A stretch of DNA of 64,000 nt from Halomicroarcula saliterrae (GCF_031624395.1 NZ_JAMQON010000008.1:1-64000), one strand, 5' to 3'. Counted from the first letter of the stretch, positions 1 through 64,000 are shown. The notes: a model not told the origin generated them from the letters alone. Numbers and translations are program-made.

Positions 1-92
1 CCGTGCGTGCGCGAAGCTGGTGGCTCGAATTCCGTGAAATCATCCTCAAAGCCACCGTCTACAACCTTCGCCGGAGCGTCCGATATCCGTGA
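1..92 (+). pseudogene. 3' end of an IS transposase (remnant or cut by the window edge)
   Basis: The frame starting at base 3 reads SWWLEFREIILKATVYNLRR and ends with TGA at 90-92. The pattern W-x-x-F-R-E-I-x-L-x-x-x-V-x-N resembles the C-terminus of IS4/IS5-type DDE transposases common in haloarchaea. Only about 29 residues are visible, so whether the rest of the gene is intact to the left cannot be told. The same frame stays open after the TGA and runs into the AAA ATPase, suggesting that the insertion sequence ends close to or inside that gene's 5' region. No terminal inverted repeat can be confirmed from one end. Confidence 0.5.
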
Positions 93-284
93 AATCCAGC
101 GCAGTGTACCGAAACTACAGAGCCGAAGACGCTAAATTCTGATCGAAATCAAGAAGCTACAACCGCCTCCTCGGTAAGCCCAAGCTCCAGTACAATTGGC
201 GACTCAACAGAAGTCAAGACATCTCCGAAGTCACGCAAGGACATCGGGAATGCCTCTCAACAGCAATCGCAAAAACCGGCAGTC

Positions 285-1217
285 GTGGATTTAGAACAAC
301 TATCCTACGATTGGCGATACTCCCAAACTACGTTTGTGGATATCGGCGGGTACTACGAGGTGAAAGAAGCGCTAAATCAGCGTGTTCTAAAGCCACTGAG
401 GACCACACTCGAAGGCGATGATCGGTACGAGCGGTTCGGAATCCAGCCGTCTCGAGGGATCATGTTCTACGGGCCGCCAGGAACAGGGAAAACGATGTTC
501 GCTCGGGCACTCGCCGGCGAACTCGGGATTCCCTTCGTGGAGCTGTCACCGGGCGATGTCACTAGCAGATGGGTCAACGCCAGTACTGAACAGATTCAGG
601 TCCTGTTTCAAGAAGCGCAAGTGCTGGGCCCCTGCGTGATATTTATCGATGAAGCGGAACATCTCTTCGGTGCTCGTACTCTCGGCGACGGGACGATTCA
701 TGCAGAGGATCGCAAAGTGACCTCGGAATTCCTCGTCCAACTCACGAAAGAGAATCGCGAAGCTATCGTTGTCTCAGCCACGAACCGCCCTGCCGATATC
801 GACTCAGCAATACTCCGTCCGGGTCGACTATCGGCTCACTTTGAGGTCGGCCTCCCCGACGAAGAGGCACGTCATGCCATACTGAACGTGCATCTCGCCG
901 CTGTTCCATCGGAACTCTCCGGTGAAGACCTGACCGAACTCGCAAGCCACACTGCAGGACTCACCGGGGCAGAATTGAAAGACATCGTCGAAGATGCGCG
1001 GAGAAAGGCAGCTGAACGCGATGCGGAGTGTGTTGAGCGAGAGGACTTCCCACCGAATGAGGAATTAGAGGAACTCTCCGATATGAGGAATCACGACATC
1101 GAGGAGCTACCCCGTGTTGACGAAAACAATGCGACGGGGACTAGTACGCCAGACACCACGGATATTGATGCGGAAGACTTCGAAGACTCTGGACAAGGCA
1201 CGCGCGGGTATCACTGA
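285..1217 (+). CDS. AAA-family ATPase, possibly truncated at its 5' end
   Basis: A single AAA module of the CDC48/proteasome-activating-nucleotidase type, expected to remodel or unfold protein substrates with ATP. Walker A GPPGTGKT lies at residues 63-70, Walker B VIFIDE at 118-123, and an arginine-finger segment LRPGR at 177-181. The pore loop is SRWVNAS with Trp96 as the aromatic. The C-terminal 50 residues are acidic and disordered. The GTG at 285 has no visible ribosome binding site. The frame is open back to base 93 with a Ser/Gln/Lys-rich linker-like reading and no ATG, directly after a transposase end. The native N-terminus may therefore have been lost to an insertion. Walker motifs are intact, so it may still be functional. 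Confidence 0.8.
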   Translation: MDLEQLSYDWRYSQTTFVDIGGYYEVKEALNQRVLKPLRTTLEGDDRYERFGIQPSRGIMFYGPPGTGKTMFARALAGELGIPFVELSPGDVTSRWVNASTEQIQVLFQEAQVLGPCVIFIDEAEHLFGARTLGDGTIHAEDRKVTSEFLVQLTKENREAIVVSATNRPADIDSAILRPGRLSAHFEVGLPDEEARHAILNVHLAAVPSELSGEDLTELASHTAGLTGAELKDIVEDARRKAAERDAECVEREDFPPNEELEELSDMRNHDIEELPRVDENNATGTSTPDTTDIDAEDFEDSGQGTRGYH

Positions 1218-1269
1218 TATGGCGATTCGTGCGGTGTTACTGGGAGAATGGATATTGCACGCCAGATTA

Positions 1270-1276
1270 TTTTTTT
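1270..1276 (+). terminator. T-run after the AAA ATPase gene
   Basis: Seven consecutive T residues occur about 50 bases after the AAA stop codon at 1217. Oligo-T tracts are the usual archaeal intrinsic termination signal; no hairpin is needed or seen. Confidence 0.4.
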
Positions 1277-1341
1277 AGTCTGTTCTTCTGATCCGGCTGT
1301 CAGAATTAGTATGCGTATTTGTCAAACCCGATTGCTCGCGC

Positions 1342-1644
1342 TCAGCCCCATATTAATTCTGGAGCCAATATGAGGAGAACAAGAAAGACAACGAGGATAC
1401 CAAGCCCAAGCATCCGTAATATTCCTGCTGAACGTTGTCGGTTCGGCGGAAGAAATTCGGCTAACCCAGAGAACGCAAAGGCAATACCCAAAAAGAGCAT
1501 GTTGTGAGGACCGTCGAGTACAATACCGAAATACACCCATCCAAGGATGCAAATGAACGAGAAGAGTGCAAAGAGGAAACCCTTCTGTCGTCCGTCAGGC
1601 TCACGAAATAATATCCGTTGAACTGCCGCCATACGTACTAACAC
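1342..1644 (-). CDS. Small membrane protein, about three transmembrane helices
   Basis: A 100-residue hydrophobic protein of unknown function. Helices are visible at about residues 22-42 (FLFALFSFICILGWVYFGIV), 47-62 (NMLFLGIAFAFSGLAEF) and 75-98 (MLGLGILVVFLVLLILAPEL). A short basic N-terminus suggests a cytoplasmic start. An internal Met at residue 5 is an alternative start. It is transcribed towards the T-run end of the AAA gene and is separated by 27 bases from the next minus-strand gene, the CoiA-like protein, so the two could be co-transcribed. The amino-acid pattern is that of a real membrane protein, not a shadow frame. No family was recognised. Confidence 0.7.
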   Translation of the reverse strand: MLVRMAAVQRILFREPDGRQKGFLFALFSFICILGWVYFGIVLDGPHNMLFLGIAFAFSGLAEFLPPNRQRSAGILRMLGLGILVVFLVLLILAPELIWG

Positions 1645-1671
1645 AAGGGTGACACGATAAAGCGTTTGGCT

Positions 1672-2685
1672 TTAGACAGCGTTCTCCTCGACGCTGTACC
1701 ACTCTCCGCAGTTTCCACAGGTCGTAGATCGGCGGACCTCCCCTCTCGAAAGTGGGTCATGAAGTTCAAGATTTCCACAACTAGGGCACTCTGCCGGCTG
1801 CTTGTTATTACGAATAGCAACCCCGGCGGCGTGAGTCTCCCTCAATTTCTCGCGGTAGAAACCAGATCCCGTCTCATCGAGCAGCCACTGGACCAACGGG
1901 ACTGTTATTTCATACTTTGTAATTTCGCGGTCACTAGTCGAAAAGCTCTCTGTCCCGCGGAATCTGGCCACCCAGGGCGTTTTCTCCCATTGTTCGCGGG
2001 GGGTGGGAAGCACCCAGTCTTTGATGATTTCAGCATGCACCTCGACGGCTGGGAATTTGCCAGTCCATTGCTTTTCGATATGATCGAAAGCGGAGATCCC
2101 CCACCACTCTCGTTGTTTCGGGACGTGTTCGGGCCAGACGGCGTCACGAGCGAGCTTGCGAATGTCCGCCTCGTTCAGTCGACAGTGATCGGTGGCGTAG
2201 TCGTCTTCAGAAGTCCAGACCGCCGCAAATCCTTGAGCGATGTAGTCCGCCGTCGTCTCATAGATGTCCTTTGACTCGTTCCGGTGTTGGACTTCGATGA
2301 CGACGCCGTTGCCGAGTTGCTCGTCGGGCGTCTCGAACTCAACTACGGCGTCTCCGACCCGACGGTCTTTCCCCGATACCGGCGCGGCCAGCTCACGTTC
2401 CATCTCACAATCCTCAACGTTCCCTTGGAACAGTCGCTCCAGACGGTCCGCTGCAAAGGATTTCCAGACCCGGTGTTTTTGAGATTCGCCAACTGACTCA
2501 CAGGCCGCTCCGCCTCCTCCCACTCCGCTGAAGTTCTCGATATGCCCGAAATGGCGAGCTTTCCCATCGCTAGATTTTCGCCAAACACGCATGGTTTCTC
2601 CACACTCTGGACACTCAACGTCTTCCCGAATGGGAACCTCTCGGGGAACGGCTTTCTCCCCATCGTAGATTGCGACCCAGGGCAC
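1672..2685 (-). CDS. CoiA-like protein with zinc fingers and a restriction-endonuclease-like core
   Basis: A 337-residue protein. The N-terminal part has a Cys-x2-Cys zinc ribbon (CPECGETM, about residues 24-31) followed by a His-containing segment GKARHFGHIE. The central part (about 105-160) reads D-x-V-V-E-F-E ... V-I-E-V-Q-H, then a Tyr/Gly segment ending in AVWTSED. This matches the arrangement of the competence protein CoiA nuclease-like domain, which has a PD-(D/E)XK fold with an E-x-Q variant. The C-terminus carries a second zinc finger, with CPSCGN and CGNCG near residues 300-325. CoiA-like proteins are DNA-processing factors; the role here is inferred. It stands alone on the minus strand, with about 350 empty bases before its start. 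Confidence 0.7.
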   Translation of the reverse strand: MPWVAIYDGEKAVPREVPIREDVECPECGETMRVWRKSSDGKARHFGHIENFSGVGGGGAACESVGESQKHRVWKSFAADRLERLFQGNVEDCEMERELAAPVSGKDRRVGDAVVEFETPDEQLGNGVVIEVQHRNESKDIYETTADYIAQGFAAVWTSEDDYATDHCRLNEADIRKLARDAVWPEHVPKQREWWGISAFDHIEKQWTGKFPAVEVHAEIIKDWVLPTPREQWEKTPWVARFRGTESFSTSDREITKYEITVPLVQWLLDETGSGFYREKLRETHAAGVAIRNNKQPAECPSCGNLELHDPLSRGEVRRSTTCGNCGEWYSVEENAV

Positions 2686-3032
2686 ATCACAAAATCGGTC
2701 CGGTCGCTATTAGATATTCAGATGCCAGGGTGAAAGTGGTAGGGAAAGACAACTGGATCCCTGTGGCTCAAGTAGAATAAATTCGCAAATTGTTCACTGC
2801 TCTTCAGGTATTGACCGATACACAGTCCTGATTGGAGTTGGAGACCACTGACTGAAATACGCTCTTGATTCAGCACGGAATCAAAATATTGTCAGTAGCT
2901 AGTGATTTAGACAAGGCCAAGATTATCCCGAAATAGAGTCTATTTCGAGGTACGGTTGGGTACAGACATAACGGGCCGGCATGGACGGCGCAGTCCGGAC
3001 CGTTTAGTTCGTAATCCCAACGGTGACCCTAC
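2686..3032. other. Intergenic stretch with one small perfect hairpin
   Basis: No gene was seen. An 8-base-stem hairpin, CGAAATAG-AGT-CTATTTCG, lies at 2929-2947. A GGTGA about seven bases before the ATG at 3033 is a plausible ribosome binding site for the downstream gene. Confidence 0.4.
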
Positions 3033-3566
3033 ATGAAACTGGAAGACACACGAATCGCGATGTTAGTCGGACCCGGATTCGAGGACCTGGAGTTCTGGGC
3101 CGTCTACATGCGCATGGAAGAGGAAGGGGCAGATATCGACGTCGTCGGCATGGAGGCCGGCGTAGAGTACACGGGCAAGAGCGGCGGACTCACCGCCGAG
3201 ACCGAGGTCGCGGCCAAGGAGGTCGATACGGGGGCGTTTGACGCGGTCCTCGTGCCCGGCGGCTGGACGCCAGACAAGATTCGCCGCGACCAATCAGTGC
3301 TCGACCTCGTAAGGGACGTCTACGAGGACGGCAACATCGTCGGGCTGATCTGTCACGCCGGGCTGGTCGGCATTTCCGCCGGCATCGTCGAGGGTTCGGA
3401 CGCGACAGGGTCCCTGGGCATCAAAGACGACCTCATAAATGCAGGCGCGAACTGGGTCGATGAACCCGCCTTTCGCGACGGCAACATCGTCTGGGGGCGC
3501 GTCGTCGCGGACATCCCCGATTACAACCGCGTCCTGGTGAACACACTGGCAGAGCACTCTGCATAG
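3033..3566 (+). CDS. DJ-1/PfpI-family protein (glutamine-amidotransferase-like hydrolase)
   Basis: A 177-residue protein with the full DJ-1/PfpI fold pattern. It opens with RIAMLVGPGFEDLEFW, containing the conserved Glu17. The middle has AVLVPGGW (about 71-78). The nucleophile elbow GLICHAG places the reactive cysteine at 107 and the adjacent histidine at 108. Length matches the family, in which members act as cysteine hydrolases, glyoxalase/deglycase-type enzymes or stress chaperones; which of these applies cannot be told. The ATG at 3033 is preceded by GGTGA. The gene is GC-rich compared with its surroundings and has no operon partner on its strand. Confidence 0.85.
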   Translation: MKLEDTRIAMLVGPGFEDLEFWAVYMRMEEEGADIDVVGMEAGVEYTGKSGGLTAETEVAAKEVDTGAFDAVLVPGGWTPDKIRRDQSVLDLVRDVYEDGNIVGLICHAGLVGISAGIVEGSDATGSLGIKDDLINAGANWVDEPAFRDGNIVWGRVVADIPDYNRVLVNTLAEHSA

Positions 3567-4126
3567 GAACCAGTCTCAGTTCACGGTGCGCGTGGCTGCA
3601 TCCGAGGTAGCGTCCACGCACGAGTGCAGGTGTTCTACTTCCAATGGCCTGATACGACGAGCGGGTTGGCTAATTTTTATTACACCACCTTAGGTACGGT
3701 CTCAGTGGGACACGGATCTGAGGTCCAAACCCCCCTGATAGCTCCCGACCTCAAATCCGAATCCCGTGTGTCTTTGGCTGGACGTTGGTTACGTTCAGCC
3801 AGTCGTCGACGTCGCCAGCAATTGGAATAGAAGAAACTCACCACAAAACGTATATCTGGGGTAGAGAATTTTTCCGTGTGGGCGGTGGTCCCCGCGAGTT
3901 TCACACCTCCAGTTTCCAGTTGCCGGGACCTCGCCCAACTGCATCCCGCCGGGTGTTGCCCACGCCCGGTTTTCTGATACTCGTTTCGGGAGGTGACACT
4001 GGTGTTACGGGAGAATTTATGTCGTCCGCAAGTAATGTACAGATGCCGATTGGATAACGGCTGTCAGAGGCACCGGTAGATGGTCTACACACCAGCTACC
4101 GTTTCGAAACTCAGACTGAAAGCTGC
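3567..4126. other. 560-base non-coding stretch, contains an inverted repeat
   Basis: No convincing gene or tRNA was found. An imperfect 11-base inverted repeat, GGATCTGAGGT at 3714-3724 and ACCTCAAATCC at 3748-3758 (one mismatch), could form a hairpin with a 23-base loop, or be a relic of a small mobile element. Confidence 0.35.
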
Positions 4127-4573
4127 TCAATTCTCCCAGAGCGTTTGGATACGCCCCTCGATAGCATCAAGAACCGTAGAGTAGACATCTAGCGGATGGC
4201 GCGATGACAGTGACAAGTCGGTGGCTTCCACTGCGGTTGGTGGTTGGTGGAAGTGTAGGCGTGCGTTGTGTGGATTGGGATGGCGATCCCAGCGGCACTC
4301 CCATCGGCTATCATCCTCGTGTGTTTCGACGTAGTGGAACGAGAAATCGCCCGTCGTGAACCAGCGAATATCGAGTCGAGCGGCTACGACGCCCTCGGGG
4401 TACTGTCCCGCGTCGACCAGTGCGTGAAGCAGGCGAGGCTCGTAGCTGTCGGGATCGAATTCCGTCTCGACAATGAGTGCCTCAGTTCGAAGGTGCCGGG
4501 CTAGGAGTTGCAGCGTCTGTCGGTCGGGTGGACCGGGAGAACCTGAATTCGGTGTGGTTGGGTCTGGCCCCAT
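4127..4573 (-). CDS. TumE-like (DUF6516-type) putative toxin
   Basis: A 148-residue protein. The core, about residues 60-115, shows an R-W-F-x-x-G-D-F-S-F-H-Y strand, then W-x-C-R-W-D-R-H-P-N-x-H-N-x-R-x-H-F-H, a His-rich pattern. This is the arrangement I associate with the TumE/DUF6516 family of toxin-antitoxin partners; the assignment is from memory of the motif and is not certain. Its ATG directly follows the stop codon of the upstream HTH gene (TAG then ATG with no gap), so the two are translationally coupled. The pair fits an antitoxin-first toxin-antitoxin operon. The toxin's activity is unknown here. Confidence 0.6.
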   Translation of the reverse strand: MGPDPTTPNSGSPGPPDRQTLQLLARHLRTEALIVETEFDPDSYEPRLLHALVDAGQYPEGVVAARLDIRWFTTGDFSFHYVETHEDDSRWECRWDRHPNPHNARLHFHQPPTAVEATDLSLSSRHPLDVYSTVLDAIEGRIQTLWEN

Positions 4574-5107
4574 CTATGCCGGGATGAGGTGCCCATCGTT
4601 CTCTGCGAGCTGGCGGGCGAGTTCGTACAGTCGAATATCCCGAATGACACCGCGCCACTCACTGACTGCAGTCATCCGGTCATGAATAGCCTCGTGACTG
4701 TCCTGGTCGTAAACGCTCACAGCAGTTGGATCGGTAGCGTCAAATTCGTCTTCATAGTCGGCCCGTTCTTCTTCGAGCTCACTGACCCGTTCGATAATCT
4801 CCTCGACGGTCAGTTCGTCAGCAATCCGGCTGGCATCTTGCCATTCTAGATACCCCTCGTTGCGTTCGTACTGCACGGGCCGGCCGTCACGGTTCACACT
4901 GACGATACCCATCTTCGCCAGTCGATCAAGATGCTTTTTGGCAGCGTTCGGAGAGCAATCTGCGACATCTGCAATCTCGGCAGCGGGGGTGGGTGACGTA
5001 ATCCCCATAGCGACATCGTAGACACGACTGAACGTATCCTCTCCCTGCTGCCACCGTGGCTCGGTGGCTGTTGACTCTGGCGCCGGATCAAACTCCGTCA
5101 TAAGCAT
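4574..5107 (-). CDS. Winged-HTH regulator (DUF7342-like), putative antitoxin of the pair
   Basis: A 177-residue protein. Residues about 35-85 form a winged helix-turn-helix: TPAAEIADVADCSPNAAKKH is the HTH, and MGIVSVNRDGRPVQYERN is the wing. A charged coiled segment (TVEEIIERVSELEEERADYEDEF) follows, with a short helical C-terminus. It begins at the first ATG at 5107 or at the one two codons later. A TATA element lies about 23 bases upstream, which indicates a leaderless or near-leaderless transcript. It is the first gene of a two-gene operon with the TumE-like protein. The name DUF7342 is from recollection; the winged-helix assignment is firm. Confidence 0.7.
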   Translation of the reverse strand: MLMTEFDPAPESTATEPRWQQGEDTFSRVYDVAMGITSPTPAAEIADVADCSPNAAKKHLDRLAKMGIVSVNRDGRPVQYERNEGYLEWQDASRIADELTVEEIIERVSELEEERADYEDEFDATDPTAVSVYDQDSHEAIHDRMTAVSEWRGVIRDIRLYELARQLAENDGHLIPA

Positions 5108-5124
5108 GGATAGGGTACGAAGCG

Positions 5125-5135
5125 CAATATATCTT
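5125..5135 (-). promoter_or_regulatory. TATA element of the HTH/TumE-like operon
   Basis: On the minus strand the sequence reads AAAGATATATTG, centred about 23 bases before the ATG at 5107. That spacing is usual for leaderless haloarchaeal transcripts. Confidence 0.5.
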
Positions 5136-5192
5136 TGCGAGAATCAGATATGTGCGTTTTATCGAGCGATATACCTTGGACGGAGATGAGAC

Positions 5193-5912
5193 CTAGTCGC
5201 TAGCGATAGGAGCGCGGTACGGGCCGGGCTCGTTCATCACAAGATCGTCGAAGTGAGCAGTCCGGGCGACTAATCGGGGTACGTCGGGTTCCAAGTCAGT
5301 CGTCAGCGAACCAGCGAAACCAGGCTCTGTGAGATAGATGTAAAAAGCCAATTCGACGATCGCGTGGACAGCGTACAGCATCTCAAGAGAGTTGACGCCG
5401 GGAATGAGTCTATCCTCAGCGAACGCGTCCGTACTGGGAGAGTCTGCTGAAAGGCCACCAGGCATACCACTCCCCAACTCGGAGCTCCGAGTTGCGAACG
5501 GTTCCTCAGCGAGCGAGTGCTGCCATGCGGGGTCGACGACGCAGAGAAATTCATCGAGTATCGTCCGGACGAGACTGCCGCTCGCGAGCATGATTTCATC
5601 GAATCCAGGAGAGTGGTCCGTGAGAGCTTGGGTCGGCCCTTTCTTGGGTTCGGAATGAGTGTCGATGTGAAGATATTTCGAGGATTTCGCTTTGTTCGCG
5701 AGTTCTACAGAGAGGAAGGCGCCACCCTGTGCGGTCGACAGCGCGAGCTGGAGTTCATCGAGGGCTTGAGAGACCACAGGAATGTACTCTTTCGAGTAAC
5801 CAAGTTCGCCAATAGCAGCGTGTGTCGAACTGAGTGTGACTGGGCTGTACTTAGGCGTATTGCTGGGGGTATCGACGTCTGATGACCCGTTGTTTTGGGA
5901 GGGTGCAGTCAT
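5193..5912 (-). CDS. Hypothetical acidic protein
   Basis: A 239-residue soluble protein that I do not recognise. The first 25 residues are Ser/Thr/Asn-rich and probably disordered. A helical segment (about 30-75) follows, then a region with repeated hydrophobic helices. The longest, VNSLEMLYAVHAIVELAFYI (about residues 175-194), is hydrophobic but probably buried and not membrane-spanning. No Cys or zinc motifs or nucleotide-binding loops are visible. It lies upstream of, and on the same strand as, the HTH/TumE-like pair, separated by 85 bases including that pair's own promoter, so it is probably an independent unit. Confidence 0.65.
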   Translation of the reverse strand: MTAPSQNNGSSDVDTPSNTPKYSPVTLSSTHAAIGELGYSKEYIPVVSQALDELQLALSTAQGGAFLSVELANKAKSSKYLHIDTHSEPKKGPTQALTDHSPGFDEIMLASGSLVRTILDEFLCVVDPAWQHSLAEEPFATRSSELGSGMPGGLSADSPSTDAFAEDRLIPGVNSLEMLYAVHAIVELAFYIYLTEPGFAGSLTTDLEPDVPRLVARTAHFDDLVMNEPGPYRAPIASD

Positions 5913-6081
5913 ATGCGGTGGTTAGTTACGCCGGCATCGGATATGAACTCGCGCAGTAGCCACGTGCCGCAGCAGGATATCCGAAGCAATTCATCCATTT
6001 AGTGCTAGAGTCTGAAGATTGCTAGCGAACACCCCCCGTGTGCGATATGTATTCTCGAATAAAATGGCACTCAGCCCTGAC

Positions 6082-6122
6082 TTAACCAACAATACTATGC
6101 ATTTAGTCGCCTTGTTGGTTAA
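6082..6122. promoter_or_regulatory. Palindromic element, copy 1 (TTAACCAACA ... TGTTGGTTAA)
   Basis: Perfect inverted arms TTAACCAACAA (6082-6092) and TTGTTGGTTAA (6112-6122), with 21 bases between the 10-base cores. It ends 16 bases before the ATG at 6139, where a bound protein would block transcription. This is one of five copies in the window. Confidence 0.8.
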
Positions 6123-6138
6123 CGCGAGGCGACTACTG

Positions 6139-6462
6139 ATGTCCTACGAGCCACCGACGCCGCCGGCCGAACTCCCGACAAGCATCATCGACACGCTGAA
6201 CGGGTACTCTCCAGACCAGCTCCAACACATCGCTCACTACGCCGAGGAGCTAGCAGAGCACAAAATTCGTGAGGCCCGGATAGAAGATGAGTCGGCTGGT
6301 GACGAGATCGAAGACCGGCCCGATGACTTTCCGGACGACGTCCCATCAAAGGCCACAATCACAATCAAGGAAATCAATGACAACCGCTACTATTACTGGC
6401 AGTGGCGGGAAGGCGACAAAGTGAAGTCGAAATACAAGGGACCGGTCAACCCGGACGAATGA
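6139..6462 (+). CDS. Small haloarchaeal protein, DUF6788-like
   Basis: A 107-residue acidic protein starting MSYEPPTPPAEL. It has a helical segment, SPDQLQHIAHYAEELAEHK (about 23-41), a disordered Asp/Glu linker, and a C-terminal strand region NDNRYYYWQWREGDKVKSKY. This combination is what I recall as DUF6788, often found beside haloarchaeal plasmid replication and transposon-associated genes; function is unknown. A longer frame back to 6019 exists, but the ATG at 6139 is preferred because the palindromic element lies just upstream. The tight coupling to that element suggests the gene is controlled by the protein that binds it, or that the product itself is that protein. Confidence 0.65.
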   Translation: MSYEPPTPPAELPTSIIDTLNGYSPDQLQHIAHYAEELAEHKIREARIEDESAGDEIEDRPDDFPDDVPSKATITIKEINDNRYYYWQWREGDKVKSKYKGPVNPDE

Positions 6463-6579
6463 ATCAGAGTCCGCCTATGGTCCTGTGATGTCTCCACGGA
6501 AATCCACCAATTGGATTGCTCTGGGGCGTTACTGAAAAAATAGAACTACTCCAGATACTCGCACTGTAGAGCCAAGGCT

Positions 6580-6612
6580 TTAACCAACATTGAGTGATGT
6601 AATGTTGGTTAA
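6580..6612. promoter_or_regulatory. Palindromic element, copy 2 (short spacer)
   Basis: Arms TTAACCAACATT (6580-6591) and AATGTTGGTTAA (6601-6612) are a perfect 12-base inverted repeat with only 9 bases between them; the 10-base cores are 13 apart, where the other copies have 20-22. It lies between the DUF6788-like gene and the first origin-box array. Confidence 0.8.
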
Positions 6613-6635
6613 TATAGTCTGTCAGCGCACCAACC

Positions 6636-6788
6636 ACACCGGGTTTCCGGTGAAAAAGGACCATTATGTGACGAGAATGGACTGTAGGAATCTCAGGCGT
6701 GGCACACCACGTTTCCGGTGAAATCCGCAGCGTACAGCCGAATATCGACGTTTATCCTCTATCGAGAGACACCGGATTTCCGGTGAAA
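6636..6788 (+). repeat. Origin-box array distal to orc1 (three copies)
   Basis: Three near-identical 20-base boxes at 6636-6655, 6704-6723 and 6769-6788, consensus ACACCGGRTTTCCGGTGAAA; the second has CACG in place of CGGG. Each has the partial dyad CACCGG-N4-CCGGTG and a polar AAA tail. They lie beyond the 3' end of the orc1/cdc6 gene, in the same orientation as the pair at 8062-8128. Confidence 0.8.
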
Positions 6789-6845
6789 CTGGATGCATCC
6801 CAGAGATTCAGAATAGTGGTATCTCGCCGAGTTTCCAAAATCGGT

Positions 6846-8054
6846 TCAGCTGATAGTATCTTCGAGCACCTGTTGTACGACATCTGGGTCCTCCAGAAGC
6901 TGGTGCTCTGTATAGCTCCCCTCTGCACTACCACCACTATGGCGCGTCTGTTCGATGATATCCAAGAAAGCATGTTCCTTGAGAAGGTCGCGGACGCGTC
7001 GTAACGAAAGCGACTCAGAACCTTCCTGACGGCAAATTTCTTCGTATACATCGTAGACTCGGGTTGTTCGGAAGCCGATATCCTCAGCGTTATTGTCAGC
7101 ATTGTCAACCGAAAGGATAGTCAGCGCCTGTAGTACGTATCGAGAATGCGGCGTGGAGCCGCTAATGAGCTCACGGAACCGATCAGTCTCAGCCCGCTCT
7201 CGAGCTTGAACAACGAAGTCTTCGGGAACCGTCTTCATGTCCGACGATTGGGCGATTTCACCTGCATATCGAAGTATATCAATCGCTTTCCGTGCATCGC
7301 CGTGCTCACGAGCCGCCAGTGCAGCTGCCCGAGGGATAACACCATCTTCGAGTACCCCCTCTCTGAACGCATCGCTCCGCGCACTCATGATCTCATTGAG
7401 CTGATTAGCGTCATAGGGCGGGAACACAAATTCACGCTCGCAAAGACTGGACTTGACCCGCTCGTCCATCCGGTCCTTATACTTGATTTTGTTGCTAATC
7501 CCAATAACACCAATCTTACAATCTTCAATCTTTCCAGCCTCACCAGCTCGTGACAGCTGCATCAGGATGTCGTCGTCTTCGAGTTTGTCAATCTCGTCGA
7601 GGATGATGAGGACAACGTCATAACGCATATCGAGAATCCGCCAGAGACGCTTGTAGTAGGTTGCAGTGCTAATGCCCTTGTCGGGAATGTAGATATCATT
7701 CTCGTCGGTATTTACTGAGTCAGCAATCGTCTGTACAGATTGAGTTTCGGTGCTATCTTGAGCACAATCCACATACGCGTAGGCAGCGTTGATACCCTCT
7801 TCAGCTGCGGTATCGACCAGTTGGCGGGAGACATATTTTGCACAGAGAGACTTCCCAGTTCCAGTCTTCCCATACAGGAGAACGTTGCTAGGACTCTGGC
7901 CAAAAATGGCGGGATTAACCGCGTTAGCCAATTGCTTGATTTCTTCATCACGACCAACAATGCGGTCCTCTTCCGGAAGATGGCTGATTTCAAGCAGTTC
8001 CTTGTTCACGAAGATTGGGTCTTCAAGAATGAAGAGATCGTCAGAGTCGGACAT
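6846..8054 (-). CDS. Orc1/Cdc6-family replication initiator
   Basis: A 402-residue AAA+ initiator that should bind the surrounding origin boxes and start replication. Walker A is GKTGTGKS at 62-69, Walker B VVLIILDEID at about 147-156, and sensor-1 segment IGVIGISNKI at about 181-190. The C-terminal 100 residues form the winged-helix DNA-binding domain (TTRVYDVYEEICRQEGSESL ... RRVRDLLKEHAFLD). Length matches archaeal Orc1/Cdc6 proteins. Boxes occur upstream of its start (8062 onwards) and after its end (6636-6788), the classical autoregulated origin arrangement. The start at 8054 places the first box only eight bases before the ATG, so initiator binding would also shut off its own promoter. 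Confidence 0.93.
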   Translation of the reverse strand: MSDSDDLFILEDPIFVNKELLEISHLPEEDRIVGRDEEIKQLANAVNPAIFGQSPSNVLLYGKTGTGKSLCAKYVSRQLVDTAAEEGINAAYAYVDCAQDSTETQSVQTIADSVNTDENDIYIPDKGISTATYYKRLWRILDMRYDVVLIILDEIDKLEDDDILMQLSRAGEAGKIEDCKIGVIGISNKIKYKDRMDERVKSSLCEREFVFPPYDANQLNEIMSARSDAFREGVLEDGVIPRAAALAAREHGDARKAIDILRYAGEIAQSSDMKTVPEDFVVQARERAETDRFRELISGSTPHSRYVLQALTILSVDNADNNAEDIGFRTTRVYDVYEEICRQEGSESLSLRRVRDLLKEHAFLDIIEQTRHSGGSAEGSYTEHQLLEDPDVVQQVLEDTIS

Positions 8055-8061
8055 TGCTTGT

Positions 8062-8128
8062 ACACCGGGTTTCCGGTGAAACGTCTTGATACTTTCCCCG
8101 AGACACGCACACCACGTTTCCGGTGAAA
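8062..8128 (+). repeat. Origin boxes upstream of orc1, left side of the unwinding region (two copies)
   Basis: Boxes at 8062-8081 (ACACCGGGTTTCCGGTGAAA) and 8109-8128 (ACACCACGTTTCCGGTGAAA). Both point their AAA tails towards the AT-richer gap to the right. They overlap the region where the orc1 promoter must lie. Confidence 0.85.
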
Positions 8129-8563
8129 ACCGTTCAGAGGGTGTCTAGTGTCCAGATGAAACGGGGGTTAGGATACACCGGAAACCTGGTTTTGTTACTA
8201 TCTGCCTCAACCGCATTGGCGAAACAGCCCGTGAGCAGCAGGAGATGAATATACTGAAACAGCCGAAATAGACTGGATAGAAGCGTTCTATTCAGTGATT
8301 TCGATTGGAGTGAGTACAAACCACAAGCGAGAACAACCTCGCTTGAAACTTTAGAAAGCGATTCAGTTACTGGAATATCACGCTAGGATAGTATTTAAAA
8401 CTATGTCAGACAGCGCAATAAAGATAATTTCTAGTCATTTTCTTGCTTGTGTGAGTTCTATACTGTTCTATCTCCTGTGGACCTCTTTGAATCCGCTGAA
8501 AATAGGGTTAAATCCTTCTCTGCTACAACTGGGCTTAGTGGCTACCCCCTCTCTATTGGGCTA
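8129..8563. other. Probable DNA-unwinding region of the replication origin
   Basis: A gene-free stretch between oppositely oriented origin boxes. Its right part (about 8340-8470) is clearly richer in A+T than neighbouring DNA, with TATTTAAAAC and AATAAAGATAATTT. A degenerate, inverted box (ACCGGAAACCTGGT) sits at 8177-8190. A short open frame from 8403 overlaps a box and is not considered a gene. Confidence 0.65.
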
Positions 8564-8795
8564 TTTCACCGGAAATCTGGTGTGTCTGTACTGCGGTTCC
8601 GAGATCACGCTGTAGTTGTTGGTGCTAAGCGTTCTTGATTACTGCCATTGCTCTCTGTTTCACCGGAAACCCGGTGTGCGTGTGGCTTAATTCCGAAGAC
8701 AATTCTGGGGTGGCTTAGTTGAGTTGCATTTCACCGGAAATCCGGTGTGCGTGTGGGATCTCAGTATCTCTCAGATTTCACCGGAAACCCGGTGT
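8564..8795 (-). repeat. Origin boxes, right side of the unwinding region (four copies, inverted)
   Basis: Boxes at 8564-8583, 8658-8677, 8729-8748 and 8776-8795, consensus TTTCACCGGAAAYCCGGTGT; the first has a TCTGG variant. All point the opposite way to the left-hand boxes. The last copy ends 14 bases before the polB stop codon at 8810. Four of the copies across the array are followed or preceded by a GCGTGTG or CACGC extension. Confidence 0.85.
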
Positions 8796-8809
8796 CCCCC
8801 TATCATGTT

Positions 8810-10960
8810 TCAGCAAAAGTCTCTTAGCCGACTCGTAGTCGTTTCAGCGAGTTCCCGTCGAATATCTGTCTGATCCCACCCTTTTGGAGAGAGGACACTC
8901 TCGACCGCTCGAACGAGCTGTGTCTCGTAGTACTCGGGATCGTATTCCTCAATCTCTTCATGAGCTAGGGCGACACGGTCCCGAGATGATTTCTGATCGT
9001 CGACGACCACGTACTCGATGTCCTGTCCCGGATGGACGCCCAATTCTTGATCTCGTGCCCGTTTGAGCGCGGCCACGTTCTGCGTGTTCTGGGTATACCC
9101 TTCCAGTGGTTTTGAGACTCGATTCCGTTCGACAAGTTGGTCGGCAACAACCTCCCCGGAATGCAGTCTCGCAATCGCCGCTTTGAGCCGGTGGATGACT
9201 ACGTCTGCTGACCGTGTCTCATCAAGCACCTCTATACACTCCCGTTGTACCGCTTCGATGAACGGCGGTGTCGACCGCTGGCGAGCTTCGATGCCACGGA
9301 GCTTGAACTCCTCCTCGCCGCTGACTTTTCCAAAGTACTTCGTCAACGCGCCGGCGTTGCTCTCTCGCTGCGGGACGAACGCCACCCAATCGTAGTGAGC
9401 TTCGTACTCGAGGCGAATCTCGACTTCGTCGGTAATGTCCATCGCGAGCGTTTCGAGGTCCTCGCGGTACGCGTTGTCGACGTCTGGATCCGGCGTGACC
9501 CAGATTGAGTCGACGATACCATGGACGACGCGCCAGCCGCCCGCCTCCAGGCGCTGTTTCGCCAAGAGCAATATCTCACGAGCGTAGGCGTTGATGGCTT
9601 CGTGGCACTCGATACGACCGAATTTCGCGTTACTGAACCCCTGATAGCCGAAGCATGCGACGAGGATCCACTTCAGCGCTCCCGAGCGACCCTCGAGCTC
9701 GTCGAGGCGCTTTTCGTCGGGCTCGTCACGTTGGCGTTCTCGACGGATGGCTGCCTTGATCTCGTCTCGGGCGTCGATAATCGGCTGGAGGACGTCGACG
9801 AGGTAGCCACGCTCGTCACAAATTGAGTACCCCAACCCGGGCACATCGTCACGATCGCTGTGGCAGTCACAACGGATGACGTCTGGTGAGACGTTTCGCG
9901 TACAGATGATGTTCGGATACAGACTCGAAAAGTCGAGTTCGTGAACGTTCTCGTGGAAACCGACCTCCGGCGCGAAGATGAAGCCGCCGCGGTCGGCGTC
10001 GTGCAGCGTGCCCATCGGCTTGAAGAGTTCATGACGCCAGGAGTTCCACGGGACGAGCACGCCGCGGTCGTGGGCTTCACAGATCTGAATCGCCGTCAGG
10101 ACGTTCCCGATAGATGCCCAGGCGAGTTCTTGGACGGGCTTTTTCGAGCGCGACACGAGGTCGAGGACACCATCGAGGTTCGTCTCTCCGTAGAAGAACG
10201 TGTTCGACTCGTCGATGATGGCCCGGCCCGGAACATTGTACCGTGCTGGTGAGTGGCCCACTTGGCCGTAGCTGGCGTAGGTCGACGCACCTGCGAGTTG
10301 CTGGTAGTCCACGTCCGGCCACCGACTCAGCGAGAAGTCGTCGACGCCGGCGTCTGTTCCCATCTCGTAGAGTGTCGGGACAATCTCACTCGTCGAGCAG
10401 ACCAGGACGTCCGGATCGTATGCGTCGAATGCTGCCTGTACGGCGGCCAAGAGCTCCGAGGGCGAGCCGGTGACGGTGTCGCCGGCGACGGACAGCTCTC
10501 CATAGATATCGTTGCTCGTTTCGGTCACCGGGACACTGAGCCGGAGCGTCGACAGCTCGCTCGCCGGCGTGGGATTGACGCCCTTCTCCAAGCAGTACCG
10601 GAACTCCCGCGAGAAATCAACATTGAAGCATGCGAGATCACCGATCGGATAGTCGGACAGCTGGCGTACCTGCCGGGCGAGTGGAGTGACGCGGTCGATG
10701 TGGGCGGCGTCGACGGCGAGGACTGTCTCTTTGTCCCGTCGAAACCCGGGCCGTCGCGCAACCGTCTCGGTCGCGACGACGTCCGGGTGCTGGTCGTACA
10801 CCGATTCGAGTGTCGTGAGGTCGAGGTCGGTCTCTGGGTCGCGAGGGGCGACGTAGAAGCGTGGGGTGTAGTCATCGCGCTCGGTCGCGACGGCGCCGTC
10901 GTCGGTCACTTCCCACTCTAGGACGCGGCCGTCATCCAGGAAGTCGATAGTGAACACCAT
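8810..10960 (-). CDS. B-family DNA polymerase with degenerate exonuclease domain
   Basis: A 716-residue family B polymerase located next to the origin. Polymerase motif A is LDFSSLYPNI at 342-351, motif B KWILVACFGYQGFSNAKFG at 430-448, and motif C HGIVDS at 480-485. The invariant second aspartate of motif C is present, but the usual first one (YGDTDS) is Ile. The N-terminal exonuclease region lacks the DIE signature; the stretch at about 139-190 has no acidic residues where Exo I and Exo II are expected. Proofreading is therefore probably absent. It is shorter than the chromosomal haloarchaeal PolB. Likely roles are plasmid replication or lesion synthesis. Confidence 0.88.
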   Translation of the reverse strand: MVFTIDFLDDGRVLEWEVTDDGAVATERDDYTPRFYVAPRDPETDLDLTTLESVYDQHPDVVATETVARRPGFRRDKETVLAVDAAHIDRVTPLARQVRQLSDYPIGDLACFNVDFSREFRYCLEKGVNPTPASELSTLRLSVPVTETSNDIYGELSVAGDTVTGSPSELLAAVQAAFDAYDPDVLVCSTSEIVPTLYEMGTDAGVDDFSLSRWPDVDYQQLAGASTYASYGQVGHSPARYNVPGRAIIDESNTFFYGETNLDGVLDLVSRSKKPVQELAWASIGNVLTAIQICEAHDRGVLVPWNSWRHELFKPMGTLHDADRGGFIFAPEVGFHENVHELDFSSLYPNIICTRNVSPDVIRCDCHSDRDDVPGLGYSICDERGYLVDVLQPIIDARDEIKAAIRRERQRDEPDEKRLDELEGRSGALKWILVACFGYQGFSNAKFGRIECHEAINAYAREILLLAKQRLEAGGWRVVHGIVDSIWVTPDPDVDNAYREDLETLAMDITDEVEIRLEYEAHYDWVAFVPQRESNAGALTKYFGKVSGEEEFKLRGIEARQRSTPPFIEAVQRECIEVLDETRSADVVIHRLKAAIARLHSGEVVADQLVERNRVSKPLEGYTQNTQNVAALKRARDQELGVHPGQDIEYVVVDDQKSSRDRVALAHEEIEEYDPEYYETQLVRAVESVLSPKGWDQTDIRRELAETTTSRLRDFC

Positions 10961-11017
10961 TGCCTGTTACCCTCTCCAGCGATATTTTGAGCAGTCCAAT
11001 ATAGCGCGTGGCGTGTC

Positions 11018-11108
11018 GTTTCCGGATTTCTTAGTATCGCTTGGATTCCGGTTTTGACGACGGCTACCTGTGTCTCTGTATCGTCTGACCGTGTTTCCGG
11101 AACGTGGG
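11018..11108. repeat. Degenerate box-like motifs in front of polB
   Basis: GTTTCCGGATTTC (11018-11030) and GTTTCCGGAACGTGGG (11093-11108) share the TTTCCGG core of the origin boxes but lack the full dyad. They lie in the upstream region of polB. Possibly weak initiator sites; chance cannot be excluded. Confidence 0.3.
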
Positions 11109-11130
11109 TGGGATTTGTTATCGCCGGCTG

Positions 11131-11170
11131 TTAACCAACACTTCTGACGAATCTGCATAATGTTGGTTAA
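11131..11170. promoter_or_regulatory. Palindromic element, copy 3
   Basis: Cores TTAACCAACA (11131-11140) and TGTTGGTTAA (11161-11170), 20 bases apart. It sits between divergent polB and the histidine kinase gene, 87 bases before the kinase start and 171 before the polB start. Confidence 0.8.
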
Positions 11171-11256
11171 CGTCCTTACTGCTTCCAGAATCAAATCGTA
11201 TACTGTGAGCATGGAGATTAAATATTCCAATCACGCAGTTCGACCACGAAACGACC

Positions 11257-12936
11257 GTGGTAGGGCTGATAGGCGGTAGTCTTGTTGGACTATCAATTGC
11301 GTCAGGTATTGCGAGTGTCGGATTAGCGCTGTACCTATCCAGACACCGTGGGCGACCTGGTGCGACGTGGTTCATGGCCTCGTTGACTGCACAAGGTATC
11401 TGGGCGGTCGCATACGGGCTGGGACTCACACTGACTGACCCAGGACTTCGAGCGGCAGCAGAAGCGCTGGCTTGGATCGGAATGAACTGCACTGGCCCGT
11501 TCTTCCTCGCCTTCGCACTCGAGTATACTGGGCGCAGTACAGTGACACAGAATCGATGGGTGCCTGTACTCCTTCTCTCGCCGATGGCGACGCTGGGACT
11601 CGGGGTGACACACCCGCTCCATACGCTACTCTGGCGAGACTTTCGGTTTGCATCGGTATTCGACCTTGGGACGGTCCTGTACTCGATTCAGCCGCTGGGC
11701 TACGTGACGGTTATCTTGAGTCTCTCGATGGCGGGTATTGGTGTGCTCTTACTCGTCGAAACCATGCTCGCCTATGGGAAAATCTATCGCCGGGAGACCG
11801 TTGCTATCGTGCTCAGTCCGATCCCCGCCTCGATACCACTGCTCGTATGGCTCGGGCAAATCGGTCCGTATCCACAGCTCAATTTCACGCCTGCACTGCT
11901 GCTCACGCACGTGACCCTTGACGCGTATGCGTTTTCGAGTACGTCGATGTTCGAGACGAATCCGGTGACACAACGAGCGGCCGAACGCAGTGCTGTGGAT
12001 GATTTGGATGACCCACTTCTGGTGGTCGATGGGGATCAACGTGTTGTGAAGCTCAACGACAGTGCTCAGGCTCTTTTCGAGATCTCGATGGAGCAACTCC
12101 CACGTAGTTTTGCAGCACTCGTTGGAACCGATTTAGATACACTCCGGACCACCGGAGACTTGTCGCTCGACTCGCGTACCTATGGCGTCTCGTATACTCC
12201 ATTAGAGACACCTGACGGCGGGCGTGTCGGCGGTATCGTCGTCCTGTATGATATCACCACTGAACGGAACCAACGACAGCAACTGTCCGTGCTCAACCGT
12301 GTGTTGCGACACAACCTCAGAAACGAAATGACGATTGTCAGAGGACATGCCGACTCGGTACAATCGAACTGGACTGATTCACAACTGCTCACACAGATGA
12401 ATTCTATCATCGGGGCAAGCGACCGGTTGCTTTCGATTTCCGAACAGATGCGCGATTTCGAACAGGTCGTGGATAGAGAGATTGAACAGCAGGCGGTCGA
12501 CTGTTTGGATTTCATAGAGACAGTCCGTATGGATGTTCGTGACACGTACCCTGAGGCGAGTGTGGCCGTAGTGGCCGATGCAGCACCCGATCACGTTCGG
12601 ACTGATCCGACAGTCCTCTCGCTCGCGCTGTCCACTCTTGTAGAGAACGCGATTCGACACTCCGATGACCCTGTCCCGACTGTCGAATTATTTTGTAGCG
12701 ATGATGACGCCGACGAGACGGTCATATTCCAAGTGAAGGATACTAACGACCGGATTCCCGAGAATGAGCTAGCAGCGCTGGGGGCAGATGAGGAACAACC
12801 GCTTCAACATGGTCGCAGTATCGGCCTCTGGATCGTCAATTGGGCCGTCACGGCAGTCGGTGGGCAACTCAGGTTCCAGTATGAGAGTGGGAACGTCGCT
12901 ACAATTGAACTCCCTGCCGATACCCACAGAGACTGA
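11257..12936 (+). CDS. Membrane sensor histidine kinase (7TM-type N-terminus, PAS, HisKA, HATPase)
   Basis: A 559-residue sensor kinase. Residues 1-225 hold about seven hydrophobic helices of the HisKA_7TM type. A PAS-like domain follows (about 243-335: DDPLLVVDGDQRVVKLNDSA). The dimerisation box has the haloarchaeal phospho-acceptor pattern VLRHNLRNEM with His352. The ATP-binding domain has an N-box LVENAIRHS (about 458-466) and a glycine box near 525-535. The start is the GTG at 11257; a TTAAATATT element 33 bases upstream suggests a leaderless transcript. No response regulator lies next to it, as is usual in haloarchaea. The signal sensed is unknown. Confidence 0.85.
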   Translation: MVGLIGGSLVGLSIASGIASVGLALYLSRHRGRPGATWFMASLTAQGIWAVAYGLGLTLTDPGLRAAAEALAWIGMNCTGPFFLAFALEYTGRSTVTQNRWVPVLLLSPMATLGLGVTHPLHTLLWRDFRFASVFDLGTVLYSIQPLGYVTVILSLSMAGIGVLLLVETMLAYGKIYRRETVAIVLSPIPASIPLLVWLGQIGPYPQLNFTPALLLTHVTLDAYAFSSTSMFETNPVTQRAAERSAVDDLDDPLLVVDGDQRVVKLNDSAQALFEISMEQLPRSFAALVGTDLDTLRTTGDLSLDSRTYGVSYTPLETPDGGRVGGIVVLYDITTERNQRQQLSVLNRVLRHNLRNEMTIVRGHADSVQSNWTDSQLLTQMNSIIGASDRLLSISEQMRDFEQVVDREIEQQAVDCLDFIETVRMDVRDTYPEASVAVVADAAPDHVRTDPTVLSLALSTLVENAIRHSDDPVPTVELFCSDDDADETVIFQVKDTNDRIPENELAALGADEEQPLQHGRSIGLWIVNWAVTAVGGQLRFQYESGNVATIELPADTHRD

Positions 12937-13135
12937 ACTCGAGTGTCTTGTTACAATCGTGACTTACGGAGCGTTCGTTGTGGCTGTGCTGAACGCGGCG
13001 AACGTATGAAACTGGCCGCAAGATGCTTCGAAGAATCGTGCCGAGTGCTCGGTACAATGGGTGTCCCTTACAGAACTGCAGCAGGCTGTCCGGAGGAGCC
13101 ATTACCGAGCGGCACCAATTCCACGTGACCCACAG

Positions 13136-13582
13136 ATGGAGCATGATCCCCGGTTTCAGGAAGTACAGCGATTTCGTCAGCCATGGCTCTGGGTACTTTT
13201 AGGTGGGGTCGGACTTCTCACGCTTGTATTAGGGCCCATCTCGTGGGGAGGGCTCGCTATCATTGTCGTGGTTGCTGGACTAATCTACAGTCTTCGCCTC
13301 CAGACGGCGGTAAGAGACGACGGTATCTATTTCAAAATGTGGCCGCTCCACCGTTCGTTCCGACGCATTCCGTGGTCGGAGATTGCGCGATACGAGTCCA
13401 AACAGTACGGCCCACTTCGCGAGTTCGGCGGCTGGGGAATTCGGTGGGCTCCTGGGAAAATAGCGTACAACGTCAGTGGCAATCGTGGAGTCTGGATTGA
13501 ACGGACGAATGGACGTGCAGTTCTTCTCGGATCACAACATGCCGAAGAGTTTGTTCGGGCTATCGACGAAGTAACTCCGTAG
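13136..13582 (+). CDS. Membrane protein with C-terminal PH-like domain (DUF6141-like)
   Basis: About 148 residues from the ATG at 13136; a GTG at 13061 would add 25 residues. Two transmembrane helices follow FRQPW (LWVLLGGVGLLTLVLGPISW and GGLAIIVVVAGLIYSL). A soluble domain then contains IPWSEIARYESKQY, FGGWGIRW and IAYNVSGNRGVWIE, ending in LLGSQHAEEFVRAI. The GGWGIR ... AYNVSGN ... GSQ signature is one I associate with DUF6141, a PH-like family of unknown role. It lies just downstream of the histidine kinase on the same strand, with about 200 bases between them. Confidence 0.7.
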   Translation: MEHDPRFQEVQRFRQPWLWVLLGGVGLLTLVLGPISWGGLAIIVVVAGLIYSLRLQTAVRDDGIYFKMWPLHRSFRRIPWSEIARYESKQYGPLREFGGWGIRWAPGKIAYNVSGNRGVWIERTNGRAVLLGSQHAEEFVRAIDEVTP

Positions 13583-13668
13583 TTCTCTGGATTTGTCCCT
13601 TGGACCCTACGAGATTCAAGGGATGCAACGTCACTCAATGTCGCACGAAACTGTACCGAGGCTCGTCA

Positions 13669-13983
13669 TCAGTTTTCTTCCTCCTGCAGCTCACTGCCTG
13701 TGACGTTGCTGTCTTGTACGCTCCCCAGCGAAGCTTCGAGTTCGTCAAGCCGGTCTGCGTGGTCGTCGAGACGCGCCTCTTGCTCAAGGTCGATACTGAA
13801 CAGTGCCGGCAGCATCGGATTCTGGTGGTTCAACAGCCCGCTCGCGTCGGCGTGCTCGCGGGCGTACTCGAACAGTCGATCAAACTGAGGCTGGTCGCGA
13901 CGCCGCAGTGCCCGGCGGAACTCCGCCCAGCGCTCTTCGATGGCTCGGAGCGCATCTCGGTACGTCGGGTTCGTGCGCCCCAT
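13669..13983 (-). CDS. Small haloarchaeal plasmid protein, second gene of the RecA-like operon
   Basis: A 104-residue charged helical protein starting MGRTNPTYRDALRAIEERWA. It is rich in Arg and Glu with a helical centre (DQPQFDRLFEYAREHADASG) and a C-terminal coiled segment (ARLDDHADRLDELEASLG). I recall similar proteins beside haloarchaeal replication genes, with no known function. Its ATG lies two bases after the stop codon of the RecA-like gene. A GGAGG lies inside the end of that gene at Shine-Dalgarno distance, which supports this start over a Met 11 codons earlier. The product may work with the RecA-like ATPase. Confidence 0.7.
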   Translation of the reverse strand: MGRTNPTYRDALRAIEERWAEFRRALRRRDQPQFDRLFEYAREHADASGLLNHQNPMLPALFSIDLEQEARLDDHADRLDELEASLGSVQDSNVTGSELQEEEN

Positions 13984-13985
13984 CG

Positions 13986-14930
13986 CTATCGACCTCCTGT
14001 TCCGGTTGCCGTCCACGCATCGAGTAAGGGGTCCGCGGTGGCCGATACCGTCTCACCGTCAGTTGTGACGCCTGTCCCGACACCCTCCGTGGTCGGCGTC
14101 GACGCGGCTGGCGTCGTCGGTTCCATACCGACCCGCGTAGCGCGTGCCGCGAGCAACTGTCGCCAGTAGGCAAACGTCGTCTGGTAGTACGTGCCGCCGT
14201 CGACGGGATAGACGAGTGTCTCGAAGCCCTCCCCACTGATTCTTGGCCCCATCCGGGTTTGCTCACACTCCAGATGGTGGTCGGCGGCCGTCGCGACCGG
14301 CGCGGTGAACTCGTCGCGCTTGCTTCGAGTGACGAGCACGGGGATGTCGTACCCCTCGGCGTAGGTCGCTAACTTTGCGAGCGCTCGGGCTTGGAGGGTC
14401 TCGGTGTGTGCCTCGCCGAGGGTATCGTTGGCACGGTACTGTGCATCGACGGCTGGGGCGACGATGAGCGAGGGTGTGTGAGGAGACGTCTCCCCATCGC
14501 AATCCGTGGACTGTCGCTCTCGCAAACCATCCACGGTCGTCGATTCCTGAATACAGTGGTTCACTGCCGTCGGGAGATCACAGACAGCGCCGTAATGTTG
14601 GTAGGCGGTGAATCCGCGTGCAACGTGGATCCGGTCGAGCAACCGTTGGCTGGGAGCAATTCGTGAGAGCGTGGTGGTCGTGGCGTGTCCGTTGGCGTCG
14701 ACCCAGAAAGCGGGCCCGTTGTGCATGAGGAGATGGTCAAGTACTATCGACTGCAGGATAGGCACGCCCCGACTGCCGTCGACGTCCAACAGCGTGATGC
14801 CGTCCTCAAGTGAGGGAAGTAGGACGTCGCCGCTCGCTGTATCAGGTTGGCTGGATATGGACCGATTCCGGTCAGCTCCTCGCGTTGGTTGCTCAATTTC
14901 CAATCGATTCGAGGGTGGGTGGTCTGACAT
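13986..14930 (-). CDS. RecA/RadA-like protein lacking a visible Walker A motif
   Basis: About 314 residues from the ATG at 14930 (a GTG six codons earlier is possible). The middle reads like the RecA-type core of haloarchaeal RadA-related proteins: LDVDGSRGVPILQSIVLDHL, a segment around RIHVARGFTAYQHY, and SLIVAPAVDAQYR as a Walker-B-like strand. It continues with LAKLATYAEGYDIPVLVTRS and a C-terminal strand region GGTYYQTTFAYWRQLL. No GxxxxGK[ST] loop is visible, so ATP hydrolysis is doubtful. The C-terminal 45 residues are Thr-rich and disordered. It forms an operon with the small 104-residue protein, next to orc and polB genes, suggesting a role in plasmid replication or recombination. Confidence 0.6.
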   Translation of the reverse strand: MSDHPPSNRLEIEQPTRGADRNRSISSQPDTASGDVLLPSLEDGITLLDVDGSRGVPILQSIVLDHLLMHNGPAFWVDANGHATTTTLSRIAPSQRLLDRIHVARGFTAYQHYGAVCDLPTAVNHCIQESTTVDGLRERQSTDCDGETSPHTPSLIVAPAVDAQYRANDTLGEAHTETLQARALAKLATYAEGYDIPVLVTRSKRDEFTAPVATAADHHLECEQTRMGPRISGEGFETLVYPVDGGTYYQTTFAYWRQLLAARATRVGMEPTTPAASTPTTEGVGTGVTTDGETVSATADPLLDAWTATGTGGR

Positions 14931-15083
14931 ACATGAGTAGAGGTTCACAGACCCGATAATCTGCGGCGTGTCGCTTCCGAGTTTCAGGAAATCGACGGGA
15001 GCAATCTGGAATAGACCGTTGTACCCGGGATTTTGAGTGTCTCGCCCGCTTCCGCGAAACTCTCCGAAATCGTCTGCAACAGT

Positions 15084-15125
15084 TTAACCAACAAAACGAG
15101 CCAAGGCAGTCCGAATGTTGGTTAA
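15084..15125. promoter_or_regulatory. Palindromic element, copy 4
   Basis: Cores TTAACCAACA (15084-15093) and TGTTGGTTAA (15116-15125), 22 bases apart. It lies between the second orc1/cdc6 stop codon (15161) and the start of the RecA-like operon (14930). Confidence 0.8.
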
Positions 15126-15160
15126 CAGGGCAACTCTAGCGTCGAATCGCTGCGTGGGAC

Positions 15161-16189
15161 TCAGTTCGCCGGCGAACTGACTGGTTCGGTGACGACGGAA
15201 TACTGCCGGTCTCGGCTCGTCCCGTTGGCTTCTAGAAGGTTGTACTGGACCATCTTCGAGAGGTACGTCCGAATCGTCCGTTTCGTTCGCGGGTCTTCGA
15301 CGGCGTCGCGATAGCGCTCGTGGATGGCTCCTGGTCCGAGGGGACCATCCTCATGAACGATTTCGTAGACGGTTTGTTGGTGTGGTGTGAGTGAATCGAG
15401 GCTCGTCTGCCTGATTTGTGCCCGGGCGTCATCCGCAGCGTCCAACAGCATGTCGTCTGTGATTCGCTCTTCATCTTCTCTATCAGCCTCGCTAGCGGCG
15501 GTACGGAGAATCCCTATCGCGAGACGGGCGTCGCCGGCGGCCGCATCGGCGATGCGATAGAGCTGGTCGTCGGTGATGACATCCTCGTCGAGACCCCATT
15601 TCGCACGGGCACTCAGGATGTCGTAGAGTTGCTCGTCGTGGTACTTGTCCATCCGGACGTGTTCGCTGGAGCGGAGTCGGCTCACGAGCCGGTCGTCGAC
15701 ACGGCTGAACAGCTCCTCTTCTTTGTTAGCGATACAGACAAGCGCGAACTGCTCCAAGCTGTGCAGGTCGTAGAGGATGCCCGGATCTTCCAGCTGGTCG
15801 ACCTCGTCGAGGATGATCACCGTTCGCGGTCCATCGTACTGTTGGATCCGGTCGACGAGTTCGTCGTGGGGTGTCGACTGCCGATGGATATCAATGGTCT
15901 GGCCGAGGTCGTCGAGAATCTGGTAGAGCGTTCGGAAGCGGGTGTAGTTGCGCCAGCAGTTGACATAGGTGGTCTCGATGTCCAGCACTTCCTCTCGCAG
16001 ACGCTCGGTGACGAACTTCGAGATGCACGTCTTCCCGGCGCCGCTGGGGCCTGTGACGATGGCGGTGTCGGCGGGTTCCCCGTTCGTAATCGGTTCCAGA
16101 ACGCTGGAGAGGTGGTTCAACTCGGCGTCGCGATGTTCGATTTCCTTCGGTATGAACCCCGCCCGAAGCACACGAGCATCGCGAATCAT
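15161..16189 (-). CDS. Second Orc1/Cdc6-family protein
   Basis: A 342-residue AAA+ Orc1/Cdc6 paralogue starting MIRDARVLRAGFIPKEIEHR, the typical haloarchaeal opening. Walker A is GPSGAGKT (about 50-57) and Walker B TVIILDEVDQL (about 128-138). Sensor-1 is ALVCIANKEE. The C-terminal winged helix begins near SLDSLTPHQQTVYEIV. A longer frame from 16297 exists, but the ATG at 16189 is chosen because a strong TATA lies about 30 bases before it. It is only distantly similar to the 402-residue initiator. With only degenerate boxes nearby it may be a secondary initiator or a regulator rather than the main one. Confidence 0.9.
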   Translation of the reverse strand: MIRDARVLRAGFIPKEIEHRDAELNHLSSVLEPITNGEPADTAIVTGPSGAGKTCISKFVTERLREEVLDIETTYVNCWRNYTRFRTLYQILDDLGQTIDIHRQSTPHDELVDRIQQYDGPRTVIILDEVDQLEDPGILYDLHSLEQFALVCIANKEEELFSRVDDRLVSRLRSSEHVRMDKYHDEQLYDILSARAKWGLDEDVITDDQLYRIADAAAGDARLAIGILRTAASEADREDEERITDDMLLDAADDARAQIRQTSLDSLTPHQQTVYEIVHEDGPLGPGAIHERYRDAVEDPRTKRTIRTYLSKMVQYNLLEANGTSRDRQYSVVTEPVSSPAN

Positions 16190-16212
16190 GGATTGATTAG
16201 TAGATTGGTTTT

Positions 16213-16228
16213 CTAGCGCGGTATATAA
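16213..16228 (-). promoter_or_regulatory. TATA promoter of the second orc1/cdc6
   Basis: The minus strand reads CCATTATATACCGCG, with the TATA core about 30-35 bases before the ATG at 16189. This supports a leaderless transcript and decides the start codon. Confidence 0.6.
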
Positions 16229-16242
16229 TGGTGGCTGGGTAG

Positions 16243-16342
16243 TTTCCGGAAATTGGGGTCTACAGTTTGTTCTTATCGCCAACTCCGCCGTTGTCATGCG
16301 GTTCTGTTTCCGGTAAACCGTCGCTTCCAGGATTTCCGGAAA
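16243..16342. repeat. Three TTTCCGG box-like motifs upstream of the second orc1/cdc6
   Basis: TTTCCGGAAA at 16243-16252, TTTCCGGTAAAC at 16307-16318 and TTTCCGGAAA at 16333-16342. They share the central TTTCCGG of the main origin boxes but lack the CACCGG half. They could be binding sites of this second initiator. Confidence 0.4.
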
Positions 16343-16377
16343 GGATGCGAAACTCCCTGAGTGCAGTCCCGATTACG

Positions 16378-16405
16378 GCGATAATCGTGACCAATTCTTT
16401 TTCAG
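16378..16405 (+). repeat. Short intergenic repeat, copy 1 (weakest)
   Basis: GCGATAATCGTGACCAATTC resembles the better copies at 17342, 18542 and 19461. The surrounding 16190-16618 has no gene. A TATA-like AATATATTC lies about 30 bases before the ATG at 16619. Confidence 0.4.
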
Positions 16406-16618
16406 ATACAGTCGTCAGGGACAGTCAACACCTGTGATTAGTGTGAGACGAATGTGCGGCAATCGAATACGTAGACAAGGAATCAAAGGGCCGTTCTCAA
16501 AAGGTCAATTCGAAAATTATTGGGACGAGCCGGCTCTTTAGTAGCTTATCAACACACCATCTACGGCTACCAACCCACTGCCACAATATATTCAGCTCAA
16601 GTCTTATTATAATAAGCC

Positions 16619-17188
16619 ATGAGATATTTTCAGATGGCCATCGTGGCGGTTGTGGTCGGTATAGCCATGGGCCTCGGTAATTTCGATGACTGGGGCATCG
16701 CAATCAGTGTCGTGGCCATCTGTGGTGGGGGACTCGCGTTTCTGCTTGGGGCCGCACAGAACCACCGTCAGCAATTGTTCGTCATTGGCGCAATGGTGAT
16801 GCTGGGATTGCTGTTCGTGGCTGCAGGGATTTACGAAGCGACCATCAGTGTACAAAAGGAAGGAATCCCGATGATGATCGCGATAGGGTTCACTCCGCTA
16901 GCGATGTTGGTCTCGTATCCGCTGTATCACGCCGGAGCCATGTTCCGGAGAGAGCCTGCCAACAGAAGCCACAGACTCCTCCTGACAGCTGTGGCGCTTC
17001 CCTGGATTATCGGTGGTTTCGGGTACTTCACCCTCCAGCAGGTTCTGAGAGCGACCCAGTCTCTGTACAGTTCGGAAGATCTATTCATACGATCCTTGTT
17101 CGATATCTGGCCCACTGTCGGCATCATGATGATAGGAGCAGTGTTTGTCTACGGTGTTCACCGAGCGAGACGACCCGATTTGCGGTAG
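16619..17188 (+). CDS. Polytopic membrane protein, unknown function
   Basis: A 189-residue protein with about six transmembrane helices. They are at the start (MAIVAVVVGIAMGLG), 29-45, 53-70, 83-102 (MMIAIGFTPLAMLVSYPLY), 118-140 (LLLTAVALPWIIGGFGYFTL) and near the end (GIMMIGAVFVYGVHRARR). The second loop contains QNHRQQ. No catalytic or ligand motif was recognised. A TATA-like sequence about 30 bases upstream supports the ATG at 16619. It is monocistronic on its strand. Confidence 0.75.
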   Translation: MRYFQMAIVAVVVGIAMGLGNFDDWGIAISVVAICGGGLAFLLGAAQNHRQQLFVIGAMVMLGLLFVAAGIYEATISVQKEGIPMMIAIGFTPLAMLVSYPLYHAGAMFRREPANRSHRLLLTAVALPWIIGGFGYFTLQQVLRATQSLYSSEDLFIRSLFDIWPTVGIMMIGAVFVYGVHRARRPDLR

Positions 17189-17341
17189 CTGTCCTGCTAC
17201 TGGAGCAAGGAGAGTGCATGGCTTGATCAACTCGTCGTGAACAGGCGAAGTCTCCCAACCTCTGGCTGTGTACACCCGGCGTCATTTGGAGAAAATCCTG
17301 TGTACTCTCTGTACTGACCGGTGGTCTGCTCGGTTGAGCAT

Positions 17342-17388
17342 GCGGTAATAATCACGACCAGTTTTCTGGAGAGAAGTTCTATCTCTGC
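17342..17388 (+). repeat. Short intergenic repeat, copy 2
   Basis: GCGGTAATAATCACGACCAG followed by TTTTCTGGAGAG and TCTATCTCTGCT. It aligns over about 65 bases, including upstream sequence from about 17325, with the copy at 19461. It lies in the gap between the membrane protein and the Ymh-type gene. Confidence 0.55.
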
Positions 17389-17456
17389 TTAACGTGAGAG
17401 GTAAGAGCAGAAATCGAATAAGCAGGTACAAGGCTAAAGGACAGTTCTCACAGATA

Positions 17457-18401
17457 TCAGTTCTCCGCAGCTTCTGTCTCGAGTACATCGAGAAGTAGGT
17501 CGACGTAGTGGAGAATCTGCATGGCACGCTTCTGATCAATAGATTTCTCATCACGGTGACTAGGAGGATTCCGTAAAGCACCGAACCCTCCTGCATATAG
17601 ATACATCCAACCAAGCTTCTCTGCTTCCACGTCGGCAAAAGTAAGCGGGCCGTGGTCAGCGTTGAAGGCATCTTGAGCCAGACTCACTCCGGTGTCATCT
17701 TGAGAAAAATCGCCCTCCTCCCTGATCCGCTCTTCGAGGACTCGGAACGCAGTCCGGACGGAGCTCTGGTAGTGCCCGTCAACGTACTCGGGAACTGCAT
17801 CACTGCGTAGATCTGGATGTTCCAAGTGCAGAATCGGTTCTTCATTCGTATCCTGGAACAGTTCATCGACCATATCGAGAAACGCCATAGCGTTTCGCCG
17901 GTCCTGATGTGTGTAGTCCACGGTCTTGCTGTAGTGGCGTATCTCGCCTCGGTGCCCGTTTGCATCCACCTCAAGCCCATAGTCATCTACTGTGAACCTG
18001 GCCTCCTCAATATCCTCTATATGCCTTCCAAGTCTGCTATTGAATCCGTTTCCAGAATCCAGAGGAACAGTTATCGACCGCTTTTGATCATCCTGCTCGC
18101 GGATGTAACGCTGCAGTAGTTCAGCTACGTCCTGAAGGTCAGACCAGTCTGAGAAAACAAAGGTCCCTCCAAAAGATTGGGTCGCCGTACTATCTCCTGG
18201 ATAGTGTTCGTGGGTGCTGATGTCGAAAACGCTCTCCTCACTGTCCAGGCTCAGGATCGTCTCGATCCGGAAACCAGGTTCATCATCTTCTACGGCCTGC
18301 TCCGAAGGATACTGTTCAGAAATAAACTCCCGTGAGATACGCATCTTGGTCAAATGGTGAAACGAGAGTGTAATAGGCGTTCCCTCAGAAGTCGGGTCCA
18401 C
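17457..18401 (-). CDS. HEPN/Ymh-type (TIGR02391-like) protein
   Basis: A 314-residue protein. The N-terminal 190 residues are a mixed acidic region with no recognised domain. The C-terminal part (about 195-310) matches the Ymh/TIGR02391 helical pattern: VDGHYQSSVRTAFRVLEERIREEG, then LAQDAFNADHGPL, then GWMYLYAGGFGALRNPPSH. The R-x4-H at Arg277-His282 (RNPPSH) is the catalytic signature of HEPN ribonucleases. Such proteins are frequent in defence and abortive-infection loci. It is monocistronic and flanked by two copies of a short repeat (17342 and 18542). The function in defence is inference; the domain match is good. Confidence 0.7.
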   Translation of the reverse strand: MDPTSEGTPITLSFHHLTKMRISREFISEQYPSEQAVEDDEPGFRIETILSLDSEESVFDISTHEHYPGDSTATQSFGGTFVFSDWSDLQDVAELLQRYIREQDDQKRSITVPLDSGNGFNSRLGRHIEDIEEARFTVDDYGLEVDANGHRGEIRHYSKTVDYTHQDRRNAMAFLDMVDELFQDTNEEPILHLEHPDLRSDAVPEYVDGHYQSSVRTAFRVLEERIREEGDFSQDDTGVSLAQDAFNADHGPLTFADVEAEKLGWMYLYAGGFGALRNPPSHRDEKSIDQKRAMQILHYVDLLLDVLETEAAEN

Positions 18402-18747
18402 CAGTTCTTTCAGCGATTAGAGGTCAGTCGGCGGCATGAGATTATAGAGGATAGGAGCCTGATTGGGAAGCTCAATATTATTACTGGCCTCACCATTTGC
18501 TAAGTTATTCTGATTTACTGAACATTAGGGAGTTCAGGAATGCTGGGATAATCACGACCAGCTCTTCAAACAAGCCGGTACTGGAAATCCCTCTTCGTTT
18601 CAGCGTCTGTTGAGCGAATATGTTGCTCACTGCTGATGCGCACGCCTCAGTCATCCTTTCGAAGGCCGAAGACGTCTATTTTCGACCTCTCACCGATTCT
18701 ATCTCTAATCAGTAAACTTATTGACGAGTCGAAATACGCGATAACCA
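18402..18747. other. Intergenic stretch between two divergent genes, with repeat copy 3
   Basis: No gene was seen. Copy 3 of the intergenic repeat, GGGATAATCACGACCAGCTC and flanks, is at 18542-18567. A possible TATA (AAACTTATTG) lies about 30 bases before the ATG at 18748. Confidence 0.5.
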
Positions 18748-19353
18748 ATGCCCTACACACCGCTATTCGCTCCGGATGAGTTTTTCGCTCCGGATGAGTT
18801 TTCCGCTCAACGGCCTCCGTCACTAGCCGGTGCCGCGATCATCTTAATTTTCACAAGTGTCGTCGCCGTTGCGAGTGGGGTGCCGTACGCAGACCAATTT
18901 CCGTCCGAATTCACGCCCGAAGGACTTGTGTTCGTGTTTCTCATTGCCGGTTTAATCGGCGGTGCTGCTCTCTGGACCGTATTGACAGTTCCCGTGTATC
19001 TCCTGACCGCGATTGTTGGCGGCACTGGCTCGATCGCCCGGACTGCGGCAAACATCGGATGGGCATCGCTTCCGCTCTTGTTGCGACACACGATTCTGAC
19101 ACTCACTATCTGGGTCCTCACGCTTACCGGAGACGCTCCACCGATAGCGATGACTCAGATGCAGCCTCCGTCTCCGTTGTTCCTATTTAATCTCCTCACC
19201 GGCGTCATCGCCTACGTTTGGCTCGGGTATCTTTTCACGTACGCCATCCGGGATGCTCGAAATCTGGATATTCGACGCTCGGCTGGCGTCGCAGGAATTG
19301 TCATTATGATCCCGCTGCTTAACACTGCTTTGAGCCTCTTTGGAGTGTTTTAG
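18748..19353 (+). CDS. YIP1-family-like membrane protein
   Basis: A 201-residue protein with five hydrophobic helices: about 27-46, 61-78, 82-103 (TVLTVPVYLLTAIVGGTGSI), 113-128 and 150-170, plus a final one at 180-198. The arrangement and the motif GGTGSIARTAANIGWASLPLLL are those of archaeal YIP1-domain proteins, membrane proteins of unknown biochemical role. The N-terminus carries a tandem duplication FAPDEF-FAPDEF, encoded by a repeated 18-base unit at about 18763-18800, a recent slippage event. Transcribed alone. Confidence 0.7.
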   Translation: MPYTPLFAPDEFFAPDEFSAQRPPSLAGAAIILIFTSVVAVASGVPYADQFPSEFTPEGLVFVFLIAGLIGGAALWTVLTVPVYLLTAIVGGTGSIARTAANIGWASLPLLLRHTILTLTIWVLTLTGDAPPIAMTQMQPPSPLFLFNLLTGVIAYVWLGYLFTYAIRDARNLDIRRSAGVAGIVIMIPLLNTALSLFGVF

Positions 19354-19460
19354 CAGTAGTTTCGATTCTGATGATCTGCTGAAACCCTCCAGAACTGAGC
19401 GGAAATGGTTGTTGGGTACAGAGGATGCACTGATCGTTGAACGGCTTGGTCGAACATTTG

Positions 19461-19489
19461 GCGATAAGCACGATCAGTTTTCCTGAGAG
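19461..19489 (+). repeat. Short intergenic repeat, copy 4
   Basis: GCGATAAGCACGATCAGTTT followed by TCCTGAGAG. With its flanks (about 19440-19510) it is the best match to the copy at 17342. It lies 55 bases before the cytochrome-oxidase fragment. Confidence 0.55.
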
Positions 19490-19543
19490 TGCTGCTATTT
19501 CTGCTGCTCTATATTTTGTAAGCCAGCCGGTGCCAATCTCACA

Positions 19544-19786
19544 ATGGCTACTGTCGGCGCGTTCATCCCGCTAATCGGCAAGCTCGTATTCATCTGGAAC
19601 CTTCTCCAGTCCCGGTTGGAGGAGCCAAAAATCGAAGATGGCGACCCTTGGAACCTCGAACGCGACGGGATGCTAGACATGGAGTGGACTTGGTTCGACT
19701 GCAAGCTGGAGACGGACATCACCGACGGCGGTGAGGATGAGGAGGTGTCCGCGTTGACCGACGTGGGTGAGCAAAAGGACGACTGA
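19544..19786 (+). pseudogene. C-terminal fragment of a heme-copper oxidase subunit I
   Basis: An 80-residue frame with ATG. The reading VGAFIPLIGKLVFIWNLLQS, then EDGDPWNL and MEWTWFD is the last transmembrane helix and tail of cytochrome c oxidase subunit I (typical -F-I-W-N-...-G-D-P-W-L-...-E-W-W-F). A whole subunit has over 500 residues and a dozen helices; nothing upstream (19354-19543) encodes them. It is therefore a 3' remnant left by a deletion or carried in by recombination. Its sequence is well conserved, so the event may be recent. Expression is possible but a function is unlikely. Confidence 0.7.
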
Positions 19787-19829
19787 CGCTGGTAAAATTG
19801 ATGACTATGCCCATTTTGGTAATATCCGC

Positions 19830-21224
19830 TCAAGTATTACAGTACGTTGTATACTCTGCATCGAATTCTCGCGGCGGTGGTTGCTGGAATTGTGACCCCA
19901 TATCCGTCGATGTATAGGGATTTTCCAACACGGTCAGTAACCCCTTGAATTTGGAGAGATCTCCAGTTTCGAGATACTCGTCCAATGCCTCTTCAACGAG
20001 ATAGTTGCGGGGGATATACCGCGGATTGGCTTCCTGCATCAACTCCTCATCTAGGCCGACAGCAGCCAACTTATCCCTGAGCTGTTCGAATTCTGCAGTT
20101 GCAAACTCCGGGTAATCAAACGTGCCAGGCGTCTCTAATTCGAGGAAGGTATTGATATAGTCTGCGTTCGATTTGCGAAGCCACTCGATAAATTCATCGA
20201 CGAGTTCGTCCTCGCCATCTGAGTTGATTCCCAGTTTCGACCGCATCATCGTGTAGTAGTGTGCATCAAACCGCTCCTCAAATTCGTCCAGTTTGCCTTC
20301 GAGTTCATCGTACGTGAGCGCTGTTTGCGTACACAGGGGTTGGAGTGCCTCTGCAAACCGTTCAAGATTCCACCGCAAGATGGGTCGCTGGTTTCCGAAC
20401 GCATATCGGCCGTGCTTGTCGATCGAGCTGAAGACCGCCTGCTCGTCGTAATAATTCATGAACGCACAGGGGCCGTAATCAAATGTCTCGCCATCGATAC
20501 TCATGTTGTCCGTATTCATCACACCATGGATGAATCCGACACGCAGCCAGTCAACGACCATCTCGATCGACGACTGCATGACTGCATCGAAGAATTCTAG
20601 ATAAGTGCGAGCCGTTGCATTTAGCTGCGGATAGTGCCTGTCGATAACATAGTCCGTGAATCGCTGTAGTTCGTCGGATGCGTGACCTGCAACATACTGG
20701 AAGGTTCCGTATCGAATGTGGCTGTTCATCACTCGGACAAGGATGGCTCCAGCTTCTCTCTGTCGTCGTTCGACTACGTCGTCAGTTTCGATGACTGCCA
20801 GACTTCGCGATGTGTTGATGTTGAGACGCTGCATCGCATATGAATACAGATACTCTCTGAGCATCGAGCTGACAGTCGCCTTGCCATCGCCTCTTCCGGA
20901 GTAGGGGGTTCGACCGGACCCTTTCAGTTGAATATCCCACCTACTACTGTCGTGTACATGTTCGCCAAGTGTCATGGCCCTCCCATCGCCCAGGACGGTA
21001 AAACTTCCATACTGGTGGCCTGCATATGCTTGGGCGATTGGTTCTTCCAGGAGCTCCTGGCCTGCTAGAATGGTAGCATTGAGCGCTGCTGTATCTAATC
21101 CAAGATCAGTACAGAGACCGGTGTTTAGAAGCAAAATTTCCGGATTAGCGATACTCTTGGGCGTTACTCTGGAATAGAGGTTCGCGTCTAAATTTTTGTA
21201 CGTGGTGTCAAATGAAAAGGCCAT
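19830..21224 (-). CDS. selO: SelO/YdiU-family protein adenylyltransferase
   Basis: A 464-residue pseudokinase-fold enzyme that transfers AMP from ATP to Ser/Thr/Tyr of target proteins; in other organisms SelO responds to redox stress. Signature blocks are all present: AGHQYGSFTVLGDGRAMTLG (about 67-86), WDIQLKGSGRTPYSGRGDGK (about 95-114) and LREYLYSYAMQRL. The metal and catalytic block VMNTDNMSIDGETFDYGPCA (about 235-254) holds the conserved Asn and Asp. The C-terminus ends YCNT, where many bacterial members end in (S/T)FCGT or a selenocysteine. Length is normal. It starts at ATG 21224; a palindromic element lies 214 bases upstream. Confidence 0.9.
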   Translation of the reverse strand: MAFSFDTTYKNLDANLYSRVTPKSIANPEILLLNTGLCTDLGLDTAALNATILAGQELLEEPIAQAYAGHQYGSFTVLGDGRAMTLGEHVHDSSRWDIQLKGSGRTPYSGRGDGKATVSSMLREYLYSYAMQRLNINTSRSLAVIETDDVVERRQREAGAILVRVMNSHIRYGTFQYVAGHASDELQRFTDYVIDRHYPQLNATARTYLEFFDAVMQSSIEMVVDWLRVGFIHGVMNTDNMSIDGETFDYGPCAFMNYYDEQAVFSSIDKHGRYAFGNQRPILRWNLERFAEALQPLCTQTALTYDELEGKLDEFEERFDAHYYTMMRSKLGINSDGEDELVDEFIEWLRKSNADYINTFLELETPGTFDYPEFATAEFEQLRDKLAAVGLDEELMQEANPRYIPRNYLVEEALDEYLETGDLSKFKGLLTVLENPYTSTDMGSQFQQPPPREFDAEYTTYCNT

Positions 21225-21332
21225 TTAGTTGCATATAGCGTTACCTTGCTTAGGGTAATAACCTTCTCTTTGAAAATGCAAAGAACTGGTCAAGCAGAGC
21301 GGTACACTGGCGTGTGTTGTTTATAGGTAGCT

Positions 21333-21382
21333 CCCGGGCTTTCACCACTCCGGAACTCGGGCGCTCGCTCGGGATGCTTGTG
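21333..21382 (+). repeat. 45-base dispersed repeat, copy 1
   Basis: CCCGGGCTTTCACC, then CCGGAACTCGG, then TCGGGATGCTTGTG. It matches the copy at 22727-22768 with one six-base insertion and few changes. The 21225-21653 stretch otherwise has no gene. Probably a relic of a mobile element. Confidence 0.5.
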
Positions 21383-21437
21383 CGACCGCCACCGCCGAAG
21401 ATTGGACCGCAGGGTGGGAGGAGGGATAATGCACAGT

Positions 21438-21478
21438 TTAACCAACAAAATGGCTATATTCGAGTTATTGTTGGTTAA
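21438..21478. promoter_or_regulatory. Palindromic element, copy 5
   Basis: Cores TTAACCAACA (21438-21447) and TGTTGGTTAA (21469-21478), 21 bases apart. It is located in the gap upstream of selO. Confidence 0.8.
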
Positions 21479-21653
21479 AGGCACGAGAACCCATCCAAGC
21501 AGCGACGCGCGAGAGACCAGAGAAAACAAGCCGCAATGCTCTAACTTCAATAGCCCAGTGTGAAGCGACTTGAAATGCGGTGATAACACCTATCATCGCC
21601 AATTTCGATATCACCTACTTTCGACATCCAAACAGGCATGATTGACTGTGTAG

Positions 21654-22364
21654 TCACTCGTCACTATCTTCGTCTTTAGACGTTGTCTGCTCAAGTTGTT
21701 TTCTAAAGGCCGCCATCGGGTGTAGCCAGGTGTAGAGTGACGAACTATGGTAGAACTGCTGCATGCGGGACCGGCGCCAGCTGCATCTAATTTCGATTAT
21801 AAAGGACCCGACAAAGAGAATGCCTCCTACACCAAACCCAGCAAACTGTAGTTGCGTAAAGAAGATCGTGAGTGCCCGGTAGAAGCCAGGTGCAAAGCTA
21901 GTACATGCAATATGCAGTGGTCCACCCGAATAGGTTCGGAAACAAGTCCATCGTCCGATCTGGAAGAATGCGAGTCCCATGGCTGCAAACCAACCGAAAC
22001 CAAACACCAGGATGGGCCGTGATTCGTGGCAGAACTCGTAACTCGACTTCGCGTCCAGTTGATCGAGGTTGACAACTAATGTCGCTAGCCGACTGAGTCC
22101 GGTGAATATCAGGAAGGCATAGCTCCGAAGCCGGTGATATATGATGTTGACCAGCAGGAGACTAAGGAACACTGCAACCCCTACTTGTGTAACGCCAATT
22201 TTGTTGAGCTGGGCTGCCCAACCAACAGCTATCAGCCCCCAGCTCAATAACAAGCCACCAATCCCGACAGAAAACCCAATCAGACCGCCCATCGTGGAGA
22301 GATACCAGAGTTGCTGCTCCACCACCCACCACTCGTCGTTAGTTGCGTCAGCAGAGGGTGGCAT
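21654..22364 (-). CDS. Polytopic membrane protein, unknown function
   Basis: A 236-residue protein with about five membrane helices: at about 22-45 (MGGLIGFSVGIGGLLLSWGL), 58-77, 83-98, 118-135 and 160-188. Short Trp-rich stretches precede the first helix. The soluble C-terminus is basic then acidic. The two cysteines in WTCFRTYSGGPLHIACTS may be an extracytoplasmic disulfide. No family was recognised. On the minus strand a TATA-like CTATATATTC lies about 25-33 bases before the ATG, supporting the start. It is separated from selO by a 430-base gap, so it is probably its own transcript. Confidence 0.7.
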   Translation of the reverse strand: MPPSADATNDEWWVVEQQLWYLSTMGGLIGFSVGIGGLLLSWGLIAVGWAAQLNKIGVTQVGVAVFLSLLLVNIIYHRLRSYAFLIFTGLSRLATLVVNLDQLDAKSSYEFCHESRPILVFGFGWFAAMGLAFFQIGRWTCFRTYSGGPLHIACTSFAPGFYRALTIFFTQLQFAGFGVGGILFVGSFIIEIRCSWRRSRMQQFYHSSSLYTWLHPMAAFRKQLEQTTSKDEDSDE

Positions 22365-22726
22365 TCATTTGATAATATATAATGGGGAATATATAGTTCC
22401 ATGGTGGCTTGTCCAGAACGCGACATAGTCCCCGTCGTCACGGACGTTAATCGGTCGGCTCAGTACCTGCTTCGACAGCAAACTTGAGGCACCCAGCCTG
22501 CCGTCGACGCGGAGCCGCTTCCGACGATCTCCGCTGGGGGTCCATCGCTCTGGTCGAGTCCGAGGCGCTGGTTATGCCCCGGAAGGGGGCTCATCGTGGC
22601 TTGCATTCTGGTCCTCTCCACGAGCCGACAGAGCGTCCGCTGCATACCGTGACAGCTCGGAATACAGACGGCTATCTGGTGTCGCCGTACCTTTTGCCGC
22701 TGTACAACGGTCGCGACTGCTGCGCG

Positions 22727-22768
22727 CCCGGGCTTTCACCCATCCGGCACTCGGTCGGGATGCTCGTG
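22727..22768 (+). repeat. 45-base dispersed repeat, copy 2
   Basis: CCCGGGCTTTCACC, CCGGCACTCGG, TCGGGATGCTCGTG, same orientation as the copy at 21333. The surrounding 22440-22810 has only broken frames on both strands and may be a decayed insertion sequence. Confidence 0.5.
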
Positions 22769-22813
22769 ACCATGAGCGTGAATCCTATATTTTTGCGGTG
22801 GCTGGGACGCTGA

Positions 22814-22942
22814 GTGCACATATACTACCTTGGCGAGTGGGAGATTACCGACGACCCCCGCGAGCTGTGCGAAGGGCTGGCCGACGCAACCGGTGACGAT
22901 ACCTACCAGAACATTCTGGAATCGCGCTTGAGCGAATACTGA
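22814..22942 (+). CDS. Short acidic frame, possible gene remnant
   Basis: A GTG at 22814 opens a 42-residue frame: VHIYYLGEWEITDDPRELCE and then GLADATGDDTYQNILESRLSEY. The composition is typical of a haloarchaeal protein, not of a random frame. It is probably the 3' end of a lost gene, or a very small protein. It follows directly on the decayed region ending near 22800. Confidence 0.4.
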   Translation: MHIYYLGEWEITDDPRELCEGLADATGDDTYQNILESRLSEY

Positions 22943-22960
22943 GGGGCGTCTTCCGACCCG

Positions 22961-22970
22961 ATATAAAAGA
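22961..22970 (+). promoter_or_regulatory. TATA-like element before the PIN two-gene cassette
   Basis: ATATAAAAGA lies about 40-48 bases before the ATG at 23009, consistent with a short leader. Confidence 0.45.
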
Positions 22971-23008
22971 GAGGCGAAGTTGGTGAGAAAGTTTTTTCGT
23001 TAGCGCTC

Positions 23009-23962
23009 ATGAGTCCTAGTATAACAATGACGCCAGAGGAGAGGGACACTTTGTTGGAGTTATTGTCCCACGTATTCGAATCAGATGACGAGATCGATGG
23101 TCTTGTCTATCTCGACATCCAGAAGATATTCTATCATCTCCGAGAGCGATTAGACGATGAAAACACCATTAAAGAGCTGCTCCCGTACTATTGGTATATC
23201 GATGGTGTAGTTAGCGACACTGTTCAAGAAACTGTGAACCACGGGCTTGATACGGGTGTTCTTCAATCAAAACCGACAGCGGGTACTGGAACCGGTGAAT
23301 GGTACGAACCGGGTCAGGAAGGGGTCACTCCTGCAGAGGGGATTGGGGAAGACGACATTGCGACAGCGAAGAGAGAAATTAAATTGGCTATCGAGGAGGA
23401 CTACGATGTTTTCCGTAGTCATGAAGACAAAATCCAAGATGTCTACGGTGAGGCCCCTTACGATTTCCAGCGGTACTTCAAGCTAAATATACTATTCGCT
23501 ATCGAACAATTCTCTAATGACCGCCCACTATATCTTGGAACGGACAACCTAGCCTCAGAGATCAGTACTGCTGAAGCATATCTGCCGTTAGATACTGAAT
23601 TTGATGAATTCAACACTCTGTTTAGTCGATACGTGAATACTGCAAAGCGCTATCTGTCTGCTGTCGGGGAGCAGAACCGAATACTTGCAGACCGTTTCAA
23701 GCAGTTGTCGGACGGGGTTTGGCGTCTATATTGTCAGCAGCTTCGTCTTCTTGAACACGATTCGTACTATGACTCGAAGAGAGAGGAATGGGAAGATGAG
23801 TATCAACGAACTAGGCAGTTCGTAGCGAACGACCTAGTTGAGTTCCGTCAAGCTATCGACGACGAGTTTGACGAGGCGAATGAGTCAAACAGAGTTTCAG
23901 AAGATAGCAGTTGGGGGAAAATTGCCGCAAAGTACCTCGATAATCAATCGTCTGGTGAATAA
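23009..23962 (+). CDS. Unknown acidic helical protein, partner of a PIN-domain gene
   Basis: A 317-residue soluble, mostly helical protein that I do not recognise. Residues 8-80 are predicted helices (PEERDTLLELLSHVFESDDE; IFYHLRERLDDENTIKELL). A glycine-rich linker (TAGTGTGEWYEPGQEGVTPA) follows at about 91-110, then long helices from 120 to 300, including YVNTAKRYLSAVGEQNRILA and EYQRTRQFVANDLVEFRQAI. There is no transmembrane segment and no nucleotide-binding loop. The PIN-domain gene starts 15 bases after its stop. Position first in the cassette would fit an antitoxin or a sensor, but its size exceeds normal antitoxins. Confidence 0.65.
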   Translation: MSPSITMTPEERDTLLELLSHVFESDDEIDGLVYLDIQKIFYHLRERLDDENTIKELLPYYWYIDGVVSDTVQETVNHGLDTGVLQSKPTAGTGTGEWYEPGQEGVTPAEGIGEDDIATAKREIKLAIEEDYDVFRSHEDKIQDVYGEAPYDFQRYFKLNILFAIEQFSNDRPLYLGTDNLASEISTAEAYLPLDTEFDEFNTLFSRYVNTAKRYLSAVGEQNRILADRFKQLSDGVWRLYCQQLRLLEHDSYYDSKREEWEDEYQRTRQFVANDLVEFRQAIDDEFDEANESNRVSEDSSWGKIAAKYLDNQSSGE

Positions 23963-23977
23963 CCTACTCTTCTACTA

Positions 23978-24679
23978 ATGCCGAATCATTTCATCGAGAC
24001 AAATATTATAATAGGATACACTGTTGAGTGGGATCGTCAAGCACCCGTAGTGAGGTCGTATATTGATTCACTATCCGGAATTGACCTTCATACCAGCCCG
24101 AGAGTTCTATCGGAAGCGGAGGATGTCGTCAATGAACGCCGTCGGCTTGCCAAACAGGCTGCAAAGCATATCTTCCAAGATTTCGAAGCAGGATATTCCC
24201 GACCAGGAGTGGATGAAATAGTCGATTTTGTCTGGAAGAAACTGAGTCACTGTAGAGATGCTGCAGTCGACCACGTGATTCAGCATATCAAAGACAACGA
24301 ACACTATTATACGGGATTGACACAAGTGAGCAGCCGGACAGGACTACAGTCCACTAGCGATGATATTGACGATGACTTTAATGCAGCCGTCAATATGATT
24401 GCCAATATCAGAAACCAGAATTGTGACGGGTTCAAACCAGAAATATTCAAAAATATCAACCATAATTATAATAACTATTCAGTGTTCAGTACTATCGACA
24501 AGATTTTATCTGGGAAACCTACAGACAGAGATATTCTACTTGATTCATACCACCTAACTCAAGAAGAGAGCCTAAGTCTACTGTACTTCGTCACTATGGA
24601 TGGTGACTTCCTAGATAACGAATCTGATATTGAATCGTGTCTTAGCACAGTAGATGTGGAGCACCCAAGTTCAATCTAG
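23978..24679 (+). CDS. PIN-like nuclease domain protein
   Basis: A 233-residue protein with the spaced acidic residues of a PIN ribonuclease. The first strand reads HFIETNIIIGY with Glu7 where Asp is usual. A second acidic cluster, VLSEAEDVV, has Glu46. The C-terminal half has PTDRDILLDSYHL (Asp183, Asp185, Asp189), then FVTMDGDFL with Asp208 and Asp210, the typical last PIN strand. An unusual insertion of about 100 residues lies between the two halves. It follows the 317-residue gene at 15 bases, so the two form an operon. It is AT-richer than neighbouring genes, a sign of transfer. RNA cleavage as a toxin or defence effector is inferred. Confidence 0.65.
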   Translation: MPNHFIETNIIIGYTVEWDRQAPVVRSYIDSLSGIDLHTSPRVLSEAEDVVNERRRLAKQAAKHIFQDFEAGYSRPGVDEIVDFVWKKLSHCRDAAVDHVIQHIKDNEHYYTGLTQVSSRTGLQSTSDDIDDDFNAAVNMIANIRNQNCDGFKPEIFKNINHNYNNYSVFSTIDKILSGKPTDRDILLDSYHLTQEESLSLLYFVTMDGDFLDNESDIESCLSTVDVEHPSSI

Positions 24680-24753
24680 TTATATATACCCATCTACGGT
24701 CAACCGATCTCTTCCAACATCTTAGAGACGCCCGCCTCAACTGGCCCGTTTGA

Positions 24754-25050
24754 GTGACTCAACCATCTCCATCTCCTGTCGAGTACGGTGAGTCGGGGAC
24801 GACTCCTGTTCGTCGTGTCTGGTGGGGAGTTTCCGTACGACGTCGTGGAAACGGACCAGGAGCAGCCGACGCGCTACGGGAGATGGATCCATCGGTGCAG
24901 TGGCGGTTCCTGCGGGCGTACGAGACCGGTGCAGTCGAGAGTGACGAACTGGCGATGGCGGTCACCTGCTACGCCAGTCTGGACAACGATTCTAGAGACG
25001 AGTTCAGGACACTGCTGGCAGGAACCGGGAGCGCCCCGGTCGGGTTTGCT
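24754..25050 (+). pseudogene. Fragment of an unknown gene, broken at both ends
   Basis: A coding-like stretch around 24855-25035 reads ALREMDPSVQWRFLRAYETG, then AVESDELAMAVTCYASLDND and EFRTLLAGTG. This acidic helical pattern looks like a real haloarchaeal protein. The upstream part is coding-like in a different frame (GRLLFVVSGGEFPYDVVETD near 24788-24850), suggesting a frameshift. After about 25040 the reading becomes arginine-rich and loses protein character, exactly where a minus-strand coding signal begins. It is therefore probably a decayed 3'-truncated gene. No family was recognised. Confidence 0.4.
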
Positions 25051-25291
25051 GGGCGGTGCCGACGAGGTAGGCATCGCCCGAGTCGTCGATGAACAACATC
25101 GCGTTTGTCGGGGCGGATAGGCCCGCCCGGTCGGCGACGGTTTCCAGCCGCTCGAGGTTCGTTGCTTCCTGTTGGGCCGAGGCGTTGATTGTGGATCCCT
25201 CTAAGGTCTCGTCGGCGGCCGCTGGCGTCGACAGGGCGGCTAGGGCGAGACAGACGAAGAGTAGGGTTAGGCCGAGGCGCCGAGTGTTCAC
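25004..25291 (-). pseudogene. Secreted-protein N-terminus, truncated at its 3' end
   Basis: A 95-residue frame. Residues 1-26 are a clear signal peptide: MNTRRLG, a hydrophobic stretch LTLLFVCLALAAL, and an Ala-x-Ala cleavage site near TPAAADE. The mature part reads DETLEGSTINASAQQEATNL and SAPTNAMLFIDDSGDAYLVG, which looks like genuine protein. From about 25048 on, the frame becomes basic (TRPGRSRFLPAVS) and overlaps the end of the plus-strand fragment. The original gene was probably longer and was cut when the two sequences were joined tail to tail. Function unknown. Confidence 0.5.
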
Positions 25292-25381
25292 GATTGTTTA
25301 CTCTCAGTTTCCCTGATAATTCTGGGGGTTGTGTCAGAGACTGTGTCGTTGCGGTATTCTCGTGGCTTGGTGGTAGACCGA

Positions 25382-26109
25382 CTAACTCCAAACCCTCTCT
25401 ATCAATCTGACCAACGGCGCCACGAACAGGCGACGGACGGCAGTTCGCCGCCTGCGACTCCGGCTAATCCACCGGGCGATAGGTGGGCTCAGGGCGTAGT
25501 ACATTGAAATCAGCCAGCGGGTCAGATATGATTTGGCGAGGATGTCGTCGCGGAATCGACGGAGGACGTCTATCTCCGATGCTGTCGGTGACCCATACGC
25601 CGCGGTGGCAATGAAACAGCTGTCGGAGTCGGTCCGTTGGAATCCCATCTCGTTGGCGAGATACTGACTGGTGTCCCAATCTGCCGGCGGGATGAACGTC
25701 TCTGGCTGTAGTTCGACCCACTCGATCCTGGTGGGCCTGAAGATTCGGATTTCCTCGCGGTAGTAATCGTAGCCCACCAGGTACTGGATCCCTTCGTGCA
25801 TGGCCATGCCGTATGGGTCGAGTCCGCGGACACGGGTGCCACTGGACGACCGATATTGCATCCGCAATCGCTGGTTGTTCGTGAGTGCCTCGGAGAGCGT
25901 GGTTTTGACAGGGTGTTCGGCTGCGTGGCAGGCCCGACAGATCGTCTCGAGGTTGTCTAGATCGTGGCTGCCACCATCCGAGATGGGTGTTTGATGGTGG
26001 AATGCAGTTCTGTGTCGGTGGCGCCACACTGTTGGCAGGTGTATTCGTCGCGTTCTCGGACCCGCTGTGTGCGTTCCTCCCAGTCGTCCGGATACTCGCC
26101 CCAGCGCAC
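25382..26109 (-). pseudogene. HNH nuclease + WYL-like + CFI-box gene with a one-base frameshift
   Basis: The gene starts at a GTG at 26109 (MRWGEYPDDWEERTQRVRER). Its first frame carries the first HNH zinc knuckle, TCQQCGATDTELH. Near base 26000 the reading must shift one base to continue as HHQTPISDGGSHDLDNLETI and CRACHAAEH, which completes the HNH motif; one missing G would explain it. Next comes a WYL-like sensor segment (LRMQYRSSSGTRVRGLDPYG ... YLVGYDYYREEIRIFRPTRI). The last part is a CFI-box domain, CFIATAAYGSP, with a helical tail. The remaining 215-residue frame lacks the first zinc knuckle, so the HNH site is probably dead unless this is a sequencing error. Confidence 0.65.
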
Positions 26110-26298
26110 TGTGTCGGTGTTTCAGCGGTGGGCGGATATAGTATGTGTCAGTTTAGTTTAGGCCCAGTGTGATTGCCTGCCTTAGATCTCAGGAATGTAT
26201 TCTGGTGGGCAAGAGTACTGAGATGACTATTTTTCACGCTAAAATGTTCACCCCGGTCGTCCCAACTCTGAAATAGCTGTTCAGATAGGTAATATGTA

Positions 26299-28191
26299 AT
26301 GAATAACTGCAATTACTCAACTGAACTCCCGCTTGGGGAAACAACACTCCCGTTGAAGGGAAGTGAGGGAATTCGCAAACTCGCAGAAAAAGCCGAGATT
26401 CGGACTGAAGACCAATCTTCGGAAGCGATAGAGTGGGAGTGTCCACACCCTATTCATGATGAAAGCGAGTCCCGTTGTATCTTCCATTTAGGCGAAGAAG
26501 GCCGCGCATCGACCACTGTTGCGGAGGTGCGAGATGCATTCGTAGATCGGTTAGAGGCTAACAGTTCCCGGTCCAATCAGTTCGTCGATGCAGTACTACC
26601 GGTTATTGATTTAAAACATGAGAGAGTAGATATCGGGGGCACTCCGCGAATCGTACTGGATGGTGCAGCTATCGTCTCTTTAGATTGCAGCGACAGTGAA
26701 TTGCCAGCTAGCATAACTGGGTATGACGTGAAAATCAAATCCTTCAAAGCTCACTTCGCGGATATCGATGGACATCTCCGATTCGAAGACTCGAAAATTG
26801 ATTCGTTCTCACTGATCGGTGCCACACTGAGCAAACGCATGATTATCGACAACTGTGTAATGGAGACAATCTCCGGCCATCGAACTTCATTCGAGAAGTT
26901 AGTTGAGATTAGTCAGTCAGAGATACTGGAAGCCGCTGACTTCTCGAAGGCGACATTTGAATCGGATGCGAGTTTTGTCGGCACGAGTTTCAAGAGTGAA
27001 TACGCTGAAACCGAGCTGGAAGAGGAAGAGCAACGTTATCGGTTTATGCACATGACTTTGCTCCCACTCCGTGGCATTAGACGAACCAGCACGGAACCGG
27101 ACCCGGATGCCTCATTTGGAGGAGAGCCTGATACTGACGATCTACAAATATACTACGGTGGCCGCCTATATGAGGATTCACGATTCTTCCAGTTCAGCGA
27201 CATCGACCCTCATGGTGCTGACTTCCGCGATGTTCGGTTCGAAGGTTCTGCAAATTTCGATTGTTCCCGACTGGAAAATGCCGAATTCAGTCGAATCGAG
27301 GCGACTGAATTATCATTCACAGAAACAGAAATATTTGGGTTAATTCATCTCTCGGGCGCTACAATCGAACGCCTTGAGTTACGCTGTATCCCGCTCGACG
27401 TACTCTCACCGGAAGCCGACGATTCGGACGGAACGTTTGCAGGTCTGAACGGGACGGGCCGTATCTACCTACACGACAGCCATATCAAATCCGGTCGGTT
27501 CATTCAACCAGATTCTGGCACTGTATACTACAGTCTTAGGGGCGCGACCATTGGCGACATCGATATCATACCACAGTCAGGCGCCTTTGAGCATATTATA
27601 GCGAACAAGACCAATTTCGATGGATTCGATTTCCCGGACTATCGCGAGAGTCTCCAAAGCCGCAACTGGACCATCGATGTCGATCCTCTATCTCCGCTTC
27701 CAGCTGAAGAGCGGGGTATGGACCAACGGGAGGTTACGTATTTGAAAGCCAAACAGGGTGCCAAATCTGTCGGTGATACCGTCGCAGTCTCGGCATTCTT
27801 CCGAAAAGAGATGCACAATCGTATCAGCCAGTACCAATGGGGATATCACGATGACCCATCACTGTTGGAGATTCTCGGTTCCATAGGACACATTCTGTCG
27901 AACCTGGCCTACAATGCTGTCACCGGCTACGGAGAGGACCCTCATCGCGTAGTCGCTTCTTATATACTGTTGACGGTAGGGATATCCGCTTTTGTTGCCT
28001 TCCCATTCGTTCTCGAGGAGCCGTCATCCTTCGTCGATGCAACACTCGCACTCTCCCGAATACTCGTTCTGGGTAGCAGCAATGAACTACCGCCTTGGCT
28101 CCAACCGCTGTACAGGCTGTTCGATCGCCTCGTAGTGCCGGGATTCGTGGCACTGCTCGTGTTCACTCTGACCCGGTCCGTCGAACGATGA
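26299..28191 (+). CDS. Pentapeptide-repeat protein with C-terminal ion-channel-like domain
   Basis: A 630-residue protein. Residues about 150-440 contain degenerate pentapeptide repeats (A-[DN]-F-x-x pattern: AADFSKATFESDASFVGTSF; GADFRDVRFEGSANFDCSRL) forming a right-handed beta-helix. A linker with KGAKSVGDTVAV-type sequence leads to two hydrophobic segments (SYILLTVGISAFVAFPFVLE and LVVPGFVALLVFTLTRS). The pre-helix motif AVTGYGEDPHRVV and the last pair of helices resemble two-helix potassium-channel-type domains attached to pentapeptide repeats in other prokaryotes, but no TVGYG filter is seen. The ATG at 26299 is the first in frame. It may be a membrane sensor or effector; that is inference. 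Confidence 0.7.
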   Translation: MNNCNYSTELPLGETTLPLKGSEGIRKLAEKAEIRTEDQSSEAIEWECPHPIHDESESRCIFHLGEEGRASTTVAEVRDAFVDRLEANSSRSNQFVDAVLPVIDLKHERVDIGGTPRIVLDGAAIVSLDCSDSELPASITGYDVKIKSFKAHFADIDGHLRFEDSKIDSFSLIGATLSKRMIIDNCVMETISGHRTSFEKLVEISQSEILEAADFSKATFESDASFVGTSFKSEYAETELEEEEQRYRFMHMTLLPLRGIRRTSTEPDPDASFGGEPDTDDLQIYYGGRLYEDSRFFQFSDIDPHGADFRDVRFEGSANFDCSRLENAEFSRIEATELSFTETEIFGLIHLSGATIERLELRCIPLDVLSPEADDSDGTFAGLNGTGRIYLHDSHIKSGRFIQPDSGTVYYSLRGATIGDIDIIPQSGAFEHIIANKTNFDGFDFPDYRESLQSRNWTIDVDPLSPLPAEERGMDQREVTYLKAKQGAKSVGDTVAVSAFFRKEMHNRISQYQWGYHDDPSLLEILGSIGHILSNLAYNAVTGYGEDPHRVVASYILLTVGISAFVAFPFVLEEPSSFVDATLALSRILVLGSSNELPPWLQPLYRLFDRLVVPGFVALLVFTLTRSVER

Positions 28192-28300
28192 TAGAAGCGA
28201 TACTGGATTTGGGTAGTGACAATTAAAGCTGGGTATTGGTTAGTAAGTAGCCAGTTTAGCATCGACCGTATTTTTAAACAGCAACCAGTGGGGGTAGGCA

Positions 28301-29116
28301 ATGGTCGTGGAACCAGCATGGCTCCAAGCCGGTTCGACTGTGATCCTGGTGGCTGTAACTGCATACTATACCTATTTACTCCATCGTCAGAACAAGCGAG
28401 AGCGTCGCACGTATCACTCGGATACACTCCGTGACCGTGTACAGGCTTGGCGGGACAATTTGCCCGAAGTAAAGCGCTCAACTGTGACGACAGCAGAACC
28501 ATCGTATTCGATGAGCGATGAGAGTGAGTTCTATGTTGCGCCGGACCGACTTGAGGAGGATCCGTATTTTCAGGATTTGCTGCGCAACCACGCCCCTGAG
28601 CTCGCCGAACAGAAGACCAACATCGAGGCTACTTATTCGGATTTCACCTCCTTGCGGGACCAATTTATCGAGAACTTCAACGACTATGAGCCGATCGAAT
28701 CGGCGTCGATTCCGCTTGAGCCGACAGAGGATTACCCAGGGTGGGTCTTCGATATGGCAGTCTCCCTATCACGAACCACAGATACCAAGACAGACTTGCA
28801 AGAGAGGGCGATTTCGCATATCGAACATGGTGTCAGTTCGACTGCTGGCCAGACCAGGTACCCGACGGGGAGACGGAATCAGACGCCAATTCTGACCCGG
28901 CCACGGGATAACTCGATCAAGAACGACGTAGAAGTCGTTTCTCGAGTGGTCGCTGAGGCTATCGACCGGATAGACACACTGGAGGAGTACGACCTTGCAA
29001 AGGAGGCTGGCGCTCAGCTCGATGAGATAGCTGGACTGCTGGAGGAACTCGAGGCTGAGCTGGTCGAATACGATGGGATGGCAACCTATCCTGGCACTTG
29101 TCCGTATCTGAAGTAG
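28301..29116 (+). CDS. Single-pass membrane protein of unknown function
   Basis: A 271-residue protein with one N-terminal transmembrane helix (about residues 10-26, GSTVILVAVTAYYTYLL) followed by a basic stop-transfer HRQNKRERR. The soluble remainder is acidic and helical. It includes a central segment (RNHAPELAEQKTNIEATYSD) and a C-terminal coiled region (AGAQLDEIAGLLEELEAELV). The architecture recalls small membrane-anchored accessory proteins. A TATA-like ATTTTTAAAC lies about 25-34 bases before the ATG. It follows the pentapeptide gene by 110 bases on the same strand but has its own promoter. Confidence 0.7.
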   Translation: MVVEPAWLQAGSTVILVAVTAYYTYLLHRQNKRERRTYHSDTLRDRVQAWRDNLPEVKRSTVTTAEPSYSMSDESEFYVAPDRLEEDPYFQDLLRNHAPELAEQKTNIEATYSDFTSLRDQFIENFNDYEPIESASIPLEPTEDYPGWVFDMAVSLSRTTDTKTDLQERAISHIEHGVSSTAGQTRYPTGRRNQTPILTRPRDNSIKNDVEVVSRVVAEAIDRIDTLEEYDLAKEAGAQLDEIAGLLEELEAELVEYDGMATYPGTCPYLK

Positions 29117-29210
29117 AAGCTAACTTGCCCTCTGTCTGTTTCTCACACTACACAGCGCTAGTCTGTAATCAGCTGTCGGCTCTCTCGGAAAAACTGTGAA
29201 ATCACACCCC

Positions 29211-29768
29211 TCAATGAACTTCCTTAGCAGACCGTAGGTCCCACAGATAAAGTGGAATCCACGCCATCACTGCTGCTGACCCACAGATAGTCAGCAGCCC
29301 AGCCATTCGGAACCACCAAATGAAGGTCGCGCCAGCCAGGGTGTCGGTCACGAACAGTGGAATGAGGCTCAGGACCGCAGTCAGAATCCCGAGGAACCAG
29401 ATTACAAACGCCAGTAGGAGTGTCCCTGCCGACAGCTCCAGTGTGGCAAGCCACGCTTTGACCGACTCGCCAACAGTGGCCAATCGTCGATTAGGTCGAC
29501 GACGCCCTTCTCCCTCCCACTGGTAGAAAGATCGTTGGTGGTGGGCAATTCGGTCATGTTCAGTGTTCAGGTCCGAGAGTGCGTTGGCAACGGTACCCGA
29601 ACTGTTGGCAGGGCAGTCCGCTTGGATAGCCTCGAAAATCGTTTCAGGGTCATGATCCCCGACCGGATTGTCATACAGATAGTTGATAACTTCTCGTTTG
29701 GTCTCCTGATTGGGGTGGTCGTACTCGTCCAGCAACTCTTCGCGGGATTTCATTCCAAACCACCCCAC
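29211..29768 (-). CDS. Winged-HTH-like domain joined to two membrane helices
   Basis: A 185-residue protein. Residues 5-80 look like a helix-turn-helix module: ETKREVINYLYDNPVGDHDP, then a helix pair with SSGTVANALSDLNTEHDRI and a short wing with a terminal W. A basic linker (EGRRRPNRR) follows. Two hydrophobic helices lie at about 112-135 (LSAGTLLLAFVIWFLGILTA) and 150-180 (WWFRMAGLLTICGSAAVMAW). Membrane-tethered HTH proteins of this size are common in haloarchaea, with unknown targets. The start at 29768 or Met6 is possible. It is divergent from the next pair of genes. Confidence 0.65.
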   Translation of the reverse strand: MGWFGMKSREELLDEYDHPNQETKREVINYLYDNPVGDHDPETIFEAIQADCPANSSGTVANALSDLNTEHDRIAHHQRSFYQWEGEGRRRPNRRLATVGESVKAWLATLELSAGTLLLAFVIWFLGILTAVLSLIPLFVTDTLAGATFIWWFRMAGLLTICGSAAVMAWIPLYLWDLRSAKEVH

Positions 29769-29890
29769 AGCAAAGGCTCATGATGGCCATCATAGGTACT
29801 GCTGAGGGCCGTGATTGCCATCACAACAACTTGAATTATTGAACTATCTCCAGTGATTATACGAGCCCCAGTCATACCAATCTCCCGTCC

Positions 29891-30154
29891 ATGCGTCCAG
29901 ACGACTCGATACACCATTCGAGAGGCGGAAGCACTGTAAATGATACTGGTCAGGCTGGTGAGAGAGGCAACATAGACAGTGGGACACTGATGGGTGTGGT
30001 GTTGTTGGTCCTTGTTGTTCCCCCACTGGTGATGGCAGCCCTGGATACGCTGCCGCGGGTGGTAGCGGGACCAGGCATATCGTGGCTGTTCGGCATTGCG
30101 ATTCTCCTTCTCGTTGTCGGGGTGCCGATAGCAACCATCGTGGAGAAGATGTGA
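29891..30154 (+). CDS. Small two-helix membrane protein upstream of a rhomboid protease
   Basis: An 87-residue protein with a hydrophilic 33-residue N-terminus and two transmembrane helices (GTLMGVVLLVLVVPPLVMAA and ISWLFGIAILLLVVGVPIAT). The stop codon is followed immediately by the ATG of the rhomboid gene, so the two are translated together. It could be a substrate or a partner of the protease. No family was recognised. Alternative starts inside the N-terminus cannot be excluded. Confidence 0.6.
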   Translation: MRPDDSIHHSRGGSTVNDTGQAGERGNIDSGTLMGVVLLVLVVPPLVMAALDTLPRVVAGPGISWLFGIAILLLVVGVPIATIVEKM

Positions 30155-30991
30155 ATGCCCACGCTCAGTGCTCTTAGACGGGCAGACATCACACGGCCGT
30201 CTACCGAAACACTGCTCGATCTCGGTTGTATTGCTGGGATTGGCCTGCTGGTTGCAGCGGTTCATGTCCTGGTACCGCCAGCGCTGCAGCACAGACTGGC
30301 CCTGCAGTACCACGACGTCGAGGTCCACTCACTGTTCACGAGTGCGTTCGTCCACCACAGTGACCGGCATCTGCTGTCGAATCTGTTCGGCTATGTCGTG
30401 GCAGCTGGATTGGCGTACGGGCTGGCACGGTTGGCAGGCCGCCGGCGCTGGTTTAGCAGGACACTGCTGGCACTGGTGCTGGTGGGGCCGGTCGTGGTGA
30501 GCGTGTGCAGTCTCCTCACACTCACGGGCCTCGTCCCGGGGGTTAGTGGGAACAGTCGTGGGTTCTCGGGTATCGTCGGTGGCTGTGTCGGGATGGGATT
30601 CGTAGCGCTGTTGTGCTGGATTCAGGACCGCCACGGGTGGGCGACAGCTGGCTGGGTTGGCTTCGGGATCTATCTCGTTCTCATGGTGGAGTTGTCCGTT
30701 ATCTACAGTGGCGGTGTTGCGCTCGAGGTCGGCGTGTTCGCTGGTGGTGGGCTGGTGGTGACCGGGTGGCAGCTCTGGAGTGGATTGGGTGGGGTTCGGA
30801 TTGACCTCGTTGTTGAGGGTATTTTCACTGGGCTTGTGGTGGTGTTGTTGGGGCTGTTCGTGTTCGTGCTCTTTCCGAGTCAGCTGAGCGTTGGGGGTGG
30901 GGCAACGATCAATATAGTTGCGCATGGTGTGGGGGTGGTGTTCGGAGTGGTTGTCTCGGGTGGAGCCGCTATAATCGGAAACCGACGCTAA
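30155..30991 (+). CDS. Rhomboid-family intramembrane serine protease
   Basis: A 278-residue protein with about seven transmembrane helices. The catalytic serine lies in SGNSRGFSGIVGG (GFSG, Ser138). The helix-2 motif is HHSDRHLLSNLFGY, with His67/His68, His72 and Asn76. The catalytic histidine is His257 in NIVAHGVGVVFG. This order (H-x-N, G-x-S-G, H) is that of rhomboid proteases, which cut transmembrane segments within the membrane. It directly follows an 87-residue membrane protein with no gap, forming a two-gene operon. Substrates are unknown. Confidence 0.82.
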   Translation: MPTLSALRRADITRPSTETLLDLGCIAGIGLLVAAVHVLVPPALQHRLALQYHDVEVHSLFTSAFVHHSDRHLLSNLFGYVVAAGLAYGLARLAGRRRWFSRTLLALVLVGPVVVSVCSLLTLTGLVPGVSGNSRGFSGIVGGCVGMGFVALLCWIQDRHGWATAGWVGFGIYLVLMVELSVIYSGGVALEVGVFAGGGLVVTGWQLWSGLGGVRIDLVVEGIFTGLVVVLLGLFVFVLFPSQLSVGGGATINIVAHGVGVVFGVVVSGGAAIIGNRR

Positions 30992-31056
30992 GAATTTCTA
31001 TCTCAACGCCGAGATTAAGCATTCAGAACACGCGATAGAACTTCTGAGATGAGCGG

Positions 31057-31293
31057 TTAGAAAAGCCACCCGATTTTCTCCCCTAGCCTGCGCCAGATCG
31101 ACCCTTGCCCCTCACCCGTCTCCCGTTCCTGCTCGGTTGACCTAGCGATGTTGATTGAAAGATTAAACGGAGCTATCTGCTTCTCGTCAAGCTTCTCAAT
31201 TTCTGGAAGATTCACGCCCATGAACTTCTCCGGGATATCCACCCCCTCCACGTCTGGAGATCCTAATCGCCAAATCGTGGCTATTCCAACCAT
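31057..31293 (-). CDS. Small protein overlapping the end of the 666-residue nuclease gene
   Basis: A 78-residue frame whose ATG lies 13 bases inside the 3' end of the upstream gene, which suggests translational coupling. The sequence is hydrophilic with several acidic residues (EKFMGVNLPEIEKLDEKQIA) and an amphipathic end, RLGEKIGWLF. No family was recognised. The overlap is the usual arrangement of a real operon partner, but the weak composition leaves doubt. If real, it belongs to the 31-40 kb ATPase/nuclease locus. Confidence 0.45.
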   Translation of the reverse strand: MVGIATIWRLGSPDVEGVDIPEKFMGVNLPEIEKLDEKQIAPFNLSINIARSTEQERETGEGQGSIWRRLGEKIGWLF

Positions 31294-33281
31294 CGGATAT
31301 ATGTATAGGTATCATCATCGGTCAGATGGCCCTCTACTTCCTTCCTAAACCCTGCAATACTATTCACAACTTCAGTGTGATCGGAGTCTACGAGATTTTC
31401 GACGTCTTTGAATGTCGGACGAAGAGTTCCCTTACGGACAAAGTACCCGAGAAAATCTAGTTCATCGTCACTCTCAAAGAACCCCTTTTCATTAGCCTTG
31501 ATTCGCTGTTCAGAATACCGTATGAATTCTTCAGGTGTATTGAGGACTCTCGAAATCAGATCGAGATGATGGGCGCTCACTATGTATGGCGTCTTTCCTC
31601 CTTCCAATAACCGGGTGTACTTAGTGGTCGCTAAATCTCCGTATGTGGTACTCATCACACCGATTGGAAGATACGTCTCTACTTGATGAAAGTCGATGCC
31701 AAGTTCATTCTCCAGAGTTTCATCATCTGTATTCTGAAGATAGTGGATACGGTGTGTTAATTGCGATGCGGCCTTTCCAATCCCCTCCGAGAAATCTTCA
31801 CGGATTGCATCCGGTCTTCCTTGAAATGCCTCTTTAGTGAGCTGCTTTGATTTTACCTCAAAGATTAGTACGGTATCCTCATGTCGAAGAAGTATATCTG
31901 TCTCCAGGTCTCCCAAGTATACACTTGAGCGTATCTCTGTATCTGGGAACAGTTTTTGAACACTATCGATAGACCAATGCTCGATAACGTCTCCCCATAT
32001 CTGGCTTTTGTTGCCTCTGATTTGATCACTAATATCGAAAAGGTCGTGATAGAAGGTGTTCAAGAGCGCATCTGTAAACTGGGTAGGTAGTGGAACGAGG
32101 AACTCTCCTTCACACTTGACTAACGGATGTTTCTCTAGAGGATTCAGTTGGCTATAGGGATTGTTGAATTCGATTTCACCAACTTCTGTACTAATACGAT
32201 TAAGGAACGCATCAAATCGAGCCGGATTTCGTATTCCGGCCCACGCACGTAGCACCTCTTTATCAAACCAGAGCAACCGGGTCGCACTTTCTAGTACGTG
32301 AGACCACTGCATCTTTTCAGCAAAAAGACGTTCCTTGCCGATGCTAGAGCGAGAGAATTTCTCCGCATCGATATCGTCACGTCGTTCCCAGAAACTGCCA
32401 ATAACTCTAAGAACGTCAGCATGATACCAGCGAATAACCTGATAGAGAAGCTTCCTCCTGTGATAAAAGAAATCGAGCATCTGTTTGCTATAGTCGCGTG
32501 CATCGCGGATCTCAAATCCGAACTCCTGTAGCAAGGCGAGATTGAAGGGACTGTACAGCCGCTCCATTGTCTCAATTGAATAGCCTGAATAGAGGTAATC
32601 ACTAGCTGAAATATTTGCCCGTCGCACTGAAGCTCGCACTCTATCTAAGTCATTTACTGGGTCAAATTCGTCGAACTTCTCGCTCACGTCATTGCATGAT
32701 TGGAAAAGGATTCCAAGGAGGTCTATCAGAGAGTGCAACTCAATTCCGTAGAGACTATCGGATGTAATCGATTCTGACGATTCAGTTCCGAACACTTCAG
32801 AGGGGTCTGGATACTGGTCACAGAGACTGATGGATGTCTCTGGTTCAATATGTGAGGAAGACGCAATCCCGACTGCTAGCTTAATCGTCTCAGCTGGATA
32901 CCCGGCTTCAGACCCCAAGTGATCATTCTGAGCCCACATTTCACCCATAGCATTAAACAGATGAAAATATGTCAAAGACGACTTTTGACCCACCGCTTGA
33001 ATCTGTTGGGATAAAGCATCAACCGCTTGCTGTACCTCGATCGATGGGACGTACTCTCGTTGGAAGGAACGACCATTGTGGCGGGCTGCCGTCTTCCTAA
33101 GGTCAAACCACGTAATACCCGAAATAAGCGGCTCTAATTGTGTAGTAAATCCAATCTCTTTGAATGCCTCAATCCCAGCGGTAAGAGTAGTTTCGACCTC
33201 CTGACAGTATTCACAGATACTGATTGAGGGTTGATTATCTTGCGTCGGACTTCCACACAGATAGCATACAGTCTCTTCCAT
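31281..33281 (-). CDS. 666-residue protein with zinc knuckle and C-terminal PD-(D/E)XK nuclease
   Basis: The N-terminus has two Cys-x2-Cys knuckles (CYLCGS, CEYCQE) within 30 residues, probably one zinc ribbon. A long helical region (about 40-400) follows. At about 400-450 it reads NPLEKHPLVKCEGEFLVPLP, a block shared with the 512-residue protein at 38135. The nuclease part (about 470-540) has VYLGDLETDILLRHEDTVLI, then FEVKSKQLTKEAF. The D-x(n)-E-x-K pattern (ETDILL ... FEVKSK) is that of NERD/restriction-type nucleases. It is divergent from the STAND ATPase, with about 300 bases between them. Confidence 0.65.
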   Translation of the reverse strand: MEETVCYLCGSPTQDNQPSISICEYCQEVETTLTAGIEAFKEIGFTTQLEPLISGITWFDLRKTAARHNGRSFQREYVPSIEVQQAVDALSQQIQAVGQKSSLTYFHLFNAMGEMWAQNDHLGSEAGYPAETIKLAVGIASSSHIEPETSISLCDQYPDPSEVFGTESSESITSDSLYGIELHSLIDLLGILFQSCNDVSEKFDEFDPVNDLDRVRASVRRANISASDYLYSGYSIETMERLYSPFNLALLQEFGFEIRDARDYSKQMLDFFYHRRKLLYQVIRWYHADVLRVIGSFWERRDDIDAEKFSRSSIGKERLFAEKMQWSHVLESATRLLWFDKEVLRAWAGIRNPARFDAFLNRISTEVGEIEFNNPYSQLNPLEKHPLVKCEGEFLVPLPTQFTDALLNTFYHDLFDISDQIRGNKSQIWGDVIEHWSIDSVQKLFPDTEIRSSVYLGDLETDILLRHEDTVLIFEVKSKQLTKEAFQGRPDAIREDFSEGIGKAASQLTHRIHYLQNTDDETLENELGIDFHQVETYLPIGVMSTTYGDLATTKYTRLLEGGKTPYIVSAHHLDLISRVLNTPEEFIRYSEQRIKANEKGFFESDDELDFLGYFVRKGTLRPTFKDVENLVDSDHTEVVNSIAGFRKEVEGHLTDDDTYTYIRWLE

Positions 33282-33578
33282 CCCGTTCTAATGCCTGAAT
33301 CTAACTTCTATATTTTCCCATAAAAAGCCAATGAGGGGCCGAGATTTGTACTTGATTGCGTACGTGAATGCATATGAACGTCTTCGTTGAATCCAGTCTC
33401 ATAGACTCCCCTGATTGCCACTGTTCTTATTGTGTTAAGGAAATCGCCAGTACAACGAGCTCCTCACCTATTAGAGGGGGTAATAAACTCTATTCATAGC
33501 TGAAATGCTTACACGGTAGAAAAAATGAAGTACGGCTTACAGAACAATTATTACACTTGAATAAGGATTCTGTCGATA
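33282..33578. promoter_or_regulatory. Divergent intergenic region of the ATPase/nuclease locus
   Basis: A gene-free, AT-rich stretch between the 666-residue nuclease (minus) and the STAND ATPase (plus). It must hold both promoters. AATTATTA about 30 bases before the ATPase ATG at 33579 is a plausible TATA. Confidence 0.35.
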
Positions 33579-36500
33579 ATGTGTCTTTCCCGCCTGAAGG
33601 AGGTGATACTCAGGTACACAACCTTCGGCGGGGAACTCGATTTTCCAAGATTTCTCTTCAGACGTGGGCTTGCAGCCATCGGGGGCCTATTCGCACTACG
33701 CATGGCCCTTGTCGGTCCACAGATTCCCGAGACGGACATGGCGATAGGAGTACTTGCCATTCTGTTCATCGTCAGCCTCGTTCTTATGTTCTACTTCATC
33801 CGGAACACCGTCCAGTATACAATGAAAGAAGAGATACGACAATTGCGAGGGATATTGGCCACCGGAATCACCTATCTCCTCCTCAGTGTAATCGTGGTAA
33901 TCACCCTCTATCCGCTGCTGAATATCCTTCGCCCAAAACCCTTCAGCTATTCCTCGACTGAAATTGCCGCTGGACTCAACATCGCGAGTTACGCCGCTCT
34001 TCTGACTATCATCGCCAACAGGAGCACTCTGAAATCTGAATACCTAAGTCTTCAAACCATAAAAAGCCGCTTTGCGGAGGAGACAAATCAGGCCCTGAAC
34101 CGAATACAGACCAATATTGATGGTATCGGTCACATCGAACGGCCAGAAACCGCCCGGGCAGCAGATCTGCTTTCCAACGGCGAGAACGTTATAGTAACCG
34201 GGGAAGGAGGCGTCGGTAAGAGCGGAGTTCTTGCTGGCGTAAGGGAAGAATGGGAGGAAGATGTCCTGATCATCGATTCTAGTACCCATTCGGCAGTCCG
34301 GAACCAAACCGAACTCTCGACCGCTCTCGGATTCGACAACGGGATACAACGGCCTATCAAGCAACTCGCCGTCGCCAACCACATCCTCCTTATCATCGAT
34401 CAGTTGGACGATATTGATCGTGAGGCTGGCAATGTCTATCAGGACTTCATTCTGACTGCCGCAGACCTCGACAACGTCGCCGTCGCATTCGCCTGCCGCA
34501 ATCACGACCTCACCGTTCGACGGGAGTACGAATCACTGGACAATGCTGAATCGTTTACAACCCGCCTGACCATTGGCTTACTTCGAACAACAGACGCAGA
34601 AGAGCACGTTCAGGACCTGATCGGGGAATCACCGAGCGACGACCTCATCCAAATCGGCCGGAAAATCGAGAACCTCGACATCATCGCTCAGCTCGCTAAG
34701 GACGGTGTCGATTTCAGCGGCATCAGCGGTGAAATTTCGCTCTGGGACAAGTTCCGGGAGCAGCTTGGCCGCGAGGATCACCCGGACGACGGGGCACGGA
34801 CCGGCGACGACATCATCGAACGACTCGTTGAGTACGCCGTCGACGCGATAGAGGACCAGTCCGACGGACTCAACATATTCACCGTCGGCACCAGCCAGGA
34901 CTGGATCGACCAACGATTAATAAACAGGGGCGTCATCGAACAATCAACCGACCGACCGGGCAACCGTAAGTACCGTTTCCGCCACCTCGACTTCCAACGG
35001 TACCTCTACGCCTGGAACGCCGTGCAGGACAACAGGCCCATCCAAGAAGTCACATCTCGACTTGATGAACGGCTGGGCAAAGACATCTTCCGATTCATGC
35101 TAGTGCTCTACATGCAGAGCGACGGCGACATGGCCAACCAGATTGGCGACATTTCAGTCGACTCTGACACCACCGACCACGCCCGACAGTACCTCGAAGA
35201 GATGCTTGACGACGAAACGGGCCTCGGCGACTACACCGCGAAGACGATTCTGGACGAGATCAAGACGTGGGATATCTCCGGGAACGACGAATTCGCAGGT
35301 CTCATACTAGACAACCTCCAGGACCGTGATACACTCTACAACTATTTTTTCGATAGTAACACCCACATATCTTGGGCAGAAGCTCTCCACGACCGGGGCG
35401 ACTACACCGACCCTCCTAAAATCCTATTCAGTTACCTCCGCGAGCTCGCACCATACCATCCCGAAATCGTGGCCGAAATCGTTCGGGACATCCAGACTAA
35501 CGATCGCCACTCGCTCGGCTTGGTCGTCACGGTGATCCGCGAACTACCGTTCGACGTAGCGGCGGACCTCGTCGATGTAGTTCAGGCCTCCGTCACGCAA
35601 ACGCCATCCGACTGGCACGACACCCAAGCAACCAGACTTCTCCAAGATCTCATTGAAGCCGGTGAAACCAGTGCGGGTCTGGACCTACTCGATACACTTC
35701 TCCAACCGCGCCATCCCACTGATGACGAATACAACAGGGCCCAACCCGTCACCCGCCTCTACAGTCTGGAATCCGTATTGAACGAAACCCTTGACACACT
35801 CGTTGAAGCAGAAGGAGAGAACGCGATAGATGTCCTTGAATCACGCCTTCGGGAAGCAGTCGTAATAGAATCCGAGATTCAGGACAAGGACATCAACGCG
35901 ATCGTGGGGCCAATAACGACCAACATCGTGGGCTCAGACCTGTCGAACCAGAGCCAAACCTCCCTCAAAACCTTGCTCATCGGAGCACATTGCGGAGCGT
36001 TAGACCATTGGTTTGACCAGAACCCTGCGGACGAGTCGCACCACGACCTCGTCGAACGCTACCTCGGCGACATTACCCTGTTTCGACGGCTTGGACTCTA
36101 TGTGCTCAAGGAGCACAAGGATCACTACCCCCGTCTTGTAACTGCCGAACTCCTTGATGCATCCAACTACAAGGAGGTATGGATCAAAGAGGACTTCCTC
36201 CGCCTCCTCCGCGACGGGTTTACCGTCCTGTCTGAGGAAGACCGACTCCACGTCATCGAAATAATCACCGACGTCCCCACCCGTGACTCAATCGACGAAG
36301 CCGCTGAACAGCGAAGTAAACGGTTCGACGACTGCACGGAGGACGAACTTGCGGAAGCTGAGATAGCCCGATGGGTCCGCGACCGACTCTGGCTGATTAG
36401 GGACCACCTCCCGGACGATCATGCGCAGCACCTGAACACCCTCATCGACGAGTACGGTGAACCGGATGATGTCCTCTCGTTCGTCAAGACCAGTGGCGGA

Positions 36501-38087
36501 TTCGTCTCACAAGAAAGTCCACTCCCTGAAGAGGAATTCAGCGAGATGCCTCCTAGCGACCTCATCGATTACTGCATCGACGAACCCTTCGAGACGACTG
36601 GCTGGGAAGGACGCGAATCCGGGGCTGGTGGGCTCTCCGAGATCAGTCCACGAGGACTCGCTGAATCCGTTATTCCACGCATTCTTGAAGAGGTCACCGC
36701 GTTCCAAGACGACATACCCCGGTTACAGGATGCCCCTTCGATATACGTCAGCGAACTCCTCCGCGGATTACGAATGAAGATCGACGATAACCCCGATTAC
36801 ATTCCCTCCGACTTTCCGTGGACACCGTTCATCGATCTCTGCGAGGCCGTTGCCTCGAACCCCGAGGAATGGTCCGAATCGGCTCGGATGAACGTCGCAC
36901 GACTCTTCCGCGAGGCGTACAGCATAGACTCAATCGAATCTATCCACGCCCACAACGATAAAATCAAGCAAATCCTCTTTGTCCAGCTCGACGACCCCGA
37001 TCCAACCGATGAAAGAGAACACCCTCCGGAGGGATACGCCGGCTACAACGACCCCGCACACGTGGCAATAAATTCGGTCCGACCGCTCGCCCTTGGGGCC
37101 ATCCTTATGTATTCATACCGTCGAGCCAACCAGCAGGGCTACGAGGGATACACCGAGGAGCAGAAATCTGGCTTCGAACCAGATGTCCGCGAACGAATCG
37201 AGAATATAATGCAGAAAGAATCTCTTTCTTCGCGTGCAACCCTCGGACGCTGGCTGAACACCATCTGGAGCTTCGACCACAACCTCGTACTCGACAACTT
37301 CGACAAATTATTCCCCCGTAACCAGACCCACCGCGCGAAGAAAATGTTCTCCGCCACCTGGGATGCCTACCTCGGATACAGTCGCCCGCATGAAACATTA
37401 TTCGACCACCTCCGCCCCTGCTACCTCCACGGCATCGACATGCTTGTCGCTGGCGAGAACACAGCTATCCACGGGGTTGAACGTGGACTGGCAGCCCACC
37501 TACTTAACGCCTACCTCAACGGGTATGATGAACGTGATGACCGTCAAAGTCTCCTATCCTACCTATACGATAAGGAAGAACCGGAGCTAGCCCGACAGGT
37601 GGCGTGGCAGCTCTGGCGCTGGGGAAAAGATAAAGAAGAGATTCGTGAAGACTGGGACAAAGTCCAGACACTGTGGGAACAACGGATTACGCAGGTTGAT
37701 GATGCGGGCGCCTATGCCGTGGAATTCCAATGGTTCGTCGAGTGGCTTCCCCTAATTTCGGAGCGGACTGCGTTCGAAGACATAGCGCCCTTGATTATCG
37801 ACACAGCCCCGTTCATCGCGCGTGAGAGACGGGCATGGGAGACTGTCGAATCATACTTGGAGGAATATGCCGAGGCATATCCCGGTCTGGTCGTTGAGGT
37901 ATATGATTCACTCATGGAAGAAGAAACTCGGCCGAATTGGATTTCGTTCACCGACACTACCGCAGCCATTCTTGAACATGGCCTTGACGAGGATCCTGAA
38001 ACGAGGCGAACTGCGCTAGACATCGCTGAGGACTATTTCAGCGATGGGGACGATACCGCAGAACAGTTTTTGGACGATCATACATAG
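33579..38087 (+). CDS. Giant membrane-anchored STAND/NACHT-like ATPase
   Basis: A 1502-residue protein. Four hydrophobic helices occupy residues 28-150 (LAAIGGLFALRMALVG; AIGVLAILFIVSLVLMFYFI; ITYLLLSVIVVITLYPLL; AGLNIASYAALLTIIANRS). A P-loop follows at 207-216 (TGEGGVGKSG), with Walker B at 268-280 (HILLIIDQLDDID). The NTPase core continues to about 500 with KYRFRHLDFQRYLYAW, like the winged-helix part of STAND proteins. Residues 500-1500 are helical repeats with many short amphipathic helices, a likely sensing array. The predicted mode is oligomerisation on ligand binding and action through the membrane segment. Both neighbouring genes encode nuclease-type proteins. Immune-type function is inference; the NTPase assignment is good. 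Confidence 0.7.
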   Translation: MCLSRLKEVILRYTTFGGELDFPRFLFRRGLAAIGGLFALRMALVGPQIPETDMAIGVLAILFIVSLVLMFYFIRNTVQYTMKEEIRQLRGILATGITYLLLSVIVVITLYPLLNILRPKPFSYSSTEIAAGLNIASYAALLTIIANRSTLKSEYLSLQTIKSRFAEETNQALNRIQTNIDGIGHIERPETARAADLLSNGENVIVTGEGGVGKSGVLAGVREEWEEDVLIIDSSTHSAVRNQTELSTALGFDNGIQRPIKQLAVANHILLIIDQLDDIDREAGNVYQDFILTAADLDNVAVAFACRNHDLTVRREYESLDNAESFTTRLTIGLLRTTDAEEHVQDLIGESPSDDLIQIGRKIENLDIIAQLAKDGVDFSGISGEISLWDKFREQLGREDHPDDGARTGDDIIERLVEYAVDAIEDQSDGLNIFTVGTSQDWIDQRLINRGVIEQSTDRPGNRKYRFRHLDFQRYLYAWNAVQDNRPIQEVTSRLDERLGKDIFRFMLVLYMQSDGDMANQIGDISVDSDTTDHARQYLEEMLDDETGLGDYTAKTILDEIKTWDISGNDEFAGLILDNLQDRDTLYNYFFDSNTHISWAEALHDRGDYTDPPKILFSYLRELAPYHPEIVAEIVRDIQTNDRHSLGLVVTVIRELPFDVAADLVDVVQASVTQTPSDWHDTQATRLLQDLIEAGETSAGLDLLDTLLQPRHPTDDEYNRAQPVTRLYSLESVLNETLDTLVEAEGENAIDVLESRLREAVVIESEIQDKDINAIVGPITTNIVGSDLSNQSQTSLKTLLIGAHCGALDHWFDQNPADESHHDLVERYLGDITLFRRLGLYVLKEHKDHYPRLVTAELLDASNYKEVWIKEDFLRLLRDGFTVLSEEDRLHVIEIITDVPTRDSIDEAAEQRSKRFDDCTEDELAEAEIARWVRDRLWLIRDHLPDDHAQHLNTLIDEYGEPDDVLSFVKTSGGFVSQESPLPEEEFSEMPPSDLIDYCIDEPFETTGWEGRESGAGGLSEISPRGLAESVIPRILEEVTAFQDDIPRLQDAPSIYVSELLRGLRMKIDDNPDYIPSDFPWTPFIDLCEAVASNPEEWSESARMNVARLFREAYSIDSIESIHAHNDKIKQILFVQLDDPDPTDEREHPPEGYAGYNDPAHVAINSVRPLALGAILMYSYRRANQQGYEGYTEEQKSGFEPDVRERIENIMQKESLSSRATLGRWLNTIWSFDHNLVLDNFDKLFPRNQTHRAKKMFSATWDAYLGYSRPHETLFDHLRPCYLHGIDMLVAGENTAIHGVERGLAAHLLNAYLNGYDERDDRQSLLSYLYDKEEPELARQVAWQLWRWGKDKEEIREDWDKVQTLWEQRITQVDDAGAYAVEFQWFVEWLPLISERTAFEDIAPLIIDTAPFIARERRAWETVESYLEEYAEAYPGLVVEVYDSLMEEETRPNWISFTDTTAAILEHGLDEDPETRRTALDIAEDYFSDGDDTAEQFLDDHT

Positions 38088-38134
38088 TTCCGGCCTATAT
38101 CTTTCACCCCTCATGTCTACATTTTACCTACAAT

Positions 38135-39673
38135 CTATTTCTTAATATTTTGTAAATGTGATTTGTCATTGAATCGCTCGCTGATGTAGATTGTGATAAT
38201 GTCTTTCTTCGCTGCTTCTTCTACGCCCTTACGAAATTCTTCACTGGTTCGGTAGTTGTCAAAGTAGAACGCCCAGTATTCCCGCTCGCTGAATCCCCAC
38301 ACCGGCATATTGCCCTCGTATCCGGTCCGCCAGATCAGGAATTCGTCGAACAGATTTGCCTCGTCCTCCTGAATGAGTTGGTAGAGGTCGTAGAGTGTGA
38401 TGACCACTATCCGTTCATGCTCTGCGATGTGGTCGTGGATATCGCCCATTCCCAATTGTTGATCCGCCCGCGCATTACCAGAGTACAACGTGGGAAGAAA
38501 TCCGTCAAGAATGACTATGCCGCCTGTATCAATCTCATCGGAGTTCTTGTTGCCGGTAAGATTATATACCAAACCGAATTCATCATCGAGACCGTCAACA
38601 TAGTCTAAGGCGTTCTCTATCTGATCGACAGCCTGAGTCACCTTCTGTGTAAATCGATTCTTGATAATCTCTACACGGTTCGGAATCTTCCGAAAAATCG
38701 GATGGGACTTTATTTCAACCACCCAATATGAATCCTCAAAAAAGAGTAGCCCATCTGCTTCTCCAGGATTGGGATCGTGGATATACTCGAACTCCTTGAC
38801 GAAGTTTCGACAGGGTATCTGTTGTAATAGTTCTTGAGCTAGTTCCTCAACGACACCGCCCTTCTCTTTGTTTTCTACTTCCTGTACCTGCTTGAACTGC
38901 CCAACGAATTCCTCAATACGGTACTGTGCTGTAGTCAACAACACTTCAGGGAAGGGGACAACGATCTCACGCTCCTTCACCCCTTTTACTTGGAAAACAG
39001 GATTCGAAAAGAAGTCCAGCGAAGAATCATCTCCCGAATATGAGAGGAAATCAAGAATATCCTGAGCCTTTTCGATTCGCTCCTGATGTCGGCTTGGATC
39101 AATAGTTGGATCGTCAGGTAGAGTCCCCTCTACGAATGACTTAATTATCTCCTTTCGACTGAGTGTGACCCTCCGATTCCACATCTGCTGAAACTGCTTG
39201 CTCGGTTCTTCGATATTCGAGAAATCAGCGTAGTCTTCTTTCGATTTGAACCGGTTCAAATCAGACAGGATCGGCTCGGACTCCTCCAAGATTGTATCTC
39301 GAATTAATGCTTCGAACGAGAGGAGATCAGAAATGGCAAATTCATCCTGATTGGATAGTGGCTCCTCGAGATGACTATATCGGAATAGTAGATATCCTTG
39401 GAAATCTTGAGGGTTGATATCCTCTGGAAGTGTAAGCAGCGACTCTTTGAACCTTTCCTCGAAATCGAGATTGGTGTCCTCTGCTCTCGATTGCTTTTGA
39501 CCGGCAAACTCTCTGATTTCGGCTACATTGAGTTTCTCTTGATTGAATTCGCTATTCGAAATGCGGTTGGCAAAATATTGTCGTATCACTGGACGTCGTT
39601 CGGTGTTGTATCGTCCCAGAGAAGAGATATAGCGGAGGTTCTTTCGAAAAATATCCGAACTCATTGTATCCAA
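38135..39673 (-). CDS. 512-residue protein with C-terminal PD-(D/E)XK nuclease, related to the 666-residue one
   Basis: The N-terminal 200 residues are helical, with the conserved stretch FEERFKESLLTLPEDINPQD. A block at about 225-250 reads DFFSNPVFQVKGVKEREIVV, then PFP, matching the NP...K...VPLP block of the 666-residue protein. The nuclease part (about 295-350) is EADGLLFFEDSYWVVEIKSH, i.e. a D-x(n)-E-x-K active site. It converges on the STAND ATPase gene with 47 bases between stop codons. The sequence is AT-rich for a haloarchaeon. It lacks the N-terminal zinc ribbon of its relative. Confidence 0.65.
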   Translation of the reverse strand: MDTMSSDIFRKNLRYISSLGRYNTERRPVIRQYFANRISNSEFNQEKLNVAEIREFAGQKQSRAEDTNLDFEERFKESLLTLPEDINPQDFQGYLLFRYSHLEEPLSNQDEFAISDLLSFEALIRDTILEESEPILSDLNRFKSKEDYADFSNIEEPSKQFQQMWNRRVTLSRKEIIKSFVEGTLPDDPTIDPSRHQERIEKAQDILDFLSYSGDDSSLDFFSNPVFQVKGVKEREIVVPFPEVLLTTAQYRIEEFVGQFKQVQEVENKEKGGVVEELAQELLQQIPCRNFVKEFEYIHDPNPGEADGLLFFEDSYWVVEIKSHPIFRKIPNRVEIIKNRFTQKVTQAVDQIENALDYVDGLDDEFGLVYNLTGNKNSDEIDTGGIVILDGFLPTLYSGNARADQQLGMGDIHDHIAEHERIVVITLYDLYQLIQEDEANLFDEFLIWRTGYEGNMPVWGFSEREYWAFYFDNYRTSEEFRKGVEEAAKKDIITIYISERFNDKSHLQNIKK

Positions 39674-39932
39674 TCTGACGGACCAGCAGAATAAATATAT
39701 GTGATTATTGCTTTCATGGACTGCTCATACCTTCTGCTGCGAGCAGACTGACGAGTTTATTATCTTGGGAATAGACATTTGGCATCTCAAGCGACACTAG
39801 AGTACGGCTTTCGATCTGTGCTGGTAACTCTAGGAGGACGGACCCTTTCCAGGTGATAGCAAGAAGTTAGTCCTTTCTACGGATCCCGCAAAAGGTGGAT
39901 AACTTATACACTCGGTTGAGGCCGCAAGAAGT
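39674..39932. other. Short gene-free stretch before the recombinase pseudogene
   Basis: No gene was seen. The region separates the nuclease gene from a serine recombinase and could contain the recombinase's site, but no inverted repeat typical of a res site was recognised. Confidence 0.3.
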
Positions 39933-40738
39933 ATGCCCGAGATCGGCACCTACGCCCGTGTCTCAACGACAGACCAGGACCCACAACGACAGCTCGACGA
40001 ACTTCGAGAGTTTGGCAAAAACACGTATGACGAGCCAGAGATCCACACCTACGCAGATATCATCAGCGGGACTGAAACACAGCGTGGTGAAGAGTACCAG
40101 CGACTCCGTGTAGATATTGAAGACGGACCCTGGACGTCGTCGTTGTCCACGAACTCTCACGTCTTTCTCGACTCGGCGCCGGCGAAATCCACGGGTTCCT
40201 CGAGTTCTGTCTGAGTCACGAAACTGGCGTTCAAGATCTGGAAGTCGGACTGGAAATTAGCCTTGAGGATGGCCTCGTTGACAGAGCGGTGAGTCAGCTT
40301 ATCGCCGGTGTGATGGGTGACCTCGCCCGGGTTGAGCACAAACAGAAGCTCCGTCGGATTCAATCCGGTATCGACGCTGCAAAAGAGGCTGGCCGATGGA
40401 CTGGACGGCCCCCAGCTGGGTTCGATGTCAAAGACGGCTATCTCCAGGTCAACGCCGATGAGTTCCTGACTATTCGACGCGCGCTCGAACGCATTGAGCA
40501 AGGCTATACCTATGCTGACGCAGCTGATGGAACACGTGTCGCGGAATCAACGTTGCGGGTCCTCTATGACGACCGCCGTGACCTCTACTTCTACGCTGAA
40601 GCTGAAGACGAGCGCCTCCAAGCCGCCGCAGAAGAACTCGAGGCACTAGAGAAGCCGGATATTCCCGATGATACGAGTCTCCCCAGGCAAGAAATTCGAA
40701 CTATCGTTCGCGATGAAATCTACCGCTATCAGCAGTAG
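39933..40738 (+). pseudogene. Serine recombinase (resolvase/invertase type) with a one-base frameshift
   Basis: The first frame from 39933 opens MPEIGTYARVSTTDQDPQRQ, the catalytic serine block (Ser11), and continues to IEDGPW near base 40128. The reading then shifts and continues as VVVVHELSRLSRLGAGEIHG and QLIAGVMGDLARVEHKQKLR, and RRIQSGIDAAKEAGRWTGRP, all standard resolvase blocks. The end has an HTH-type region with a KPDIPDDTSLPRQEIR tail. A single missing G in TGG(G)AC near 40128 restores one frame of about 267 codons. So this is a recently inactivated or mis-sequenced recombinase. It lies directly next to the ATPase/nuclease locus. Confidence 0.8.
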
Positions 40739-40906
40739 TTAGGCAAACCTGCAAACTGTGCGATAACCCTCCGCATCGCATATTCATAGGAATAATGTTA
40801 TTAACTAAATCAAAATATATTATTAGAATTGATGCTGCTTTGGGCATATATTAACAGCCAGTTTAATAATTCTGGGCTGTCCAGGATGAGAGACGAGACG
40901 ATTGCA

Positions 40907-41821
40907 ATGGAACATGATCATGCTACTGAGAATGGTCACGAGCACAGTGTTAGCGGCGGCGATAGCATCAGTAAACTCGGTGCCGTAGCAGGTATCAATC
41001 TGGTCGGATTCGTCGCTGAATTAGCTGGTGGGCTCTTGTTTGGTTCCGTCGCATTACTGAGTGACGCGCTGCATATGCTGTTTGACGCGCTGGCGTACGT
41101 GATGGCCTTTGCAGCTGCGGCCGTCGCTGACCGGTACGATAGGTCGCCGGAGTGGTCCTATGGGCTGCACCGACTCGAACCGCTCGCCGCGTTTCTGAAC
41201 GGTGCGCTGTTGATTCCAATGGTAATCTACATCGTCTACGAGTCGTATCAGCGGTTTCTGAACCCGATTGATATTGGAACAGGCCCAACACTCGCAATCG
41301 CAGTGGCTGGCCTCGTAATCAATCTCGTGTCGGTCTATGTCGTCCAGGGTGGTGAGATGAATCTCAACGAACGCGGCGCGTTTTATCATCTGCTCGGTGA
41401 TGCCGGCGGATCGGTCGCTGTTATTGTTTCAGTGGTGGCGATTGACCTCACCGGCCTTCGAGTCATCGACCCCGTTGTCGCTATTCTCATCGCCGGTATC
41501 GTTCTCTGGTCGGCTGGGAAACTCTTGCGAGGCAGCGGTATCATCTTCCTTCATAAAGGCCCCATCTCCGGTGAGGAAGTGGAGACAGCTGTCCTCCGTA
41601 TCGACGGCGTCGAAGCTATCGAAGACCTCCACACGTGGCAGATCTGTAGCGAACTGACAATCGCGACGTTACACCTACGGACGGCAGTCGAGACGCTCGC
41701 CGCAGCGGACCGAATTCGCCGAGAGGTCCACGAGGCATTAGCCGATATTGGCGTGAATCACGCCACAATCGAATTCCTGCACAGTGAGCACGACGACCGC
41801 CTCGACGCCCACACTCACTGA
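40907..41821 (+). CDS. Cation diffusion facilitator (Zn/Cd-type exporter)
   Basis: About 304 residues from ATG 40907; an ATG at 40886 would add seven residues. Six transmembrane helices: LGAVAGINLVGFVAELAGGL, then VALLSDALHMLFDALAYVMA with the metal-site Asp/His pair in SDALHMLFDA. Helix 5 carries HLLGDAGGSVAV, the second site. The N-terminus is His-rich (MEHDHATENGHEHS), a metal-collecting tail. The C-terminal cytoplasmic domain reads VEAIEDLHTWQICSELTIAT, the typical CDF end. It uses the proton gradient to export Zn2+, Cd2+ or similar. The stop codon is two bases before the next ATG, so it leads an operon with the SpoIIAA-like protein. Confidence 0.88.
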   Translation: MEHDHATENGHEHSVSGGDSISKLGAVAGINLVGFVAELAGGLLFGSVALLSDALHMLFDALAYVMAFAAAAVADRYDRSPEWSYGLHRLEPLAAFLNGALLIPMVIYIVYESYQRFLNPIDIGTGPTLAIAVAGLVINLVSVYVVQGGEMNLNERGAFYHLLGDAGGSVAVIVSVVAIDLTGLRVIDPVVAILIAGIVLWSAGKLLRGSGIIFLHKGPISGEEVETAVLRIDGVEAIEDLHTWQICSELTIATLHLRTAVETLAAADRIRREVHEALADIGVNHATIEFLHSEHDDRLDAHTH

Positions 41822-41823
41822 CG

Positions 41824-42267
41824 ATGACTCCAACTACGACTCACGACGACACGCACCAGGACCACACTGGCACTCCGATGTATGAACTCTTGGGGGCAAC
41901 CGAAGATAATGTCATCGCGCTCCGGATGCACAAGGGAACACGATCAGGGTACCAGGAGTTCTACGAGTTGTTAAGTGAGAAAACCATCCAATACGGGGCG
42001 ATCCATGTCTACGAGGAGACCACTGACTGGACTGTGTGGACGTTCCTGACACACCTCGCCGGCCTGATTCCTGACCTACGATATGGATCGGAGTTCGCCA
42101 TCGAGCGATACGCTGCAGTCGGTGACAACGTGTGGGCGAGGCTACTCTATGAATTGTGGAAGGTGATTCGTCCTCTCTGGCCCGTTGCACCGACGGAAAT
42201 GCGGTATTTCGATGTCGATGACCGCGACGAAGCACTTCGCTGGGTCAAATACGGTGAGATAGTATGA
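41824..42267 (+). CDS. SpoIIAA-like (STAS-fold) protein
   Basis: A 147-residue protein. After a His-rich N-terminus (HDDTHQDHTGTP) it has the SpoIIAA-like pattern: VIALRMHKGTRSGYQEFYEL, FAIERYAAVGDNVWARLLYE, then MRYFDVDDRDEALRWVKYG. This family adopts a STAS-like fold and often accompanies transporters. It lies two bases after the CDF gene and is presumably co-expressed, perhaps as an accessory factor for the metal exporter. The His-rich start, shared with the CDF protein, suggests metal binding. Confidence 0.75.
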   Translation: MTPTTTHDDTHQDHTGTPMYELLGATEDNVIALRMHKGTRSGYQEFYELLSEKTIQYGAIHVYEETTDWTVWTFLTHLAGLIPDLRYGSEFAIERYAAVGDNVWARLLYELWKVIRPLWPVAPTEMRYFDVDDRDEALRWVKYGEIV

Positions 42268-42284
42268 GAATCTCTCAGGTTACG

Positions 42285-42517
42285 CGTAATCCCCAGAGTG
42301 TGGGGTTCATTCGTTTCTCGTCGGCGCTATAATCGCGACGGATTCCCAGAAAGTAGCGATACACGGAACGTTGACGATTGTCGTCTCTGCCCTCTTCCCA
42401 TTTGCTGAAGAGCCATGGCTGCGGGAACACTATGGCGAAGAGTATGAAGCATTCCGTGAGCGGACCCCTCGGTTTGTCGGGTGGGATTTGCTGACCAAAC
42501 TTTTGGGCGTGTCGTAG
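42285..42517 (+). pseudogene. C-terminal remnant of an isoprenylcysteine-methyltransferase-like membrane protein
   Basis: A frame from about 42285 to the TAG at 42515-42517 has no start codon. It reads VHSFLVGAIIATDSQKVAIH, then FAEEPWLREHYGEEYEAFRE and TPRFVGWDLL. The E-E-x-W-L-R-E-x-Y-G-x-E-Y-x-x-F...V-x-R-F-V-G end is that of ICMT/PEMT-type membrane methyltransferases. The front part of the gene is missing. It sits directly after the SpoIIAA-like gene, so a deletion probably joined it to the CDF operon. Confidence 0.6.
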
Positions 42518-42541
42518 GACTCTCTCGGTTTCACTACATTC

Positions 42542-43744
42542 TCAGTCTGCTGGGCTGAAATCGGCAATTTCGCTGGAGCGTGTTGCTGATTCTATCGAGT
42601 AGACTAGACTCCCAGTGAACAAAGCAATACTCCCGGCGATAAAGAGTACACCTAGCGGTGATGCTGGGTCAACGAAGACCCAGTACAGTGGCGCCGCAAT
42701 CGATGGCCCCGCTGCGAGAATCGCGATTTTCGCTACCAGCGGGCCACAGCACCCACAGGTACACGAGCCAACAACTGTCGCTGTGCCTGCAGTCCCCTCT
42801 GTAAGTCCAGCACTCTCCTCGATTCGCCAGTACCGAGCGATAATCCCTGCATTGAATCCGATGAGCGAACTCAGGAGACCAACAACTATCACCAGCCCTG
42901 GAGAGATTGCGAGGAAGAACGGAATGTGCGGCCGGACAACTTCGAGTGTCGGCCAAGAAACCAGTTGATAAATGACCGGTAAGACGACCAGTTTCGGCTC
43001 GTGTGGTAGCCCTTCTTCGGGAAATACGGAGAGATATCCTGTAATGAAGAGGAAAAACAGCCCAACGACGACCGCCACACCAATGCCGAAACGCCGGGCC
43101 ACTGGGTCACGGAAGACGTCTCGAATAACGTGGGCTGCATCTTTTTTGAGGATATACCCAACAGCGATGGGGAGACTCAATGCCAGCAAGTATCCGAGGG
43201 GATGGGAGTTACTCGCTGGTCCTGGGATGAGATATGGGTAGGTCACCCACAGCCCCAAAATGAACCCAAGTCCGGTGTATCGAGGGCGCGTCCGCCATCT
43301 AAACCAACCGATTGAGAGACTCCCAATCATGATAGTAAGCCCGACAGCGAACGCTATCAAGGGGTACAACGACCGCGAAAACGGCATAGTCGCAGCCGAG
43401 TACTGGACATCAATCGAGAGTGCATCGAACAGAACAGCTCCCGTCGCTGCTGTTACGATACCGATAAAGACACCGGTGAGGGCCTGTTCGGGAGTGAGTC
43501 GACTATGTCGTTTGAATCCGACAGCTCCACCGACAATAGCAATCCCAACGAGGGTGAGCATGGCCCCATGTATCTCTGTGAGACCAGCGGCTCCGGTCAC
43601 GCTATGTGCTGACGCGGTTGGGACCTGTGTCAATGCAATAATACAGGAGACAAGCACCGTGCCTGTCCGAACCCCGACGCCAGTCGAGCGAGTATTTGCT
43701 GACCCAGGTTGTATCTGCCACTGAGACCGGGTTCCCGTACTCAT
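42542..43744 (-). CDS. Polytopic membrane protein with a Cys cluster
   Basis: About 400 residues from ATG 43744, starting MSTGTRSQWQIQPG; an ATG 15 codons earlier is possible. It has a signal-like first helix (VLVSCIIALTQVPTASAHSV) and about nine further helices. Near the C-terminus, the Cys-rich segment VVGSCTCGCCGPLVAKIAIL sits at the edge of a helix. Four cysteines in seven residues could bind Cu or another soft metal or form a redox centre. A soluble loop has EEGLPHEPKLV. I do not recognise the family. Neighbours are a 144-residue membrane protein, a halocyanin and the CDF exporter, so a metal or redox role is likely. Confidence 0.65.
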   Translation of the reverse strand: MSTGTRSQWQIQPGSANTRSTGVGVRTGTVLVSCIIALTQVPTASAHSVTGAAGLTEIHGAMLTLVGIAIVGGAVGFKRHSRLTPEQALTGVFIGIVTAATGAVLFDALSIDVQYSAATMPFSRSLYPLIAFAVGLTIMIGSLSIGWFRWRTRPRYTGLGFILGLWVTYPYLIPGPASNSHPLGYLLALSLPIAVGYILKKDAAHVIRDVFRDPVARRFGIGVAVVVGLFFLFITGYLSVFPEEGLPHEPKLVVLPVIYQLVSWPTLEVVRPHIPFFLAISPGLVIVVGLLSSLIGFNAGIIARYWRIEESAGLTEGTAGTATVVGSCTCGCCGPLVAKIAILAAGPSIAAPLYWVFVDPASPLGVLFIAGSIALFTGSLVYSIESATRSSEIADFSPAD

Positions 43745-43894
43745 AGTACTATAGAATTTGGGTCCATCGTTTTGCATCCACTGGTACACCCTTCGAATTC
43801 CGTTGTCGTCGTCGGGATTTCTGAAACCACTCTGTCGATTCGCTCTTTTGCTTGCGATGCTTGTATGCTAGACGCTTGTATTTGCGTTTCATGT

Positions 43895-44329
43895 TCATCC
43901 GGAATCCATGAAGGCGATGAACTGAATGTGTTTGAGGAACCAAAACGGGAGGAATACACCGACCAGTGCAGCGAGTAGCACCGTCGTTGAAACTTGCCAT
44001 ACAATCTCTGCGATGACTGTTCCAAGAACTAGTACACCGTTGTACGCGATGGCGTTTATGACGATATCCGCTCCTGACTCAGGACGAGGCCAGTCGAGTA
44101 CAGTGACTGAAATTGTGGGTGCCCGGCCCGTCCATATCACCAGTATGAGTCCTCCAACCCCACAAGAGAACCATGCCAGTACGGTTGGTGGCCACGAGAA
44201 GAGAATCGTACTGACGATAATCAGCAAAAGGACCGGAAGTACCGTTCCGACGATTTCGATGGCAGTGAACTCTCTAAACACAGAATAGTCTGTGCCACTC
44301 TGCTCAATCATAATAGGCGTTGCATCCAT
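43895..44329 (-). CDS. Membrane protein, four helices, unknown function
   Basis: A 144-residue protein with hydrophobic segments at about 29-47 (VLPVLLLIIVSTILFSW), 49-67 (TVLAWFSCGVGGLILVIW), 92-113 (IAYNGVLVLGTVIAEIVWQV) and 115-138 (LLAALVGVFLPFWFLKHIQF). A short polar N-terminus (EQSGTDYSVFREF) precedes them. No motif was recognised. It is the upstream neighbour of the Cys-cluster protein on the same strand (about 150 bases) and lies beside a divergent halocyanin gene. Met7 is an alternative start. Confidence 0.65.
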   Translation of the reverse strand: MDATPIMIEQSGTDYSVFREFTAIEIVGTVLPVLLLIIVSTILFSWPPTVLAWFSCGVGGLILVIWTGRAPTISVTVLDWPRPESGADIVINAIAYNGVLVLGTVIAEIVWQVSTTVLLAALVGVFLPFWFLKHIQFIAFMDSG

Positions 44330-44514
44330 TGGAAGTTGGGTAAGTCCTATTCACTTCGTATCTCGACACTGGGGCTAGCAGCGCTGAAACTGCCAACATT
44401 TGTGCGCTATTCTCTATTTCGGCTATCGCGGTTCGGGTATATCAACGCATGGCGATGTCCTATGATGTGGGAAGCCGCACCTGTCTCATAATCAGGTACT
44501 GTATATTGACCAGT

Positions 44515-45045
44515 ATGGAGCGCAGACAACTTCTCAAAACTACCGGCTTGTTAACGACCGGTGGAGTCATTGGCCTCGCTGGATGCAGCTCTGCGGAAGA
44601 AAACGGTAGCAACCGGACCAATACTAGAGAGCCGAACACTGTCCTGATGATTACTGAGGGCGGTGAGTACTATTTTGACCCAATCGGATTATTCGTCGAG
44701 CCTGGTGAGACTGTCACGTTTGAAATCCGGGGTGGCCGTCATTCAGCGACAGCGTACACTGAGGAGGCTACTTCGGCATCGGTAACGCGCATTCCTGCGG
44801 GTGCTGACTCTTTCGATAGTGGCACTCTCAATGCGCAAGGGGCCACATTTAATCATACGTTTGAAACAACAGGGACATACGATTATTTCTGTATCCCACA
44901 CAAAACCATTGGAATGGTTGGCCGCATTGTGGTCGGTGAACCTGGTGGACCGGCTCAGGGGAGTATGCCACCGGACGGTTCTGTCCCAGAGAGTCAAACA
45001 ATCGTTAATCAGGGCTCGCTATCTTATGAAGACTTCACCGGATGA
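44515..45045 (+). CDS. Halocyanin-type cupredoxin, Tat lipoprotein
   Basis: About 176 residues from ATG 44515 (MERRQLLKTTGLLTTGGVIG). The N-terminus is a Tat-like signal with an RRQ motif and a lipobox LAGCSS, so it is exported and anchored to the outside of the membrane. The type-1 copper ligands are in order: His in RGGRHSATAY, then Cys and His in YDYFCIPHKT, and Met in IGMVGRIV. It is a small blue copper electron carrier. The tail (GGPAQGSMPPDGSVPESQTI) is disordered. A TATA-like GTATATC lies about 75 bases upstream. A second, similar protein lies at 62112. Confidence 0.85.
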   Translation: MERRQLLKTTGLLTTGGVIGLAGCSSAEENGSNRTNTREPNTVLMITEGGEYYFDPIGLFVEPGETVTFEIRGGRHSATAYTEEATSASVTRIPAGADSFDSGTLNAQGATFNHTFETTGTYDYFCIPHKTIGMVGRIVVGEPGGPAQGSMPPDGSVPESQTIVNQGSLSYEDFTG

Positions 45046-45109
45046 TGTACGGTATGACCGATAGCTTGTGTCGATTCACCGTGTAGAAGAAGGAGGCACA
45101 TACGAGCTA

Positions 45110-45847
45110 TCAGAATCCACCTGTCGAAGAAATATATGCACCTGCGAACTGTAATGCGTTGTACGCGCCGTGCATCAGGGCTGGGACGGTGAGATTGCCG
45201 GTGTACTCGTATGCGCCACCCAAGACCAGTGCCAAAATAAAGGCAATGGCTATGTAGACAAGTTTCCCCTCGCCCGACAACGAGAAGAGGTGGATTGATG
45301 CGAACAGTGCGCTTGCCAATATCACTGCTCTTGTGGGGTGGAGTGACTCTGCGAGTGTCCCCTGAACGAGTCCTCTGAACAGCAGTTCCTCACCTGGGCC
45401 CACTAACAGAAACGAGAGCGGGATGAGAATGAGAAACACGACTGGGTTCTGTTGACCGATGGTAACAACGGTGTTCTGCGCTGATTCGATATCCAGTATT
45501 GAGATTATTCCTGAGACTGACAACAGAAGAAGGATAAGAGCGATTGTCCCAACGACTGTGACTGCGATATCACGCTTATTGGGTACCGAAACGGGGACGA
45601 ATCCGAATCCGAGCCCTCGAATTTTGAGATATACGAGTGCAAGGCCGCCAAAGGTGAGTCCCTGCAGTAGAACTGTACTCAGGAGTAGCCGTAGCGATGG
45701 CCGTGATGAGACATCGATTCCGACCACAAGCAGCACTGACGAGGCTCCAAGGACTACCATCGACCCGATAACGATTGGGACAAAAGTCAGTCCGATTGCA
45801 GTTGCGACAGAACGGATTCCTGTATCGAACCCGGATGTGTTATTCAA
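45110..45847 (-). CDS. CPBP-family intramembrane metalloprotease (CAAX-type)
   Basis: A 245-residue membrane protein with about eight helices. The conserved motifs are EELLFRGLVQG (residues about 150-160, Glu-Glu-x3-Arg), SIHLFSLSGEG after helix 6 (His), and LMHGAYNALQF (His-x3-Asn) near the C-terminus. These are the three motifs of the CPBP/Abi proteases, related to eukaryotic Rce1, which cut membrane-bound substrates. The last helix ends ISSTGGF. The gene is convergent with the halocyanin gene. Its substrate is not known. Confidence 0.8.
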   Translation of the reverse strand: MNNTSGFDTGIRSVATAIGLTFVPIVIGSMVVLGASSVLLVVGIDVSSRPSLRLLLSTVLLQGLTFGGLALVYLKIRGLGFGFVPVSVPNKRDIAVTVVGTIALILLLLSVSGIISILDIESAQNTVVTIGQQNPVVFLILIPLSFLLVGPGEELLFRGLVQGTLAESLHPTRAVILASALFASIHLFSLSGEGKLVYIAIAFILALVLGGAYEYTGNLTVPALMHGAYNALQFAGAYISSTGGF

Positions 45848-46117
45848 AATGCAACCCCACCATCTAGCAACTGCTTATTTTTGCCATGGTTATACATCTG
45901 GCGAGAATCATCAGTGACTCTGCTGTCAGCCTGTTTCTGAGACATTGTAATGCGCCGATAGCACGATTTTTGGGCCAACAAATTCAGTCAGTAATTCACA
46001 GTTCAATACTATAGTGGCACCTCGGATTCCTACCAACTGGGACACCGCCGCATGTTCATACGATACGGGCACCTTCTGTGTGATAAGGACCACCATGACT
46101 TCCGGAGGGACGTAACG

Positions 46118-47095
46118 ATGTCTGATGATATCACTACACGGACCAGCGGTGACCGTGAACATGAGTCCCAGAAGCAGGAACCAGAGCGCGATGGCTCTGC
46201 CATCGAAGCCTGCCCAGAGTGTGGTGGTGGTATAATTGAAGACGAGGCTCACGGTGAACAGACCTGTGAGAGCTGTGGGTTAGTTTTCGAGGAAGCTCTC
46301 GTCGATCGAGGACCAGAGTGGCGAACCTTCGAAGCTGGCGACAACAGCAAAAAGAGTCGTGTAGGCGCTCCGACAACTAAGCTGATGCACGATAAGGGAC
46401 TGAGTACAAAAATCAGCTGGCAGGACAAAGATGCCAATGGGGCAGCCATAGCTGCTCGGAAGCGGGCACGCTTACAGCGTCTTCGAACGTGGGACGAACG
46501 ATTTCGGGCCAAGGACGCCACTGAACGGAACCTCAAACAGGCGTTCGGGGAAATCGACCGGATGGCATCCGCATTAGGTATCCCGGAATCTGTTCGTGAA
46601 ACTGCTGGTGTACTATACCGGCGGGCAGCCGAAGAGGATCTACTCCCGGGGCGGTCAATAGAGGGCATGTCAACAGCAGCGTTGTATGCAGCCGCGCGGC
46701 AACAGGGAATGCCCCGTCCCCTTTCAGCGTTTGCTGATGTCAGTCGAGTCGAAGAGATTCGGATCCAACGGGCCTATCGATATCTCTCCCGTGAGCTCGG
46801 ACTGACACTCGAACCCGAGGATCCTACGGAATACTTGCCTCAGTTCGCTTCTGCACTCGATGTGAGTGAGGAAGCACAGCGAGTGGCTCGCGACATTCTA
46901 GAAGTAGCGACTCAAAACGCGATTCAAAGTGGGAAGAGTCCAGCCGGATTAGCGGCCGCAGCATTGTATGCTTCTACCCACCTTACGAACGAGCAGTTAA
47001 CACAAGAGACTGTGAGTAACGTCTGTCACATCTGCCAGACGACTATCCGGAGTCGCTATCAAGAACTCCTCGAAGTATACGCGGAACATCAATAA
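46118..47095 (+). CDS. tfb: Transcription initiation factor TFB
   Basis: About 325 residues from ATG 46118 (MSDDITTRTSGDREHE); a frame upstream to 46052 exists but adds non-conserved residues. The zinc ribbon is CPECGGGIIEDEAHGEQTCE then SCG (Cys-x2-Cys ... Cys-x2-Cys). The B-finger region RRGPEW...SRVGAP is present as EWRTFEAGDNSKKSRVGAPT. Two cyclin-like repeats follow; the first includes IDRMASALGIPESVRETAGV and the second ESPTEYLPQFASALDVSEEA (about 240). Haloarchaea use several TFBs to direct different gene sets; this plasmid copy could serve the metal-resistance genes around it. Confidence 0.9.
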   Translation: MSDDITTRTSGDREHESQKQEPERDGSAIEACPECGGGIIEDEAHGEQTCESCGLVFEEALVDRGPEWRTFEAGDNSKKSRVGAPTTKLMHDKGLSTKISWQDKDANGAAIAARKRARLQRLRTWDERFRAKDATERNLKQAFGEIDRMASALGIPESVRETAGVLYRRAAEEDLLPGRSIEGMSTAALYAAARQQGMPRPLSAFADVSRVEEIRIQRAYRYLSRELGLTLEPEDPTEYLPQFASALDVSEEAQRVARDILEVATQNAIQSGKSPAGLAAAALYASTHLTNEQLTQETVSNVCHICQTTIRSRYQELLEVYAEHQ

Positions 47096-47232
47096 CAGTG
47101 CCTGCATGTTCGAGACCCTTTCAGCGACTGAACACACCGAGTTGTATCGAATACACCGATGGTCGATTAGCATTCAATACCGCCATAACAAAACTCACAT
47201 CTTCTCTCGCAAAAAAACGAGGCAGACAGCAA

Positions 47233-47610
47233 ATGGGTGACAATCCGGGTTCTACCGTCGACACACCCCCTTTTCAGGCTGTTGTTGACGCGTTAGATGA
47301 CCCAGATTGTCAAGCAATCCTCCGTGAAACAGTTGACCCTATGACTGCAACAGAACTTACCGAAGCGTGTGACATCCCTAAATCAACGTTGTACCGAAAA
47401 CTGGACCTATTGAGCACGGCATCTCTCGTTCGAGAACGGGATCAAATAAATCCTGGTGGTGGGCGTGTCACGCAGTATGAACGGGACTTCGAGGATATCA
47501 CCATTTCCATGACCAAGTCTGGTGAGTTCTCCGTCGCTGTTGACAGAGACCAGCGGACGACGGACGAACGGCTTGCAGATATCTGGTCCAAGATGGGTGA
47601 CGAGCTGTGA
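47233..47610 (+). CDS. Winged-HTH regulator paired with a small membrane protein
   Basis: About 125 residues from ATG 47233 (MGDNPGSTVDTPPFQAVVDA). The frame runs back to 47098, but the preceding segment is not conserved-looking. The HTH is PMTATELTEACDIPKSTLYRKLDLL (about 50-74), followed by a wing ERDQINPGGGRVTQYERD. The C-terminus is a short beta-plus-helix segment (DITISMTKSGEFSVAVDRDQ). Its stop overlaps the start of the 92-residue membrane protein by four bases. Such HTH plus small membrane protein pairs are frequent in haloarchaea and probably act as one unit. Confidence 0.75.
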   Translation: MGDNPGSTVDTPPFQAVVDALDDPDCQAILRETVDPMTATELTEACDIPKSTLYRKLDLLSTASLVRERDQINPGGGRVTQYERDFEDITISMTKSGEFSVAVDRDQRTTDERLADIWSKMGDEL

Positions 47611-47885
47611 ACGCTGTTTTGACCGCAATTGCGGCCGTGAAGTTGGTGATTTTGCTCCTTGGTGGCGCAATTACCTATATTGCGTTTAGGGCTTATCGGC
47701 ATACTAATTCCCCCTCGTTACGAGTGCTCGGTGTCGGATTCGGAATTATTACCTTCGGAGCGTTTCTCTCGGGTATCGCCAATCAGTTCTTTGCCGTCTC
47801 ACTTGCAGTCGGCGTGCTCGCAAATAGTGTCTTCGTCGCTGCTGGTCTTGCTGTAATCATGTATTCACTCTACATCCAGCAGTGA
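47607..47885 (+). CDS. Small membrane protein (DUF7521-like)
   Basis: A 92-residue protein with three helices (AVKLVILLLGGAITYIAFRA; LGVGFGIITFGAFLSGIANQ; LANSVFVAAGLAVIMYSLYI). It starts at a GTG that overlaps the stop of the HTH gene (GTGA), so the two are translationally coupled. I recall this family as DUF7521 from its regular pairing with an HTH protein; the name is uncertain. It may sense membrane state and modulate the regulator. Confidence 0.7.
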   Translation: MNAVLTAIAAVKLVILLLGGAITYIAFRAYRHTNSPSLRVLGVGFGIITFGAFLSGIANQFFAVSLAVGVLANSVFVAAGLAVIMYSLYIQQ

Positions 47886-48054
47886 ATTTTCTCGGCGACT
47901 GGATTGAGCTTAATAGGTTTCATCCCCGATGATGTTATAGAACGATTCCCAAGGTGTTGTTTGCATCCGCAATTAGGTGAACTAGCTATTAGAACGAGCA
48001 TGCGAACCTGATGCTGGCACAAAGTGTTTATCGACGAATCCAGACATTATCTCT

Positions 48055-48153
48055 ATGAGCAGATTCAGCCCGGTCGTCTGGGGAAGCGTTCTCCTCATGC
48101 TCGTTATTCTCGCGTTCACGCTCTATCGGTTCAGTAGAAGTAGAGTCGCGTAG
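48055..48153 (+). CDS. Very short single-helix membrane protein
   Basis: ATG 48055 to TAG 48151-48153, 32 codons: MSRFSPVVWGSVLLMLVILA then FTLYRFSRSRVA. It has one transmembrane helix followed by a basic tail, the usual inside-positive topology, and no frame errors. It is isolated in the 420-base gap between the DUF7521-like gene and the 143-residue membrane protein. Small one-helix proteins of this type are easily missed; reality is uncertain. The rest of 47886-48305 shows no gene. Confidence 0.5.
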   Translation: MSRFSPVVWGSVLLMLVILAFTLYRFSRSRVA

Positions 48154-48305
48154 AGCCGACGCGTGTGGACAATAGGTCAACTGTATCGAACGATTCGCAA
48201 TGCGAACACTACAGTGTGTGGAACTGTTCTATAACACTCTTTACATCTCTTACTTAGCGAGGTCTACTTGATGAGAACACACAATCAAGGAGTGGTAGTT
48301 CAGGA

Positions 48306-48737
48306 TTATTCGATGTCCTTTGAAGATGAAGTATCTACACTTTCCGGGGTGTTATTTTGAGTGTCTCCTCCTTTTTCGCTCGGTACTTTTGCTAACTCGC
48401 CCCATCCTGATATTTCCCATTCTGGGCCGTCTTTAGCTGATGAGTCGGCAGTTGTATCTTCGTTTTTAGAACTATCGCCCGTCTCTCGACCTGCCGGCCC
48501 AACGAGTTCTACCGGTCGGAGCCAGACAACCCATATAATGCAAACTGCGACACCATAGCCGAGTATCCACACAAAATCGGCCACTAAAGGGAGATTCGCC
48601 TGCTCCATGGTGTAGACTAGCAGTCCCGAACCAGCGACGACTGTGGCACTAAGCAGGACAAGAAATGGTCCGTAGGGGAGTCCAGATTGTTCATCGGCAG
48701 TGGGACTCTGTTCGGTGTCTTCGGATGTGCTACTCAT
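48306..48737 (-). CDS. Two-helix membrane protein downstream of a P1B ATPase
   Basis: A 143-residue protein. Residues 22-45 (PYGPFLVLLSATVVAGSGLL) and 52-74 (LVADFVWILGYGVAVCIIWV) are transmembrane helices. The long C-terminus is acidic and disordered, with many Ser/Thr/Glu/Asp. Its ATG overlaps the P1B ATPase stop codon by four bases (48734-48737), so it is the second gene of that operon. It could be an accessory subunit or metal-binding partner of the ATPase. No family was recognised. Confidence 0.75.
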   Translation of the reverse strand: MSSTSEDTEQSPTADEQSGLPYGPFLVLLSATVVAGSGLLVYTMEQANLPLVADFVWILGYGVAVCIIWVVWLRPVELVGPAGRETGDSSKNEDTTADSSAKDGPEWEISGWGELAKVPSEKGGDTQNNTPESVDTSSSKDIE

Positions 48738-51388
48738 CGGTGTGAACCTCCGCTGGAAATCGTTTCAGCCCCGCTGTCTTCTGGTGGACGAATTCTGGAG
48801 AGGCGCATTGCATTCCCGGTGACGGCAGTCGTCATTCCTGCATCGCCGGCGAGCACTGCCAACCAAATTGGGACGTAACCAAACGGTACTGCCAATGCCA
48901 GTGCGGCCTTGACTCCGAGACTGGCCCAGATGTTCTGCTGGATAACGCCGTTAGCGTCATTGGCCAGTTCGTAGAGATACGGCAGCTTGCCCAGATCATC
49001 ACCCATTAGTGCGATATCGGCCGTCTCCAGTGCCGTGTCCGTCCCAGCGGCGCCCATAGCGACGCCTACGGTAGCGGTGGCTAGGGCAGGGGCATCGTTT
49101 ACACCATCTCCAACCATCGCGACACCGTCGTGCTCATCGGTGAGTTTCTCGATCGCAGTGACCTTATCTTCCGGAAGGAGTTCTGCGTAAAACTCGTCGA
49201 TACCCACCTGCTCGGCGATAGCCTGTGCAGTCCGCTCATTATCTCCCGTTAGCATCACTGTTCGTTTGACGCCGAGGTCTTGGAGTCGGGCTATCGTCTG
49301 TTTCGCTGCTGGCCTGACTTCGTCGGCGACGGCGATGAGCCCTTCTAGTTCTTCGTCTGTCCCGACAAGCACCACAGTCTTCCCTTCACTCTGGAGTTCT
49401 GGGACCGTCTCTTCCAGCAAATCGAAGCAATTATGCCGGTCACATAGTGACTGGGCTGTGTCGGTAACCACGCCCCCATCGGTGGTCGCGTGAACGTGTG
49501 ACAGATCGAACTCAAGTTCTTCAAACAGGCCGGGCTTCCCGGCAAAGTGATCGGTCCCGTCAAGCTCTGCCCGAACCCCCTTACCGGTGATACTCTCGAA
49601 ATCCGAGATTTCGCGCTCTGCGACGCTTGCACCGTCTGCTTCCGCGACTATTGCTTCTCCGATAGGGTGCTCGCTACGTTGTTCAAGGCCACGGGCACAC
49701 CGAAGGACGTCGTCCTCGGAATTTCCATTGAGGGGGATGACATCAGTTACCGTGAGTTCTCCCTTCGTAAGTGTCCCCGTCTTATCGAATGCGACGGCGT
49801 CGACTTCGCCCATTGCCTCGAGATGGTTTCCGCCTTTAATCAGCACGCCGTTCTTCGCCGCGCTCGTAATGCCCGAGACGACCGAGACTGGCGTCGAGAT
49901 GACGAACGCACAGGGGCAGGCGAGTACGAGCAATGTAAGCCCGTAGACGATAGCTGTTGGCCACGTCGTGCCGAGAACGTAGGGGCTCCCAATCGTGACG
50001 AGGATAGCAAAAGCGACGACAGCAGGTGTGTAGTACGCGGAGAATCGCTCGACGAACTGTTCGCGCTCGGTTTTGTTCGACTGGGCGTCCTCAACCATCT
50101 CGACGATACGCGAGAGGGTATTATCGCTCGCCGTAGCGGTGACTTCCACTTCGAGATACCCCTCTTCGTTGATTGTCCCGGCGTACACCTCTTCACCCTC
50201 GCTCTTATCCACTGGAACACTCTCGCCAGTGATTGGTGCCTGATTCACCGCACTCTCCCCGTCTACGACCGTGCCATCCATGGGAATCTTCTCTCCTGGC
50301 CGAACGACGACGATGTCACCGACCGTTATTTCCGCAACAGGGACAGTCTCTTCGCCCCCGTTGCGTTTGACGACCGCTTCATCCGGAGACAGATCCATCA
50401 GCTCTTGCAGCGAGTTGCGGGCACGGTCCATCGAGTAGCGCTCGAGAAGTTCGGCCACGCTGAAGAGGAACGCAAGCGTCGCTGCTTCAAAATAGAGACC
50501 CTCCCCGAATGCAACACTTGCCACCAGGGCACCCAAGATCGCAATGGACATCAACAGATCAATGTCGAGGTTCCTATTTCGCAACGAGTAATACCCGTTG
50601 CGGAGAATTTCGTGGCCACCGAGCGCAATCGCGACAAGAAAGAGGGCGTCAGCTAACACCAGGTCGCTTCCGAGGAGGCTCGCGACCTGTATATTCTCCC
50701 CGGGTAGGAAGAATTCCAGCAGGAGTCCACCGGCGAGGAACACACCACTAATCCACGTCTTGATAGCCCGGCGGCTTCGCCAGATACTGTCACCAGATTC
50801 GCTATTATCTTTGTTACCCTGCTGTGCGGTCGTATCTGTAACTTCGTATCCTGCGCCCTCGATGGCGGCACTGATGTCTGAACCCGTCACGGTTGCAGAA
50901 TCGTATGTGACTGTGATTTTCCCAGTCGTCGGGTGGGGTTCCGCCGTTGCAATGCCGTCGAGACTGTCCAGTGCCTTCGTGACCTTCTCCGCACAGGACG
51001 GACAATCCATTTCTGGGACAGAAAACTTCTCCGTGACCTCGTCGCTGTTTTCGACAGTGTAGCCAGCTTTCTCGACGCGCTCGGTGATAGCCTCCGTCGA
51101 CGTGATGTCGGCCTCGTATGTTACTGTGAGAGTTCCTGTCGTCACCTGTGGCTCGATTTCTTTGATTCCCTCGACCTTGCTAACACTGTTTTCAACTTTC
51201 CCCGCACACGACGGGCAGTCCATATCGGGCACTGAGAGCTGTGCCACACTTCCATCATGGGCTATCGAAGGATCCGATACTTCATCTCTCTCTGAATGTT
51301 CACGATCAAAATGGTCATGTGAATGATCGTGTTCATGCGAGTCGTCTGTTTCATCTGACTCGTCACTGTTCTCGTCTGATGAGGTCAT
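48734..51388 (-). CDS. Heavy-metal P1B-type ATPase with two HMA domains
   Basis: An 884-residue exporter of soft or transition metal ions. The N-terminus is Asp/His/Glu-rich (SHEHDHSHDHFDREHSERDE, about residues 17-36). Two heavy-metal-associated domains follow, with MDCPSC at 56-61 and 127-132. The translocation helix has CPCAFVIS, the phosphorylation site is DKTGTLTKGE, and the hinge is MVGDGVNDAPAL. The CPC motif with two MDCPSC domains and a His-rich tail fits Zn/Cd/Pb-type (ZntA-like) or Cu-type transport; the exact ion cannot be told. It is the first gene of a two-gene operon, and a second P1B ATPase lies at 56711. Confidence 0.9.
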   Translation of the reverse strand: MTSSDENSDESDETDDSHEHDHSHDHFDREHSERDEVSDPSIAHDGSVAQLSVPDMDCPSCAGKVENSVSKVEGIKEIEPQVTTGTLTVTYEADITSTEAITERVEKAGYTVENSDEVTEKFSVPEMDCPSCAEKVTKALDSLDGIATAEPHPTTGKITVTYDSATVTGSDISAAIEGAGYEVTDTTAQQGNKDNSESGDSIWRSRRAIKTWISGVFLAGGLLLEFFLPGENIQVASLLGSDLVLADALFLVAIALGGHEILRNGYYSLRNRNLDIDLLMSIAILGALVASVAFGEGLYFEAATLAFLFSVAELLERYSMDRARNSLQELMDLSPDEAVVKRNGGEETVPVAEITVGDIVVVRPGEKIPMDGTVVDGESAVNQAPITGESVPVDKSEGEEVYAGTINEEGYLEVEVTATASDNTLSRIVEMVEDAQSNKTEREQFVERFSAYYTPAVVAFAILVTIGSPYVLGTTWPTAIVYGLTLLVLACPCAFVISTPVSVVSGITSAAKNGVLIKGGNHLEAMGEVDAVAFDKTGTLTKGELTVTDVIPLNGNSEDDVLRCARGLEQRSEHPIGEAIVAEADGASVAEREISDFESITGKGVRAELDGTDHFAGKPGLFEELEFDLSHVHATTDGGVVTDTAQSLCDRHNCFDLLEETVPELQSEGKTVVLVGTDEELEGLIAVADEVRPAAKQTIARLQDLGVKRTVMLTGDNERTAQAIAEQVGIDEFYAELLPEDKVTAIEKLTDEHDGVAMVGDGVNDAPALATATVGVAMGAAGTDTALETADIALMGDDLGKLPYLYELANDANGVIQQNIWASLGVKAALALAVPFGYVPIWLAVLAGDAGMTTAVTGNAMRLSRIRPPEDSGAETISSGGSHR

Positions 51389-51532
51389 TAGCGAATTCTA
51401 GACAATCGTATTTTATTAAACTAGCTGTTATAAAAGCCGCATATGACAATAGATACTATTAACAATATGCGCATAAGTTAATAATACAGCCATCGATAAG
51501 ATCTCGTTTTCGAGATTCCGTGTTCTCCGTCG

Positions 51533-52132
51533 CTATTCCATCGGTTGGGTCGTTCGTTCAGACGTCCTCTCGGACCGCTGCAAAGTTACAGTTAGTCGAG
51601 CACTGGCAAGGACAGAACTACCGATCGCTTCGACGGCGTCGTCATGTTTCGTGCCCGCCTCGATATCCAATATCTCACCGAGTGCATAGAGTTGGAATCG
51701 GTGCTCGTACGGTTGGCCGGGCGGTGGACACGGTGCTTTGTATCCTACTTCACCGCCACGCTGTCGACCCTGAGGAGCACCACCCAGTGTCTCTACAGTC
51801 GGTGTCCGCGGTATACCGGCGGGGATCGTGGTCCGCTCAGGAGGGATATTCCATATCGACCAGAACACTGGCTCATTTATCGGCCCACGGTCGTACTCTC
51901 CGGTAATCGCCAGTGCCGCTGTCGGATCCGGGTGATTCCGTATCTCGAACGGGGGTGACTCTCCAGCCCCATCACACGTGTACCGGGCTGGGAGTGTCCC
52001 CCCGTTTTCCATGGCAGGACTCGAGATACTAAATGAGCGTTGCGTATCGGTTGTTCGACTTGCACATCCAGCGATCAGTCCTGTAATTGAGGCGCTGGCC
52101 GTCTGTATCAGTCGTCGTCGAGTCAGTTTCAT
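51533..52132 (-). CDS. PEBP/YbhB-family protein, Tat lipoprotein
   Basis: A 199-residue protein. The signal has MKLTRRRLIQTASASITGLI and lipobox AGCAS, so it is exported by Tat and lipid-anchored. The mature part has the PEBP pattern: GGTLPARYTCDGAGESPPFE, then FWSIWNIPPERTTIPAGI, then GYKAPCPPPGQPYEHRFQLY. The D-x-x-P-F and C-P-P-P blocks are the ligand pocket of the family. The function of prokaryotic YbhB-like proteins is unsettled. It lies between the P1B ATPase and the C2H2 pair. Confidence 0.8.
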   Translation of the reverse strand: MKLTRRRLIQTASASITGLIAGCASRTTDTQRSFSISSPAMENGGTLPARYTCDGAGESPPFEIRNHPDPTAALAITGEYDRGPINEPVFWSIWNIPPERTTIPAGIPRTPTVETLGGAPQGRQRGGEVGYKAPCPPPGQPYEHRFQLYALGEILDIEAGTKHDDAVEAIGSSVLASARLTVTLQRSERTSERTTQPME

Positions 52133-52171
52133 TGTATTGTCGTTTTAGAGGGTTCTGTCGTATGTATCAGG

Positions 52172-52432
52172 TCAGACAAGCGCGTAAACCATGAGCAAGC
52201 AAAAATACAGCAGTATAAGCACACCAAGAGCTCGGAGGCGGAATCGTCCGAGTTCTCCTTCCTCTGCCTCGTACGCTGTCTGAAACGCTGAAATATGCTC
52301 CTCAGATAATTCGTTAGGATGCTCTAGCCCCCGGTGTAAGTCTAGCCACTCCTGCTGGCTGAAAGGACGACCGCAGTACTCACACAGATGGGGCGATTGG
52401 TCCTCTCCGATTGTATATTCGTGATTGCTCAT
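52172..52432 (-). CDS. C2H2 zinc-finger protein with one membrane helix
   Basis: About 86 residues from ATG 52432 (MSNHEYTIGEDQSPHLCEYC). A zinc finger reads C-E-Y-C ... HRGLEHP (Cys-x2-Cys, then His-x4-His). A helical linker follows, and a final hydrophobic helix LGVLILLYFCLLMVYALV. The ATG overlaps the TGA of the upstream 460-residue gene (ATGA, stop ending at 52429), so the two are co-translated. A frame extending to 52471 exists but would lie inside the neighbour. Similar small C2H2 membrane proteins are widespread in haloarchaea. Confidence 0.75.
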   Translation of the reverse strand: MSNHEYTIGEDQSPHLCEYCGRPFSQQEWLDLHRGLEHPNELSEEHISAFQTAYEAEEGELGRFRLRALGVLILLYFCLLMVYALV

Positions 52433-53811
52433 ATGTATGGAAGTGCCACCTCGGGGCGAGTGATGACCCACAGACTGGTCATCGTGTAGAACACCATCAC
52501 CGCGATAAACGGATACTGTGACCTGATCGCCTGAATCCGACTGGGGAACAGGTCATAGGCCGCCGCATGTGCGACCCAGATAGCAACTAGATGGCCAATA
52601 ACCACGGCCGCAATACCAACTCCACCGAACCAACTTGGCGGTTGATATACTGGGACTGTGCCGGGATCTGAAAACGGTGAGAGGAGTGCCAACCAGAGAG
52701 CTGGTGCGAGTTCAAGAAAATACCCGAGATAGTGAGCGAAGTGATACCCAGCAGCAATTGCAAGCAATGGTGGAGCAAACTGAACTGCCACCATGCGTGA
52801 CTGGAGATAGGTCTCTGCAGTTCGTCGACTGAGTTCAACCGCGATGAGGTAGATTCCAAAGAAGAGGCCAAAGCCAGCGAGGAGCGCTACCGGATACAGT
52901 ACTTGTGGAGGGAAACCACCTGCGACAAGAGGTTCCGTCAGGGTACGCCACCCAGGTGTCGTAACGAATCCGTCGAAGGTTGTCCCCCACAGCAACGCTA
53001 TAATAAATGCGACTTCATCGAAATCGTCTACCAAACGGGGAACGGAAAGGTCCATACCGAACAACCGAAATTTAATTTTCCGTCCAGTTTTTCCGATGGG
53101 TGCCACACGACCGTAGTAGCGGAATACTCTCTCTACGGGATCCGCCTTGTCAAACCACGTGTCCCGTCCAAAGATAACGACACCAAACAGGGTCACTACG
53201 CTGTACGCGACCACAGCGGTAGCGAGTAATTGTGGGTCAGCAGCTAATGGACTTATGACCTCGATCCAGATTAACGCCAAGAGTCCAATTACGCTAGGCC
53301 ATGCCCCGTACGAGTCGGGATAGCGTCGATTTAGTGAGGGCAGCACCAGTGCGATGGTAGAAAGTGGGTTGAGAGTCTGCCAAGTGTTCCCAACCAGATA
53401 GCTTGTCATCGCTAGTCCCGCCCACCAGCCAACCCACACAAGAAGTATCGCCGCATTGGTTTGTGGTGTGGAGGGACCGATGAATCCGATGACCAGGACA
53501 GTAACATAGCCCACCAACCCGAGTACACGACCCGCAGTAACAGCCACGTGACTGTTCTCAGCATGAATCGGGAAGCCCCACTGATGGAGCTGTCTGATAA
53601 ATTGTCTATCTGTCACAAAGGAGGCTAACAAAAAAGATGCCCCGACTGCCGCTCCGCCCGTACTCAGAAACAGCCATGTCGGAACGCGTATGGGTTCACG
53701 TGAACCACTTGAGAGACTTGCTCCGTGAGCAGAGACTGTCCCAGCTGCAAGAATTAAGAGCAGGACGCTCACAATTAGTTGCGTAATCCGTTGCTGGTTT
53801 TCTCTCATCAT
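52429..53811 (-). CDS. Large polytopic membrane protein, unknown function
   Basis: A 460-residue protein with about twelve hydrophobic segments, starting with a signal-like helix (LIVSVLLLILAAGTVSAHGA). Loops include FPIHAENSHVAV and a long hydrophilic loop FDKADPVERVFRYYGRVAPI. His residues appear in helix regions (AIAAGYHFAHYLGYFLELAP; VIGHLVAIWVAHAAAYDLF), possibly binding heme or metal. It is the upstream partner of the C2H2 protein, with overlapping stop and start. No family was recognised. The position beside copper/zinc genes suggests a role in metal or respiration biology. Confidence 0.7.
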   Translation of the reverse strand: MMRENQQRITQLIVSVLLLILAAGTVSAHGASLSSGSREPIRVPTWLFLSTGGAAVGASFLLASFVTDRQFIRQLHQWGFPIHAENSHVAVTAGRVLGLVGYVTVLVIGFIGPSTPQTNAAILLVWVGWWAGLAMTSYLVGNTWQTLNPLSTIALVLPSLNRRYPDSYGAWPSVIGLLALIWIEVISPLAADPQLLATAVVAYSVVTLFGVVIFGRDTWFDKADPVERVFRYYGRVAPIGKTGRKIKFRLFGMDLSVPRLVDDFDEVAFIIALLWGTTFDGFVTTPGWRTLTEPLVAGGFPPQVLYPVALLAGFGLFFGIYLIAVELSRRTAETYLQSRMVAVQFAPPLLAIAAGYHFAHYLGYFLELAPALWLALLSPFSDPGTVPVYQPPSWFGGVGIAAVVIGHLVAIWVAHAAAYDLFPSRIQAIRSQYPFIAVMVFYTMTSLWVITRPEVALPYI

Positions 53812-54166
53812 TGGTGTTGATATATTCTACTGGGACTCATCAATCGAAACGTGCATATCTCACAGCAAAAAGATTCGAGTGTTTCACGCAGTCTATTATT
53901 TTTTACAGCGGTACTTTGGCCCAACAGTTTGGTCGTCATGTGTCGCGTTAGATAGTCCCCTGTGTAGTGTTGGATTCGTCTTGGCTACATCCGACTTTGG
54001 ACATGTTCGGGAGATATAGTGGTACCAAATAAAACTCTCAGGCGGATTCCCACCTAATGGGACAGCGAGCTCAAGCAGGGGCTGGATGTATGAGTACGCC
54101 GAGGGAAGTGGTTCATCCCGAGTGACCTCGCAGTTGATACATCAACCACTATCGATTCATCCAACA
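53812..54166. other. Gene-free stretch between two convergent-orientation units
   Basis: No gene was recognised. Broken frames on both strands at 54054-54166 could be a decayed end of an insertion sequence, but there is no clear family signal. Confidence 0.3.
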
Positions 54167-55156
54167 TCACACTAAAGGGGCTGATTGGGGGGTTTCCGGT
54201 ACCAACCACGCCGGGACGACTCGCGTGAGGACCACCATACCCGTCAGCTCGACGAGCGTCTGAGTAACGACCACCGCTGGTGCGAGCCCATAGCCCGATG
54301 GCAGCGCGAGCGCCAGCGGAAGAATGACAAGCGAGTTCCGTGTGACAGAGGTGAACACGAGGGCCCGGCTCTCGCCAGCTCCCATCCCGAGCACTCCAGC
54401 CACTAACCGACCGAGCAACGGCATAATGACCAGAAACGCAACATAGATCGGGACGACCGACGCGATCTGTCCGATTGAATCCTGGACGCGCGGCAGTTGG
54501 GAGGCGATCACGACAAACAGTGTTGCCCCCATCATCGGAACCGGAAACCAGCCCATCGTGTTCTGCCACTGAGCGCCGCGCTCGGACCGGTCAGCCCAGT
54601 ATTCAGTCGCCCATGCGAGCGTCAGCGGCAGCGCGATAATGACGACGAACGCCTCGATGAACGGCCCTGCCTCGATGAATTCGGCCACCTGCTGGCCCAT
54701 GAACAGCCAGAGATACAGCGGGAGCAACAACAGCTGGATGAGCATCAGCGCCGGAGTCGCGGCAGTAATCTGTTCGGCGTCACCGCCGGCAAGTTCGGTG
54801 AACGTAATGACGTAGTCGATACACGGCGTCAACAACACCATAAACGCGCCAACGAGAATCACCGGCTCCTGTGGCAGGAACTGCGTGAGGCCAAATACGA
54901 CGACCGGCACGACCACGAAGTTTATCCCGAGCGCAGCCGCCATGAACCGGGCGTTCCGGAAGGCCCGCCGGATTTGGACAAACGGTATCTCGAGGAACGT
55001 GACGTACAACAGGACAGCCAACACGGGATTGATGAACGGTTCCAAGAGAGAGCTCGCGCTTGGAAGTCCGAGGCCGACTCCGATCGCTAGTAAGACGGCA
55101 ACGAAGTAGATACCGACTTGATTGTGCTGAACCCACTGTTTCGAGAGTCGTGTCAT
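54167..55156 (-). CDS. BASS-family transporter, arsenic-resistance type
   Basis: A 329-residue protein with about ten transmembrane helices. Its pattern is that of the bile-acid/arsenite family: NPVLAVLLYVTFLEIPFVQI, then the LLTPCIDYVITFTELAGGDA core (a Cys next to the helix break), then RALVFTSVTRNSLVILPLAL near the C-terminus. The Cys in the LTPCIDY stretch corresponds to the arsenite-site region of Acr3 proteins, though the match is to the broader family. Likely role: export of arsenite or a related anion. A small membrane remnant ends 16 bases upstream. Confidence 0.8.
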   Translation of the reverse strand: MTRLSKQWVQHNQVGIYFVAVLLAIGVGLGLPSASSLLEPFINPVLAVLLYVTFLEIPFVQIRRAFRNARFMAAALGINFVVVPVVVFGLTQFLPQEPVILVGAFMVLLTPCIDYVITFTELAGGDAEQITAATPALMLIQLLLLPLYLWLFMGQQVAEFIEAGPFIEAFVVIIALPLTLAWATEYWADRSERGAQWQNTMGWFPVPMMGATLFVVIASQLPRVQDSIGQIASVVPIYVAFLVIMPLLGRLVAGVLGMGAGESRALVFTSVTRNSLVILPLALALPSGYGLAPAVVVTQTLVELTGMVVLTRVVPAWLVPETPQSAPLV

Positions 55157-55172
55157 AGATTGATTTGAATCA

Positions 55173-55312
55173 TTAGCGAATCATGATTCCCAGAGCGGTC
55201 ACTACCCCGAGGACAACCAAGACCGGTACGGAGACGGATCGAACGAATCGTTTGCCTCCGGCAGACCAGTCAGGATATCGAACACTGATACCCGACGAAG
55301 TGCAAAGACCGG
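55173..55312 (-). pseudogene. C-terminal membrane-helix remnant upstream of the BASS gene
   Basis: A frame between a TAG near 55312 and the TAA at 55173-55175 reads GISVRYPDWSAGGKRFVRSV then PVLVVLGVVTALGIMIR, one transmembrane helix. No ATG precedes it. It ends 16 bases before the BASS ATG. It is probably the leftover 3' end of a membrane protein. The rest of 55157-55548 shows no gene. Confidence 0.35.
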
Positions 55313-55548
55313 ACTAGCACCGGTGAAGACGTCTTAGAGCTCACTCATGTGCTGAAATATTAAGAAGACAGGCGTAAGTTTCCATTGATAGCCACCTCAC
55401 AACTGTCAGTATAGACCAATGGTTCGTATTCGGGACAGGAGGAATGAGTCACAGATGCGACAGATATCATAGACTTCACCGTAAACGAGTCAACTCTAGC
55501 TACACTTCCAACACTACCCATTTCCGACCCGAGAGTGAACAAGCAGCT

Positions 55549-55836
55549 ATGCCCGGCGATTCCCATTCGAACGGTGTCCGCGTCTGGCTCGTCGAGCGGA
55601 CGTATTCCGACGACGAGCAGAACCTTATCATCCTCACCTATGCGACCCCAGACGGCGAACAGTACTACCGCAAGGAGCGGGCGCTCACTTCCTTCACCGA
55701 CGTCCGCGACACGACGGCTGCCGTCGATACCGAGCCGGACAATCTCGGTTCGGTCAACGATGCCGATCTGCAGGAGCAGTACGCCGCCGAGGCCCAACGA
55801 ATGCAGGAGGTACACGACCCCGACGACGTGATCTGA
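55549..55836 (+). CDS. Small acidic protein upstream of a metal ATPase regulator
   Basis: About 95 residues from ATG 55549 (MPGDSHSNGVRVWLVERTYS). A frame upstream to 55444 exists but looks non-coding. The core reads LIILTYATPDGEQYYRKERA and then LTSFTDVRDTTAAVDTEPDN, an alpha/beta arrangement, ending in an acidic helix (LQEQYAAEAQRMQEVHDPDD). It is followed by the HTH regulator gene (65 bases) and the second P1B ATPase, on one strand and in the same GC-rich codon style. It is probably part of that metal-resistance unit; no family was recognised. Confidence 0.7.
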   Translation: MPGDSHSNGVRVWLVERTYSDDEQNLIILTYATPDGEQYYRKERALTSFTDVRDTTAAVDTEPDNLGSVNDADLQEQYAAEAQRMQEVHDPDDVI

Positions 55837-55901
55837 CTCTAACCAGTACGATGGAAGCTCCGAGCCGACGTGTTATATCCAGCCACCCTTTACGTGTGAG
55901 T

Positions 55902-56651
55902 ATGCGCGAACTCGTCTTCGCCCTCGAATACGAGCCGGGGTGTAACAGGGTCGCGGACGCCCTCGCCGACCATCCCGACGCCCGCGTCCGCTCGCTCTCG
56001 CTGCACGCTACTGCCGAGCAGCTCTGGCGAGTCGACCACGCCAGCGGCAGCCCGGACGCACTCGACGCCATCGAGGATGCCTTTCTCACCAGCGACTACT
56101 ACGCCGACTGTTTGGCTACCGAGGATTGCAGTGCAACCCAGACCACCCGCGTCCTCGATAGCACGGACGACACGCTAGTTCTCTACTCCGACTGGGAGCG
56201 AACCCCCACCTGCGCGTCCGTCCCCCACATCGCCCGCGACCACCTCGGTGACGGCGTGCTGTTCGAGACTCGTCACGAGGGCCGCCACTACACGTGGCGG
56301 CTCATCCACTCCGGAGAGGGCGACATGGCCGCGTTCTTCGACGCCCTCAAAGTCGCCGTCGGAGACTGCGCTCAGATGGAGATGCTCCGAACCGCGGAGA
56401 CGACGGCGTCGATGGGGGGAGCTGACGAGAAGCATGGCGTCCTGTCGCCGGAGCAGGAGGCTGCACTCCAAGCAGCCGTCGAACACGGGTACTACGAGTC
56501 GCCCCGAGAGGTCGATGTCGGCACGTTGGCCGAGCATCTCGACGTGCCGCGGTCGACGCTCACCTACCGACTCCGTCGGGCGGAAGAACACTTGGCGAAG
56601 CAGCACGTCGCCGGCGAACAGTCGCCCGAAGAGACCCCGGCAACACGCTGA
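55902..56651 (+). CDS. Bacterio-opsin-activator-type HTH regulator, probable metal sensor
   Basis: About 249 residues from ATG 55902 (MRELVFALEYEPGCNRVADA). The N-terminal 180 residues form a sensor-like region with spaced cysteines (GCNRV; YYADCLATEDCSATQ; ERTPTCASVPH; GDCAQMEM), candidates for metal binding. The C-terminal HTH is LSPEQEAALQAAVEHGYYES ... VGTLAEHLDVPRSTLTYRLR (about 187-232), the HTH_10 domain of Bat-type regulators. It ends 59 bases before the P1B ATPase start on the same strand and probably controls it. Cysteine-based sensing is inference. Confidence 0.8.
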   Translation: MRELVFALEYEPGCNRVADALADHPDARVRSLSLHATAEQLWRVDHASGSPDALDAIEDAFLTSDYYADCLATEDCSATQTTRVLDSTDDTLVLYSDWERTPTCASVPHIARDHLGDGVLFETRHEGRHYTWRLIHSGEGDMAAFFDALKVAVGDCAQMEMLRTAETTASMGGADEKHGVLSPEQEAALQAAVEHGYYESPREVDVGTLAEHLDVPRSTLTYRLRRAEEHLAKQHVAGEQSPEETPATR

Positions 56652-56710
56652 TTCTCGGTTTGGAATATTCCAATTAAGGCTTATCGAACTGACGCCCCTA
56701 CAGTGAGGTA

Positions 56711-59080
56711 ATGACAGAGAATCCGAACGCAGCGGGGGACGCGAGCGGGGACGGCCAGCGACGGGAGCTGACCGCTCGCCTCGTCGTTCCCGAGATGGAC
56801 TGTCCGTCCTGCGCCCAGAAGGTCGACAAGAGCCTCCAGCGCGTCGACGGCATCGTCGACGCCACGCTCCAGCCAACGACCGGCACGGCCAACATCACGT
56901 ACAATCCAGATCGCACCAGTGAGGCCGACGTGGTCAACGCGATTGAGTCCGCCGGCTATGAGGTCGTTGGAGGGTCAGATTCCGATAACGGTGAGCAAGA
57001 GGAGGAGGGCGACGGCGTCGACATCGCGCCGCCGTCGGAGGTCTGGACGAGTCCGCGCGCGAAGAAGACGTGGTTCGGCGCGGCACTCGTCACGTTCGGC
57101 CTCCTCTTCGAGTTTCTCCTAATGACACAGAACGTCGCGGTGGCGAGCGTCCTCGATTACCCGCTTCATGTCGCCGACGTCCTGTTCCTCGGTGCCGTCG
57201 CCGCCAGTGGCATCCCTGTTGTCCGCAGCGGGTACTACTCCGCAAAGAACCGGAGTCTCGACATCGACCTGCTGATGGGGACGGCGATAATCGCCGCGAC
57301 CGGCATCGGTTATTTCGTCGAGGCGGCGACGCTGGCCGTCCTATTCAGCATTGCCGAGCTGCTCGAAGACTACGCGATGGATAGGGCGCGGGACTCCCTG
57401 CGCGAGCTGATGGAGCTGTCGCCCGACGAGGCGACCGTCGTGCGCGACGGCGAGGAAGTCACAGTGCCCGCTGACGAGGTGGAGGTGGGTGAGACCGTGG
57501 TCGTCCGCCCCGGCGACAAGATCCCGCTCGACGGCACGGTCACCGACGGCGAGAGCGCGGTCGACCAGTCGCCGATCACCGGCGAGAGCGTTCCCGTCGA
57601 CAAGACGGTAGGTGACGAGGTGTACGCCGGCGCCATCAACGAGGAGGGCTACCTCGAAGTCGAAGTCACGTCGACGGCGGGCGACTCGACGCTCTCGCGC
57701 ATCATCGAGATGGTGCAGGGCGCACAGACGAAGAAGACCGACAAAGAGCAGTTCGTCGACCGCTTCTCGGGCTACTACACGCCAGTCGTGGTCGTGCTTG
57801 CAATCCTGACCGCCGCCATCCCGCCCCTGCTCATCGTCGACCCCATCTCGGTCGACGTGGCCGGGTACGGGTTCAGCTTCGCCGGCGACTGGCAGACGTG
57901 GTTCATCCGCGGACTCACCTTGCTGGTGATCGCCTGCCCGTGCGCGTTCGTCATCTCGACGCCGGTATCCGTGGTGTCGGGCATCACCAGTGCCGCAAAG
58001 AACGGCGTCCTGATCAAGGGCGGCAACTACCTCGAGGCGATGGGCGAAGTCGACGCCGTCGCGCTCGACAAGACGGGGACGCTCACGAAGGGCGAACTCG
58101 CCGTCACCGACGTCGTCCCGATCGGCGGAACCACGGAAGACGATCTGCTCAGTCGTGCTGCCGGGCTGGAGCGGCGCAGCGAGCATCCCATTGCCACGGC
58201 GATCATTGCCCGCGCCGACGAGGCGGGTTTGGCCGATTTGCCCGACCTGAATGCCTTCGAGAGCCTCACCGGGAAGGGTATCCGCGGGCAGATCGACGGC
58301 GAGACGTACTACGCGGGCAAGCCCGCACTCTTCGAGGAGTTGGGTTTCGACCTGGCTCGGGCACGCCGCGAGACGGACGGTGGCGTCGTGGCGGAAGAGG
58401 CGGCCGAGTCCGACGATGGGGCGTTCGCTGAGGGCACGCTCGCTGCACTGGAGCGTGAAGGCAAGACGGTCGTCCTCGTCGGAACGGAGTCGGAGTTGTT
58501 GGGTGCCATCGCCATCGCCGACGAGGTACGCCCGGCCTCGAAGCGAGCCGTCCAGCGCCTGCAGGAGCTTGGTGTCGAGCGCGTCGTGATGCTGACCGGC
58601 GACAACGAGGGCACCGCGCGGGCCATCGCCGAGGAGGTCGGCGTTGACGAGTACCGTGCCGAACTTTTGCCAGAGGAGAAGGTCGACGCCGTTGAGGAGT
58701 TGCAGACGGAGTACGGCGAGGTGGCGATGGTCGGCGACGGTATCAACGACGCGCCCGCGCTCGCCACCGCGGAAGTCGGCATCGCGATGGGTGCAGCTGG
58801 CACCGACACCGCACTCGAGACCGCCGACATCGCGCTGATGGGCGACGACGTCGGGAAACTGCCGTACCTCTACGAGCTGTCACACACCGCCAACGGTGTG
58901 ATCCGGCAGAACATCTGGGCGAGCCTCGGCGTGAAGGCGTTGCTTGCCGTCGGTGTGCCGATCGGGCTCGTCAGCGTCGCCGTCGCTGTCGTCGTCGGCG
59001 ACATGGGAATGAGCCTCGGCGTCACCGGGAACGCGATGCGGTTGTCACGGATCGAGCCCGACCGGTCCTACGACACCTGA
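56711..59080 (+). CDS. Heavy-metal P1B-type ATPase with one HMA domain
   Basis: A 789-residue exporter. One heavy-metal domain with MDCPSC at residues 29-34. The translocation helix has ACPCAFVIS, the phosphorylation loop DKTGTLTKGELAVTD, the nucleotide-binding HP pair ERRSEHPIATAI, and the hinge MVGDGINDAPALATA. It lacks the His/Asp-rich N-terminus of the P1B ATPase at 48734 and has one HMA domain where that protein has two. The GC content and codon style differ strongly from that gene, so the two have separate histories. Its operon is small protein - regulator - ATPase. Ion specificity cannot be told from the sequence. Confidence 0.9.
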   Translation: MTENPNAAGDASGDGQRRELTARLVVPEMDCPSCAQKVDKSLQRVDGIVDATLQPTTGTANITYNPDRTSEADVVNAIESAGYEVVGGSDSDNGEQEEEGDGVDIAPPSEVWTSPRAKKTWFGAALVTFGLLFEFLLMTQNVAVASVLDYPLHVADVLFLGAVAASGIPVVRSGYYSAKNRSLDIDLLMGTAIIAATGIGYFVEAATLAVLFSIAELLEDYAMDRARDSLRELMELSPDEATVVRDGEEVTVPADEVEVGETVVVRPGDKIPLDGTVTDGESAVDQSPITGESVPVDKTVGDEVYAGAINEEGYLEVEVTSTAGDSTLSRIIEMVQGAQTKKTDKEQFVDRFSGYYTPVVVVLAILTAAIPPLLIVDPISVDVAGYGFSFAGDWQTWFIRGLTLLVIACPCAFVISTPVSVVSGITSAAKNGVLIKGGNYLEAMGEVDAVALDKTGTLTKGELAVTDVVPIGGTTEDDLLSRAAGLERRSEHPIATAIIARADEAGLADLPDLNAFESLTGKGIRGQIDGETYYAGKPALFEELGFDLARARRETDGGVVAEEAAESDDGAFAEGTLAALEREGKTVVLVGTESELLGAIAIADEVRPASKRAVQRLQELGVERVVMLTGDNEGTARAIAEEVGVDEYRAELLPEEKVDAVEELQTEYGEVAMVGDGINDAPALATAEVGIAMGAAGTDTALETADIALMGDDVGKLPYLYELSHTANGVIRQNIWASLGVKALLAVGVPIGLVSVAVAVVVGDMGMSLGVTGNAMRLSRIEPDRSYDT

Positions 59081-59495
59081 CGTCCACCTTCACCTATCAA
59101 ATAGGTCGCGGCGTGCAGCGAACCGATTCACAATGACGTGGATCGACACGCTAGGCACATTTACAAGCGGTTAAGCGAATGCCCCGAGGCTTGATCCCGA
59201 GGCGATTCACTGGGGCGCAAAACGAGGTTTGGCCTGTATTTGAGACTGGCCACTCGATATACTTGTGTGCGAACTGGAGCGTGAAACGTGGGGAGAACGC
59301 TGACTCATCGAACATGGCTCGGTGTGCTGAAATTTCGACCCGTGCTATTCAGACACCGGTTTCCCCACTCCAGTATCCGAGAATCGACCAGAAAGAGAAT
59401 CACAGCCTTTGCAGTGCTCTACGGTGCGATTCTCTAAAGTTAAGACCCATCTTAACCCACGCATAACCAACTAGTCTCTGGTCAGAGAATCTATT
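59081..59495. other. Gene-free stretch with a short direct repeat
   Basis: No gene was seen. CCCGAGGC occurs twice, five bases apart, near 59183-59203, within AAGCGAATGCCCCGAGGC. This resembles sequence I recall from ends of haloarchaeal TnpB-type elements, but that is not certain. Confidence 0.3.
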
Positions 59496-60890
59496 GTGGC
59501 ATCCAAGTCTTTTCTCCGTATATTCTTCATCATCATAATCGGTTTATCCAGTATTGGTTTAGCCTACGGATATACGCTTGGCGCAACCAACGATACCTTC
59601 GAGAGCCATCTCACGAACCAGGGGGTTGCGAACCCACAGCAACAGGCCGTCGAACCTCGCGACAATATTACTGTCGTCGCGACTGATTCAAATTCGTGGC
59701 GAGGTGAAGCGAGTAGCGGGCCTCGTGCCCGAGCAGAACTTGTCGCATTCAACCCGGACGGAAGTATCCTCTACTACAACGACTCACATACGCGGTACTG
59801 GGACGTCGATCCGGTACCTGAAACGAGAACCACTGTAGAGTATATGTTCGCAGACCACCTCGAGCCGTCGGCCTGTCCAAACACCACTAATTTTGTCCAG
59901 CGCCGGGTTGACGAGGAAGTCTGGAACGAATATGAGGCTGCTCGCTCGACCGACGCTTGCACGCGCAACGGATACGAACGCGTCAACTTGACGACCGGCG
60001 AGGTAACGCGCGTCTGGAGCGAAACCACCCCCGGGAAGGAAGCAACACGCTACCACGATGCCGACCGGCTCAACGAGACACACTTGGCCGTCGCAGATAT
60101 CTACCTCGACCGGGTATTCGTTGTGAATACCACCTCCGGCCAGACCGAGTGGACGTGGAACGCCAGTAGCGCATTCCCCAGAGAAACGGGTGGTCCATAC
60201 CCTGAGGATTGGACACATATCAATGACATCGAAGTGCTCGAGGATGGCCGGCTCATGGTGAGTGCCCGGAACCAGGACCGGGTCGTGTTCCTCAACCGGA
60301 GTGGTCTCATCGAAGGATGGACGCTCGGCGAGGAGGACAACTACAGTATCCTCTACGAACAGCACAATCCGGATTACATCCCCACTGAGCGTGGCGGTCC
60401 CGCAGTCCTCGTCGGAGATTCGGAGAACAACCGTGTCGTTGAGTACCAACGAACGGGAGACAGCTGGGAACAGTCGTGGGTGTGGCGAGACACGCGGATG
60501 CAGTGGCCACGGGACGCCGACCGGCTCCCGAACGGTCACACTTTGATTACAGATTCGAACGGGAATCGTGTATTCGAAGTTGACAAACAAGGTGAGGTGG
60601 TTTGGAGCGTCAATATCGCTTTCCCATACGAGGCGGAACGTCTCGGGACTGGAGACGAGAGTGCCGGTGGGCCGAGTGCGACGCAAGCGAATCTTGACTC
60701 ACGAACAGGCAGTTTGCGTGATAGTTTACTTATCATTGCTAAACAGCTCATTCCCGGGAAATACTTGAATGGTCTTATGTACATCACACCGGTCTGGATG
60801 GGATTTCTGGAGGTCCTCGAACTCGTGGTCCTCCTCACTAGTTGCCTGCTGTGGGCTGGGATAGAGATAGTCTGGCGACGACAATCTTAA
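59496..60890 (+). CDS. Arylsulfotransferase-family (ASST-like) protein, membrane-anchored
   Basis: A 464-residue protein starting at a GTG (MASKSFLRIFFIIIIGLSSI). It has an N-terminal signal-anchor helix and a C-terminal helix (VLELVVLLTSCLLWAGIEIV), with the main domain outside the membrane. The repeats HDADRLNETHLAVADIYLDR, HINDIEVLEDGRLMVSARNQ and RDADRLPNGHTLITDSNGNR form a beta-propeller of the ASST type. The first His of HDADRL and the HIND and NGH blocks match the family's active-site pattern. Typical substrates are phenolic sulfates; in haloarchaea the role is unclear. It is followed by a divergent-orientation YdjM-like gene. Confidence 0.75.
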   Translation: MASKSFLRIFFIIIIGLSSIGLAYGYTLGATNDTFESHLTNQGVANPQQQAVEPRDNITVVATDSNSWRGEASSGPRARAELVAFNPDGSILYYNDSHTRYWDVDPVPETRTTVEYMFADHLEPSACPNTTNFVQRRVDEEVWNEYEAARSTDACTRNGYERVNLTTGEVTRVWSETTPGKEATRYHDADRLNETHLAVADIYLDRVFVVNTTSGQTEWTWNASSAFPRETGGPYPEDWTHINDIEVLEDGRLMVSARNQDRVVFLNRSGLIEGWTLGEEDNYSILYEQHNPDYIPTERGGPAVLVGDSENNRVVEYQRTGDSWEQSWVWRDTRMQWPRDADRLPNGHTLITDSNGNRVFEVDKQGEVVWSVNIAFPYEAERLGTGDESAGGPSATQANLDSRTGSLRDSLLIIAKQLIPGKYLNGLMYITPVWMGFLEVLELVVLLTSCLLWAGIEIVWRRQS

Positions 60891-61056
60891 CAATTCCAAC
60901 TTCCAGCTCTGATTGATCTCTGGATAGCACGGTTTTGACTGTCAGAACTAGAAAATGAATGGAAAACGTTGATTTTCCATGTCTAATATATCCCGGTTCA
61001 CAACAAGCTTGATTTTCACACGACCAGGATCGACCATCTCTCAAGGGACTGTATGA

Positions 61057-62004
61057 CTACCCGAGGAGCACTAGATATGTCACGGTGTACGCGGCGGCCG
61101 CGAGCGTAATGGCAGCAAGCGCAGTCGCAACAGCATCGATCAGCTGAATCGATCTATCTTCTCGCCAACCCGAACGACTCGGAGTGCCGATAAAACCGAC
61201 TGTGAGGACGGTGAATACGAAAGGTGATGCTGTCTCAACAGTCGGTACGGGAATCGCGAAAATCGCACTTGCGTAAGCAACCCCGAGCGCTGCACGCCGG
61301 TTGATGTGCTGTTTGAGGCGCCATCCTCGCAGTTGTGCAACGACAAAGAGTCCCATCCAAATAATCGTGAGCTCAATGAAGAAGGCGGTGAGAAGATGTA
61401 GTGTCGGATCGGGGTTGAGGATAATCTGGCCGTTCAATACACCGGATTCGGTAGGAAGTGGATAGAATAACGCCGGCGACGGGCCGGCTAACACATCTCC
61501 GAACGGGTGCGATAAGAGCCCGAGGGCTCCAGCACCGAGAACGGCTCTCGGGCCGAGACCGACGCGCTCGGCAAATGTAACCAACCCGACTCCAGCAAGA
61601 ACGAACACGGCGACCACAGCGCCCGGAGCTATCCCGCCGACGACCGTCACGATGAGGACCAGGCCGCCGAGGATGAGGCCACCGAGTGTGCCGGCCCCAG
61701 AATTGTAGCCATCGCGAGCGCGCCAAGCGGCAAACCCGATTGCTGCGAAGACACCGACGATCAGCGAGTGGGTGGCCCCGCGATGGATCTCGTTTGCGAT
61801 AGCCCAGAACGCGTCGGAGGTTACGAAGGCGCCTTCCAGGCTTCCGACAAGCCCAACTACGGCGTACAGCATATCAATATCTGGGAGCGTCGCGAACGAG
61901 CCAGCCACCGCCCCGACCGCAAGCGCGCGCTCTTCTGGCCATCCCCGCCATACGGCGACACTCGCCGCTATGGCGAACGCAGCCAGAAAATGTCCGATGA
62001 ACAT
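61057..62004 (-). CDS. YdjM/DUF457-family membrane protein
   Basis: A 315-residue protein with about eight helices. The family pattern is present: MFIGHFLAAFAIAASVAVWR at the start (His), FATLPDIDMLY (Pro-Asp-x-Asp), ANEIHRGATHSLIVGVFAAI (His-x3-Thr-His-Ser), and LSHPFGDVLAGPSPALFYPL (His-Pro...Asp). The conserved His/Asp residues are thought to bind metal, which gives the family its metal-dependent-hydrolase label, though the activity is not established. It is monocistronic and upstream of, and in the same direction as, the halocyanin at 62112. Confidence 0.8.
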   Translation of the reverse strand: MFIGHFLAAFAIAASVAVWRGWPEERALAVGAVAGSFATLPDIDMLYAVVGLVGSLEGAFVTSDAFWAIANEIHRGATHSLIVGVFAAIGFAAWRARDGYNSGAGTLGGLILGGLVLIVTVVGGIAPGAVVAVFVLAGVGLVTFAERVGLGPRAVLGAGALGLLSHPFGDVLAGPSPALFYPLPTESGVLNGQIILNPDPTLHLLTAFFIELTIIWMGLFVVAQLRGWRLKQHINRRAALGVAYASAIFAIPVPTVETASPFVFTVLTVGFIGTPSRSGWREDRSIQLIDAVATALAAITLAAAAYTVTYLVLLG

Positions 62005-62111
62005 ACCATTTGTACGTCGTCACGGAAGATAAGTATAGTATGAGTGAGTGCCTCAACCATATGTGTAATAGGGACGACGACGGCTTGGAGAATTGAATGT
62101 CGGTTGTCCGC

Positions 62112-62534
62112 TTACCTCACTCGCACTGTCCCGACCATTCCAGACCCCTCATGTGGGATACAGAAGTACCCGTACGTTCCCGGCTGATCGAACGTTTGCT
62201 CGTAGCTCTCTCCCGGAGCGATGAGCCCCTCGGAGACCCGGTTCCTCGCGGCACGCTCTGACTCGAAGCCACCACTTGCGAAGTACGCCGCCGCGTCTGG
62301 AATCTCGTCTTCATACGCCGTAACCGTGTGCTCGATCTCACTCTCGTTCGTCCACGTAACCGACCCACCAGGTTTGATCATCGCGGTCTTCGGGTCAAAT
62401 TTGAGGTCGCCGGGCATCGTGACGGTCTGTACCGACGAGGATTGTCCACCCAAACACCCAGCCGTGCTGAGCGTCGCCATGGTGGCAGTGCTGAGTCGTA
62501 ACACCGTTCGCCGATCGTAGATTTCGAGTGACAT
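62112..62534 (-). CDS. Second halocyanin-type cupredoxin, Tat lipoprotein
   Basis: A 140-residue protein. Its N-terminus MSLEIYDRRTVLRLSTATMA with lipobox STAGCLGG marks Tat export and lipid anchoring. The copper ligands are His in SEIEHTVTAY, Cys and His in YGYFCIPHEG, and Met in SGMVGTVR. It resembles the halocyanin at 44515 in the block YFCIPH-x4-GMVG, but has a longer acidic loop (DEIPDAAAYFASGGFESERA). It lies between the YdjM-like gene and the ZIP transporter gene on the same strand (24 bases from the latter), suggesting a copper redox operon with the multicopper oxidase further upstream. Confidence 0.85.
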   Translation of the reverse strand: MSLEIYDRRTVLRLSTATMATLSTAGCLGGQSSSVQTVTMPGDLKFDPKTAMIKPGGSVTWTNESEIEHTVTAYEDEIPDAAAYFASGGFESERAARNRVSEGLIAPGESYEQTFDQPGTYGYFCIPHEGSGMVGTVRVR

Positions 62535-62558
62535 TGTAACAGAAATGGGTAGTGCTTA

Positions 62559-63809
62559 TTAGAGCGCCACGAAAAGGTCGGTCACGTACATAATGCCGAG
62601 TCCGAGCAGAAATGCAAGCAGATTCGTGGCACTGGCCACGCGACCCCCTGCATCACGAACCATGCTCGCAATCTCCCAGTTGACCTGCAGGATAGCGCCA
62701 ACACCGATCGCGAGGAAGAAGGCGCCGATCGTCGGTGAGTAGGCGAGGCTGCCGATCCAGCCACCGAGGATGACGGGTGCCCCGGCGATGACGCCGAGCG
62801 CGGCGAAGTGCTTGAGCGCCGGACGTTCCCCGCGGGCGACCGGCGCAACGACAGCCGGACCTTCCGTCACGTTGTGAAGCATGAACCCGATTACGAGGAA
62901 TGCACCGAGTGACACACGTCCGAGTGCAAACGAACTCCCGATAGCAAGCCCCTCCGCGAGGTTGTGCAGGCCGATTCCTACCGCGACCAGATAGGCGATC
63001 CAGAGGCCGCTGCTCGCCCGGCTATCACCAGCGGCGACGCGGCCCTCACGCCACGCGCTGATCGCCTGGACGAGGAGAAGAGCGCCGAAGATTCCGAAGA
63101 CGACCAAGAGGTTACCCTCGTACGCGCCTGGAACCCGCTCGGCGAGTTCGAACGCCTCGAACCCGGCGTCAAACGCCAAGAAGCCCAGTACGCCGGCCGC
63201 AAATATGAGCACGGCGTGTAGCCACCGATCGCTCATCGTCTTGATGTAGGGGAACCAGAGCATCCCCAAGGCGACCGGGATTACGCCGACGAACAGCCCG
63301 ATGACTGCCAGCGTTCCGAGCAGACTGAGACTAAACCCGGGTGACTGACTCGGAGCGACGATCGTGTTATGGAACGTCGCCCCGTCAGACAGTACGAGAG
63401 CGACTTCGAGATCCCATCCCGGATTCCAGTGATACGGGATCACAATCTGTGCGCTTTCCATCGGGGCGAGCGTTTGGTCACCACCAGCTCCTTCAACCCG
63501 GAAATCCCAGTAGGCTTCGTCGACGAGGACCTGTGATATCGTCACGGATTCGGGCCCGTTGTTCGTCACGTGCAGTACGACCGTTTCGTCGCTCGGAAGC
63601 GTCGTATGCGTGACCGTCACGTCTGGGAGCGGGGTGCCGCTCTGAACACCGGCGAGCGGTGATGTGAACGCGAATAAGCCCAGGACGAGCACGAGCAACA
63701 CGATCGGGAGTAACGCGCTGACCCATCGCGGAAGCCCGAGCGGTTGTATGCTCTCGTTCTCGGCTGGTACACCACCGTCCGTCGTCGAATCTCGTGTCTT
63801 GTCCGTCAT
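62559..63809 (-). CDS. ZIP-family metal transporter with extracytoplasmic N-terminal domain
   Basis: A 416-residue protein. One helix (VSALLPIVLLVLVLGLFAFT) is followed by an extracytoplasmic domain of about 100 residues (SDETVVLHVTNNGPESVTIS), a cupredoxin-like beta pattern. The ZIP part begins near 155, with HNLAEGLAIGSSFALGRVSL and LHNVTEGPAVVAPVARGERP holding the paired His-Asn-x3-Glu-Gly motif that forms the metal site. The last helices end LLAFLLGLGIMYVTDLFVAL. It imports, or less commonly exports, divalent metals. It follows the multicopper oxidase gene directly (TAAT-ATG) and precedes halocyanin, so it belongs to a copper/zinc operon. Confidence 0.85.
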   Translation of the reverse strand: MTDKTRDSTTDGGVPAENESIQPLGLPRWVSALLPIVLLVLVLGLFAFTSPLAGVQSGTPLPDVTVTHTTLPSDETVVLHVTNNGPESVTISQVLVDEAYWDFRVEGAGGDQTLAPMESAQIVIPYHWNPGWDLEVALVLSDGATFHNTIVAPSQSPGFSLSLLGTLAVIGLFVGVIPVALGMLWFPYIKTMSDRWLHAVLIFAAGVLGFLAFDAGFEAFELAERVPGAYEGNLLVVFGIFGALLLVQAISAWREGRVAAGDSRASSGLWIAYLVAVGIGLHNLAEGLAIGSSFALGRVSLGAFLVIGFMLHNVTEGPAVVAPVARGERPALKHFAALGVIAGAPVILGGWIGSLAYSPTIGAFFLAIGVGAILQVNWEIASMVRDAGGRVASATNLLAFLLGLGIMYVTDLFVAL

Positions 63810-63810
63810 A

Positions 63811-64000
63811 TTAGACCACCTCGAAGAAACTCATCCAGCCGAGTTCGGCGAACTCGGACTGGTGGGCGTGGAACATGTACAGTCCTGGCTCGTGGTTGGA
63901 GTAGTCCATCTCGATGATGCCGCGCTGTGCTTGGCACTGCATAATCGTGTCCACGGTTTTGCTCGTCGGCGTCAGCGTTGTCCCGTGGTCGTAGTAGTCG
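63811..64000 (-). CDS. C-terminal part of a multicopper-oxidase-type protein (runs off the window)
   Basis: About 62 codons are visible; the 5' end lies beyond base 64000. The end reads TIMQCQAQRGIIEMDYSNHE, then GLYMFHAHQSEFAELGWMSF and FEVV. The His-Ala-His-x-x-Glu-Phe pattern is the C-terminal copper region of two-domain multicopper oxidases or nitrite-reductase-type proteins, in which the usual Cys between the two His is absent and the type-1 site is in the other domain. The gene is followed by the ZIP gene with one base between stop and ATG (TAA, T, ATG), so the two form an operon. The partial gene cannot be classified further. Confidence 0.75.
   Translation of the reverse strand, partial: DYYDHGTTLTPTSKTVDTIMQCQAQRGIIEMDYSNHEPGLYMFHAHQSEFAELGWMSFFEVV

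Follow-up and report, generated by a model that had tools for sequence, protein, structure and literature searches.

Most of what is known about STAND immune receptors comes from bacteria. The bNACHT proteins, which are bacterial NLR-related proteins, follow a tripartite effector-NTPase-sensor design (PMC12169576), and the phage proteins that Avs1-4 recognise include terminase and portal (PMC12931631). Here we describe a 1502-residue ATPase of the same three-part design, encoded in a 64,000-nucleotide stretch of Halomicroarcula saliterrae DNA (hereafter the window). From its sequence, this protein is best read as a STAND receptor of archaeal origin whose output is at the membrane and whose sensor is of the Dsr1 type. 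The contig from which the window comes is plasmid-like: its orc1/cdc6 replication protein and the region of its B-type polymerase both have matches on a Haloarcula plasmid.

The region of interest holds three ORFs in the order N1 (minus strand), ATPase (plus strand) and N2 (minus strand). N1 and the ATPase diverge across a gap of 297 bp, and the ATPase and N2 converge with 47 bp between them, the layout given in a preliminary description of this DNA (about 300 and 47 bases). The interval named there, 31057-39673, holds for the ORFs and is off at its start, which lies about 220 bp past the end of the 666-residue gene. With one divergent and one convergent pair, the three genes do not form an operon. 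The features are as follows.

31281-33281, minus strand: N1, a 666-residue PD-(D/E)XK protein with an N-terminal CxxC...CxxC, neighbour of the putative receptor gene
31647-32009, minus strand: nuclease domain of N1, residues 425-545 (E434, D462, E475-x-K477, Q507)
33579-38087, plus strand: the ATPase, a 1502-residue TM-STAND protein with predicted membrane helices, a STAND NTPase and an alpha-solenoid sensor
33654-34013, plus strand: predicted four-helix membrane region, residues 26-145, from the mean hydropathy of six homologues
34200-34223, plus strand: Walker A, GEGGVGKS, residues 208-215, conserved in relatives
34380-34418, plus strand: Walker B, HILLIIDQLDDID, residues 268-280, with D274, Q275, L276 and D277 invariant
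34971-35015, plus strand: putative winged-helix-like STAND motif, YRFRHLDFQRYLYAW region, residues 465-479, from the alignment of relatives
35184-38084, plus strand: alpha-solenoid sensor, residues 536-1502 (about 970 residues), with the Dsr1 model match at residues 646-1454
38135-39673, minus strand: N2, a 512-residue PD-(D/E)XK protein, beside the ATPase in one relative and elsewhere without it
38474-38866, minus strand: nuclease domain of N2, residues 270-400 (E276, D307, E320-x-K322, Q351)

The ATPase belongs among the STAND proteins, with a front end of the membrane type and a sensor built of repeats; the domain order that the preliminary description proposed for it stands. Four N-terminal membrane helices are predicted from hydropathy: averaged over six membrane-type homologues, hydrophobic peaks fall at residues 26-44, 55-73, 92-110 and 127-145 (mean Kyte-Doolittle hydropathy 1.67-2.32), and two of the four pass the cut-off applied when the window protein is taken singly. 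Upstream of this region, at residues 13-22, the alignment holds a motif, Y[TS]TF-E--F, in which Y13, T15, F16, E19 and F22 are invariant. The P-loop and Walker B segment, which had been placed at residues 207-216 and 268-280, are both found there and conserved in relatives. A further conserved segment has the form RFRH--F--YLYA, with F467, H469, Y475, Y477 and A478 invariant across the aligned relatives; we infer that it is winged-helix-like. Walker A and B followed by such a segment and then by long C-terminal repeats is the arrangement of the STAND NTPase superfamily. Since dN/dS against the nearest relative is 0.14, the ATPase is under purifying selection.

Several named families were considered for the NTPase. 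The top Pfam match of the window ATPase is NACHT (PF05729; E 0.005), at 17.1 bits against a gathering cut-off of 26.7; membership was rejected on this score, in which the protein differs from the bNACHT proteins. Two of its relatives pass the AAA_16 cut-off. An identity as a KAP P-loop NTPase was rejected as well: the helices at residues 26-145 precede Walker A (residue 208) and are not inserted inside the P-loop domain, and KAP gave no match to the window ATPase at E 1.

Among the closest described systems is Avs4 (AVAST type 4, PDB 8dgf), which is of similar length and domain order. When a profile of ten relatives was searched against the PDB, one entry, Avs4, scored below E 0.001 (1.1e-6, with the runner-up at 1.7e-3); the aligned region covers the helix ahead of the P-loop as well as the NTPase. 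Avs4 is likewise the sole NCBIfam match of the window ATPase (E 0.0072, 13.5 bits, residues 162-228) and of relative L049 (2.1e-9), and the best match of relative L050 (7e-7). The window protein alone thus matches the Avs4 NTPase weakly, and the likeness becomes clear only through the family profile. Because this profile match is good and 13.5 bits is far below the NCBIfam equivalog cut-off of 1500, we conclude that the ATPase is related to Avs4 in its switch domain, yet is not Avs4. Where Avs4 has an N-terminal nuclease, the window ATPase has the four predicted membrane helices, with no nuclease motif or domain match found at its N-terminus, and its sensor is not recognised as Avs4 at the sequence level. 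The preliminary description knew of no named system with this layout; that holds for the layout, whereas the ATPase itself is close to Avs4 in design and has a sensor that the Dsr1 model picks up.

Residues 536-1502 are modelled as an array made entirely of alpha helices (mean pLDDT 85), in keeping with the approximately 1000 residues of helical repeats described earlier. The PADLOC model for Dsr1 (DSR1, defense-associated sirtuin 1) matches the C-terminal part of the window ATPase at E 6.8e-32 across about 800 residues, and reaches 4e-37 in one relative, marking the sensor as Dsr1-type. This link, which is drawn from PADLOC models, is limited to model positions 421-1181, after the SIR2 region; short haloarchaeal proteins match positions 26-209, which we take as the SIR2 part. 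Identity as DSR1 was rejected: the model match begins at position 421, and in place of an N-terminal SIR2 NADase domain the ATPase has its membrane helices and STAND NTPase ahead of the sensor. A search of plasmids for bacterial Dsr1 returned haloarchaea and one weak match. At the level of fold, Foldseek with the sensor model returned generic HEAT/ARM proteins only. The sensor can be aligned with that of portal-bound Avs4 (PDB 8dgf; 636 residues, Z 11.1, rmsd 9.9), but CAND1, karyopherins and PP2A score at least as high, and Z in this range is non-specific for solenoids.

The same sensor follows several different front ends. In our sample, the four-TM front end is found in the window ATPase and five relatives (L045-L049), and this type is also present on Haloferax mediterranei pHME132 and on Haladaptatus and Natronorubrum plasmids. 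It forms a single clade with support of 100/100. Relative L050 bears a REase-like N-terminus and an Avs4-like NTPase ahead of the common sensor, an arrangement that recalls Avs4 itself, and L051, L062 and L063 carry other N-termini. In L052-L061, an NTPase of a different type stands at the very start with no effector, followed by the common sensor. Between the membrane type and the L052-L061 type, the sensor profiles match at E 6e-142 over 943 columns, compared with only 5e-6 for the NTPase profiles. Because the sensor stays constant as effector and switch vary, residues 536-1502 can be identified as the sensing half. A constant sensor joined to changing effectors and switches is typical of immune receptors, and the ATPase is very likely an immune protein. 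A broader proposal goes further, and we offer it tentatively, as possible but somewhat short of probable: the Dsr1-type solenoid may be a portable sensor of viral proteins in archaea and bacteria, coupled to at least four outputs (SIR2 NADase, nuclease-STAND, membrane-helix STAND and NTPase-only), which in haloarchaea would drive an NLR-like, membrane-embedded pore that stops the infected cell.

The flanking proteins are related PD-(D/E)XK nucleases, as had been suspected. N1 and N2 align with 25% identity over 158 residues (BLASTP E=6e-7), and G430, E434, D462, E475, K477 and Q507 of N1 are invariant in N1, N2 and 16 relatives (18 proteins), corresponding by alignment to G272, E276, D307, E320, K322 and Q351 of N2. 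Both therefore have the D...E-x-K and supporting E of PD-(D/E)XK enzymes, with the fold compared for N1, whose structure model (pLDDT 77) contains the PD-(D/E)XK core. Foldseek with this model gave no match below E 0.001. A second fold comparison returned Nt.BspD6I (Z 11.8), Upx (10.7), Cdn1 (9.7), Can2 (9.1) and SduA (8.5); the Upx alignment extends over 363 residues with an rmsd of 8.7, and Upx gives no match by sequence. The nuclease family profile matches Can2 at 4.8e-7, and NERD and Card1_endonuc domain matches occur in 9/18 and 5/18 family members, respectively. Membership in Shedu (SduA) was rejected, as N2 scores 15.7 bits against an SduA_C cut-off of 27 and N1 has no match. Although Can2/Card1, Upx, Shedu and NERD nucleases also have the PD-(D/E)XK core, the flanking proteins add an N-terminal helical part, to which N1 adds its CxxC...CxxC, and by Pfam neither has the CARF domain of Can2/Card1. 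N1 and N2 are probably NERD/Can2-like lone DNA-targeting nucleases that constitute separate defence genes. Relatives of N1 and N2 lie near AbiEi, a GajB-like helicase and DRT-associated helicase-like proteins (a descriptive listing), and distant N1 relatives are found on bacterial plasmids.

The preliminary description had joined all three genes into one defence system, in which the STAND ATPase, on sensing infection, would switch on one or both of its nuclease neighbours to cleave DNA. The adjacency of the genes in the window and the homology of N1 and N2 are consistent with such a system, as is the presence of the ATPase and N2 in one block of Halorubrum persicum (L045) that is common with window positions 33378-39251 at 87% nucleotide identity. 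Distribution argues otherwise. In a sample of the class comprising 391 haloarchaeal genomes, ATPase relatives occur in 21 (about 5%), the N1 family in 18 (one of them, G249, a cross-match to that genome's N2) and the N2 family in five, but no genome besides the window's own has all three families and no conserved three-gene neighbourhood was found. With the window's own genome left out, the overlap of the ATPase with each nuclease is at chance (P ~0.19 for each). The H. persicum block itself stops in the intergenic space between the ATPase and N1. Close homologues, which the preliminary description had expected to co-occur, are largely found apart: the ATPase occurs with neither nuclease alongside on a Haladaptatus caseinilyticus plasmid (at 84%), and a relative without the nucleases occurs in Haloferax mediterranei; full-length N2 (at 87%) lies on Haloferax gibbonsii pHG3 with no adjoining ATPase; and Halomontanus rarus has N1 (at 63%) without the ATPase or N2. 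Given chance-level overlaps and the separate occurrence of close ATPase and N2 copies, the proposed DNA cleavage downstream of the ATPase is unsupported. The orientation of the genes also speaks against a shared system, and we regard this reading as very improbable.

A smaller unit, made up of the STAND receptor and the convergent nuclease N2, fares only slightly better and is improbable as well. The convergent order is kept in the window and in H. persicum, but the pair recurs only in that block, where N2 is represented by its 3' part, lacking its first ~140 residues, and adjoins a transposase-like gene; elsewhere, full N2 is found with no receptor beside it and close receptors are found without N2. 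Several STAND families are regulators, and the ATPase could instead have a role outside defence, in membrane signalling or as a stress regulator. This is unlikely, if a little less so than either multigene unit. The ATPase family is rare, patchy and often plasmid-borne, and its neighbours include AbiE, a DISARM methylase, type IIG R-M, CARF and other defence-type proteins together with several transposases (again a descriptive listing). Moreover, its sensor matches Dsr1 and its NTPase Avs4, its front ends are swapped in the manner of immune receptors, and the domain search of the window ATPase found no DNA-binding output domain. The 1502-residue protein is probably a single-gene STAND (NLR-like) antiviral receptor, related to Avs4, in which membrane helices replace the nuclease, with the flanking nucleases independent of it.

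If this single-gene receptor acts as its relatives do, the solenoid of about 970 residues would directly bind a conserved protein produced by the infecting virus. Binding of this ligand may then release the Avs4-like NTPase, in which Walker A and B are present, for ATP binding and oligomerisation, as in other members of the family. The N-terminal helices, clustered by oligomerisation, could permeabilise or depolarise the membrane and so stop the infected cell. The flanking nucleases, homologous to one another, would act independently, probably as DNA-targeting NERD/Can2-like defence genes in the same gene island.

These proteins make up a clear set of archaeal STAND receptor candidates, often on haloarchaeal plasmids, with a predicted membrane output and a sensor that matches Dsr1. 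The layout of Dsr1 had looked unrelated to that of Avs. A portable sensor would connect DSR1 with Avs4 through their sensing halves, and the trigger of one member would then predict the triggers of others. Model-based annotation may mislabel these haloarchaeal STAND proteins as Dsr1. The laboratory archaeon Haloferax mediterranei ATCC 33500, whose homologue is E6P09_RS19370, carries a plasmid-borne member of the membrane type, making the receptor question open to direct test. No ATPase relatives were found in the viral contigs or phage records searched, and a scan of a genome collection with six TM-type members returned five loci, most of which were already known from the sample.

Several relatives of the window's 1502-residue STAND ATPase combine its sensor with other front ends. 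A large haloarchaeal group (loci L052-L061) keeps the ATPase-type sensor with a different NTPase at the extreme N-terminus; these proteins are without an effector domain, and their effector may be encoded elsewhere. The relative at L050:10159-14691 is ordered as a REase-like N-terminus, an Avs4-like NTPase and a sensor as in the window ATPase, and is possibly an archaeal Avs4-type nuclease receptor. At L058:12592-14655, near a full-length ATPase relative, we observed a second, shorter protein of 687 aa, matching other members of the ATPase family at ~34%.

Relatives of N1, the window's 666-residue PD-(D/E)XK protein, seem to have constant neighbors in only one place: at L071, L072, L073 and L075, the N1 relative adjoins three similar-sized genes in a row, an arrangement kept among these loci. 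The three-gene run at L071 had no NCBIfam match. Both ATPase and N1 relatives repeatedly have a TFB (TFIIB-like) gene in their vicinity, in many cases accompanied by a gene of ~300 aa; this perhaps reflects a shared plasmid backbone.

TFB (TFIIB-like) genes
window 46052-47095
L045:10276-11253
L056:5272-6249
L065:514-1461

Two small genes lie side by side at 23009-24679, perhaps a toxin-antitoxin pair; the second looks PIN-like by eye and gave no Pfam match. One reading frame at 25382-26029 joins an HNH nuclease motif to a WYL domain (Pfam, 1.5e-9 and 1.9e-15, respectively). At 26299-29116, a pentapeptide-repeat protein with hydrophobic segments at its C-terminus is followed by a second protein, which has a relative (29-30%) near the ATPase homolog of L046 (13519-14634). 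Directly past the 512-residue gene, a serine recombinase/resolvase reading is split across two frames (39933-40738), probably a broken recombinase at the island edge.
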